Of a stretch of DNA of 39,237 nucleotides, positions 1 to 39,237 are shown piece by piece. Location: assembly GCA_947628005.1 (NCBI GenBank), contig CANQYI010000008.1, positions 1 through 39,237 on the forward strand, in the 5' to 3' direction. The notes below the pieces were generated by a model, which was not told the origin of the DNA, made no database searches, and saw only the letters and a list, made by a program, of their open reading frames with translations. The position numbers were made by a program, and so were the translations under genes. This DNA comes from an uncultured Clostridia bacterium (GTDB lineage: Bacteria; Bacillota; Clostridia; TANB77; CAG-465). Within the stretch, counting starts at the first letter, position 1; the number at the start of each line of letters is the position of its first letter.

Positions 1-817
1 CATTTAAATACATAGATAACCATTTATTTGCTTTACTTGATTGTAATATGAAAGCACTTCCAGAAGAATAGCCAGATGCTTCAACAGCATTAGTTAAAGA
101 AACTGCTCTAGAATATAGTCCGACAGTAAAACTTTTCCCTCCAGAAGGTTTAGGAATTTTACTTATTGGAATATACTCCGATGATATAAGATATATATTT
201 GTACCATCAGAATGGAATATTTTCCAATCGCTAATTTCATTTGCACTATAATTTACTTTTTTGCCATAATATTTAGATGGATTTTGATAAGCATCCATAG
301 CTGAGCCACTACCAGATGAAGATGGATTTTGTTCATCACTTTCTTCATTTGATTGTACCAACTTTTTAAGCTCATTTGTTAATGTATAATATTTATACCC
401 TGCAACTTCATAACCTTTTAAATAATAAACTCTTCTCGTTGTTTCTGATACAACATACACATCTAAATTATCGCCATCTTTTTTAGCACCTCTAGCGACA
501 TTTTCAACGCCCAAACTATATAAATCCAACTCTCTATATATACTTCCTGCAATATCGTCACCATCAAATTGACTTTTGCATTCAGGCTCTACATTAGAAA
601 AGCTGTGCTCAGCGCCAGTTGGCAATTTATTATTTTTAAAGTAATATTCATCTGATAGTTTCTGAATTGTATATATTTCTCTTGCGAATTCTCTTTTTTT
701 AGTAGAATTTTTTATTTTATCATAAGATATTACAATTGTTGATAACAGTGCTAGTGCAACTATTATAGTTACAGCAAGTATAACAAGTGATACTCCTCTT
801 TTATTCTTATTTATCAT
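1..817 (-). CDS. Prepilin-like surface protein, 3' end cut by the window edge
   Basis: Reading leftward from an ATG at 817, preceded by GGAGG, there are 272 codons without a stop and the gene runs off the window. The N-terminus is short and basic (MINKNKRG) followed by a hydrophobic stretch of about 20 residues beginning VSLVILAVTII. This is the layout of a type IV prepilin or pseudopilin leader: cleavage after Gly, then a membrane helix. The usual Glu at +5 of the mature protein is absent. A Gln/Ser/Gly-rich linker at about residues 155-170 divides the exported part into two regions. The leader resembles the GISLIVLVITII type that is frequent in gut Clostridia surface proteins. Pilus assembly genes are not in view, so it could be a pilin-like anchored surface protein rather than a fibre subunit. 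It is monocistronic from its own promoter, downstream of topB. Confidence 0.7.
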   Translation of the reverse strand, partial: MINKNKRGVSLVILAVTIIVALALLSTIVISYDKIKNSTKKREFAREIYTIQKLSDEYYFKNNKLPTGAEHSFSNVEPECKSQFDGDDIAGSIYRELDLYSLGVENVARGAKKDGDNLDVYVVSETTRRVYYLKGYEVAGYKYYTLTNELKKLVQSNEESDEQNPSSSGSGSAMDAYQNPSKYYGKKVNYSANEISDWKIFHSDGTNIYLISSEYIPISKIPKPSGGKSFTVGLYSRAVSLTNAVEASGYSSGSAFILQSSKANKWLSMYLN

Positions 818-847
818 TCGTTTTCCTCCAAACTAATTATATTTTAT

Positions 848-876
848 ATTTTATACTTTATATTATGCTTTGTCAA
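848..876 (-). promoter_or_regulatory. SigA-type promoter for the prepilin-like gene
   Basis: On the minus strand TTGACA (871-876) and TAAAAT (848-853) are separated by 17 bases, about 30 bases upstream of the ATG at 817. This is a near-consensus housekeeping promoter. Confidence 0.65.
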
Positions 877-886
877 TTATTTATAA

Positions 887-2827
887 CTACCATAGATAAT
901 TAGAGTTAACCATTTTCTTAAATTTTACTACTTTTGTGTTTATATAATTTTCTAATTTTTCCATGAATTGTTCTGCCTTTATATCTTTTTGTGCTACCAT
1001 TGTAAGCCCTTTCTCCCAACTTGCAGTTAATTCTGGATTTAACATATCAGGCATTGATTTTAATACAATATCATATATTTTTTCGCCTTTTAAAGTGGGT
1101 GTAAGTATTTGAGTTTTTAAATTTGTTGAAATATAGCCTATTTTTTCAAGTTTTTTTATTATTTCCGCTCTAGTAGCACTAGTTCCTATACCGCTACCTT
1201 TTATTTGCTCTCTTAATGATTCATCTTCTATCAACTTTCCTGCATTTTCCATAGCCAGTATCATAGATCCAGAAGAATATCTAGATGGTGGAGTTGTTTC
1301 TCCCTCTTTTATAAACATATCTTTTAAGCTTAATTTATCAGATTTTTTTAAATCACTAAATACACCTATTTGAGCGTCATCATCTTCATTTTCTTGTTTT
1401 GAATCATCTTTTAATACTACGCTATATCCTTTTTTGTTGCAAACTTTACCACTTGCAAAAAATTGCTCTGTTCCAATATTTACAGTTACTGATACTTTGC
1501 TATATTCAGCTGGTGGAAAAAATATAGCTATAAATCTTCTAACGATTGTATGATATACTTCTTTTTGCAATTTTTCTAAGTTAGAATAATTTTCAAATCC
1601 TTGACCAGTTGGAATAATTGCATAGTGATCTGTAATTTTTGAATCATCAACATATTTAGTCTTTTGTAAATTAGTACTATATTTTTCCTCAGACATTACT
1701 TTTAAATAGCTTTTTATCTTTGGATCTATATTAGATTTAAATAGCCCATTTAAATTTTTATTTATCTCCTTTGCGACTGCACTCGATAGTACTCTAGCAT
1801 CCGTTCTTGGATAAGTTACTAATTTTTTCTCATATAAATACTGTACTATTTGTAACGTTTGATCTGGATTTATTTTATATTTTTTTGTACATTCATTTTG
1901 TAATTCGGCTAAGTTAAATAATAAAGGTGGCTTTTCTTTACTATTTTTTTTGCTTATATCTTGTATATATATTTTGTCATTTGAAGTTTTTATTTCTTCA
2001 ATAAATTTCTTGGCATCTTCCTCTTTTTTAAAGCCATTCTCATTATATAATTTATATGATTCAAAATATTTTGAAGTATCAGTCACTTTAAAATCAGTAA
2101 TAAATTCTTCTCCATTTTCTTTTTTAAAGTTTGCTTGTATTCTATAAAAATTTACTTTTTTAAAATTTCTAATTTCTCTTTCTCTTCTAACTATCATTCC
2201 TAAAACGCAAGTCATGACTCTTCCAATTGATATTACTACCTTTTCTTCATTTAGTGCTTTTGCTAAACTTTTAGAATAAACTAAAGATAATATTCTAGAA
2301 AAATTTATTCCGATTAAATAATCTTCTTTTGCTCTAAGATAAGCAGCATCAGATAAGCTATTATATTCTTCTAAAGATTTTGCCTCTTTTATTCCATTTA
2401 ATATTGCTTCCTCTGTTTGAGAATCTATCCATACACGCTTTTTTTCTTTATTTGGAGACCCAGCCAAATTATCTACTAATCTATATATATATTCTCCTTC
2501 TCTTCCTGAGTCAGTGCATACATATATTGTATCTACATCCGGACGATTTAATATATTTGATACAATATTAAATTGTTTAGACACAGAATCTATTACCTCA
2601 TATTTATATTCTTTTGGAATAAATGGAAGTGTTTTCATATTCCAAAATTTAAGTTTTTCATCATATTTTTCTGGATAACTCATTGTAACTAAATGTCCCA
2701 CACACCAAGTAACAATATATTCATCTGATTCTATATAACCATCTTTACTTTGTGAGTTAACTTTTAATACTTTTGCAAATTCTCTTGCCACACTTGGCTT
2801 TTCTGCGATAATTACTTTTTTGCCCAT
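887..2827 (-). CDS. topB: DNA topoisomerase III
   Basis: Type IA topoisomerase that passes one strand through a transient break in another and decatenates DNA. The Toprim domain (about residues 1-130) opens with KKVIIAEKPSVA and carries TDSGREGE, the acidic motif form typical of topoisomerase III. The catalytic Tyr is in LVTYPRTDARV (about residue 339). SIGRVMT and the IKGSGIGTSATRAEII block near residue 540 are further family motifs. At 646 residues it ends soon after the core, without C-terminal zinc ribbons, a little shorter than typical TopB of about 700. The frame is open back to a GTG at 2833, but that GTG overlaps the GGAG ribosome site. The ATG at 2827 has correct spacing and is chosen. 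It has its own promoter. Confidence 0.95.
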   Translation of the reverse strand: MGKKVIIAEKPSVAREFAKVLKVNSQSKDGYIESDEYIVTWCVGHLVTMSYPEKYDEKLKFWNMKTLPFIPKEYKYEVIDSVSKQFNIVSNILNRPDVDTIYVCTDSGREGEYIYRLVDNLAGSPNKEKKRVWIDSQTEEAILNGIKEAKSLEEYNSLSDAAYLRAKEDYLIGINFSRILSLVYSKSLAKALNEEKVVISIGRVMTCVLGMIVRREREIRNFKKVNFYRIQANFKKENGEEFITDFKVTDTSKYFESYKLYNENGFKKEEDAKKFIEEIKTSNDKIYIQDISKKNSKEKPPLLFNLAELQNECTKKYKINPDQTLQIVQYLYEKKLVTYPRTDARVLSSAVAKEINKNLNGLFKSNIDPKIKSYLKVMSEEKYSTNLQKTKYVDDSKITDHYAIIPTGQGFENYSNLEKLQKEVYHTIVRRFIAIFFPPAEYSKVSVTVNIGTEQFFASGKVCNKKGYSVVLKDDSKQENEDDDAQIGVFSDLKKSDKLSLKDMFIKEGETTPPSRYSSGSMILAMENAGKLIEDESLREQIKGSGIGTSATRAEIIKKLEKIGYISTNLKTQILTPTLKGEKIYDIVLKSMPDMLNPELTASWEKGLTMVAQKDIKAEQFMEKLENYINTKVVKFKKMVNSNYLW

Positions 2828-2850
2828 TTTCACTCCTAATTTTTTAGTTT

Positions 2851-2879
2851 ATTATATAACAAATCGCCTAATTTTTCAA
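2851..2879 (-). promoter_or_regulatory. SigA-type promoter for topB
   Basis: TTGAAA (2874-2879) and TATAAT (2851-2856) on the minus strand are separated by exactly 17 bases. The -10 box lies about 24 bases before the topB ATG at 2827, which also disfavours the upstream GTG. Confidence 0.7.
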
Positions 2880-2887
2880 TTATATAC

Positions 2888-2914
2888 AAAAAAGAAATGA
2901 GTGTTTCTCATTTC
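2888..2914 (-). terminator. Rho-independent terminator of the htrA run
   Basis: GAAATGAG (2894-2901) pairs with CTCATTTC (2907-2914) over a five-base loop. On the minus strand it is followed by a run of Ts. It lies just after the htrA stop. Confidence 0.8.
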
Positions 2915-2924
2915 CTTTTTTATA

Positions 2925-4097
2925 TTATTTTGCATTTTGATCTGAATCAAGTTTTACCTTTACATCCATCTCTTTACCAGCTCTATTTATTTTTAAAGTT
3001 ACCTCATCACCTATTTTTTTAGTATTTTTTACTTCATTTAATTCTTCCATAGTTGTTATTGATTTTCCTTCTATACCAACTATTATATCGCCTCTTTGAA
3101 TTCCTGATGAAGCTGCTGGAGAATTATTTACAACTTGTGCTACGTATACACCTTTAACTAAATTGTTAATTCTTGCTGTCGTATCATCTATATTTAATCC
3201 ACTAATTCCTATATATGGTCTTACTATTTTACCATTTGATATTAATTCAGAAATTATTGGCATAGCATCATCTGTTGGAATAGCAAATCCTAATCCCTCT
3301 GTATCGCTAGAGCTAATTTTTACTGTATTTATTCCTATTACTTCACCTTTTGAGTTAACTAATGCTCCACCACTATTACCTGGATTTATAGCTGCATCAG
3401 TTTGTATTAATTTATATGTTCTACCATCAGTAGTAATTTTTCTATTTAAAGCTGATGTATAGCCTACTGTTACACTTCCAGCGAATTCTTGTCCTAGTGG
3501 GTTACCTATAGCTACTACTAGTTCTCCAACTTTTAACTCTGAAGATTTTCCAATATTTGCTTTTGTTAGGCCTGTTGCATCTATTTTTATTACTGCAAGG
3601 TCAGTAGTTTCATCTCCACCAACTATTGAAGCCTCATATTCTTTATCAGAATTTGCAAAAGTTACTGTTACTGTAGCTGTTGAATTATTTATTGCAGATT
3701 CAATAACATGATAATTAGTTATTATATAACCATCTTCTGTGTAAATTATACCTGAACCCTCTTCATCAGCTTCTTGAAGTGCACCAAATATTCCTGATGA
3801 TACATAATTTACTCTAACTCCAACTATTGCTGGACCTGCTGTTTCAGCAATAGCAACTACTGGATTTTCTACACTTGATATTTCATATTTTGTTACTGAT
3901 GAACCAGATATATCTGTTTTACTTTCTGGTGATTTTTCAATCTTATTTCCAAGTAATCCATAAGTAATAAGACCACCAATTATACTAGAAACAATCGCTA
4001 CAACAGCTATTGCCACTGTATTGTTACTTCTTGTTTCTTTATAATAAATCTTTTCTCCTTTTTTTTCTTCAGTTTTAATTTTTTCATTTTCATTCAT
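2925..4097 (-). CDS. htrA: Membrane-anchored trypsin-like serine protease with PDZ domain (HtrA/DegP family)
   Basis: Envelope protein-quality-control protease. A cytosolic charged segment (1-26) is followed by one membrane helix (about 27-50), so the protease faces outward as in Bacillus HtrA/HtrB. The catalytic triad is visible: His130 in TNYHVIE, Asp166 in TTDLAVIKI and Ser242 in NPGNSGGALV. A single PDZ domain follows (about 295-385) with the RPYIGISG entry and SPAASSGIQRGDIIVGI. At 390 residues it has the family's usual length. It is the last of a co-directional run (COG4100 gene, HI0933 gene, htrA) with gaps of 3 and 15 bases and a terminator immediately after it, so it is probably co-transcribed. 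Confidence 0.94.
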   Translation of the reverse strand: MNENEKIKTEEKKGEKIYYKETRSNNTVAIAVVAIVSSIIGGLITYGLLGNKIEKSPESKTDISGSSVTKYEISSVENPVVAIAETAGPAIVGVRVNYVSSGIFGALQEADEEGSGIIYTEDGYIITNYHVIESAINNSTATVTVTFANSDKEYEASIVGGDETTDLAVIKIDATGLTKANIGKSSELKVGELVVAIGNPLGQEFAGSVTVGYTSALNRKITTDGRTYKLIQTDAAINPGNSGGALVNSKGEVIGINTVKISSSDTEGLGFAIPTDDAMPIISELISNGKIVRPYIGISGLNIDDTTARINNLVKGVYVAQVVNNSPAASSGIQRGDIIVGIEGKSITTMEELNEVKNTKKIGDEVTLKINRAGKEMDVKVKLDSDQNAK

Positions 4098-4112
4098 ATA
4101 TAAACATCTCCT

Positions 4113-5351
4113 CTAATTACTTCCTGCTACAAAGCCTGTAGAGAAAGCTATTTGTAAATTATAACCACCAGTTAGGGCATCCAAATCTAGCAGTTCACCA
4201 CAAACATATAAATTTTTTATTAATTTTGATTCCATATTTTTAGGATTTATTTGCTTAACATCTACTCCACCACAAGTTATAATTCCCATATCTATATTCA
4301 TAAATCCATCTATTGGAATAACAAAGTTTTTAATAACTTTTACTAATTTTAATCTCTGTTCTTTAGTAATTTGATTAACCTTTACACTTTCATTTATACC
4401 CGATAACTTTATTACTTCTGGTATAATTTTTTGTGGTAATAAATCATTTAAACTATTTTTAAACTCTTTATTATTATATTTTTCAAAATCCTTTTGTATT
4501 CTTTTATCGAGCATATCTAAAGTTAAAGCTGGCTTCAAATCAATATTTGCAAAAACAGATTTATTCTTTATTTTTTCATTTATACCTTCTATTCTATTGA
4601 TTACGCTACTTGAAGTAAGTACAATTGGACCAGTTATGCCAAAATGTGAAAATAACATTTCTCCAAAATCTTTAAATAATGCTTTTTCATTATCATATAT
4701 AGTCAAGCATACATTTTTTAATGACAAGCCCTGTAAATTTTTACAAGCTAATGAATTAGACTTTAAAGGTACTAAGCCAGGTTTTATATCTATAATTTTA
4801 TGTCCCAAATCACTTAATAACTTATACCCATCTCCTGTACTACCTGTAGACTTATAACTTGTGCCTCCTGTAGCTATTATACATTTATCACATTTAATTA
4901 TTTTGTCTTTATCAGTTTTTACAGCTTCTAATTTATTAGATTTTACTATTAATTCAGTTACACTAGTATTATACAGTACATTGATGTTTAGATTATTTAT
5001 TTGTCTTTTCAATGCTTGAAGTACTTGTTTTGCATCATCACATACGGGAAATATTCTTCCACCTCGTTCAACTTTTGTGGGAATGCCAATTTCATTAAAA
5101 AACTTAACTGTATCTTTATTATCAAATTTTGAAAAAGCGCTATACAAAAATTGAAAATTTTTTACTACATTTTTTTTAAAATTATCGCTGTCCCCATCAA
5201 ATGTAATGTTACATCTGCCTTTTCCTGTAATTTTTAATTTTTTCCCTAGTTCACTATTTTTTTCAACTATAGTAACTTTATTATTGTTTCTAGCAGATGT
5301 AATTGCTGCAATCATTCCAGAGGCTCCACCTCCAATTACTACAACATTCAT
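4113..5351 (-). CDS. HI0933-family FAD-dependent oxidoreductase (BaiN/YhiN-like)
   Basis: Predicted cytosolic flavoprotein. The N-terminal dinucleotide-binding fold has GGGASGMIAA (residues 7-16) and the acidic end of strand two at VEKN. The family signature KKLKITGKGRCNIT follows near residue 40. The C-terminal FAD contact GELLDLDALTGGYNLQIAFSTG is also typical of HI0933/YhiN. At 412 residues the length is normal. The substrate is not known for most members. One branch (BaiN) reduces bile-acid intermediates in gut clostridia, but nothing here shows that this copy does so. It starts three bases after the stop of the COG4100 gene and is probably translationally coupled. Confidence 0.9.
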   Translation of the reverse strand: MNVVVIGGGASGMIAAITSARNNNKVTIVEKNSELGKKLKITGKGRCNITFDGDSDNFKKNVVKNFQFLYSAFSKFDNKDTVKFFNEIGIPTKVERGGRIFPVCDDAKQVLQALKRQINNLNINVLYNTSVTELIVKSNKLEAVKTDKDKIIKCDKCIIATGGTSYKSTGSTGDGYKLLSDLGHKIIDIKPGLVPLKSNSLACKNLQGLSLKNVCLTIYDNEKALFKDFGEMLFSHFGITGPIVLTSSSVINRIEGINEKIKNKSVFANIDLKPALTLDMLDKRIQKDFEKYNNKEFKNSLNDLLPQKIIPEVIKLSGINESVKVNQITKEQRLKLVKVIKNFVIPIDGFMNIDMGIITCGGVDVKQINPKNMESKLIKNLYVCGELLDLDALTGGYNLQIAFSTGFVAGSN

Positions 5352-5354
5352 CTA

Positions 5355-6620
5355 CTATTTCTCCTTTAATATTTCATTTATGGCAATAAGTATAGCGAGT
5401 TTTGCAGATTCATAAGTAATTCCACCTTGCATATATGCTACAAAAGGTTTTCTTATTGGGCTATCAGCTGAAAGTTCTATTGAAGCTCCTTCAACAAAAG
5501 TTCCTGCTGCCATTATTACTTTATCATCATAGCCAGGCATATCCCAAGCATATGGAACTACATGACTATCAACTGGGCTTGCTTTCTGTATTCCTCTTAT
5601 AAAATTTACTAAGTTATTTTCATCATTTAATTTTATAGCCTGAATTATATCTGAACGTTTTTCATAAGCTTTAGGGTATACTTCAAATCCTAATTCTTCC
5701 ATTATTGCTGCTGCAAATACAGCAGATTTAAGTGCATTTTTAACTATTGCAGGTGCCATGAAAAATCCTTGTAAAATATTTTTATTTTGACCTAAAGTTG
5801 CTCCACATTCTCCACCAATTCCTGGGCAAGTAAGTTTTTGAGCACAAAGTTCTATTAAATCTTTTTTACCTGCTATATAACCTCCAGTTTCACAAAGTGA
5901 GCCACCAGGATTTTTTATAAGGCTGCCACAAATTAAATCTGCACCAACAGACGTTGGCTCATTTTCCTCAACAAATTCACCATAGCAATTATCTACTAAA
6001 ACAATTATACTACTGTCTATTGATTTAATTAATTTTATGGCTTTTTCTATATCTTCAATATATAATGACTTTCTAAGTTCGTAACCTTTTGACCTCTGTA
6101 TATGCACAAGTTTTACTTTGTTATTTTTTAAATAATCTTCTACTTTATCTAAATCTATGTCACCATTTTCTTTTAAATTTATTTGATCATATTCCACACC
6201 ATAATTTTTTAGCGACAATGGATTTTCACTAATTCCAATAACTTCGCATAATGTATCATATGGCTTGCCAGTAATTGCAAGCATCTTATCACCAGGCATA
6301 AGACATGCCTCAAGTGCTGTTGCTATTGTATGTGTTCCATTAACAAATTGAATTCTTACTAATGCTGCTTCTGAATCAAATACATTTGCATAAATTTTTT
6401 CTATTGTTTCTCTTCCTGCATCAGAATAGCCATAGCCAGTACTTTTACCAAAATGTATTCCAGATACTTTTTCATCTCTAAAAGCTTTTAAGACTCTTCC
6501 CTGATTATGCATAGCAATCTTGTCAATATTGCTATATATAGCTTCTAGTTTTTTTTCAACATTTTCAGATAATTTTTCTAATTTATTAGATATATCAAAC
6601 ATTTGATATACACTATTCAT
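5355..6620 (-). CDS. COG4100 (methionine gamma-lyase/aluminium-resistance family) PLP enzyme
   Basis: Fold-type I PLP enzyme of the family named after an aluminium-resistance protein and annotated as a cystathionine beta-lyase-like or methionine gamma-lyase-like C-S lyase. The aldehyde-binding Lys is expected in GSLIKNPGG, and VLVDNCYGEF supplies the cofactor-binding Asp. RIQFVNGTHTIA and AAGTFVEGASIELSADSP are conserved blocks of this family. The true substrate is unproven. The frame is open to a GTG at 6635, but the GGTGA ribosome site and an extended -10 element at 6640-6648 favour the ATG at 6620, giving 421 residues. It is first in a run with the HI0933 gene and htrA. Confidence 0.9.
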   Translation of the reverse strand: MNSVYQMFDISNKLEKLSENVEKKLEAIYSNIDKIAMHNQGRVLKAFRDEKVSGIHFGKSTGYGYSDAGRETIEKIYANVFDSEAALVRIQFVNGTHTIATALEACLMPGDKMLAITGKPYDTLCEVIGISENPLSLKNYGVEYDQINLKENGDIDLDKVEDYLKNNKVKLVHIQRSKGYELRKSLYIEDIEKAIKLIKSIDSSIIVLVDNCYGEFVEENEPTSVGADLICGSLIKNPGGSLCETGGYIAGKKDLIELCAQKLTCPGIGGECGATLGQNKNILQGFFMAPAIVKNALKSAVFAAAIMEELGFEVYPKAYEKRSDIIQAIKLNDENNLVNFIRGIQKASPVDSHVVPYAWDMPGYDDKVIMAAGTFVEGASIELSADSPIRKPFVAYMQGGITYESAKLAILIAINEILKEK

Positions 6621-6639
6621 AATTTTTATCACCACTCGT

Positions 6640-6648
6640 ATTATAGCA
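6640..6648 (-). promoter_or_regulatory. Extended -10 promoter for the COG4100-HI0933-htrA run
   Basis: On the minus strand TGC-TATAAT forms an extended -10 element (TATAAT at 6640-6645). No good -35 box was seen, which is acceptable for extended -10 promoters. It lies about 20 bases before the chosen ATG. Confidence 0.5.
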
Positions 6649-6708
6649 TAATTTGCTAAAAAAATAAATAAAACTTATCAAAATACACCAAACTTTCACT
6701 GCATTATC

Positions 6709-6740
6709 AAAAAAAAGTACATTGAACAAATCAATGCACG
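6709..6740 (-). terminator. Terminator of the ireB-ruvX-DUF1292 operon
   Basis: GTACATTGA (6717-6725) pairs with TCAATGCAC (6731-6739) with one A-A mismatch, followed on the minus strand by a run of eight Ts. It follows the DUF1292 stop codon directly. Confidence 0.8.
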
Positions 6741-6747
6741 TTTTTTC

Positions 6748-7107
6748 TTATTCTTCTTCATTTCCTTCTTCTTGTTGTTTAACAAATTTATTGAATACTT
6801 CTTCTGCAACTTTTTCATCTGTTACAGTATCATAAACTTCTTCTATACCTTCTTGTTTAATTTCTAAAATTGTAACTTCAACGTCTTCGTTTTCAGATTC
6901 CTTTTCAGCTTCAGTTAATATTAAGTACTCTTTCCCATTATCTAATACTACTACGTCTAATATTTCAAATCTTACATCATTACCTTTATCATCAGTAAGT
7001 GTAATCACTGGTTCAAAATCATCAGGTAACTCCATATCATGTCCACAACCAGCACATGCAGAACAACTTCCTGCGCATCCTAAATTTTCTTCATTTTCTT
7101 CTTTCAT
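6748..7107 (-). CDS. DUF1292 family protein (YrzB-like) with a Cys-rich N-terminus
   Basis: Small acidic protein of unknown function that in many Firmicutes follows ruvX. Residues about 32-95 match the DUF1292 pattern: VITLTDDKGNDVRFEILDVV, then a DNGKEYLILTE strand and an EEVTILEI-type strand. The N-terminus has a cysteine cluster (C-x3-C-x2-C-x2-C-x2-C-G-H ordering in GCAGSCSACAGCGHDM) that could bind a metal. The C-terminus is Glu-rich. It is the last gene of the ireB-ruvX operon. A ruled-out alternative is a ferredoxin: the spacing lacks a conserved second cluster. Confidence 0.85.
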   Translation of the reverse strand: MKEENEENLGCAGSCSACAGCGHDMELPDDFEPVITLTDDKGNDVRFEILDVVVLDNGKEYLILTEAEKESENEDVEVTILEIKQEGIEEVYDTVTDEKVAEEVFNKFVKQQEEGNEEE

Positions 7108-7168
7108 CCTATTCCTCCTAAACCAATATTTTTGGTTACTATATAATATTTTTACCTAAATATAATCT

Positions 7169-7582
7169 TTAATGCAGACTATTTAGATATCCTTCTAAAA
7201 TATATGTAGCAGCAAGTTTATCTGCATATATATTTTTATTTTTTTGTGATATATTAAGTTCTTTCATAGTTTTATATGCTGATACAGTAGTAAGTCTCTC
7301 ATCCCACTTTATAACTTCAATTCCTAAATTTTCTATCTTTGGAATCAAACTATCTATTTTTTCAGCTTTTTGAGAAATGGTTCCATTCATATTTTTAGGA
7401 TACCCAATAACTACTTTCTTTACCTTATATAATTCAACTATTTTTTTTAAGCCCTCTATAAATTTTTTATCACTTTTATCTATCACTAGAGTGTCAAGCC
7501 CTTGTGCCGTTATACCCAGTGGATCGGAAATAGCGAGCCCTACTCTAACATCTCCATAATCTATAGCTAATATTCTATCCAT
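7169..7582 (-). CDS. ruvX: RuvX/YqgF family RNase H-fold nuclease
   Basis: Putative Holliday-junction resolvase fold, linked to processing of the 16S rRNA precursor in bacteria. RILAIDYGDVRVGLAISD (residues 3-20) carries the first catalytic Asp. VVIGYPKNMNGT and WDERLTTVSA carry the remaining conserved acidic residues. At 137 residues the length is normal. It starts eight bases after the ireB stop, the conserved Firmicutes order. Confidence 0.95.
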   Translation of the reverse strand: MDRILAIDYGDVRVGLAISDPLGITAQGLDTLVIDKSDKKFIEGLKKIVELYKVKKVVIGYPKNMNGTISQKAEKIDSLIPKIENLGIEVIKWDERLTTVSAYKTMKELNISQKNKNIYADKLAATYILEGYLNSLH

Positions 7583-7590
7583 AATATACC

Positions 7591-7836
7591 TTATAAATCT
7601 AAATATTTTTTAATCATTTCTTGTAGTAAATCGTCTCTTTCTATTTTACATATAAGAGCTCTTGCGTTCTGATGAGATGTAATGTATGTTGGATCTCCAG
7701 ACAATATATAACCTATTATCTGACTTACAGGTTCATATCCTTTATCTTTTAGTGCTAATACTACTTGATCCATAATTTCTTTTACTCTCTTAGATTCATC
7801 TTTTTGTGGGATAAAAACTGTTGTATTTTGATCCAT
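7591..7836 (-). CDS. ireB: IreB-family regulatory phosphoprotein (DUF965)
   Basis: The whole 81-residue chain matches the DUF965/IreB family, with KGYEPVSQIIGYILSGDPTYITSHQNAR as its core (residues 32-59). In Enterococcus faecalis IreB is phosphorylated on an N-terminal Thr by the PASTA kinase IreK and controls cephalosporin resistance. Here Thr5-Thr6 in DQNTTVF occupy the equivalent place, so phosphorylation is plausible but inferred. In many Firmicutes ireB follows alaS. Here the upstream neighbour is a GAF/GGDEF-like membrane protein, 21 bases away. Confidence 0.93.
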   Translation of the reverse strand: MDQNTTVFIPQKDESKRVKEIMDQVVLALKDKGYEPVSQIIGYILSGDPTYITSHQNARALICKIERDDLLQEMIKKYLDL

Positions 7837-7857
7837 AAAATCACTCCTTCTTTTATA

Positions 7858-8919
7858 TTATATTACTTTTATTGTATTTTTATCATTCATATTATCAAGA
7901 TAATTTACCATTTTATCAATTTCTTTTTCAATACTATTTTGTCTTAATATATTATGCATAAGTGTTTGAACTTCTGGTTTTATTTCTTCATTATTGTAAT
8001 ACTCTACTTCACTCTTAACTCTAGAAAGTACCCTTTCTAAAACTTGAGACATACTATCAACATTACTATTTTTAGATATAATCATGAGCCTTAATCCACT
8101 ATTTCTAACTAAAACTGAATCATCTGGAACTATTTCTTTTACTATACTTGCAACTTTTTGCAATACTTTATTTCCTATATCTCTATTATATCTAGTATTT
8201 ATTTCTGGAAGATTTTTAAGACATATAAGAGTTATTACATTATTTTCTGTATCATTCAAAATATGTCTTATATTTGAATATAAATACATATTATTATAAA
8301 ATCCTGTTTGTTTATCAGTGTTTTCAGCTAGTTCAATTGCGCTTTGATATTTAGTATTTTCAATAAATACGCCCATATTTGCTTTTATTTTTGATATTTC
8401 ACTTTTAGATATATCGTCAAAAGCATCATCTCTTGTATCTTCCATTATCCAAAATCCTAAATACACCTTATTATAATATATAGGTGAAAACATAGCAGAT
8501 TTTATTCTTCTTTCAATAGCAGTTCTATATGACAATGTTTTTTCTGGAGATGTAGTCATATACTTAGATATGTTCTTCATAGAATTAGCCTTAAAATCAT
8601 TCTCTTCGGCTAAATTTGCAATTACATCTACAAAAGTTGGTTCAGCATTTGTTGCCTTTGCCTCATAAACATTTCCATCAAAAAGTGATATTGTAGAATA
8701 CTTTGGCTTATAAGTTTCAATTATTATTTTATTAAGTTCATTTATTTTTTGCTCTGCAGAAATATTATCTCCCATTATATTGAACATATTCTGAGTTACT
8801 GAATTAACATTAATACTCTTAGATATTAACTTATAATAAGATAATTGTTTTTCTAATGAGAAATATAATACTCCCACTACTATTAAAGTTATAACTAATA
8901 TTATTACAATAAAAATCAT
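7858..8919 (-). CDS. Membrane protein with GAF-like and degenerate GGDEF domains
   Basis: Predicted signalling protein with one N-terminal membrane helix (residues 1-21). A GAF-like alpha/beta domain follows (about 45-190; SAMFSPIYYNKVYLGFWIMED resembles the end of a GAF fold). A GGDEF-like domain lies at about 198-310: DKQTGFYNNMYL parallels the D-x-L-T-G-L-Y-N-R start. At the expected GG(D/E)EF signature the sequence is RNSGLRLMI (272-280), so the metal and GTP residues are missing and cyclic-di-GMP synthesis is unlikely. It may be a receptor or scaffold. It sits between a TadZ-like ATPase gene (28 bases) and ireB (21 bases), suggesting co-transcription. Confidence 0.7.
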   Translation of the reverse strand: MIFIVIILVITLIVVGVLYFSLEKQLSYYKLISKSINVNSVTQNMFNIMGDNISAEQKINELNKIIIETYKPKYSTISLFDGNVYEAKATNAEPTFVDVIANLAEENDFKANSMKNISKYMTTSPEKTLSYRTAIERRIKSAMFSPIYYNKVYLGFWIMEDTRDDAFDDISKSEISKIKANMGVFIENTKYQSAIELAENTDKQTGFYNNMYLYSNIRHILNDTENNVITLICLKNLPEINTRYNRDIGNKVLQKVASIVKEIVPDDSVLVRNSGLRLMIISKNSNVDSMSQVLERVLSRVKSEVEYYNNEEIKPEVQTLMHNILRQNSIEKEIDKMVNYLDNMNDKNTIKVI

Positions 8920-8947
8920 ATTTAACCTCTCATATTTCTTTTGTATG

Positions 8948-10690
8948 TTATTTTATTTCTCTTTCAAATCCTCCATCTTCATTTGATGAATTATAAGTTG
9001 CCACTTGTGGCTTTTTAAATAAACTTGATTTTGATTTTGAAATTGTGCCAGACTTAGAAGAAGGTTTAAAAGAACCAATTGGATATATTGAATTTATAAT
9101 CTTATTCAAATTAGCTCTAAAATCATCTGTAAAGCTAGCAAATTTATTAGAATATTTGTACACCATTTCAACATATTTTGTATAATTTCCTATATCAAAT
9201 GGTAGTATATAATAAGGTACTGTTGAAGAATTAAATAATTCATCAAACATTTTCAAATCATAACTTGTATAAGTTGCTATACCATCAAGAATATCTTTTG
9301 CAGTAAGAGCACATTTTACATGTTTATTAATTATTACTCTAATTTTTGACATTGGTACTCCACGTTCTTTTAGTCCTCTTAAAAACATAGTAACTTGTGG
9401 TATATTTAATATATCCATATCTTGTACTAGGTATACTTCTTGACATAGTCTAAAATAATCTGGTGGAGTAGTAAAATCTGCATCTATTAAAACTACATTA
9501 TTGTTTTGTAATATTGTATCAACTGCTCTATTAGCATTATATGATTTTCTATCTTCACCTGGCATTCCAGTATATATGCTTAGTTTTTCATATATAAGTG
9601 GCTCATTCATACCATTAGAAGCATATTTCATACTTTCAGCAGCAATTGCCCTTTTTCCCTCGTTATCATAAGTGTATATTGTATACGTATCTCTATTTTT
9701 TGTTACGTCTACAATAGCTGTTTTTACTTTATTTCTAGCTAAAAATGTGCCTATAGCGTTTATACAAAATGTTGTTCCTACTTTAGGTGCACCTACAAAG
9801 CAAACTATCTTTTTATAATCCTTTGGTACTTCGTAAACAGATCTAACAACTTCTTTTTCTAAAACTTCTGTTACAACTTGAGGAGCACTTGCAGGAGCTT
9901 GCTTTACAACAATTTTTTCAATTATTTCTGGTTCTTTTTTTATCTCAACTGCTTTTGCATCATCATTTTTATTTAAAACTTCTTGTGGTTGTGCTGGTTG
10001 AGCAGTAGATGTTGTTTTATCAGGAATTGATAAAATAAATTTATATTTTTCATTGTTAAATGATAAATATTGTTTAACATCATCAGGCAAAAAGTTTATA
10101 ATTATTCTTAACTGATCATCAGTATATTGAGTAGAAATTCTATCAAATATTTCATTGTATTTATCTGCAACACCATTTTGATTTTTATAATAAGATACTA
10201 TTCTTTGAATTTCAATTTCCGAAACACCTGTATCGTTATAAACATTTTTTATATTAGTTGAATCGTAATATTTTTTTACATCCTTCTTTATATAAGGTTT
10301 ATTAATTGCTTCACTAACTTTTCCTTTTGTTCTATCTTGTCCTGTAAGAACAGTATAAATTCCTAGATTGAATAATTTAGATAAAAAGTCATCTCCAAGT
10401 TTTCTTCTATCAGATGCTACATATACAATATTTTTTGAATCGTATATATCTGTCATAGAATCAATATTTTTAAATAAATATTCATCTATTTGTGCATAAT
10501 TTTTTGTAGGAAACTTTTCTAATTCTTCAAGTAATACTGCTCTATCATATTCAGAACTTTCTAACTCTTGTATAAACTGTTTAAAATAATAAACATTCTT
10601 ATATTCAATTTTTTCTTTATATTTATTTTGATAAAATTCTACAATACCTTTTACTGTATCATCATTATTTATTCCAAAAAGTACTTTCAT
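8948..10690 (-). CDS. TadZ/CpaE/MinD-like deviant Walker ATPase with N-terminal receiver-like domain
   Basis: Residues 1-130 look like a receiver-type alpha/beta domain (KVLFGINN start, IVYVASDRR strand, GIYTVLTG strand). A Pro/Ala/Glu-rich linker lies at about 225-290. The C-terminal P-loop domain opens with KKIVCFVGAPKVGTTF (about 294-308), a ParA/MinD-like Walker A with Lys early in the loop, followed by VKTAIVDV and VVLIDADFTTPPDYFRL. A receiver-like domain plus a SIMIBI ATPase is the architecture of TadZ/CpaE proteins that position pilus machinery. The C-terminus is Ser/Lys-rich. No other tad genes are in view. It follows a VirB2-like gene by 32 bases. The domain call is firm to moderate; the function is inferred. 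Confidence 0.6.
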   Translation of the reverse strand: MKVLFGINNDDTVKGIVEFYQNKYKEKIEYKNVYYFKQFIQELESSEYDRAVLLEELEKFPTKNYAQIDEYLFKNIDSMTDIYDSKNIVYVASDRRKLGDDFLSKLFNLGIYTVLTGQDRTKGKVSEAINKPYIKKDVKKYYDSTNIKNVYNDTGVSEIEIQRIVSYYKNQNGVADKYNEIFDRISTQYTDDQLRIIINFLPDDVKQYLSFNNEKYKFILSIPDKTTSTAQPAQPQEVLNKNDDAKAVEIKKEPEIIEKIVVKQAPASAPQVVTEVLEKEVVRSVYEVPKDYKKIVCFVGAPKVGTTFCINAIGTFLARNKVKTAIVDVTKNRDTYTIYTYDNEGKRAIAAESMKYASNGMNEPLIYEKLSIYTGMPGEDRKSYNANRAVDTILQNNNVVLIDADFTTPPDYFRLCQEVYLVQDMDILNIPQVTMFLRGLKERGVPMSKIRVIINKHVKCALTAKDILDGIATYTSYDLKMFDELFNSSTVPYYILPFDIGNYTKYVEMVYKYSNKFASFTDDFRANLNKIINSIYPIGSFKPSSKSGTISKSKSSLFKKPQVATYNSSNEDGGFEREIK

Positions 10691-10722
10691 ATTCTATTTC
10701 TCCTTTTTATCTTTAGTGTACT

Positions 10723-11043
10723 TTAAACTACAAAGAATGCGTATACTAATGGTAAACATTGTACTAAGCACATAAAAATGGAAATTCCTACTATTAATCT
10801 TTGGCCTAGTATTTTATGCTCTAATATTTCTGAACCTGCCACATAAAATTGATATAAAGCATATATAAAAACAAGTGTAACAACAGGCCATGAATATTTT
10901 TGTATAAATATCAAAATATTCATAGTTGAATCTAATATTTTATCGTTTGCCAACATTTCATCAGTTGCAAATGTAAAATTACAAACAACTGCAGCTATTA
11001 CAGATATTAATATAGCCAAAAACGTAACTTTTTTATATACCAT
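10723..11043 (-). CDS. Small membrane protein resembling TrbC/VirB2-type pilins
   Basis: A 106-residue protein with a signal-like helix (about 5-27) ending near a possible cleavage site (CNFTFA-TDE), then two membrane helices (about 50-70 and 80-104) joined by a short polar loop. This signal plus two-helix plan is that of TrbC/VirB2 conjugative pilins, but no diagnostic motif was identified and SpoIIIAC-type or holin-like proteins are alternatives. The start ATG follows GGGGGAT with good spacing. It is first in the run leading to the TadZ-like ATPase, the GAF/GGDEF protein and ireB-ruvX-DUF1292. Confidence 0.5.
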   Translation of the reverse strand: MVYKKVTFLAILISVIAAVVCNFTFATDEMLANDKILDSTMNILIFIQKYSWPVVTLVFIYALYQFYVAGSEILEHKILGQRLIVGISIFMCLVQCLPLVYAFFVV

Positions 11044-11080
11044 ACTTATCCCCCATTATATAAACAAATTTACTTATATA

Positions 11081-11109
11081 ATTTTACTATAAAATTGTAT
11101 AAATAGCAA
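11081..11109 (-). promoter_or_regulatory. Probable SigA promoter for the VirB2-like gene run
   Basis: TTGCTA (11104-11109) and TAAAAT (11081-11086) on the minus strand are separated by 17 bases, about 38 bases before the ATG at 11043. A TATAAT at 11055-11060 is too close to the ribosome site to serve this start. Confidence 0.45.
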
Positions 11110-11142
11110 GTAAAAAATTAATAAATTTACAAGTTTTGTAAT

Positions 11143-11172
11143 AAAAAAGAAAAAATGGTGTCATAACACCAT
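11143..11172 (-). terminator. Terminator-like hairpin
   Basis: ATGGTGT (11155-11161) and ACACCAT (11166-11172) form a seven-base stem with a four-base loop. On the minus strand it is followed by a T-rich tract interrupted by one C. It is a second stop after the terminator at 11235-11262 and insulates the VirB2-like gene run. Confidence 0.6.
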
Positions 11173-11234
11173 ATTAATATCAAAAAGACGTATAAATTTA
11201 ATTTTTGACATAAACGAATGATTTATTTAATTTT

Positions 11235-11262
11235 ATAAAAAATAGTAGCTTTTAGCTACTAT
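11235..11262 (-). terminator. Terminator after the split TauE and small-peptide genes
   Basis: ATAGTAGCT (11242-11250) pairs with AGCTACTAT (11254-11262) over a three-base loop, followed on the minus strand by a T run. It lies directly after the stop of the 45-aa gene. Confidence 0.8.
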
Positions 11263-11266
11263 GAGA

Positions 11267-11404
11267 TTAAAAACTATATTTTTTTTGCATATGTTTAATT
11301 TGTCTTTTTCCTTTATTAAACATATTTTTTATCATTCCACTATTCATAACACCAACTATTGTACCAGCTATCATTCCTACTGCAGCTCCTTTAATAAAAT
11401 TCAT
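11267..11404 (-). CDS. 45-aa Gly-rich membrane peptide
   Basis: A short frame with a strong AGGAG site nine bases before its ATG. The product starts MNFIKGAAVGMIAGTIVGVM, a Gly/Ala-zipper helix like those of YtxH-type small membrane proteins, and ends in a basic tail (KGKRQIKHMQKKYSF). It lies 15 bases after the second TauE half and just before a terminator, so it is the last gene of that operon. Function unknown. The ribosome site, position and terminator support a real gene despite its size. Confidence 0.65.
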   Translation of the reverse strand: MNFIKGAAVGMIAGTIVGVMNSGMIKNMFNKGKRQIKHMQKKYSF

Positions 11405-11419
11405 GAAACTCAACTCCTT

Positions 11420-11803
11420 TCATTCACTATTATTTTTAGCATTAATAATGTTTTTTAAACTTGTAATTATTTCATATATTCCAATTATTATCATAAAACA
11501 ATAAAACATATTTTTCAGTATATTCTCGTCTATTGCTCTTACTATTAATATTCCTGTTATACTCCCGATACATGTTGGAACTACTAATTTTTTTAATAAT
11601 TTTTTATCAATTTTTTTATTTTTTAAATTAAATATCGTAGCAGCAATTCCAACAGCAATAAACATTATTAAATTATATGCTTGAGCAACTTTATGTTCAA
11701 ATATATTAAACATCGTTGTAATCAAAATAAATATGCTTCCTCCACCAACACCCATTCCTGCGAGTATTCCACAAAATATAGAGCACAATATTAACACAAA
11801 CAT
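11420..11803 (-). CDS. TauE/SafE (DUF81) permease half, C-terminal partner
   Basis: A 127-residue membrane protein with about four helices. It opens with the TauE/SafE repeat signature: a helix followed by GILAGMGVGGGSIFIL, where the GxGGG turn is diagnostic. Full family members contain two such repeats in about 250 residues and export sulfur compounds or organic anions. Here each repeat is a separate gene, and this one begins eight bases after the other half's stop, with AGGTG as its ribosome site. The two halves probably form a heterodimer. No disrupted fusion junction is seen, so this looks like a genuinely split transporter rather than a frameshift. Confidence 0.8.
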   Translation of the reverse strand: MFVLILCSIFCGILAGMGVGGGSIFILITTMFNIFEHKVAQAYNLIMFIAVGIAATIFNLKNKKIDKKLLKKLVVPTCIGSITGILIVRAIDENILKNMFYCFMIIIGIYEIITSLKNIINAKNNSE

Positions 11804-11811
11804 AGAAACAC

Positions 11812-12153
11812 CTACTTAAAAAATTTATAAATTGTTAAACCTGTAATTAAAATGCCAGAAAATAAATTTAATATATTTGCTGGAATTTTTTTCATCAACT
11901 TTGTTCCTATAATTCCAGAAATACAGGATATAATAATTAGTGTAATAACTTTTACTAAATCATAATTTGCTATTTTACTATAGCCTATTATTGCAAATAT
12001 GCTTGATATAGATAATATAGATACACTAAGAGCTCTGGATTCATGAGTTTTCATATGTTTTATAAAAATTAAATAAAAAACTAGTATTTGTCCAGCACCA
12101 GCTGCAAACATTCCATTTAAGATACCAACTATAAAACCAATAACATAAATCAT
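11812..12153 (-). CDS. TauE/SafE (DUF81) permease half, N-terminal partner
   Basis: A 113-residue membrane protein with about four helices carrying the TauE/SafE repeat motif GILNGMFAAGAGQILVFYLI near its start. GIIGTKLMKKIPANILNLFSGILI matches the conserved end of such repeats. It precedes the other half by eight bases. No good ribosome site is seen before its ATG and no clear promoter between it and the preceding terminator, so it may depend on read-through from the SpoIIID-like gene. Substrate unknown. Confidence 0.75.
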   Translation of the reverse strand: MIYVIGFIVGILNGMFAAGAGQILVFYLIFIKHMKTHESRALSVSILSISSIFAIIGYSKIANYDLVKVITLIIISCISGIIGTKLMKKIPANILNLFSGILITGLTIYKFFK

Positions 12154-12171
12154 AATATTATTATTTGTATT

Positions 12172-12211
12172 TTAAAAAAAAATAAACCAGAATAATGTTA
12201 TTATTCTGGTT
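12172..12211 (-). terminator. Strong terminator of the SpoIIID-like paralog
   Basis: AACCAGAATAAT (12185-12196) pairs with ATTATTCTGGTT (12200-12211) with a three-base loop, followed on the minus strand by a run of nine Ts. It lies eight bases after the stop of the gene at 12220. Confidence 0.85.
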
Positions 12212-12219
12212 AAAAAAAT

Positions 12220-12489
12220 TCATATTATATTTTTCATTTGACCCAACCGCAAGTATTTCTTTCTAGTTGCTAGTCCGCCTCTTATGTGACGCTCGGCCTT
12301 ATTCCTTTGTAAGATTTCCTCGACCTTCAGGCTTAGCTCCTTGTCTACACTTGGCAAGATGTGTTTCATCCGATAATGCACCGACGTTTTAGAATTCCCC
12401 ATGATATTAGCTACTTGCCGAACTGTACACTGAGTAGATACTAAGATACCTGCCTCCTGAATTGCAAGTTCTTGAATTTCTTTTTTCAT
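12220..12489 (-). CDS. SpoIIID-like DNA-binding regulator, second copy
   Basis: An 89-residue protein aligned end to end with SpoIIID: a helix-turn-helix at about residues 22-43 (TVRQVANIMGNSKTSVHYRM) and the family's basic C-terminal block ERHIRGGLATRKKY (about 66-79). SpoIIID activates or represses mother-cell genes during sporulation. The canonical copy is at 30365-30628. This paralog differs in the recognition helix (NSKTSVHYRM versus ISKSTVHKDI) and lies alone with its own housekeeping-type promoter and terminator. Its DNA is far richer in GC than its surroundings: a hand count of 12241-12480 gives 105 of 240 (44%), in a region otherwise under 30%, with codons ending in G or C. This suggests recent acquisition. 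The target set cannot be inferred. Confidence 0.85.
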   Translation of the reverse strand: MKKEIQELAIQEAGILVSTQCTVRQVANIMGNSKTSVHYRMKHILPSVDKELSLKVEEILQRNKAERHIRGGLATRKKYLRLGQMKNII

Positions 12490-12540
12490 TTTGCTTCCTC
12501 CTAATTAAATTTAATTTAAGTTAACAAAAAACTTGTAATA

Positions 12541-12569
12541 ATTATACCATAAATTTGATGTTATTTCAA
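12541..12569 (-). promoter_or_regulatory. SigA-type promoter for the SpoIIID-like paralog
   Basis: TTGAAA (12564-12569) and TATAAT (12541-12546) on the minus strand with a 17-base spacer. This implies vegetative expression rather than the SigE control usual for spoIIID. Confidence 0.7.
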
Positions 12570-12605
12570 CTGATTTGTCTATATTTATTTATTTTTACCT
12601 ATATT

Positions 12606-13277
12606 TTAAAATATATAACTTGTTGGATCTATATCATTTCCATATCCAGGAGCAGTTCTTATTTCAAAATGTAAATGATGCCCTGTACTATTTCCTGGAT
12701 TTACATCTACACCTGGTTGCCCACCTTCTTGTCCAATTATTTCAAACATTTCTACCTCATCATCTAATTTTACATTTATTTTTGAAAGATGTGCATAAAA
12801 GCTATAAAACACATTGCCACTTTCATCATAATGTCTTATTTCTATGCAATTTCCATATCCATTTTGAGTTCCAGCAAAAGTTACTACTCCTTTTTCTATT
12901 GAAATAATATTATCTCTATGTTCTCCTTGAATATCTATTCCTCTGTGTGACTTATTATATTCTGATGTTACGACTCCATTTATTGGCATAGGATATTTTC
13001 CGTTAAATTCTATTTCTTTTGCTATATTTTCATTATTTTTTTGATTATTTGAATTTACATTTTTCTTGAAAGGATTATATTCTGCATGTGTGGAAGCATA
13101 AGTAGAAAATTTTTTTATATACATATTTCTTATTTTAGTAAGTGGATTAAAAATTACAATTAATGCTATAACAATAATTGAAATTATTAATATTCTTCTT
13201 GTCCTTATTTTTGATATATACTTGCGTTCATTATGCTGTATCATATAATTATCTAAGTAATCATCCATTCTAGACAT
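12606..13277 (-). CDS. Membrane-anchored M23 (LytM) peptidase
   Basis: Peptidoglycan endopeptidase with a single membrane helix (about 28-45) and an extracytoplasmic LytM domain (about 95-223). All zinc and catalytic residues are present: His111 and Asp115 in HRGID, His163 in YAHL, and His201/His203 in HHLHFE. It should therefore be active, unlike the SpoIIQ-like protein at 30690. GGTGA precedes the ATG. It faces away from the OLE RNA promoter, with about 16 bases between the two promoters. Its role could be in cell-wall remodelling or sporulation; no specific ortholog was recognised. Confidence 0.9.
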   Translation of the reverse strand: MSRMDDYLDNYMIQHNERKYISKIRTRRILIISIIVIALIVIFNPLTKIRNMYIKKFSTYASTHAEYNPFKKNVNSNNQKNNENIAKEIEFNGKYPMPINGVVTSEYNKSHRGIDIQGEHRDNIISIEKGVVTFAGTQNGYGNCIEIRHYDESGNVFYSFYAHLSKINVKLDDEVEMFEIIGQEGGQPGVDVNPGNSTGHHLHFEIRTAPGYGNDIDPTSYIF

Positions 13278-13292
13278 AAAATCACCATCTAG

Positions 13293-13321
13293 ATTTTATC
13301 ATATTCATGCTCATATTTCAA
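13293..13321 (-). promoter_or_regulatory. SigA-type promoter for the M23 peptidase
   Basis: TTGAAA (13316-13321) and TAAAAT (13293-13298) on the minus strand with a 17-base spacer, back to back with the OLE RNA promoter. Confidence 0.6.
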
Positions 13322-13336
13322 TATTTTGCGAGTAAG

Positions 13337-13365
13337 TTGCATTTTTTAAAGAAAAATGTTATAAT
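13337..13365 (+). promoter_or_regulatory. Promoter of the OLE RNA
   Basis: TTGCAT (13337-13342), a 17-base spacer and a perfect TATAAT (13360-13365). A start about seven bases downstream coincides with the 5' strand of the closing helix of the RNA (13371-13379). Confidence 0.75.
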
Positions 13366-13370
13366 ATATA

Positions 13371-13952
13371 TTGATGGTGCATTATTCTAGTTACACTATC
13401 TATTATGAGGGTGGGGCTAAAAATCCACTAAATGGCACATCGTTGAAGTTCCTTGTTTGTGCGCGATACGCCCAGTTTTGTGCGCTTTCAGGGAGTAAGA
13501 AAATAGGGTAAAATATAATGGCATGTATTGTATCCCTACTTTCGCGGAGGCTTATTTAAAAAGTTATAATATTTTCTTAAATAAGTATAACCTATGTAAA
13601 GTGCCAAGACACGATGCATAGTGTAGCCTGTCTTGAGTGATAATATTGGGATTTATTTATACTAATTATTAAATAAAGTGGCCATTTATTAATAATTACA
13701 TTAATGAAATTATTATTGCAAAAAAGACTAGTAATGGTTTTTAGTGTATTAAGGAAATCTTCTAGAATGTTTGCTTTCTAAGCTTGATTATTTAAGGATT
13801 AAGGTATGGATTTAAGTGGCGATCTAGTTTTCTTATAGGTGACTTAAGAATATTTCTTTTAAATGGAAACAGCTAAACAGTAATGTTTAGTAGGAAATAG
13901 AGAAATTCTACTAGACCTAAACCATAAAATTTACTTAAATAATCACCATCGG
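13371..13952 (+). ncRNA. ole: OLE (ornate, large, extremophilic) noncoding RNA
   Basis: A 600-base stretch with no coding frame, GC-richer than nearby spacers and dense in helices. It lies between a consensus promoter and a gene for an OapA-like membrane protein. The 5' GATGGTG (13373-13379) is fully complementary to CACCATC (13944-13950), so one helix closes the whole molecule and sets ends giving about 580 bases, close to the roughly 600 bases known for OLE RNA. Other helices seen: 13551-13559 with 13577-13585; 13605-13611 with 13629-13635; 13873-13878 with 13885-13890; 13888-13893 with 13908-13913. OLE RNAs sit next to oapA in Firmicutes, bind OapA at the membrane, and are linked to stress tolerance (cold, ethanol, magnesium, carbon source). 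Identification rests on size, structure and the adjacent gene, not on an alignment. Confidence 0.85.
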
Positions 13953-13978
13953 TTCTTTTTTTTTGGAAAGGTATTTAT

Positions 13979-14539
13979 ATGAAGACTAAAAAACAAGATA
14001 ATAAATCAGAAGATAGTTCGTCGAATATTAAATGGATAATAACTGTTCTAATTGTAACATTTTTATTATCATTATTATTTTCTTATATCTCTACTGAGCC
14101 TATAAAAAAATTAAATTTATTTCCTGCAATTATAATTTTATTTGCAGTTTTAATTTTGGGTGTAATTTTTGATATAATTGCTGTCGCAGTTACAGTAGCA
14201 GAAGAAGAAAACTTCCATGCAAAAGCTACAAAAAAGGTAAAAGGTGCAAAGACATCTGTAAAATTAATTAGAAATTCACATAAAGTTTCTAATTTTTGTG
14301 CTGACGTAATTGGAGATATATGTGGTGTATTAAGTGGAGCAATCAGTGCAATTATAGCAAGTAAAATTGCAGCTTCTTATAATATTTCATTTAATATACA
14401 ATTTATAATAAGTGCGGTTGTTGCCTCACTTACAGTTTCCGGAAAAGCTGTTGGAAAGGTAATTGCCAAAAAGTATAGTACAAATATAGTAGATAAAGTA
14501 AGTAAATTTTTACATTTCTTTAGAATAGAAAAAACTTGA
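13979..14539 (+). CDS. oapA: OLE-associated membrane protein OapA
   Basis: A 186-residue integral membrane protein with helices at about 18-36, 47-72, 115-132 and 137-158, and Lys-rich cytosolic ends. A DxxxD motif (Asp109 and Asp113 in ADVIGDIC) matches the conserved DxxxD of OapA (Asp104/Asp108 in the Bacillus halodurans protein), whose mutation gives a dominant defect. The conserved basic segment before it (KATKKVKGAKTSVKLIR, 82-98) is a candidate RNA-contact region. The gene begins 27 bases after the end of the OLE RNA, with AAAGG upstream of its ATG. In known systems OapA binds OLE as a dimer. It probably shares the OLE promoter; the T tract at 13955-13964 between them lacks an obvious local hairpin. 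Confidence 0.85.
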   Translation: MKTKKQDNKSEDSSSNIKWIITVLIVTFLLSLLFSYISTEPIKKLNLFPAIIILFAVLILGVIFDIIAVAVTVAEEENFHAKATKKVKGAKTSVKLIRNSHKVSNFCADVIGDICGVLSGAISAIIASKIAASYNISFNIQFIISAVVASLTVSGKAVGKVIAKKYSTNIVDKVSKFLHFFRIEKT

Positions 14540-14558
14540 GTTATACTCAAGTTTTTTT
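14529..14558. terminator. Bidirectional terminator between oapA and the adhesin gene
   Basis: AAACTTGAGT (14532-14541) pairs with ACTCAAGTTT (14545-14554) over a three-base loop. It is flanked by an A run on the left and a T run on the right, so it can stop transcription from both converging genes. The oapA stop codon lies inside the stem. Confidence 0.85.
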
Positions 14559-15774
14559 ACATTCCTGTTTTAGGCAATTCAATTTTAGTTTCTACTGGTG
14601 CCTTTTGATTTACAATATTTAAAGCTATACATTTTCCATATTTTAATTTAACAATTATTGGTGTATTATTTAATAAATAACCTTCAGGAACACTTATTTC
14701 TTGTACTCTTACACTTATATCGTCATGTATATTTAAATCTTTTCTAAAGTCTATTTTTATTTTTCCAGCTTTATCTGTCACATATTCTCCTAAGACTTCA
14801 CCAGTTTCATTATTGTATAGCAAAAATTTAACACCCTCTAATGGAATTTTTGAATCATCAGTTTTGTTAATTTCTAGTTCTAATTTATCATATTTTATTT
14901 CAACATTATTTACTATTTCCTTTTCTTCATATTCTGCTAAAATCATAGCTACGTCTTGCATAGTACTATTTACTGGTACACCAGCTTTTACCTTTAAATT
15001 TTTATATTTTGCTATAAATTTTAAATCTATGTTTTTGTTTTTATCTACTAATTTTACTGGGTATAAAACAAAAATTTCACTCTTATTTGTTAAGTTTTCT
15101 ATATCATTTAATTTTTCATCTACAATCCTTATGTTTTTATCTTTTATAGCTTTATCAATTGAAATTATATCTCTACCAACCTGTAAAGAAAATTTAATTT
15201 TATAGTAATCTACATTTGATACTGTTATAATTTCACTAGATACTTTTTCTATATTAAAAGTGGTATCTTGATTTACTACTTTATCTTTTGAATTATATAT
15301 ATTAATTATTGCTTGCTTTACTAATTCAGATTTATCATTTATATTACCTATTTTTGATATATCTAAGCTATTGGTATATACCCATAAAGCAAATTGTGTT
15401 GCAAATTTTGCTTGATTTTCATCTTCAAGTCCTAGCTCAGTATAACTTTTATATGGGTATCCATTGTTTAATATATTTATTATATTTTGATCACTTTCAT
15501 ATTCATTTGCATAAACCTCATATCCATCTGTTGTCTTTTCTGCTCCATCTTTTGATAAAGTTTTGCAATATACATCTTTTCTACTGCCAGACTCATCAAT
15601 ATAATAATAATCAAAAAATCTTTGAGATATATCATTATAAGATATATATCTATTTTCATTTTTATTATATTGCACTTTATATACGCTAAGTTGGCTTGCC
15701 AAACTAAAATTTGACAGCAACAAATTGAAAATTGCCACTATAAACATAGTAGTAATTATTTTTTTCTTTTTCAT
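14557..15774 (-). CDS. Secreted thioester-domain adhesin with SpaA/Cna-B domain and terminal LPKTG
   Basis: A signal peptide (1-27, cleavage near LASQ) is followed by a TQXA thioester domain (about 40-170). Cys70 in DVYCKT and Gln127 in FATQFALW are the pair expected to form the internal Cys-Gln thioester used for covalent binding to host or surface amines. A middle region without clear homology follows. The last domain (about 298-398) is SpaA/Cna-B-like, with candidate isopeptide residues Lys304 (EINKTD) and Glu359 (VQEISVPEGY). It ends ELPKTGM and stop: an LPxTG sorting motif with no hydrophobic helix or basic tail after it, and the DNA beyond runs straight into the terminator. Its 5' end overlaps the sortase stop by four bases, so the pair is an operon. 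Confidence 0.85.
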   Translation of the reverse strand: MKKKKIITTMFIVAIFNLLLSNFSLASQLSVYKVQYNKNENRYISYNDISQRFFDYYYIDESGSRKDVYCKTLSKDGAEKTTDGYEVYANEYESDQNIINILNNGYPYKSYTELGLEDENQAKFATQFALWVYTNSLDISKIGNINDKSELVKQAIINIYNSKDKVVNQDTTFNIEKVSSEIITVSNVDYYKIKFSLQVGRDIISIDKAIKDKNIRIVDEKLNDIENLTNKSEIFVLYPVKLVDKNKNIDLKFIAKYKNLKVKAGVPVNSTMQDVAMILAEYEEKEIVNNVEIKYDKLELEINKTDDSKIPLEGVKFLLYNNETGEVLGEYVTDKAGKIKIDFRKDLNIHDDISVRVQEISVPEGYLLNNTPIIVKLKYGKCIALNIVNQKAPVETKIELPKTGM

Positions 15775-16355
15775 TTATTTTCCTCCTCATATTCTACAGC
15801 TTGCACACATAGCCTTAAATCTGGTCTATTATCTATACATGTAATAAGAGTTATTCTATTATCTGGAGTTGGCTCCAAATATGACCAATCGTAAGAATCT
15901 ATCTGCTCTTTTAAGCAAACTTTATATTTGTAAGTTTTTTCTTTATACTTATAAATTATTTCATCTCCTATTTCTAGCTTATATATGTCAGAAAAATAAT
16001 TTGCATCGTAACCCCTATTATGTGCTGCAAGTCCAATATTACTCTTATCAAATTCTGTATTTTCAAAATGTCCTATATAACTTTTTAAAACATCTTGTGA
16101 TGTTCCCTGTTTAATATTTGCCGATATTAAATTTATTTTTGGAATACTTAACTGCCAACAATCAATTAAATCTACTGTTGTAGCATTTGTAAAGCTATCT
16201 TTGTTATCTAAAGTATTCAATTTGTAGTTTTTTACATACTCTTTGGAAATTTTATCTTTATAAGAAAAAAAGCTTAAAAATGAAATTAAAATTAATAATA
16301 ATAAAAAAATGATGACTAAAAATATGGTTCGATTAAAATGATTTTTTTGTTTCAT
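15771..16355 (-). CDS. Sortase
   Basis: A 194-residue membrane-bound transpeptidase that joins LPxTG proteins to the wall or to each other. It has an N-terminal membrane helix (about 10-31) and a sortase beta-barrel with IPKINLISANIKQG. The catalytic His112 is in LAAHNRG, Cys173 in TLITC and Arg181 in RPDLRLCV. Length and motif spacing fit the compact class D-like sortases of Clostridia, but the class is not certain. It is first in a two-gene operon, and its likely substrate is the adjoining adhesin, whose start overlaps its stop. Confidence 0.9.
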   Translation of the reverse strand: MKQKNHFNRTIFLVIIFLLLLILISFLSFFSYKDKISKEYVKNYKLNTLDNKDSFTNATTVDLIDCWQLSIPKINLISANIKQGTSQDVLKSYIGHFENTEFDKSNIGLAAHNRGYDANYFSDIYKLEIGDEIIYKYKEKTYKYKVCLKEQIDSYDWSYLEPTPDNRITLITCIDNRPDLRLCVQAVEYEEENK

Positions 16356-16406
16356 AAATCTCCTTAAAATAAATTTGAATAAAAAATAGAATTAAATTAC
16401 ATTTTC

Positions 16407-16435
16407 ATTATATATCTAGAATGCTTATTTGTCAA
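16407..16435 (-). promoter_or_regulatory. Consensus SigA promoter for the sortase-adhesin operon
   Basis: Perfect TTGACA (16430-16435) and TATAAT (16407-16412) on the minus strand with a 17-base spacer, about 50 bases upstream of the sortase ATG. Confidence 0.8.
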
Positions 16436-16461
16436 TAAAAATCGGTCGCAATATTCGACAT

Positions 16462-16493
16462 AAAAAAGAAGAATTGTTTCTACAATTCTTCTT
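16462..16493 (-). terminator. Terminator of the alpha ribosomal operon
   Basis: GAAGAATTGT (16468-16477) pairs with ACAATTCTTC (16482-16491), followed by six Ts on the minus strand, a few bases after the rplQ stop. Confidence 0.85.
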
Positions 16494-16504
16494 TAAATTC
16501 AAAA

Positions 16505-17026
16505 TTATATAAGTTCAATTATTGCCATTTCAGCGCCGTCACCTTTTCTTGAAACTAATTTTACAATTCTTGTATAACCGCCTTTAGCTTCATATTTTGG
16601 TGCAATTTCATTGAACAATTTTTCTGTTAAATCAACTGTTTTTCCATTAAAATCTTTAACTTTATTAACAGTCTCAAACATTTTTCTTCTTGCTGCAAGC
16701 TTTGATGGCTTATCAACTTTTATTTTTTCTTTTACCACTTCTCTTACTACAACTTCGTATTTATTTCCATTTTTAGAAGTTTTAGTTTCCTTTACTTTTT
16801 TACCATTTTTATCTAGTTTTGCTCTAGATATAGTTTTCTCTTTTTCTTCATAGTTATCTTTTTCTTTAATAGCTAAATCAATTAAGCTATCAATTAATGG
16901 TTTTACTTCTTTAGCTCTTGCTACTGTAGTTTCTACTTTTCCATTAAGAATTAAAGATGTAACTAAGTTATTTAATGTTGCGTTTCTATGAGAAGTTGTT
17001 CTTGAAAGTTTTCTTGTACCTGCCAT
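16505..17026 (-). CDS. rplQ: 50S ribosomal protein L17 with an internal insertion
   Basis: The N-terminal block (AGTRKLSRTTSHRNATLNNL, residues 2-21) and C-terminal block (EKLFNEIAPKYEAKGGYTRI onward to AIIELI) are standard L17. Typical bacterial L17 has about 110-130 residues; this one has 173. The excess is a Lys/Glu-rich segment at about residues 57-110 (KNGKKVKETKTSKNGNKYEV and flanks) inserted where the family has a short loop. It is in frame with no sign of frameshift. It is the last gene of the alpha operon, after rpoA. Confidence 0.95.
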   Translation of the reverse strand: MAGTRKLSRTTSHRNATLNNLVTSLILNGKVETTVARAKEVKPLIDSLIDLAIKEKDNYEEKEKTISRAKLDKNGKKVKETKTSKNGNKYEVVVREVVKEKIKVDKPSKLAARRKMFETVNKVKDFNGKTVDLTEKLFNEIAPKYEAKGGYTRIVKLVSRKGDGAEMAIIELI

Positions 17027-17046
17027 TATTTTACATCCCCCTTTTA

Positions 17047-17994
17047 TTAGTCTTCTTTACTCTTAAATTCTAATCCTAGTTCAGCTACTTTATTTACTAC
17101 CTCATCTAGTGATTTCTTTCCTAAGTTTCTTACTTTAATCATATCTTGCTCTGTCTTACTTACAATATCTGCAACTGTATGAATACCAGCTCTTTTTAAG
17201 CAATTATATGATCTTACTGAAAATTCTAAATCTTCAATAGGAGTCTCTAATAGTTTGTCTTTCATAGATAATTCTTTTTGAGACATTATTGACATAGTTT
17301 TTGCTATATCAGATAAATCTATAAACATTTCTAAATGTTCATAAAGTATTTTTGCAGCCATACTTAAAGCTTCATATGGTTCTATAACACCGTTTGTAGT
17401 TATATCCATAGTAAGCTCATCGTAATCTGCTTTTTGACCAACTCTTGTTTTTTGAACATCAAAACTTACTTTTTTTACAGGTGTAAATATTGAATCTATT
17501 GGAATTAAGCTCAAATCATTACTTTCTAAATTTGCTCTTACTCCTTCTTGATATCCTCTTCCTTTTACAACTGACATATCTATATCTAAAGTTGCTCCTT
17601 CATCAAGATATGCTATATGTAAATCTTTATTTACTACCTCAATAGTAGAATCTGTAACTATATCTGCTGCAGTTACTTCACAAGGTCCTTTAGCTTTAAT
17701 TGAAATTTGTTTATCATCATAGTCATTAGATTTTAAACAAACTTGTTTTAAATTAAGAATAAGATCTGTTACATCTTCAGTTACACCTGGTACAGTTGAA
17801 AATTCGTGGTTAACACCAGCAATTTTAATTGCATTAATTGCATATCCAGGTAAAGATGATAAAAGTATTCTTCTTAATGAATTACCAAGAGTAATTCCAA
17901 AACCTCTTTCCAAAGGTCCTACTTGAAATCTTGCATAATATGTATCTACATTTACTTCGACACATTTGATTTCTGGTCTTTGCATTTCAATCAT
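17047..17994 (-). CDS. rpoA: RNA polymerase alpha subunit
   Basis: Assembly platform of RNA polymerase. The N-terminal dimer domain (about 1-230) has GFGITLGNSLRRILLSSLPG. The C-terminal DNA- and activator-binding domain (about 245-315) has LEFSVRSYNCLKRAGIHTVADI and RNLGKKSLDEV. 315 residues is standard. It follows rpsD by 57 bases and precedes rplQ by 20, the usual order. Confidence 0.98.
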   Translation of the reverse strand: MIEMQRPEIKCVEVNVDTYYARFQVGPLERGFGITLGNSLRRILLSSLPGYAINAIKIAGVNHEFSTVPGVTEDVTDLILNLKQVCLKSNDYDDKQISIKAKGPCEVTAADIVTDSTIEVVNKDLHIAYLDEGATLDIDMSVVKGRGYQEGVRANLESNDLSLIPIDSIFTPVKKVSFDVQKTRVGQKADYDELTMDITTNGVIEPYEALSMAAKILYEHLEMFIDLSDIAKTMSIMSQKELSMKDKLLETPIEDLEFSVRSYNCLKRAGIHTVADIVSKTEQDMIKVRNLGKKSLDEVVNKVAELGLEFKSKED

Positions 17995-18051
17995 TTTTAT
18001 TCCTCCTTTAATACGCTCTGATTACACGTATTATTTACAAATGATTAATTA

Positions 18052-18681
18052 CTAGTTCTTAGAGTATAACTCAACGATTAAGTTTTCTTGAACTTCTAGA
18101 TCTACATCTTCTCTAGTTGGTTTTCTTAATACTTTTGCTTCCATTTTTTCTTTATCAAGTTCTAACCAAGATGGAACTGCTTTTAATTTATTTGCTTCTA
18201 AAGCAGAAACTACTGCTTTATTATCTTTCTTAGCATCTCTAACTTTAATTACATCTCCAACTTTTACTATATAAGATGGAATGTTTACTTTTTTACCATT
18301 AACTTCTAGTACTTCATAGCCAACTAATTGTCTAGATTCTGCTCTTGAAGTACCTATTCCCATTCTGTATGCTATATTGTCTAATCTTAATTCTAATTGT
18401 TCGAATAAAACATCTGATGTTACTCCTTCTTGTCTGAAGGCTTCATCATAGTATTTTCTGAATTGAGATTCTGAAACTCTATAATAATTCTTTGCTCTTT
18501 GTTTTGCTCTTAATTGAAGTCCATATTCTGATAATTTACTTCTATTTTTTCCATGTTGTCCTGGAGCATAAGCTCTTCTATCTATAGCGCATTTGTTTGA
18601 ATTACATCTTGTTCCTTTTAAGAAAAGTTTTATACCTTCTCTTCTGCATTTTTTACATACTGCGTCTGTATATCTTGCCAT
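18052..18681 (-). CDS. rpsD: 30S ribosomal protein S4, zinc-ribbon form
   Basis: Primary 16S rRNA-binding protein. The N-terminus keeps the four-cysteine zinc site (Cys9, Cys12, Cys26, Cys31), so this is the C+ form. The S4 RNA-binding domain (about 97-160) starts QLELRLDNIAYRMG. 209 residues. Part of the alpha operon. No extra S4-binding leader structure was recognised. Confidence 0.98.
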   Translation of the reverse strand: MARYTDAVCKKCRREGIKLFLKGTRCNSNKCAIDRRAYAPGQHGKNRSKLSEYGLQLRAKQRAKNYYRVSESQFRKYYDEAFRQEGVTSDVLFEQLELRLDNIAYRMGIGTSRAESRQLVGYEVLEVNGKKVNIPSYIVKVGDVIKVRDAKKDNKAVVSALEANKLKAVPSWLELDKEKMEAKVLRKPTREDVDLEVQENLIVELYSKN

Positions 18682-18698
18682 TTATTCTCACACCTCCA

Positions 18699-19091
18699 CT
18701 ATACTCTTCTTCTTTTTGGTGGTCTACAACCATTATGAGGTATTGGAGTAACATCTTTTATCATGTTTATTTCCAAACCTGCTGCTTGAAGTGATCTAAT
18801 TGCTGCTTCTCTACCAGAACCAGGTCCTTTTACATACACTTCTACACTCTTTAATCCATGTTCTTTTGCTGCATTAGCTGCAGTTTCAGCAGCTTGACCT
18901 GCTGCAAATGGAGTATTTTTTCTTGAACCTCTAAATCCAAGTCCACCAGCACTAGCCCAAGATAATACATTACCTTGTGAATCAGTCATTGTTATAATTG
19001 TGTTATTAAATGAAGATTGTATGTGAGCTGCACCAGTAGATACATTTTTCTTAACTTTTTTCTTTGTTACTACTTTTTTCTTTGCTGCCAT
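18699..19091 (-). CDS. rpsK: 30S ribosomal protein S11
   Basis: 130 residues with the family signature [20 protein letters not shown] and the C-terminal [16 protein letters not shown] Lys-rich start is common in Firmicutes. It starts four bases after the rpsM stop. Confidence 0.98.
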
Positions 19092-19095
19092 GATA

Positions 19096-19467
19096 CTATA
19101 CTCCTTTCTTTCCAGCGATTGCTACTGCTTTACCTTTTCTAGTTCTAGCATTAGTTTTTGTTCTTTGTCCACGAACAGGTAATCTTTTCTTATGTCTTTG
19201 ACCTCTATAGCAATTAATTTCCATTAATCTCTTAATATTTAGAGATACTTCTTTACGAAGATCACCTTCTACAGTATAATCTCTTTCAATTATTGTTCTA
19301 ATTTTTGCTTCTTCTTCTTCTGTTATGTCTTTAACTCTTCTTGTTGGTTCAACACCTGCTTCAGCAAGTATTTTTCTAGCAACAGGACGTCCTATTCCAT
19401 ATATTGCAGTTAGTCCTATTTCTGCTACTTTGTTTTTTGGTAAATCTACACCAGCTATACGTGCCAT
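19096..19467 (-). CDS. rpsM: 30S ribosomal protein S13
   Basis: 123 residues with [12 protein letters not shown] at the start, the [20 protein letters not shown] block and a basic tail. Head protein that contacts tRNA and the 50S subunit. It follows rpmJ by 19 bases. Confidence 0.98.
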
Positions 19468-19486
19468 TTAATATTACACCCCCACA

Positions 19487-19600
19487 TTAACCTTGTCTTT
19501 GTTTGTGCTTTGGATTTTCGCAGATAACGCGAACCACGCCATTTCTTCTAATGACTTTGCACTTATCACAAATTTTTTTTACAGATGGTCTTACTTTCAT
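19487..19600 (-). CDS. rpmJ: 50S ribosomal protein L36
   Basis: A 37-residue frame starting [20 protein letters not shown] and ending KHKQRQG. The zinc ligands Cys11, Cys14, Cys27 and His32 are all present, so this is the zinc-binding form. GGAGG precedes the ATG. It lies between infA and rpsM in conserved order. Confidence 0.97.
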
Positions 19601-19732
19601 TTTAAATCCTCCTTAAAAAAGTTTTTGTTAATAATATTTAACAAAAGTAAGTATATGATTAACATCATCTAAAATAGAATTTTCATTCTACAGCCGCTTC
19701 AGAAAATGTTTAATCCATTTTTATAATAGGAA

Positions 19733-19951
19733 TTATTTTGCTCTCCAAGTTATTCTACCTTTTGTAAGGTCATAAGTTGATAGTTCAAGTTTAACTTTAT
19801 CTCCTGGCAAAATTTTAATGTAATGCATTCTTAACTTGCCAGATATATGTGCTAATACTTCATGTCCATTTTCAAGTTTTACTTTAAACATTGCATTTGG
19901 TAAAGCATCAACTACTGTACCGTCGACTTCAATAACGTCATCTTTAGCCAT
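19733..19951 (-). CDS. infA: Translation initiation factor IF-1
   Basis: The 72-residue OB-fold factor, starting [18 protein letters not shown] and ending [13 protein letters not shown]. First gene of the alpha operon here, with a strong GGAGGG site and its own promoter. A 131-base gap separates it from rpmJ; that gap holds only a short inverted repeat (19675-19690) and no gene. Confidence 0.97.
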
Positions 19952-19977
19952 GTTTTCCCTCCTATTATCTACATAAT

Positions 19978-20004
19978 TTTGCTCAAAAAATGAATATGAG
20001 CAAA
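19978..20004 (-). promoter_or_regulatory. Leader hairpin upstream of infA
   Basis: On the transcript TTTGCTCA (19997-20004) pairs with TGAGCAAA (19978-19985) over an 11-base loop, between the promoter and the ribosome site of infA. It is not followed by a T run, so it is not a terminator. A regulatory role is possible. Confidence 0.4.
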
Positions 20005-20016
20005 GTTAACACATAT

Positions 20017-20045
20017 ATTATAACTTGTTTATATTAAAAAGTCAA
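20017..20045 (-). promoter_or_regulatory. SigA promoter of the alpha ribosomal operon
   Basis: TTGACT (20040-20045) and TATAAT (20017-20022) on the minus strand with a 17-base spacer, upstream of infA and downstream of the map terminator. Confidence 0.8.
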
Positions 20046-20090
20046 TAAATATACATAAAATTCCGCAAAAATTTCCTAATTTTTTGGGCA

Positions 20091-20127
20091 TAAAAATATA
20101 GTCCAAATTTAATAATAAGGACTATAA
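20091..20127 (-). terminator. Terminator after map
   Basis: TATAGTCC (20097-20104) pairs with GGACTATA (20119-20126), followed by Ts on the minus strand. It separates map from infA, which are often one transcript in Firmicutes. Confidence 0.75.
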
Positions 20128-20135
20128 TTTTTTGC

Positions 20136-20903
20136 TTATATAGTAAGTATTTCTGGTTCTTTATCTGTTACTACAATAGTATTCTCATAATAAGCTGTTA
20201 ATTTTCCATCTTCAGTTGCAATTGTCCACAAGTCATCTTTTACATATATATCAGGATCCCCAAGGCATACCATAGGTTCAATAGCAAGTGCCATACCCTC
20301 TTTTAGTCTAGGTCCTGTTCCTCTTTTTCCTATATTAGGAATACCAGGATCTTCATGCATCTGTCTACCTATACCATGTCCTTGAAATTCTCTTACAAGT
20401 GTATATCCGTTTTTTTCAACATATTCTTGAACTGCATTAGATATATCACCTATTCTATTTCCTACTACTGCTTTGTCTACAGCATAAAAGAAAGCATCTT
20501 TAGTAACATCTATAAGTCTTTGAGCCTCTTTAGAAATTTTTCCTACTCCAAAAGTTCTTCCTGCATCAGAGTGCCAACCATTTTTATATGTTCCTAAATC
20601 AACACATACAATGTCTCCTTCTTTTAGAACTACGTCTTTACTAGGAATTCCATGTATTATTTCGTCATTTACTGATGTGCATATTGCCCACTTGTAGTCC
20701 TTTCCACCTTTATATGGACAAGGCACGCCTTTAAATGACGGAATTGTATTGTTTTCTCTCATAACTTTTTCTGCAATATCATTTAAATGCATTGTAGTAA
20801 CACCTGGTTTTATCTCTTTTTCTATAGCTTTTAATACAAGCTTTAATACTCTAGCTGATTCTCTCATTAGTTCTATTTCTTTTTGGCTTTTTATATTTAT
20901 CAT
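20136..20903 (-). CDS. map: Methionine aminopeptidase, type I
   Basis: Removes the initiator Met from nascent proteins. 255 residues with the pita-bread fold. The metal ligands are visible: Asp in VCVDLGTY, Asp in HSDAGRTF, His in GHGIGRQMHE, Glu in AIEPMV and Glu in TEDGKLTAYYENT. It follows adk by 13 bases and has a weak ribosome site, suggesting translational coupling. Confidence 0.96.
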   Translation of the reverse strand: MINIKSQKEIELMRESARVLKLVLKAIEKEIKPGVTTMHLNDIAEKVMRENNTIPSFKGVPCPYKGGKDYKWAICTSVNDEIIHGIPSKDVVLKEGDIVCVDLGTYKNGWHSDAGRTFGVGKISKEAQRLIDVTKDAFFYAVDKAVVGNRIGDISNAVQEYVEKNGYTLVREFQGHGIGRQMHEDPGIPNIGKRGTGPRLKEGMALAIEPMVCLGDPDIYVKDDLWTIATEDGKLTAYYENTIVVTDKEPEILTI

Positions 20904-20916
20904 ATTCTCACACTTT

Positions 20917-21534
20917 CTAATCCTTTACATCATTTACAATTTCTTCTGGATGTGCTGAAGAATCTACTACTTTAAGTAATCCTTTATTTTTATAATAATC
21001 TAATATTTCTTTAGAATTTTCTTTATATGTTTCTATTCTCTTCTTTAATGTTTCTCTTGTATCATCAGTTCTAGCTTCTAAAATTGAACCACAATCATCG
21101 CAGATATCTTTTTGCTTTGGTGGAAAATCTACTCCATACATTCTTCCACACTTTTCACATTTCCTTCTTTCCAAAATTCTTTTATAAACTAAGTCCTCTG
21201 GAGCTGTAAGTTCTATAACTTTTGTGATACTTCTATTAAGTCTTTTTAATAGTTCATCTAACAGATAGCATTGATTTAAAGTCCTAGGATAGCCATCAAG
21301 AATGAATCCTTTTTTGCAATCTGGTTTTATAATTCTTTCCTCAAGTATATTTGTTATTATTCTATCATCAATAAGTTTTCCCTTTGCTAATTCAGTCTGT
21401 AAATAAGACTCCTCTTTACTCTTTTCTCTTAATAATTCACCTGTAGATATATGAGGTATATCTATTGCCTCTGACAAGAATTTAGATCTTGTTCCTTTAC
21501 CTGTTGCAGGACCTCCCATCATTAAATATATCAT
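20917..21534 (-). CDS. adk: Adenylate kinase (zinc-lid type)
   Basis: Nucleoside monophosphate kinase, 205 residues. The P-loop is GGPATGKGT (residues 7-15); the usual GPPGAGKGT is altered, but the Lys and Thr are kept. HISTGELLR is the AMP site and FILDGYPRT follows. The lid carries four cysteines (CEKC and CDDC), a structural zinc site typical of Gram-positive Adk. secY, the usual upstream neighbour, is absent: the gene follows a threonylcarbamoyl-AMP synthase gene by 68 bases. Confidence 0.93.
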   Translation of the reverse strand: MIYLMMGGPATGKGTRSKFLSEAIDIPHISTGELLREKSKEESYLQTELAKGKLIDDRIITNILEERIIKPDCKKGFILDGYPRTLNQCYLLDELLKRLNRSITKVIELTAPEDLVYKRILERRKCEKCGRMYGVDFPPKQKDICDDCGSILEARTDDTRETLKKRIETYKENSKEILDYYKNKGLLKVVDSSAHPEEIVNDVKD

Positions 21535-21602
21535 TTTTACTCCCCCTATGACGCGTTATATTTTATCATAAAATGAGTAATAAATAAATAGTTTTTTTAA
21601 AA

Positions 21603-22238
21603 TTATTGTAAAATTTTGAATCCGTGATTTACAAAATCAGATTTTTTTATCTTACCTTCTCTTAAAATTTGTATTTTATCATCTATAACTTTTACTATTG
21701 TAGATTCTTCACCATCTTTTATACAACCTGCATCTATTACATAATCAACTTTATTTTGAAGATTATAATCTATGTTTTTGCAATCAACTTGACATGGTTT
21801 TGTTGAAAAATTTGCACTTGGAGCAACTATTGGCACTTGTGCTTTTGCTATAATATTTCTTAAAAAATCAGATTCATCAACTCTTATAGCTATACTTCTA
21901 TTTCCACCTGTTACAATATCATCTATGCAATTTTTCTTATTCAATATAATTGTTAGGCCACCTGGCCAAAATATATCTGCAAGCTTTTTTTGTGTTAAGT
22001 TTAATCCATCTGTTATTTCAAGTACCATATCAGTATCACAAGCAAGCACTATTAAAGGTTTTTTAGTACTCCTTTTCTTAATATCATATATGTTTTTTAC
22101 TGCTGTTTTATTAAATGCATTAGCACATATTCCATATACTGTACTAGTAGGGAAAATAAAAATTTTTCCATCTCTTAATTCTTTTGCAAGAAAGTTTAGT
22201 CTATTTGTATCTACATCTAGAATATCTATTTTTTCCAT
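21603..22238 (-). CDS. tsaC: L-threonylcarbamoyladenylate synthase (YrdC/Sua5 family)
   Basis: Makes threonylcarbamoyl-AMP for the t6A37 modification of ANN-decoding tRNAs. The YrdC domain fills the chain: FPTSTVYGICANAFN (29-43), IYDIKKRSTKKPLIVL, WPGGLTIIL and VPIVAPSANFS. At 211 residues it lacks the extra Sua5 C-terminal domain. First of a probable tsaC-adk-map run. Confidence 0.93.
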   Translation of the reverse strand: MEKIDILDVDTNRLNFLAKELRDGKIFIFPTSTVYGICANAFNKTAVKNIYDIKKRSTKKPLIVLACDTDMVLEITDGLNLTQKKLADIFWPGGLTIILNKKNCIDDIVTGGNRSIAIRVDESDFLRNIIAKAQVPIVAPSANFSTKPCQVDCKNIDYNLQNKVDYVIDAGCIKDGEESTIVKVIDDKIQILREGKIKKSDFVNHGFKILQ

Positions 22239-22272
22239 TTTAAATCACGTACTTATTTTATCACTTTTTGCA

Positions 22273-22302
22273 TAAAAAATAAAGCTTTGTTTTACAAAGC
22301 TC
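22273..22302 (-). terminator. Terminator of the overlapping orphan pair
   Basis: AGCTTTGT (22283-22290) pairs with ACAAAGCT (22294-22301), followed by a T-rich tract on the minus strand. Confidence 0.75.
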
Positions 22303-22310
22303 TATTTTAA

Positions 22311-22895
22311 TTATATTATTACTATAATTTCCAATTCATTTTTTTCTACAACTTTTACTGGGAATCCAATATGTTTTAAAATGCTTATCAACTCATTAAC
22401 AAATTTATTTATGGCCACGTTTTCTTCCATTTTAGTTGAATATATACTCCAAATCGTTTTTTTAGGTACTAATATTCTTAATACGCTGCGATTATCAATA
22501 TAACCACTATAATGGATATCTTGTCCTATAATTTTTCGAATTATGAAAGGCCATGCATTTTTAGCAAACGAAATAAATAGCTCAGCCGAGACTAAAGTCT
22601 CATTTTCATAAATTTTAGTAATACCACCAAATTCAAGCTCTATATCAAAATTAGGATACAAGCTTTTTATAACATAATTTAAGAACTCTTTATTGTCATC
22701 AAATTTTTCCATACTAGGTATATCTTCATATATTTTTACAAGCATATTTCTGATTTCTAATTCATCATACTTATAAATATTATTTATAGTCCGAACATAT
22801 TTCAAGCTTTCAAATAAACAGGCAGCTAGATTTATTTTTATAAGTTTTGAGATATCAAAATTTACCACTAAATCTTCATAATTTGCCAAATTCAT
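22311..22895 (-). CDS. Protein of unknown function, second of an overlapping pair
   Basis: 194 residues, mainly helical by composition in the first half, with a more beta-rich C-terminal third (IIRKIIGQDIHYSGYIDNRSVLRILVPKK, then VVEKNELEIIVII at the end). No signal peptide or membrane helix; no family recognised. Its start lies 20 bases inside the preceding gene, so the two are translated together. A terminator follows. Confidence 0.6.
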   Translation of the reverse strand: MNLANYEDLVVNFDISKLIKINLAACLFESLKYVRTINNIYKYDELEIRNMLVKIYEDIPSMEKFDDNKEFLNYVIKSLYPNFDIELEFGGITKIYENETLVSAELFISFAKNAWPFIIRKIIGQDIHYSGYIDNRSVLRILVPKKTIWSIYSTKMEENVAINKFVNELISILKHIGFPVKVVEKNELEIIVII

Positions 22896-23514
22896 CTCCT
22901 CCTATCTTTTCTAAAAATGAAAATTTAACCGGTATACACATTTGCCCCGTTTTTAAAAATATTGCGCTTCTTACACTAACAATCAAATTATATTCTAACC
23001 AATTTATCAAGTCCTTAAAAAATTCTCTTTGACATTTTTCTAAATCACCTGAAAAATCTTCATAAATTGCCTTATAATCCTCCTCATTTATTTTTAAAAA
23101 ATGAATTTCTACTGAATTTTGATTAATATCTTCTAGGACGATATTTATAAGCTTAGGTAATACTTCATCGTTAAAATATTTGAATGCTTTTATTGGTATT
23201 TTGTTATAGCCGATATTTTTATTGATACTGTCTATAATAGGATTTTTAAAGCCATTCTCAAAAATTTCATTTTCACTTTCAATGTAAAAATTAATAACAA
23301 AATTTATATAATTTGAAACAGTTTCAAATTTGTATGCGTTTTTTACATTATCAAGTAAATATTTCAATTTTTCAATTTCAATAAGTTCACCATAGGTCTG
23401 ATTTAAAATCTTATAATACATAATTGCTATTCTTAATGCTGTACCTATACGAATTTCAGTAACCTTTGGGAATCCCACGATAATTTTTATATCATTTAAT
23501 GAATAATTATTCAT
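22876..23514 (-). CDS. Protein of unknown function, first of an overlapping pair
   Basis: 212 residues, soluble, rich in Ile/Asn/Glu, starting MNNYSLNDIKIIVGFPKVTE. Predicted mostly helical; no catalytic or metal motif was found and no family was recognised. Cys is nearly absent. Its last 20 bases overlap the start of the next gene, and base composition matches the chromosome, so this is a resident two-gene unit. It is divergent from hpf across 167 bases. The two products show no obvious sequence similarity to each other. Confidence 0.6.
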   Translation of the reverse strand: MNNYSLNDIKIIVGFPKVTEIRIGTALRIAIMYYKILNQTYGELIEIEKLKYLLDNVKNAYKFETVSNYINFVINFYIESENEIFENGFKNPIIDSINKNIGYNKIPIKAFKYFNDEVLPKLINIVLEDINQNSVEIHFLKINEEDYKAIYEDFSGDLEKCQREFFKDLINWLEYNLIVSVRSAIFLKTGQMCIPVKFSFLEKIGGDEFGKL

Positions 23515-23633
23515 AAACTCATTCCTCCATAAATCTATAAAGTATATTTTATTTTTTGCTAATTATACCATTATTTTATTTAAAAGTAAATATTTACTGT
23601 GATTTAGTTGTTATAATATTTTTTATATAATAC

Positions 23634-23661
23634 TTGAAAAGTATAAAAAAAGGTGTATAAT
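23634..23661 (+). promoter_or_regulatory. SigA-type promoter for hpf
   Basis: TTGAAA (23634-23639) and TATAAT (23656-23661) with a 16-base spacer, about 20 bases before the hpf ATG. Confidence 0.6.
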
Positions 23662-23681
23662 ATAAGTATGAGGTGATTACT

Positions 23682-24032
23682 ATGAAATTAGATTTAACTG
23701 GCCTTCGTATTGAGGTTACAGACGCAATTAGAGATTTTACTGAAAGAAAAATTAAAAAATTAGATAAATTTTTTGATGAGAATACAATCTGTCATGTTAC
23801 TTTTACTGATAAATCAAAGGGTAAGCAACATATAGATATAAGAATTGAACAAAATTCTCATACTTTCCTTGCAGAAGAAAACGCAGAAGATTTGTATTAT
23901 GGTATAGAATCTGCTATATCTAAAATAGAAGGACAAATAAGAAAAGAAAAAACTGCAAGAGAAAAAATGAAAAGATCAAATCTTATAGATCAAAATAATG
24001 CTGAAGATATTGATTTAAGTGCTGAAGATTAA
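23682..24032 (+). CDS. hpf: Ribosome hibernation factor, short HPF/RaiA type
   Basis: Binds the 30S decoding site in stationary phase. The S30AE domain is complete (KLDLTGLRIEVTDAIRDFTE, HIDIRIEQNSHTFLAEENAEDLYYGIESAI). In most Firmicutes the protein is the long form of about 180 residues with a C-terminal dimerisation domain that makes 100S ribosomes. Here the chain stops at 116 residues with an acidic tail and is followed directly by a terminator, so that domain is absent. The frame is open to a GTG at 23673, but that codon overlaps the AGGTG site, so the ATG at 23682 is preferred. Confidence 0.9.
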   Translation: MKLDLTGLRIEVTDAIRDFTERKIKKLDKFFDENTICHVTFTDKSKGKQHIDIRIEQNSHTFLAEENAEDLYYGIESAISKIEGQIRKEKTAREKMKRSNLIDQNNAEDIDLSAED

Positions 24033-24040
24033 AATATATT

Positions 24041-24067
24041 AAGATGGCTGTTATGCCATCTTTTTTT
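24041..24067 (+). terminator. Terminator after hpf
   Basis: AAGATGGC (24041-24048) pairs with GCCATCTT (24055-24062), followed by a T run. Confidence 0.85.
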
Positions 24068-24094
24068 GACTTTTAGAGCAGTATATGATATAAT
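24066..24094 (+). promoter_or_regulatory. SigA promoter for yqeG
   Basis: TTGACT (24066-24071), a 17-base spacer and TATAAT (24089-24094), 30 bases before the ATG. The -35 box begins in the T run of the hpf terminator. Confidence 0.75.
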
Positions 24095-24124
24095 TTCTAT
24101 ATTCTTTATATTAGGAGGAAAACT

Positions 24125-24628
24125 ATGTTTAATAATTATTTTCCTGATTTCTACTATAATCGGGTAGAAGATATTGATGTTTGTTTTTTAAAAGAAAATA
24201 ATATAAAAGGTATCATATTTGATATGGATAATACTCTGATAGATATATTTAACCGCTTTTCGCCAAGATTATTGCCTTGGTTAGATTCTCTTAGGCGTAA
24301 TAATATAAAACTTATTATATTATCAAATAGTCATTTTAAAAATAAAGTAAAAAAGATAGCAAATAAATTAAATTTAAATTACCTATATGATGCTAAAAAG
24401 CCCAATATAACAGGATTTAAATTAGCAAAAGAAAGTTTAAATTTAAGGAAAAATGAAATCGCAGTAATAGGAGATCAAATTTTTACCGATATAGTTGGTG
24501 GAAAAAAATTTGGAGTAAAAACAATTTTAGTACGTCCAATATCATATCTCGAGGTACCTATAGGATTAATCAAGCGACCATTTGAATTTCCAATAATATT
24601 TGCATATAAGCATAAAAAGTCTAGATAA
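24125..24628 (+). CDS. yqeG: YqeG-family HAD phosphatase
   Basis: A 167-residue HAD superfamily IIIA enzyme. Motif I is FDMDNTLID (residues 36-44), motif II ILSNS and motif IV GDQIFTDIVGG. The absence of a large cap fits the family. RPISYLEVPIGLIKRPFE near the end is typical of YqeG, whose substrate is not established. In many Firmicutes it lies with yqeH and aroE; here it stands alone between hpf and the converging polC. Confidence 0.92.
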   Translation: MFNNYFPDFYYNRVEDIDVCFLKENNIKGIIFDMDNTLIDIFNRFSPRLLPWLDSLRRNNIKLIILSNSHFKNKVKKIANKLNLNYLYDAKKPNITGFKLAKESLNLRKNEIAVIGDQIFTDIVGGKKFGVKTILVRPISYLEVPIGLIKRPFEFPIIFAYKHKKSR

Positions 24629-24644
24629 AATATCTAGACTTTTT
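24614..24644. terminator. Bidirectional terminator between yqeG and polC
   Basis: A perfect 14-base stem (24614-24627 with 24631-24644) with a three-base loop; the stem ends in A5 and T5, so it serves both converging genes. Confidence 0.88.
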
Positions 24645-24645
24645 A

Positions 24646-27600
24646 TTATAGCATGTCAAACAAATCAATTTGTGAAGAACGAGGTAACCCATCAAGGCAT
24701 CCTGCTTTCTGTAAAGTTTCAAGTGCTACTTTTCCAATTTTTGAACGTACTGCTATATCTTCTATTGATGAAAATTTACCTTTATTTCTAGCCTCAACAA
24801 ATTTACCAGCATCAACTTCTCCAAATCCTGTGAGTGCAGATAGTGGAGGTCTTATTCCATCTTCTTCTACAATAAATTTCTTTATATCAGACTTATATAT
24901 ATCTACTGGTAAAAATTCAATTTTTCTTTCAATCATTTCAAGTACAAGTTCAAGTATTGGATACATATTTTTATCTTTTTGTGATGCCTTATTTCCCTGA
25001 GCATCGATTTCTTTCATTTTAGCAAGTACTTTTTCTTTTCCATGTAACATTGAGTCACTATCAAATTCATCTGCTCTAATTGACATATATGCAGCATAAT
25101 ATGCTTTAGGTTGATGTACTTTAAACCATGCAATTCTAAATGCATTAGTAACATATGCTGCAGCATGAGCCTTTGGAAACATATATTTTATCTTTTTACA
25201 TGAATCAATATACCATTCTGGGACATTATTTTGTCTCATAATTTCTTCGTACTCTGGGAACTTTGGATCTTTTAGTGCTTTACCTTTACGCACTGTTTCC
25301 ATTATTTTAAATGCTTTCCCTGGCTCTATTCCTTTATCAATAAGATAAATCATTATATCATCTCTTGTACAAATTGCTTCACTTAAAGTCACAGTTCCTT
25401 CTTCAATTAAAGTTTGAGCATTGCCTACCCATACGTCAGTACCATGAGAAAGTCCTGAAATTCTTATTAATTCTTCAAAAGTTTTTGGCTTTGTATCTAC
25501 GAGCATTCCTCTAACGAATTTTGTACCAAACTCTGGTATTCCATAGCTTCCGACTTCTGACTTTATTTGTTCAGGTGTAACACCTAAGGCATCAGTTGAT
25601 GAAAATATACTCATCGTCTCTTTATCATCTAGTGGGACTTTTGTAGGATCTATGCCTGTTATATCATATAACATTCTGATAACTGTTGGATCATCATGTC
25701 CTAATATATCAAGTTTTAATAAGTTTTTATCTATTGAGTGATAATCAAAGTGAGTAGTTTTTATATTAGAATATGGATCATCAGCTGGATGTTGTACAGG
25801 ACAAAATTCAAATATTTCCCTACCTTTAGGAACAACTACTATTCCACCTGGATGCTGTCCTGTTGTCCTCTTTATACCAGTACATCCAACCGTAATTCTA
25901 CTAATTTCTGCTTCTCTTTTATTTATTCCTCTTTCTTCATAGTAATTTTTTACAAATCCATAAGCTGTTTTATCTGCTACTGTTCCAATAGTTCCAGCTT
26001 TATATGTAGTACCCCTACCAAATATTACCTCTGTATATTTATGAGCTTCAGCTTGATATTCTCCAGAAAAGTTTAGATCAATATCTGGCTCTTTATCACC
26101 ATTGAAACCAAGGAATGTTTCAAACGGTATATCCATTCCATCTTTATCTAATTTATGTCCACACTTTGGACAATCTTTATCTGGAAGATCATTCCCATTT
26201 TTTACACCGTGATCAGAAAAATCAGAGTACTTACAATTTGGACATCTGTAATGTGCTTTTAAAGAATTAACTTCTGTTATACCAGTCATGTATGCTGCAA
26301 GAGATGAGCCGACAGATCCTCTAGAGCCAACTATATACCCGTGATCATTTGAATCCCAAACTAGCCTTTGAGCTATTATGTACATAACTGCATAACCATT
26401 TGAAATTATAGAATTTAGTTCTTTTTCCAATCTTTCTTCAACTATTTTTGGAAGTGGATCACCATACAATTTATGTGCTTTTTCCATTGCAATATTTCTT
26501 ATTTCTTGTTCGCATCCATCAATATGTGGTGGACATTTTTCATCAGAAATAGGGCTTATTCTATCGCAAAGACTAGCAATCTTCTTAGTGTTAGTAACTA
26601 CAATTTCATATGCTTTTTCTTTAGGCAAATAATCGAATTCTTTTAGCATTTCTTCAGTAGTTCTAAAGTATAGTGGTGCCTGCATATCTGCATCATCATA
26701 CCCTTGACCTGATTGTAATATTCTTCTATAAATTTCATCTTCTGGATTCATAAAGTGCACGTCACAAGTTGCCACAGTAAGTTTTGAAAGTTTATCTCCT
26801 AATTCTATTATTTTTTTATTTATATTTATTAAATCTTCATTAGAAAGTTTTATATTTATGTATTCATTTTCAATTGGATCTACAAACTTATTATAATTCT
26901 TATTTTTTAGTTTCACCCCTCTTGTATAGAAAGCATTATTTCCTAGAGGCTGTATTTCCAAGTAATCATAAAAAGAAGCGATTTTTAAAATTTCTTCTTC
27001 TGGTTCTTTTTTTAGTATAGCCTGATAAAGTTCACCCTGTTCACAAGCACTACCAACTATAAGTCCTTCCCTATATCTATTTAACATCGATCTAAATATT
27101 TTAGGCTTTTTCTTGAAATAGTGTAAATGTGAATAAGAAACTATCTTATATAAGTTCTTTAATCCTGTATAATTTTTAGCAAGAATTATTATATGATAGG
27201 CTTTTTCTCCTAATATATCTCCTATATTTTTTTGACTATGTGCATAGTTATTGACATCTAAATTTTTCTTTTTTAAATCTTCTGTCATGCGTATAAACAT
27301 TTTAGCAGTAGCTCTAGTATCATTTATTGCCCTATGTGCGCCTTCAAGTTCAATTCCTAAATCTTCAACAATAGTAGAAAGCTTTTTGTTAGGCAAATAA
27401 TAATATAATTCTTTTGCAATCATAAGAGTATCAATTATTAAATTATTGAATCTATCACTATAACCAAACTTTTTTACAAAATAATCTATAAATGAAACAT
27501 CAAAATCAGAATTATGTGCAACTATTATAGAATCTGAAAAAAAGTCTAATATTTTTGGTAATACTTCTTCTATAGTTGGAGCATCTTTTACCATTTCATC

Positions 27601-29115
27601 AGTAATATGAGTGAGTTCTTGTACATTTACAGGAATATTTCTTTCTGGATTTATAAAGGTTGTAAATTCATCTATTATTTTTCCATCTCTAACTTTACAT
27701 ATAGCTATTTCAGTAATTTTATCATTTTTTGTAGGATCAAATCCTGTTGTTTCTATATCAAATACGCAATAGGTATCTGAAAATTTTGCTTCGGGTTCAA
27801 TATCATCTACTAAGTATCCTTCAACTCCATATATTACTTTTATTGGAGCATTATCTAATATTTCTTGAGTTGATACTTTAGATTTTCCAGTTTTTTCTTT
27901 TGCAAGTCCTTCATAATTATCAACTATGACGTGATTTGCCTCTGGAAATGCTTGAACTACTCCGTGATCTGTTATTGCAACTGCTTCATGTCCCCACTTT
28001 ATTGCCTGCTTTATTAAATCTTTTGCAGATGTTACACCATCCATTGAACTCATTTGCGTATGCATGTGGAGTTCTACACGTTTTTCTTCAGCATTATCTT
28101 TTCTAGATTCAGGTGCTTTTGATTCTATAATGCTTGTTATCATTATTGTTAAATCATTTGAATATGTATCAAATTGAGGTTTTCCTTGAAGTTTTATATA
28201 GTTTTTATCTTTTATTCTAGGGGAAATTTGTTCAAATTTATCTTTATTTAAAAACATTTTACAACTTATTGTATCAGTTCTATCAGTAACGTTAAGAGTT
28301 ACAAGCATTTTCCCACTTTTAGTTTCTTTTATTACGGAAGAAAATATTTGACCATCTATACAAGCTAACTCTTGAGATTCATTTACATCCGAAACCTTAA
28401 TTACGTCTTCATCTGTTATATCTCTTCCTATGATAACAAAATTAGGTTGTGGTTCTTTTAAATTTCTTATTCTTTTTTCTTCTTTTGATAGTGGCGCTCT
28501 TCTTTTAAATTGTTTTTGTTCACTTTGTTCTATATTTTTGTTCATTTTATTCAAATCTTCTTGTGTAATTCCTAGTTCTTCCAACTTCACTACTTTTTTA
28601 GAATTATTTTCATCATCTTTTATTTTTTCATTTACAGCCTCTGAAGAATCTAATATTGATAATTTATAAGACTTGCCATATTCTAACTGTATACTTTTTT
28701 CAATGAACTCATCTAATTTTTTCATCAATACAAAATTTGAATATGCCTTTTTAAGAATAATATTTATTTTCAATTCTTGATTATCTATTTCAATCCTTGA
28801 ATTTTCAAACATACTCTTTGCATAATCATATTTATTGTACATTTCAGACAAAATGTATCTTACATCTTTTTCTTCTAAATCAAAAGATTGACCAATGTAT
28901 TTATGTTCTACCTTAAAACTTGATAACGCATATTTTTCTTTTGCACTTTTTTCAAAAGAGTCTATATCTTCTCTTAATATTCTATCTTCACTACTTGTTA
29001 GTAAAATACACGCATTAAGTTTTTTAGAAAACTTTACTTCATCAACATTTGCAAAGCAAAATTTATTACTATCATCTACACAATTTAAAAAAACATCTTT
29101 TACTATTTTTTGCAT
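24646..29115 (-). CDS. polC: DNA polymerase III alpha subunit, PolC type
   Basis: Main replicative polymerase of low-GC Gram-positives, 1489 residues. Order: N-terminal domain (1-200); OB domain (about 225-335); PHP domain split by the exonuclease (HMHTQMSSMDG at 350-360); DEDD 3'-5' proofreading exonuclease (FDIETTG at 452-458 through about 620); polymerase core with catalytic acids in EPDIDLNFSGEYQ; a four-cysteine zinc motif (CPNC and CPKC); then the helix-hairpin-helix region near the end (ALTGFGEVDAGKFVEARNKG). The C-terminal SQIDLFDML resembles a beta-clamp binding motif (QxDLF). It is monocistronic here rather than following proS and rseP. Confidence 0.98.
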   Translation of the reverse strand: MQKIVKDVFLNCVDDSNKFCFANVDEVKFSKKLNACILLTSSEDRILREDIDSFEKSAKEKYALSSFKVEHKYIGQSFDLEEKDVRYILSEMYNKYDYAKSMFENSRIEIDNQELKINIILKKAYSNFVLMKKLDEFIEKSIQLEYGKSYKLSILDSSEAVNEKIKDDENNSKKVVKLEELGITQEDLNKMNKNIEQSEQKQFKRRAPLSKEEKRIRNLKEPQPNFVIIGRDITDEDVIKVSDVNESQELACIDGQIFSSVIKETKSGKMLVTLNVTDRTDTISCKMFLNKDKFEQISPRIKDKNYIKLQGKPQFDTYSNDLTIMITSIIESKAPESRKDNAEEKRVELHMHTQMSSMDGVTSAKDLIKQAIKWGHEAVAITDHGVVQAFPEANHVIVDNYEGLAKEKTGKSKVSTQEILDNAPIKVIYGVEGYLVDDIEPEAKFSDTYCVFDIETTGFDPTKNDKITEIAICKVRDGKIIDEFTTFINPERNIPVNVQELTHITDEMVKDAPTIEEVLPKILDFFSDSIIVAHNSDFDVSFIDYFVKKFGYSDRFNNLIIDTLMIAKELYYYLPNKKLSTIVEDLGIELEGAHRAINDTRATAKMFIRMTEDLKKKNLDVNNYAHSQKNIGDILGEKAYHIIILAKNYTGLKNLYKIVSYSHLHYFKKKPKIFRSMLNRYREGLIVGSACEQGELYQAILKKEPEEEILKIASFYDYLEIQPLGNNAFYTRGVKLKNKNYNKFVDPIENEYINIKLSNEDLININKKIIELGDKLSKLTVATCDVHFMNPEDEIYRRILQSGQGYDDADMQAPLYFRTTEEMLKEFDYLPKEKAYEIVVTNTKKIASLCDRISPISDEKCPPHIDGCEQEIRNIAMEKAHKLYGDPLPKIVEERLEKELNSIISNGYAVMYIIAQRLVWDSNDHGYIVGSRGSVGSSLAAYMTGITEVNSLKAHYRCPNCKYSDFSDHGVKNGNDLPDKDCPKCGHKLDKDGMDIPFETFLGFNGDKEPDIDLNFSGEYQAEAHKYTEVIFGRGTTYKAGTIGTVADKTAYGFVKNYYEERGINKREAEISRITVGCTGIKRTTGQHPGGIVVVPKGREIFEFCPVQHPADDPYSNIKTTHFDYHSIDKNLLKLDILGHDDPTVIRMLYDITGIDPTKVPLDDKETMSIFSSTDALGVTPEQIKSEVGSYGIPEFGTKFVRGMLVDTKPKTFEELIRISGLSHGTDVWVGNAQTLIEEGTVTLSEAICTRDDIMIYLIDKGIEPGKAFKIMETVRKGKALKDPKFPEYEEIMRQNNVPEWYIDSCKKIKYMFPKAHAAAYVTNAFRIAWFKVHQPKAYYAAYMSIRADEFDSDSMLHGKEKVLAKMKEIDAQGNKASQKDKNMYPILELVLEMIERKIEFLPVDIYKSDIKKFIVEEDGIRPPLSALTGFGEVDAGKFVEARNKGKFSSIEDIAVRSKIGKVALETLQKAGCLDGLPRSSQIDLFDML

Positions 29116-29140
29116 TTTATAACCTCAAATTTTCCATTAC

Positions 29141-29169
29141 ATTATACTATTATTTTTGATATTTGTCTA
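29141..29169 (-). promoter_or_regulatory. SigA-type promoter for polC
   Basis: TAGACA (29164-29169) and TATAAT (29141-29146) on the minus strand with a 17-base spacer, 26 bases before the ATG. Confidence 0.7.
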
Positions 29170-29179
29170 GAAAAAATTC

Positions 29180-29208
29180 AAAATAAAGACAAGTATCTAC
29201 TTGTCTTT
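29180..29208 (-). terminator. Terminator after mreB
   Basis: AAAGACAAGT (29185-29194) pairs with ACTTGTCTTT (29199-29208) over a four-base loop. The following minus-strand tract is T-rich but interrupted. Confidence 0.7.
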
Positions 29209-29222
29209 AAATAACTATATTA

Positions 29223-30239
29223 TTAAAATTTTTTAATCTTAACTGCATTCCCTGTTTCTAGCAGTTCTATATGATTTAATGCCTTACCAGTTCCAATTGC
29301 TACACAAGATTGTGCATCTTCAGCAATCATAACTGGTATTCCTATTTTTTCTTCAATAAGCTTGTCCAGACCATCTACAAGTCCTCCACCACCAGTTATA
29401 TAAATTCCTCTTTCAGATATATCTGCTGATAATTCAGGTGGTGTTTCTTCCAATACAGAATGAACGCCTTCGACTATCTTTTCTGCACATGGCTCTAAGG
29501 CTTCATATATTTCTTCAGATGTAATTTCAACTTCTTTAGGAAGACCTGAAACTATATCTCTGCCTTTTATATTCATTCTTTCTAGTACTGGCTTCGGATA
29601 CATACAACCAATCGTAATTTTTATATCTTCTGCAGTTCTTTCACCAATAACTAAGTTACGAGTTTTTTTAATATATTTTACAATAGCTTCATCAAAACTA
29701 TCTCCAGCAATTTTTAAAGTTTTTGACCTTACAGCGCCTCCTAATGATATAACAGCAATATCTGCTGTTCCCCCACCAATATCTAGTATCATACTTCCAT
29801 ATGGTTTTCCTATATCTATTCCTGCGCCAATGGCTGCAGCTATTGGTTCTTCTATTAAATATACTTTTCTAGCCCCAGCATGTGTTGCAGCATCAATAAC
29901 TGCTTTCTTTTCGACTTCAGTTACACAAGAAGGTACACAGACCATAACTCTTGGTGCCATTATTAGTCTTCCACAAACTTTACCAATAAAATATTTTAAC
30001 ATCTTCTCAGTAATTGTATAATCTGATATTACTCCATCCCTCAAAGGTCTTAATGCTATAATATTTCCTGGTGTTCTGCCAAGCATTTTTCTTGCCTCTT
30101 GTCCAACTGCTAATACCTCTTTAGTATTTTTATCAATAGCTACAACAGAAGGTTCTCTTAACACTATACCTTTACCTTTTACATAAACAAGTATAGTAGC
30201 TGTTCCCAAATCAATTCCAATATCAAGTCCAAACATCAT
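29223..30239 (-). CDS. mreB: MreB/Mbl actin-like cell-shape protein
   Basis: 338 residues of the actin fold: phosphate-1 loop DLGTATILVYVKGKGIV, phosphate-2 ILDIGGGTADIAVISLGG, adenosine motif ITGGGGLVDGLD. It forms membrane-associated filaments that guide wall synthesis. Its place after spoIIID matches the spoIIID-mbl (mreB) pair of Bacillus and Clostridium, so it is probably the Mbl/MreB2 type rather than the mreBCD copy. Two consecutive ATG codons (30239 and 30236) are both possible after GGGAGGG. It has its own promoter. Confidence 0.96.
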   Translation of the reverse strand: MMFGLDIGIDLGTATILVYVKGKGIVLREPSVVAIDKNTKEVLAVGQEARKMLGRTPGNIIALRPLRDGVISDYTITEKMLKYFIGKVCGRLIMAPRVMVCVPSCVTEVEKKAVIDAATHAGARKVYLIEEPIAAAIGAGIDIGKPYGSMILDIGGGTADIAVISLGGAVRSKTLKIAGDSFDEAIVKYIKKTRNLVIGERTAEDIKITIGCMYPKPVLERMNIKGRDIVSGLPKEVEITSEEIYEALEPCAEKIVEGVHSVLEETPPELSADISERGIYITGGGGLVDGLDKLIEEKIGIPVMIAEDAQSCVAIGTGKALNHIELLETGNAVKIKKF

Positions 30240-30262
30240 AGGCCCTCCCTCTATTTGTTACA

Positions 30263-30291
30263 ATTATATTACATTTAGATTGCAAATGCAA
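30263..30291 (-). promoter_or_regulatory. SigA-type promoter for mreB
   Basis: TTGCAT (30286-30291) and TATAAT (30263-30268) on the minus strand with a 17-base spacer, 23 bases before the ATG. Confidence 0.7.
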
Positions 30292-30321
30292 CAAGTATGA
30301 CAAAATTAATAAAAAAAATCT

Positions 30322-30353
30322 ACAATAAAAAAGTACCAGAAATTTCTGATACC
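30322..30353 (-). terminator. Terminator after spoIIID
   Basis: A near-perfect inverted repeat at 30333-30352 (GTACCAGAAA against TTTCTGATAC, one mismatch) is followed on the minus strand by a T run. Confidence 0.7.
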
Positions 30354-30364
30354 TAATAAATAGT

Positions 30365-30628
30365 TTATACCGCCTCTTCACGAGCCCTCTTTTCAACATA
30401 TTTTCGCTTAGTAGCCAATCCTCCTCTTATATGCCTTTCTTCTTTATTGTGCATTAAAACTTTTTTAGCTTCATTTGCTAGTGATGGATTAACCTTTTCA
30501 AGTCTTTCTGCTATATCTTTATGAACAGTAGATTTACTTATATTAAATTTTTTGGCTGTTTGTCTTACTGTACTTTTAGTTTCTATAATATAACTTGCTA
30601 ATATTTTTGCTCTCTCTTCTATATCCAA
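30365..30628 (-). CDS. spoIIID: Sporulation transcriptional regulator SpoIIID
   Basis: An 87-residue mother-cell regulator. The helix-turn-helix is at about residues 20-42 (TVRQTAKKFNISKSTVHKDI). The basic C-terminal helix ERHIRGGLATKRKYVEKRAREE completes the DNA-binding surface known for this protein. The start is a TTG preceded by AAGGAGA at good spacing; an ATG just upstream is followed at once by a stop. It lies between spoIIQ and mreB, the conserved order. A GC-rich paralog is at 12220-12489. Confidence 0.95.
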   Translation of the reverse strand: MDIEERAKILASYIIETKSTVRQTAKKFNISKSTVHKDIAERLEKVNPSLANEAKKVLMHNKEERHIRGGLATKRKYVEKRAREEAV

Positions 30629-30689
30629 TTAAAACATCTCCTTTTATAATACAGTTTATTCTAAATAAACTAAAAATATTACTTCTTTT

Positions 30690-31580
30690 TTAATCCAACA
30701 CACTTTTTGGATCTATAGTAACATCATTCTTAAATACCATAAAATGCAAATGTGGATTATCTTTTATTTCACCTATTGATGTATCAGATATATTTCCAAC
30801 TCTTTGGCCCTTTTTTATTTGTTGTCCCACCTTTACTGGAACATTTAAATCCAAATTTGAATAACTTGTCTTATAATTTGCTATATGAGATATTACAACT
30901 GTCATGCCTAAAAAAGAATCATTAAATATTTTATCAACTACTCCTTTTTCAGAAGCATAAACCGCCTCTCCCATTTTTCCTTCTATATCTATTCCATCAT
31001 GGGTTTTCCACATATCTAAAGTCTTTGAATATATTAATTTATCTGTAGAATATATTTTTAAGACATTGCCCACTAGTGGGCTCTTAAAATCTAAGGTTTC
31101 AACTACTGCAGGTGTCGGATTTATTTGAGTTACATCATCCTTATCTTGGACATCTACGTTATTTGTATTATTGGATTGTTCTTCTATATCTTCTATATCT
31201 TCTTTATCAATGTTATTATTAACTGCTTGTACATCTTCATTGCTAGTAAAATCTACGTAATCTTCTTCATTTAAAGCATTATAAGATTTAGTTGTAAATA
31301 TCACACTAGTTACGGCTAGCACTACCATTACAAGTAATAAAGAGTACGTTCCCCTTGAAAAATGATTTCTATTAAATATTAAATTTTTAACATTTTCCTT
31401 TATGTTAGAAACATCTAATCCTGTATTTACCCTCCTTCTCCTCTTTTTTACAGTATTATTGTTTACGCTTTTATCTTCTTCAACTTGTTCATCTGGCTTT
31501 TCATACGGCCTCCTTCTCTTATTTTCTTTAGTTTCTTGAGTGGTATCTGATTTTAGTATATTATTTATTTTTATTTTCAT
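30690..31580 (-). CDS. spoIIQ: SpoIIQ-like LytM-domain sporulation protein
   Basis: Forespore membrane protein that pairs with SpoIIIAH to form the channel between forespore and mother cell. It has a long basic cytosolic part (1-75; RRR and KKRRRR clusters), one membrane helix (about 79-97), an acidic Asn-rich linker (about 105-155) and a LytM domain (about 165-296). Zinc ligands His194/Asp198 (THDGID) and His279 in PHLHF are kept, but the catalytic His of the Y-x-H-L motif is Asn242 (YSNL), so peptidase activity is doubtful. The frame extends upstream to a TTG, but the AAGGAGG site fits only the ATG at 31580. Identity comes from the spoIIID-mreB context plus architecture. Confidence 0.88.
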   Translation of the reverse strand: MKIKINNILKSDTTQETKENKRRRPYEKPDEQVEEDKSVNNNTVKKRRRRVNTGLDVSNIKENVKNLIFNRNHFSRGTYSLLLVMVVLAVTSVIFTTKSYNALNEEDYVDFTSNEDVQAVNNNIDKEDIEDIEEQSNNTNNVDVQDKDDVTQINPTPAVVETLDFKSPLVGNVLKIYSTDKLIYSKTLDMWKTHDGIDIEGKMGEAVYASEKGVVDKIFNDSFLGMTVVISHIANYKTSYSNLDLNVPVKVGQQIKKGQRVGNISDTSIGEIKDNPHLHFMVFKNDVTIDPKSVLD

Positions 31581-31599
31581 AAAAATTCCTCCTTTGTAC

Positions 31600-31635
31600 A
31601 AAAAATGAATATATATCTTCTAAATATATATTCAT
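31600..31635 (-). terminator. Terminator between the 144-aa gene and spoIIQ
   Basis: ATGAATATATA (31605-31615) pairs with TATATATTCAT (31625-31635), followed by Ts on the minus strand. It ends only about ten bases before the spoIIQ ribosome site. Confidence 0.7.
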
Positions 31636-31662
31636 AAAAACTAATTATTATTACCACTTCGA

Positions 31663-32097
31663 CTAATTTTGTACAAACTTCTTTAAATTATCTATATTTC
31701 TTTCTTCTAAATATAAAAGTCTATTAGCAATATTTATAACTGGTTTACTAACTTTTTTATATTCTGCTATCTTTTTGGTTATTTGTTCTATTCCCATACC
31801 ACTACCTTTTATAAGCATTTCAGCTATATGTGAATCTGATGTGTCTTCACTTAAATTTGATTTTACACTCATATAAGTCATTATTTGTGATATCACACTT
31901 ATATCTTTAGCTTTCTTTTTTCTTCTTTCAATCATACTTTTTGCAGAATTACATATCTTTACATAGTCCTCTCTTTGTTCTTTCAGGACATCCCTTATAC
32001 TGCCTATATCATTATTTTTCAAAATATGACCTATTGATTCTTTCCCCATTTGAGCATTTTGATAAATATAATTTAAAAATTCTATTTCTTCACTCAT
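31663..32097 (-). CDS. Predicted helical-bundle protein of unknown function
   Basis: 144 residues, predicted as four long helices (about 3-25, 29-60, 64-80 and 95-142), resembling small ferritin-like or DUF2383-type bundles seen near sporulation genes in Clostridia. EFLNYIYQNAQMGKESIGHIL and SHIAEMLIKGSGMGIEQITKKI are the best-defined segments. The Glu/His spacing does not clearly give a di-iron site. It is soluble, with no signal peptide. GGGTGA precedes the ATG. It lies just upstream of spoIIQ, so a sporulation role is possible but unproven. Confidence 0.65.
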   Translation of the reverse strand: MSEEIEFLNYIYQNAQMGKESIGHILKNNDIGSIRDVLKEQREDYVKICNSAKSMIERRKKKAKDISVISQIMTYMSVKSNLSEDTSDSHIAEMLIKGSGMGIEQITKKIAEYKKVSKPVINIANRLLYLEERNIDNLKKFVQN

Positions 32098-32214
32098 ATA
32101 ATCACCCTATTTATATTATTACCAATATAAATTAAAATAAAACAAAAGTAAGTGTGCAATTTACTAAACTACAACAATTTTTTAAATACGTTTCTAAATT
32201 TTAATTATATAAAT

Positions 32215-32242
32215 TTGTTTTTAATTTTGTTTATGCTATAAT
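32215..32242 (+). promoter_or_regulatory. Extended -10 promoter for the 622-aa membrane protein
   Basis: TTGTTT (32215-32220), a 16-base spacer and TGC-TATAAT (TATAAT at 32237-32242), about 50 bases before the ATG. Confidence 0.55.
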
Positions 32243-32294
32243 ATTATAAATCGAATTTAAATTTTACAATGTCTATCAATTATGAGGTGAAAAT

Positions 32295-34163
32295 ATGGTA
32301 TTACTGATAGTAAAATCAATACTTTTTTATATTTACATTTTCTTAACTAGTCTTTTTACAGGCAAGCTTTTTAGCATCATTACAAAAAAGAAAACAGATT
32401 ATAAAGAAAATATAGTAATAGGATTTATATGCAATATTGCAATAATACAATTAATATTATGGCCATTTGTTGCATTTAGATTGAAAATGTTAGAATTTAT
32501 AATATTTTCTATATTATTAACACTAATACCAAGTATATTTGGTGCTTATTTTTATTTTAGGGAATATAAATTATCTAAAAAAGTTGATAAAGTTAAGAGT
32601 AATAAAAAGCAAATACTATTAAAACTTATATTTATAGGTCTTATTGTATTACAAATTATATTAACTGCTATATTTTATAAATCAGATGCTGATGATTCTT
32701 TCTATGTTAGCAATTCCACTTTATTCAAAGATAGTGTAAATATAAATGAATATGATTCTAGCTTTGGAGATAGTTCATTAGGCACAGTACCAATGTATGA
32801 TTTTCAAGTATGGGAAACTATGATTAGTGTTTATGGATTTATTTTTAATATTGAGCCAGTTATCATTGCACATACACTATTACTGCCTGTATTAATAATT
32901 TTATCTAATATAGCAAATTATGTTTTAGGAGAAAAAATTTTAAAAGATAAAAATAAAGCATATATATTTTCAATAGTTATAATGATATTTAATTTATTTG
33001 GTGGTTATTCTACTTATACAGTTGGAAATAGACTATTATCTAGAATATGGCAAGGAAAATCTATATATTTATGTGTAGTACTACCAATCCTCACTGCGTA
33101 TATATTAGATAGTATAGAGAAATTAGATAAAAATTTATACTTAGAACTACTTATATTAACTCTAGCAGGAATTGGTCTAAATCCTACCAGTCTTTTTATA
33201 CTAGGATTTGAAACATTATTTTTAATAATAGCAATTAGTATAAAGAAAAAATCATTTAGATATATTATTCATATGATACCAAGTGTTATAGCAATATTAT
33301 TATTTACTATTATGATATATATTAGAACTAGTATGTATTCAACTCAAATTTCTGAAGTATCTGATATCACATATAGTCAAATAATTCATATAATTAAAGT
33401 TTTCTTTTCTCAACGTTCTGTAATATATGTTATATTGTATATATTAGCCAGTATCATAATAATTAAAAAAGGAAACATTGAACAAAAAGTATATTTAATT
33501 TATGCACCTATTTTAATGTTTATATTTATTTGGAACCCAATATCTGGGAAAATTGTAGCAGAAAATATTACTAAAGTTGCTACATTTTGGAGAGTATATT
33601 GGTTAATACCAGTAGCACAGGGAATAATAGTTGGAATGATATTATTAATTGAGAATATTAAAAATAAATATGCAAAATACACTTTTGTTTTAGCTACTAT
33701 GTTAATTATATGTTTCTGTGGTAAATGGTTAATATCATATGAAAATGGATTTATATTAGCAAATAACATAGAAAAATTACCTGATGAAACTATAAGATTT
33801 GGTAGTATAATTTCTAATTATGGTGCAGAAAAAAGTGTAATAGCTATGGAAGGTATTAATTCTACACTTAGACAAAAATACAATAATATAAAATTATTAT
33901 TTTCAAGAAGTGAATATGTCCTTGATTTAATAGCATATAGAGGAAATACAGAAGGCGCAAATGAAAGGATGAAATTACAAAATATAATAGATGGAAATGA
34001 GAAAGATACTTCTGATTTTGAAGAATTGTTGACAAAATATGATATTGGTTGGATTATAATCAAAGATACAAATAATGAACTATTGAAGATTATAGAAAAT
34101 ATTGGATTTAAAATAGAAGATAAATTTAATGGAAGTATACTTTTAAAATCTGTTAATATTTAA
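32295..34163 (+). CDS. Large multi-spanning membrane protein, possible DUF6077/GT-C-like
   Basis: 622 residues with about 12-13 predicted membrane helices and a C-terminal soluble domain (about 490-622). An acidic motif just after an early helix (KSDADDSFYV, about residues 132-141) resembles the metal or donor-contact motif in the first outer loop of GT-C glycosyltransferases. VGNRLLSRIWQGKSIYL is a conserved-looking cytosolic or re-entrant block. It may belong to the DUF6077 family found in Clostridia, but this was not confirmed. Likely role: polyprenyl-linked sugar transfer or envelope polymer assembly (inference). It is monocistronic, convergent with the orphan gene at 34279. Confidence 0.6.
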   Translation: MVLLIVKSILFYIYIFLTSLFTGKLFSIITKKKTDYKENIVIGFICNIAIIQLILWPFVAFRLKMLEFIIFSILLTLIPSIFGAYFYFREYKLSKKVDKVKSNKKQILLKLIFIGLIVLQIILTAIFYKSDADDSFYVSNSTLFKDSVNINEYDSSFGDSSLGTVPMYDFQVWETMISVYGFIFNIEPVIIAHTLLLPVLIILSNIANYVLGEKILKDKNKAYIFSIVIMIFNLFGGYSTYTVGNRLLSRIWQGKSIYLCVVLPILTAYILDSIEKLDKNLYLELLILTLAGIGLNPTSLFILGFETLFLIIAISIKKKSFRYIIHMIPSVIAILLFTIMIYIRTSMYSTQISEVSDITYSQIIHIIKVFFSQRSVIYVILYILASIIIIKKGNIEQKVYLIYAPILMFIFIWNPISGKIVAENITKVATFWRVYWLIPVAQGIIVGMILLIENIKNKYAKYTFVLATMLIICFCGKWLISYENGFILANNIEKLPDETIRFGSIISNYGAEKSVIAMEGINSTLRQKYNNIKLLFSRSEYVLDLIAYRGNTEGANERMKLQNIIDGNEKDTSDFEELLTKYDIGWIIIKDTNNELLKIIENIGFKIEDKFNGSILLKSVNI

Positions 34164-34242
34164 CTTATACAAAACAATTTATTTTTTATAAATTATAATA
34201 AATTAGATTTTAAAATTAAAGGGAAATAATATATTTATATAA

Positions 34243-34277
34243 AAAATAATGGCTAAAAATTAGCCATTATTTTTTTA
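34243..34277. terminator. Bidirectional terminator
   Basis: AAAATAATGGCTA (34243-34255) pairs with TAGCCATTATTTT (34261-34273) over a five-base loop, with A and T runs on the two sides. It serves the converging genes at 32295 and 34279. Confidence 0.85.
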
Positions 34278-34278
34278 T

Positions 34279-34767
34279 TCATGCTACATCTGTAAACAAA
34301 TATTTAAGATCACCAAATGAATCCTTTTCAATTATGCTAAGGATGTAATTTACGTCAGGAATCAAAATAAATTTATGGAAAGCTTTTTTACCCATAGACT
34401 GGGCAATTTTTAACAAATGAATTACTCTTGTAATCTTCTTTACATCACACCTCTTTATATTTTTATATTTACTAGGTAACACACTACGTTTAATTTCATC
34501 AGGTAATTTCCCATGAGAGAGAGTTTTGCATACAACATTATAATCTTTATTTCTTTTGGAAATACGTATATTATAATTGTAGTCTGCCTCAGTAGTATCA
34601 TACTCACTTATGAGTTCTTTTACCCACTGAATTCTATCACCGATGAATCTTGAATTTTTGTGTACCTGTTCTATTTGGAACACATTCTCGTAGTATTCAA
34701 TAAGCTGCATCGTCTCCGGCTTAAAGCAATACTCCTCTTCATAATCGTGATAGTTCTGACTGGTCAT
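34279..34767 (-). CDS. Orphan protein of unknown function
   Basis: 162 residues from the ATG at 34767, soluble, rich in Tyr, Lys and Ile. The start is acidic and aromatic (MTSQNYHDYEEEYCF); the C-terminal half is basic (PSKYKNIKRCDVKKITRVIH) and helical. No known family was recognised; a nucleic-acid-binding role would be a guess. The frame is open to a TTG at 34824, but the AGGAGG at 34776-34781 fits only the downstream ATG. It has a perfect promoter and a structured leader. The 5' end is somewhat GC-richer than its surroundings (26 of 60 at 34681-34740); the rest is near 30%. Confidence 0.6.
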   Translation of the reverse strand: MTSQNYHDYEEEYCFKPETMQLIEYYENVFQIEQVHKNSRFIGDRIQWVKELISEYDTTEADYNYNIRISKRNKDYNVVCKTLSHGKLPDEIKRSVLPSKYKNIKRCDVKKITRVIHLLKIAQSMGKKAFHKFILIPDVNYILSIIEKDSFGDLKYLFTDVA

Positions 34768-34794
34768 AACGACATTCCTCCTGTAAGTAACATT

Positions 34795-34841
34795 AGAGTG
34801 TATCTCAAAATTACTGAATTTCAAGAGATATTTCTAACTCT
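34795..34841 (-). promoter_or_regulatory. Structured 5' leader of the orphan gene
   Basis: On the transcript AGAGT and TATCTC pair with GAGATA and ACTCT to form a two-part hairpin covering the leader between the promoter and the AGGAGG site (34776-34781). No T run follows, so it is not a plain terminator. It may control translation or mRNA stability. Confidence 0.45.
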
Positions 34842-34848
34842 TAAAAAA

Positions 34849-34877
34849 ATTATAACATTACTTAAAAATAATGTCAA
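34849..34877 (-). promoter_or_regulatory. Consensus SigA promoter for the orphan gene
   Basis: Perfect TTGACA (34872-34877) and TATAAT (34849-34854) on the minus strand with a 17-base spacer. Confidence 0.8.
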
Positions 34878-34884
34878 ATTTATT

Positions 34885-35445
34885 TTAATCTTTTTTTACA
34901 GAAAATCCAAATTTCCCTAAGTTACGTCCTAAAGAGTAATACTCACCATGTGAATATGCTATCAATTTACATTTTTCCATATCAAATTTACCGTTCTTGT
35001 CAATATACTTTTCATCTACATTTATTCTAACTACTTCTGCTAAGAACATATCATGTGAGCCTAAAGGTTTTATTTCTTTTACTTTACATTCTATATTAAT
35101 TGGAGACTCTTTTATCATTGGAGCATTTAATAAAGTAGATTTAATTTTTGTTAATTTTAATTCTTTAAATTTATCTATATTTCTACCAGATTTTACTCCG
35201 GCATAATCAGTAGCAAAAGCAAGGTCTTCATTAGTTAAATTTATAACAAACTCTGATGTATTTTTTATAATATCATAAGAATATCTTTCCTTTCTTATTG
35301 ATATATAAGTCATTGGTGGATCTGTACACACAGTTCCAGTCCAAGCTACAGTTAAAATATTTGATTTATTCATATCTCCACAAGAAACTAATACTGCAGG
35401 TACTGGATAAATAAAAGTTCCCGGTTTCCAAGCTTGTTTTTCCAT
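34885..35445 (-). CDS. Flavin reductase-like FMN-binding protein
   Basis: 186 residues of the flavin reductase split-barrel family. PVPAVLVSCGDMNKSNILTVAWTG is the strand pair that binds FMN; SIRKERYSYDIIKNTSEFVINL and ATDYAGVKSGRNIDKF are conserved blocks. Partners of this family include oxygenases or simple NAD(P)H:flavin electron transfer; the real substrate is unknown. It lies 36 bases after the FemX-like gene with GGAGG before the ATG, so it may be the last gene of the cysS run. Confidence 0.88.
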   Translation of the reverse strand: MEKQAWKPGTFIYPVPAVLVSCGDMNKSNILTVAWTGTVCTDPPMTYISIRKERYSYDIIKNTSEFVINLTNEDLAFATDYAGVKSGRNIDKFKELKLTKIKSTLLNAPMIKESPINIECKVKEIKPLGSHDMFLAEVVRINVDEKYIDKNGKFDMEKCKLIAYSHGEYYSLGRNLGKFGFSVKKD

Positions 35446-35481
35446 AACTTCCTCCTCATATAAAATATATGCAAAAAAGCA

Positions 35482-36549
35482 TTATTTATTAAACTTCCTT
35501 TTAAATTCTCTAAGGCCTCTTTTTATTTTTTTGGTAATTGGTAAAAATTTCTTATATAAGAAATATACTCTTTTATTATAAATACAATCTATCTCTCCTA
35601 AATATTTAAAAATTCCTTCTTCTCTACAAAATCCTACTTTGAATTTATATAATCCGTTATCTTTGTCTAAATGTATTATTCCTCCAAAATTATAAATTTC
35701 ACACTTTTTTTCTATTGCCCATTTTATCATTTCCCATTGCATAGAATAATTAGGCATTAAATTTCTTTTTTCATTACTACTAGCGCCATACAAATAAAAC
35801 ATTTCTGGGCCATAATTTATAGCAATTGCAGCAGATAATTTATCATTTTCATGTTCAGCTACATATATTCTTAAATGTTCTTCATCGTATGCATCTAACA
35901 TCCTTTTAAAATAATCATAGTCTCTACAACCAATTTTATCTCTATCACAAGTAATTTTATATAAATCGTAAAATATTTTTAAATCTTCTTCTTTTCTTGA
36001 GTAATATACTTTTACTCCTTTTCTTGCAGATAGCCTTATATTGTATCTTGTCTTTTCTGAAAAGCCCTTTATAAGTTCTTCTTCTGTCATATCTTTTATA
36101 TTTAATATAGCATCAAAAGATGGTTGTATAACTTCATCATGATTCGGATTTTTTCCAGATGTTTTAAAGCCATTTTTTAAATACAAATTATTTAATTCAT
36201 CACTATATTTTACTGGTGGATCAAATTTTAATAAATATGAATTATATTTTTTAGCTAAAGGTTTTACCTCATCAATTAATCTTTTTACAAGTTCAATATC
36301 AGTTATATCACATACTGGTCCTCTGGGAGCATACATAAAAGTAGCATTATTAATTGGTATATCTTGAATTAATATCATCATTGAAGCAATTATCTTCCCA
36401 TTTTCTTCTAGATATACAATCTCTTGATTCCAATTAGCTTTGACTTTTCCCCACTCAATAGCCTGTGTTAATCTTGTATAAGGACTACTGTTTAAATATT
36501 CCTTATACTTTTTTACATCTTCTTTATTATTTTTATCTAAAATAGGCAT
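35482..36549 (-). CDS. FemX/FemAB-like peptidoglycan bridge aminoacyltransferase
   Basis: 355 residues with two GNAT-like domains of the FemABX family (lipid II:amino acid ligases that use aminoacyl-tRNA). The N-terminal block SSPYTRLTQAIEWGKVKANW, the substrate-site block MYAPRGPVCD, FSEKTRYNIRLSARKGVKV and FYLYGASSNEKRNLMPNYSMQWEMIKWA are typical. KRGLREFKRKFNK is a basic tail. No antiparallel coiled-coil (the tRNA-synthetase-like arm of FemA) is seen, which favours the FemX or single-bridge type. It starts seven bases after cysS. Confidence 0.9.
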   Translation of the reverse strand: MPILDKNNKEDVKKYKEYLNSSPYTRLTQAIEWGKVKANWNQEIVYLEENGKIIASMMILIQDIPINNATFMYAPRGPVCDITDIELVKRLIDEVKPLAKKYNSYLLKFDPPVKYSDELNNLYLKNGFKTSGKNPNHDEVIQPSFDAILNIKDMTEEELIKGFSEKTRYNIRLSARKGVKVYYSRKEEDLKIFYDLYKITCDRDKIGCRDYDYFKRMLDAYDEEHLRIYVAEHENDKLSAAIAINYGPEMFYLYGASSNEKRNLMPNYSMQWEMIKWAIEKKCEIYNFGGIIHLDKDNGLYKFKVGFCREEGIFKYLGEIDCIYNKRVYFLYKKFLPITKKIKRGLREFKRKFNK

Positions 36550-36556
36550 TTTTATC

Positions 36557-37948
36557 TCACGCTCTTTCTATTTTTTGACCTTCTTTTGTGTCTTTTACTA
36601 AATAACCCATGTCCTTTAATTTATCTCTTAATAAATCAGATTTTTGGAAATCTTTTTTATCTCTTGCTAATTTTCTTTCATCTAATATTTTTGTCACATC
36701 TTCAGGAATTTCTAATCCTTCTTCATTTTGATATTTATCTAAGTTTAAAGATAATATTTTATCAAATTTCTTTATTAAATTATAATAATCTTCAGAATAA
36801 TCTTTATTTTTTGCAACTTCCCAAACTATAGAAAGTGCTACAGGCATATTTATATCATCATTTATTGCATCACTAAATTTATTTTCTATTTCTTCTAAAA
36901 TTTTATCTTCTACTTTATTTTGTCCATTTTTATGCATATTAGTAAGTTGTCTTAAATTATTAAGAGATGTTTGAGCTGATTTTATTGCATCCCATGTAAA
37001 ATTTAATTTATTTCTATAATGAGATGTATAAAATAAATATCTATATGCAAGAGGTTCTATTCCCTTTTTTTCTAAATCTTCTATCGTGTATACATTTCCT
37101 AAACTTTTTGACATTTTTCCATTATCAATTAGCAAAAATTCAACATGCATCCAATAATTTGCAGGATTTTTTCCAGTTGCTCCTTTTGCTTGAGCAATTT
37201 CGTTTTCATGATGTATTGGTATATGGTCTACACCACCAGTATGAATATCAAATTTTTCTCCCAAGTATTTATTAGACATTGCACTACATTCAATATGCCA
37301 TCCAGGATAGCATAAGCCATATTTACTGTCCCATTTCATTATATGTTCTTCTGGTGATTTGATCCATAGTGCAAAATCTAAAGGATTTTTCTTTTCTTTA
37401 TCAACTTCAATTCTTGCACCAGCCTTTTGGTCATTAAGATTTACTTTTGAAAGTTCTCCATATGATGGTAATTTGCTAGTATCAAAATAAATTCCCTTAG
37501 ATGTTTCGTATGCATATCCATTTTTTACTATTTTATCTACATACTCCTCCATTTCCTTTATATGATCTGTAGCTTTTACAACATGTTCTGGAGTTTCAAT
37601 GTTTAATTTTGCTATATCTTTTAAAAAGCACTCTGTATACATTTTTGCAATATCATAAACACTCATTTTTTTCTCTCTTGCAGATTTTTCCATTTTATCT
37701 TCGCCTTCATCTGCATCAGAAGTTAAATGACCTACATCAGTAATATTCATTACATGGTTCAATTTATACCCATCATATTTTAATATCTTTCTTAAAGTAT
37801 CCATAAAAATATAAGCTCTCATATTTCCAATATGAGCATAATTATATACAGTTGGACCGCAAGTATATATTTTTACCACATTGTTTTCTTTATCAATTGG
37901 TTTAAATTCTTCTTTTTTTCTTGTTAAAGTATTATATATATATAACAT
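36557..37948 (-). CDS. cysS: Cysteinyl-tRNA synthetase
   Basis: 463-residue class I synthetase. Cys30 in YTCGPT is a zinc ligand, HIGN is at 39-42, WHIECSAM and DIHTGGVDHIPIHHENE form the zinc and cysteine site, and KMSKSLGN is the second signature. The C-terminal anticodon region has KNKDYSEDYYN and LLRDKLKDMGY. The leader is only about 25 bases, so there is no T-box riboswitch, which many Clostridia have in front of cysS. First in a run with the FemX-like gene and possibly the flavin reductase. Confidence 0.97.
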   Translation of the reverse strand: MLYIYNTLTRKKEEFKPIDKENNVVKIYTCGPTVYNYAHIGNMRAYIFMDTLRKILKYDGYKLNHVMNITDVGHLTSDADEGEDKMEKSAREKKMSVYDIAKMYTECFLKDIAKLNIETPEHVVKATDHIKEMEEYVDKIVKNGYAYETSKGIYFDTSKLPSYGELSKVNLNDQKAGARIEVDKEKKNPLDFALWIKSPEEHIMKWDSKYGLCYPGWHIECSAMSNKYLGEKFDIHTGGVDHIPIHHENEIAQAKGATGKNPANYWMHVEFLLIDNGKMSKSLGNVYTIEDLEKKGIEPLAYRYLFYTSHYRNKLNFTWDAIKSAQTSLNNLRQLTNMHKNGQNKVEDKILEEIENKFSDAINDDINMPVALSIVWEVAKNKDYSEDYYNLIKKFDKILSLNLDKYQNEEGLEIPEDVTKILDERKLARDKKDFQKSDLLRDKLKDMGYLVKDTKEGQKIERA

Positions 37949-37978
37949 TTTACCACCCTTTTAAGTATATTCTAGTAC

Positions 37979-38007
37979 ATTATATACTATTCTTTGCTAT
38001 TTTTCAA
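37979..38007 (-). promoter_or_regulatory. SigA-type promoter for cysS
   Basis: TTGAAA (38002-38007) and TATAAT (37979-37984) on the minus strand with a 17-base spacer, close to the ATG at 37948. Confidence 0.7.
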
Positions 38008-38014
38008 TTATATA

Positions 38015-38046
38015 TAAAAAAAAACTAGAACTCGAAAGTTCTAGTA
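38015..38046 (-). terminator. Terminator after the GC-rich orphan gene
   Basis: ACTAGAACT pairs with AGTTCTAGT (38024-38032 with 38037-38045) and closes on a UUCG tetraloop in the minus-strand transcript, followed by nine Ts. Confidence 0.88.
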
Positions 38047-38067
38047 AATACAAAAATACTGTTTTTA

Positions 38068-38502
38068 TTATTTCCAATTGTGTCTCCTACAGGTACCCCT
38101 ATTCTCAGAGTTTATTTTTTTATTAATATTTTTCACTCTGGCTCTAAGTTCCATAATACTAGGAACCTTTTGCATTAAACTGTAGGCAACATCATAGCGT
38201 CTCTCAGTAAGAGAGTACATAGCCATAAATTGCTGTTTACCAAGTTCTGAAGTAGCAATTTTTGAGGCCAACCTAAAGGTTGGAAACCTGGTAGTTTTAA
38301 AAACCAAGTCATAAAGGTCATCCCTTTCGTAGGAAGGTCGCTGTTCTATATGTTCGATCACTTTTGTTTCTATACTGATCTCTGCATTTTCGAACCGCTG
38401 AGTATCTTTTGCATTGCTTTCAATCAACGCATCATACCTTTTTCCTTCTTTTAACTCCTCGATGAACTTAGGCACATCAACTTCTTCTTTTCTTGCTAAC
38501 AT
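38068..38502 (-). CDS. GC-rich orphan protein of unknown function
   Basis: 144 residues, highly charged, soluble, with predicted helices and no membrane segment. ERDDLYDLVFKTTRFPTFRLAS and GKQQFMAMYSLTERRYDVAY are its most distinctive stretches; the basic C-terminus is NKKINSENRGTCRRHNWK. No family was recognised. The DNA stands out: a hand count of 38161-38400 gives 95 of 240 G+C (40%), in a region otherwise under 30%. It is monocistronic, with its own promoter, AAGGAAG site and terminator. The composition resembles that of the second SpoIIID-like gene and suggests transfer. Confidence 0.65.
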   Translation of the reverse strand: MLARKEEVDVPKFIEELKEGKRYDALIESNAKDTQRFENAEISIETKVIEHIEQRPSYERDDLYDLVFKTTRFPTFRLASKIATSELGKQQFMAMYSLTERRYDVAYSLMQKVPSIMELRARVKNINKKINSENRGTCRRHNWK

Positions 38503-38554
38503 TTTTTGTTCTTCCTTTCTAATTATTTTGGAATAAGAGTAAAACTCATGAATA

Positions 38555-38583
38555 ATTATATATTAATTTTACATAAAAGTCAA
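38555..38583 (-). promoter_or_regulatory. SigA promoter for the GC-rich orphan gene
   Basis: TTGACT (38578-38583) and TATAAT (38555-38560) on the minus strand with a 17-base spacer. Confidence 0.75.
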
Positions 38584-38599
38584 TACTTTAATTATATTA

Positions 38600-38628
38600 T
38601 TGTATTTTTTTTTTATTTGTTATATAAT
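38600..38628 (+). promoter_or_regulatory. SigA-type promoter for the thioredoxin-like gene
   Basis: TTGTAT (38600-38605) and TATAAT (38623-38628) with a 17-base spacer. The -10 box ends six bases before an in-frame ATG at 38634, so translation must begin at the next ATG. Confidence 0.65.
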
Positions 38629-38648
38629 ACTAGATGTTGGAGGCAAGT

Positions 38649-39191
38649 ATGCAAAAATTAGCTAAAATTATATTTATAATATCTCTTGTAATATCAGTTA
38701 TATTAATTGCTATATCGGTAATATATATTTTACTTCAATATAATATAATTGACTCTTTTTTAAATAATAATTATGTTGCTGCAAATAAGGGAGTTAGAAA
38801 AAGTTCCTATATTATAAATATACCAGATGTTGAATTATTAGATAAATATCAAGAAAAAGGAAAAGATATGCTTATTATAGTTATGGCTTCATGGTGTCAT
38901 TTTTGTCAAGATGAATCAGAGGATTTAAATCGCTTTATTAATGATAATCCTGGGAAAAAGATAATAGTTGTATCTCACGATGATACGATGGAAGATATTG
39001 AAAATTTTTTAAAAGAACATGGTTATAATTGGTTCGTAATTTTCGACCCAGATATGTTAATAAGAAATCACATTGCACCTGGTAGTTCTGGAATTCCAGC
39101 TGCCTATCTTCTAGATTCTAATAATAATATACTAAATGAACATGTTGGTAAATTAGACTATGAAGGAATATCTGAATTATATAACTATTAA
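38649..39191 (+). CDS. Membrane-anchored thioredoxin-like protein
   Basis: 180 residues with one N-terminal membrane helix (about 6-30) and an extracytoplasmic thioredoxin fold. The redox motif Cys83-His-Phe-Cys86 is in MASWCHFCQDE. The cis-proline loop is SGIPAAYLLD. An N-terminal membrane helix and an insert between the beta strands resemble TlpA/ResA-type proteins. Likely roles: disulfide reduction or isomerisation outside the membrane, for example in cytochrome maturation or the spore envelope; the partner is unknown. An upstream ATG at 38634 is too close to the promoter, and GGAGG fits only the ATG at 38649. Confidence 0.85.
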   Translation: MQKLAKIIFIISLVISVILIAISVIYILLQYNIIDSFLNNNYVAANKGVRKSSYIINIPDVELLDKYQEKGKDMLIIVMASWCHFCQDESEDLNRFINDNPGKKIIVVSHDDTMEDIENFLKEHGYNWFVIFDPDMLIRNHIAPGSSGIPAAYLLDSNNNILNEHVGKLDYEGISELYNY

Positions 39192-39197
39192 ACAAAA

Positions 39198-39230
39198 AAA
39201 GTGTTGCAAATAATGCAACACTTTTTTTTT
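39198..39230 (+). terminator. Terminator after the thioredoxin-like gene
   Basis: AAAGTGTTGCA (39198-39208) pairs with TGCAACACTTT (39214-39224), followed by a T run. Confidence 0.88.
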
Positions 39231-39237
39231 GGCTCCT

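Follow-up and report, generated by a model that had tools for sequence, protein, structure and literature searches.

A putative moron-like cassette encoding an accessory SpoIIID-family protein in an uncultured Clostridia bacterium

Results

A second SpoIIID gene with its own promoter and terminator

We analyzed a 39,237-nucleotide stretch of DNA (the window) from the metagenome-assembled genome (MAG) of an uncultured gut bacterium of the class Clostridia (assembly GCA_947628005.1, contig CANQYI010000008.1). On its minus strand lies an accessory SpoIIID-like gene, here named spoIIID2, together with the elements expected of an independent transcription unit and, elsewhere in the window, a canonical spoIIID copy:

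12541-12569, minus strand: sigma-A-type promoter with extended -10, TTGAAA-17-TG(G)TATAAT, top-scoring in the region (11/12 plus TG)
12497-12502, minus strand: strong Shine-Dalgarno sequence AGGAGG, read from the sequence
12220-12489, minus strand: spoIIID2, 89 codons with an ATG start (ORF, PF12116 match, AF2 model)
12355-12393, minus strand: recognition helix codons, residues 33-45, SKTSVHYRMKHIL versus SKSTVHKDIAERL in the canonical copy (alignments; model helix 34-48)
12185-12211, minus strand: intrinsic terminator AACCAGAATAATaacATTATTCTGGTT plus T-run, 12 pairs, 8 nt past the stop codon (terminator scan)
30365-30628, minus strand: canonical spoIIID, for comparison (PF12116, 121 bits), adjoining a SpoIIQ-like M23 gene and mbl

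SpoIIID2 matches PF12116 over its full length (78.7 bits, E 3.7e-22, profile positions 2-79 of 82; gathering cut-off 27 bits) and aligns without gaps to residues 5-81 of B. subtilis SpoIIID (2L0K; E 8e-12), its sole clear PDB relative by sequence. An AF2 model (pLDDT 90.7) places the recognition helix at residues 34-48, and a PDB fold search with this model returned 2l0k as the only match at E<0.001 (TM 0.72, E 6e-4). These data bear out an initial annotation, made from the sequence, of a full-length SpoIIID paralog: SpoIIID2 is a true member of the family, with a predicted SpoIIID fold. Its bit score is under the TIGR02844 equivalog cut-off in NCBIfam (71.6 versus 111.5), as is, slightly, that of the canonical copy (109.4).

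In fold, length, HTH position and C-terminal RHIRGG-type basic region, SpoIIID2 resembles SpoIIID (PF12116; 2L0K). It differs in sequence identity (38-41%; 38% to the canonical copy in the window) and in its recognition helix, where the change noted in the initial annotation is evident: the HTH scaffold is kept, and HYRM stands where the canonical protein has HKDI, so that HKD is replaced by HYR. A whole-genome search found just two SpoIIID genes above cut-off, spoIIID2 and the canonical copy. Because both Spo0A and SpoIVA are found in the genome, the host has a sporulation programme.

When we scanned the 116-nt gap between spoIIID2 and the upstream M23 gene for sigma-A-type promoters, we found TTGAAA-17-TGGTATAAT, which matches 11 of 12 consensus positions in addition to the extended -10, and whose -10 begins 57 nt before the ATG. 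None of 2000 dinucleotide shuffles of the gap equalled it, in agreement with the housekeeping-type promoter proposed earlier. The strong terminator that had also been proposed corresponds to the 12-pair hairpin at 12211-12185; terminators number 4 in the region against 0.9 expected. Read in the order promoter, Shine-Dalgarno sequence, ORF and terminator, spoIIID2 would be monocistronic. The same scan found no sigma-A-like promoter in the 61-nt gap upstream of the canonical copy.

spoIIID2 sits between TauE and M23 genes, 18 kb from the canonical copy with its SpoIIQ-like gene and mbl, and is thus located away from the sporulation locus, as first described. Location beside mbl is not universal, and some canonical copies in the order also lie elsewhere. 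The neighbours of spoIIID2 are ordinary chromosomal genes rather than those of a phage or prophage. We found neither a transposase nor an integrase near the gene, and repeats flanking it are short and at chance level.

Two other features of this neighbourhood are worth recording. The TauE/SafE exporter is encoded by two adjacent half-size genes (11420-11803 and 11812-12153, minus strand), a pair kept in 28 of 28 genomes of the genus. A full-length OLE RNA (RF01071, 367 bits) lies at 13358-13965 on the plus strand, 870 nt from spoIIID2, and on its 3' side is a gene (13979-14539, plus strand) whose position and CNNM-like match mark its product as an OapA-like membrane protein; this pair was not found in nine related loci that we scanned.

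spoIIID2 has foreign codon usage

The initial annotation had counted 44% GC by hand over 12241-12480, and the computed value is exactly 0.4375, far above that of the neighbours. In 437 kb of this 27% GC genome, only 25 of 14,418 windows of 240 bp reach this value, nearly all of them at two other loci. In 50-base steps, GC is 0.24 downstream of spoIIID2, 0.48 within its 3' end and 0.16 directly upstream of its start, so the step coincides with the coding region while the flanks, promoter included, are AT-rich.

Using codon frequencies from long ORFs in the same 437 kb as a reference, we calculated a GC3s of 0.40 for spoIIID2 compared to 0.116 predicted from its amino acid sequence (z = 8.2). 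Its codon index of 0.349 is the third-lowest among 432 ORFs; ORFs of 80-110 aa average 0.67. Codon usage thus does not match the genome average; a match had been named beforehand as the outcome that would refute acquisition. Both TauE half-genes, the M23 neighbour and the canonical spoIIID (z 0.7) show native codon usage.

Relatives of SpoIIID2 are distant and its distribution is sporadic

We searched for relatives of SpoIIID2 in 757 genomes (chiefly members of the same order and class), plasmids, phages and viral contigs from IMG/VR, and found none above 51% identity. The best matches in the 757 genomes share 44-51% identity and are mostly canonical SpoIIID proteins of other lineages; plasmid, phage and IMG/VR matches reach 49% at most. 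A pattern scan of genome contigs and viral contigs found no close relative. We considered plasmid matches and set them aside: the replicons are large and non-mobilizable, and the encoded proteins have a canonical helix. All 28 genomes of the genus have the TauE pair, and in none of the other 27 does spoIIID2 lie beside it. The gene is also missing from 17 loci of named uncultured Clostridia MAGs with the downstream gene in common, 10 of which have the TauE pair. We could not use these loci to demonstrate an empty site, as the region upstream of TauE holds differing genes in each relative; one (L207) carries, by eye, a phosphosulfate-reductase-like/ParB-like gene set. spoIIID2 itself is known from one MAG.

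SpoIIID appears among the sporulation genes of gut phages (PMC10294663), and the SpoIIID-family PHROG 11726 is assigned to the category "moron, auxiliary metabolic gene and host takeover". Like these phage-carried genes, several of whose loci we inspected, spoIIID2 is an accessory family member additional to the host copy. This likeness, together with the retained C-terminal basic region, raises the idea that SpoIIID2 is a phage-derived host-manipulation trait: produced ahead of the mother-cell programme or outside it, the protein would occupy some of the canonical SpoIIID operators and either restrain sigma-E and sigma-K genes or disturb their timing. We consider such a sporulation modulator unlikely: most phage copies inspected retain HKD, which SpoIIID2 has lost; spoIIID2 is chromosomal, with no phage genes around it; and the nearest listed phage record shares 48.8% identity and comes from a scaffold with an mbl-like ORF, so it may itself be a bacterial fragment. 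The sigma-A-type promoter and the changed helix lead us to favor instead a regulator that would act outside the mother-cell programme.

In a phylogenetic tree, the canonical copy falls within a supported clade of the family's canonical proteins (98/100) that excludes SpoIIID2. SpoIIID2 forms a long branch, and at 89 aa is too short for tree placement; an AU test forcing it beside the canonical copies did not reject this grouping (p_AU 0.15). The proposed check for an ordinary lineage-specific duplicate therefore gave a divided answer, with the tree leaving SpoIIID2 outside the clade and the AU test tolerating it inside. An old duplicate of the host spoIIID that diverged, relocated and gained unusual codon usage from some local cause strikes us as improbable, since a GC3s of 0.40 is not readily reached by drift where other genes are near 0.12. 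Horizontal acquisition of spoIIID2 as a single gene, which the initial annotation had suggested, appears well supported by its codon usage, its own promoter and terminator, and the absence of an orthologue in the genus. The case for import is thus one of composition and distribution, not of phylogeny.

Accessory SpoIIID genes recur across the order

Two SpoIIID matches were listed in about 49 of 385 genomes, some of which may represent halves of a split canonical gene. We compared 15 second or orphan copies, SpoIIID2 included, with 104 other copies. A promoter scoring at least 11 precedes 9/15 accessory copies versus 0/104 others, and a terminator follows 10/15 versus 26/104; the recognition helix carries HKD in 2/15 versus 101/104. 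A second set, fetched afterwards, shows the same pattern: of the 22 copies that lack HKD, 15 have such a promoter, located 37-66 nt upstream of the start, compared with none among 13 canonical-type copies. GC3 is also raised (0.28-0.47) in five copies that combine HKD with a promoter of this kind, and in two sister species (G030 and G034) the accessory copy has a GC3 of 0.37-0.38 versus 0.16-0.20 for its neighbours. Several accessory copies are of native composition and not GC-rich, as expected if acquisition events vary in age.

Although spoIIID2 is found in this single species genome and accessory copies elsewhere are very divergent, we regard a recently landed foreign gene now drifting without a role as highly improbable, given the intact ORF, confident structure model, perfect Shine-Dalgarno sequence, near-consensus promoter and terminator, and the recurrence of accessory copies in many genomes.

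We noted further arrangements of SpoIIID genes in the order. In two genera (L070 in G028 and L072 in G022), an accessory SpoIIID-like gene is divergent from the same large gene starting MLCSVCKKNMAV, perhaps a shared ancestral site. At another locus (L009/L041, G023:C19), two tandem SpoIIID genes lie by mbl, both with a canonical helix, reflecting a local duplication or a tandem arrangement.

In many genomes of a sister family, the canonical gene is also broken in two at its recognition helix. G320 carries the 5' and 3' halves on a single contig, separated by 18.4 kb and reading in the same direction (L311, G320:C8:9000-28900, 14687-16460; N-terminal half in L332, G320:C8:6715-6843), and a large serine recombinase with Resolvase, Recombinase and Zn-ribbon domains ends at the 3' half. 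Split genes also occur in L312, L315-L325, L060, L061 and L063. The arrangement resembles an intervening element of the skin or gin type; in a literature search, such elements were described for sigK, gerE and spsM, and spoIIID was not among them.

Other single-gene cassettes in the same genome

Ranking ORFs by GC3 revealed other atypical genes with the same anatomy as spoIIID2, about 20 small genes in all. A promoter-only search covering 837 kb of the 1.2 Mb genome identified 51 cases in which a strong extended -10 promoter precedes a Shine-Dalgarno sequence and an ORF. Mean GC3 is 0.31 for genes with a -10-to-start distance of 52-63 nt (n=17) and 0.17 for the others (n=34; Mann-Whitney p = 6e-6, a partly post hoc and optimistic value, as the range was chosen after the first members had been seen in the same genome). 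In a related genome (G019), the association between leader length and GC3 is absent and a cassette class is not evident.

Besides spoIIID2, two cassettes lie in the window, and further members are elsewhere in the same genome (G000):

34279-34824 and 38068-38502, minus strand, in the window: single genes of high GC3 and no assigned family, arranged like spoIIID2, with terminators and with promoters close to consensus
L188:11132-11575, L183:17116-17565, L180:5609-6091, L177:15698-16180, L184:4510-5184, L186:4148-4351, L251:9678-9977, L268:9927-10295: further cassette members

Most of the cassette genes tested match no Pfam or PHROG family, and two of them (38068-38502 in the window and L188:11132-11575) have no homologue in 56 relatives. 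L183:17116-17565 encodes a weak SpoIIID-like HTH (13.8 bits), and TTATGTAAA is common to several cassette promoter spacers. Separately, L260:1087-4833 (G000:C2) holds three tandem genes for similar proteins with repeats that look ankyrin-like by eye, each with its own near-alike TTGAAATATA...TATAAT promoter 71-73 nt from the ATG.

Discussion

SpoIIID is regarded as one regulator, produced in the mother cell under sigma-E control. spoIIID2 departs from this picture in its sigma-A-type promoter, its position away from spoIIQ and mbl, and its foreign codon usage. In its anatomy it resembles a phage moron, a single gene with its own promoter and terminator and an atypical composition. With morons, spoIIID2 shares a promoter, one ORF, a terminator and odd GC; it differs from them in lying outside a prophage and in having about 20 like cassettes scattered in the genome, many with the 52-63-nt spacing from -10 to ATG.

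We propose, with a probability of about 0.62, that spoIIID2 was acquired horizontally as a moron-like cassette of one gene, which encodes a vegetatively expressed DNA-binding regulator of SpoIIID fold with its own specificity. The cassette would comprise a strong sigma-A promoter, a leader of about 50 nt, a Shine-Dalgarno sequence, one small ORF of foreign composition and a terminator, residing outside any recognizable prophage in the chromosome of its host, an uncultured Clostridium that forms endospores. Judging from the sigma-A-type promoter, SpoIIID2 is most likely made in growing cells, independent of sigma-E. The predicted fold and the conserved C-terminal basic region suggest that it binds DNA, and the changed recognition helix points to a different operator; SpoIIID2 may thus serve as an accessory regulator, repressing or activating genes through its own operator set. 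As a secondary effect, it might also interfere with targets of canonical SpoIIID.

More tentatively, and with the odds somewhat against it, the genome might collect about 20 stand-alone foreign "chromosomal morons" with a stereotyped promoter-to-start spacing, dispersed by a route that involves no obvious transposase. One cargo recurring throughout the order would then be the accessory SpoIIID-like regulators, whose recognition helices have diversified and which together would make up a set of interchangeable DNA-binding proteins driven by sigma-A.

In our judgement, spoIIID2 is more interesting as a member of a recurrent class than on its own. If our reading is correct, the recurrence of extra SpoIIID-fold proteins with housekeeping-type promoters and altered helices would mean that uncultured Clostridia have repeatedly recruited or imported this fold for other control tasks, with the extra copies escaping the usual spore-specific timing. 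A further implication would be a form of single-gene transfer after which no mobile-element genes remain.
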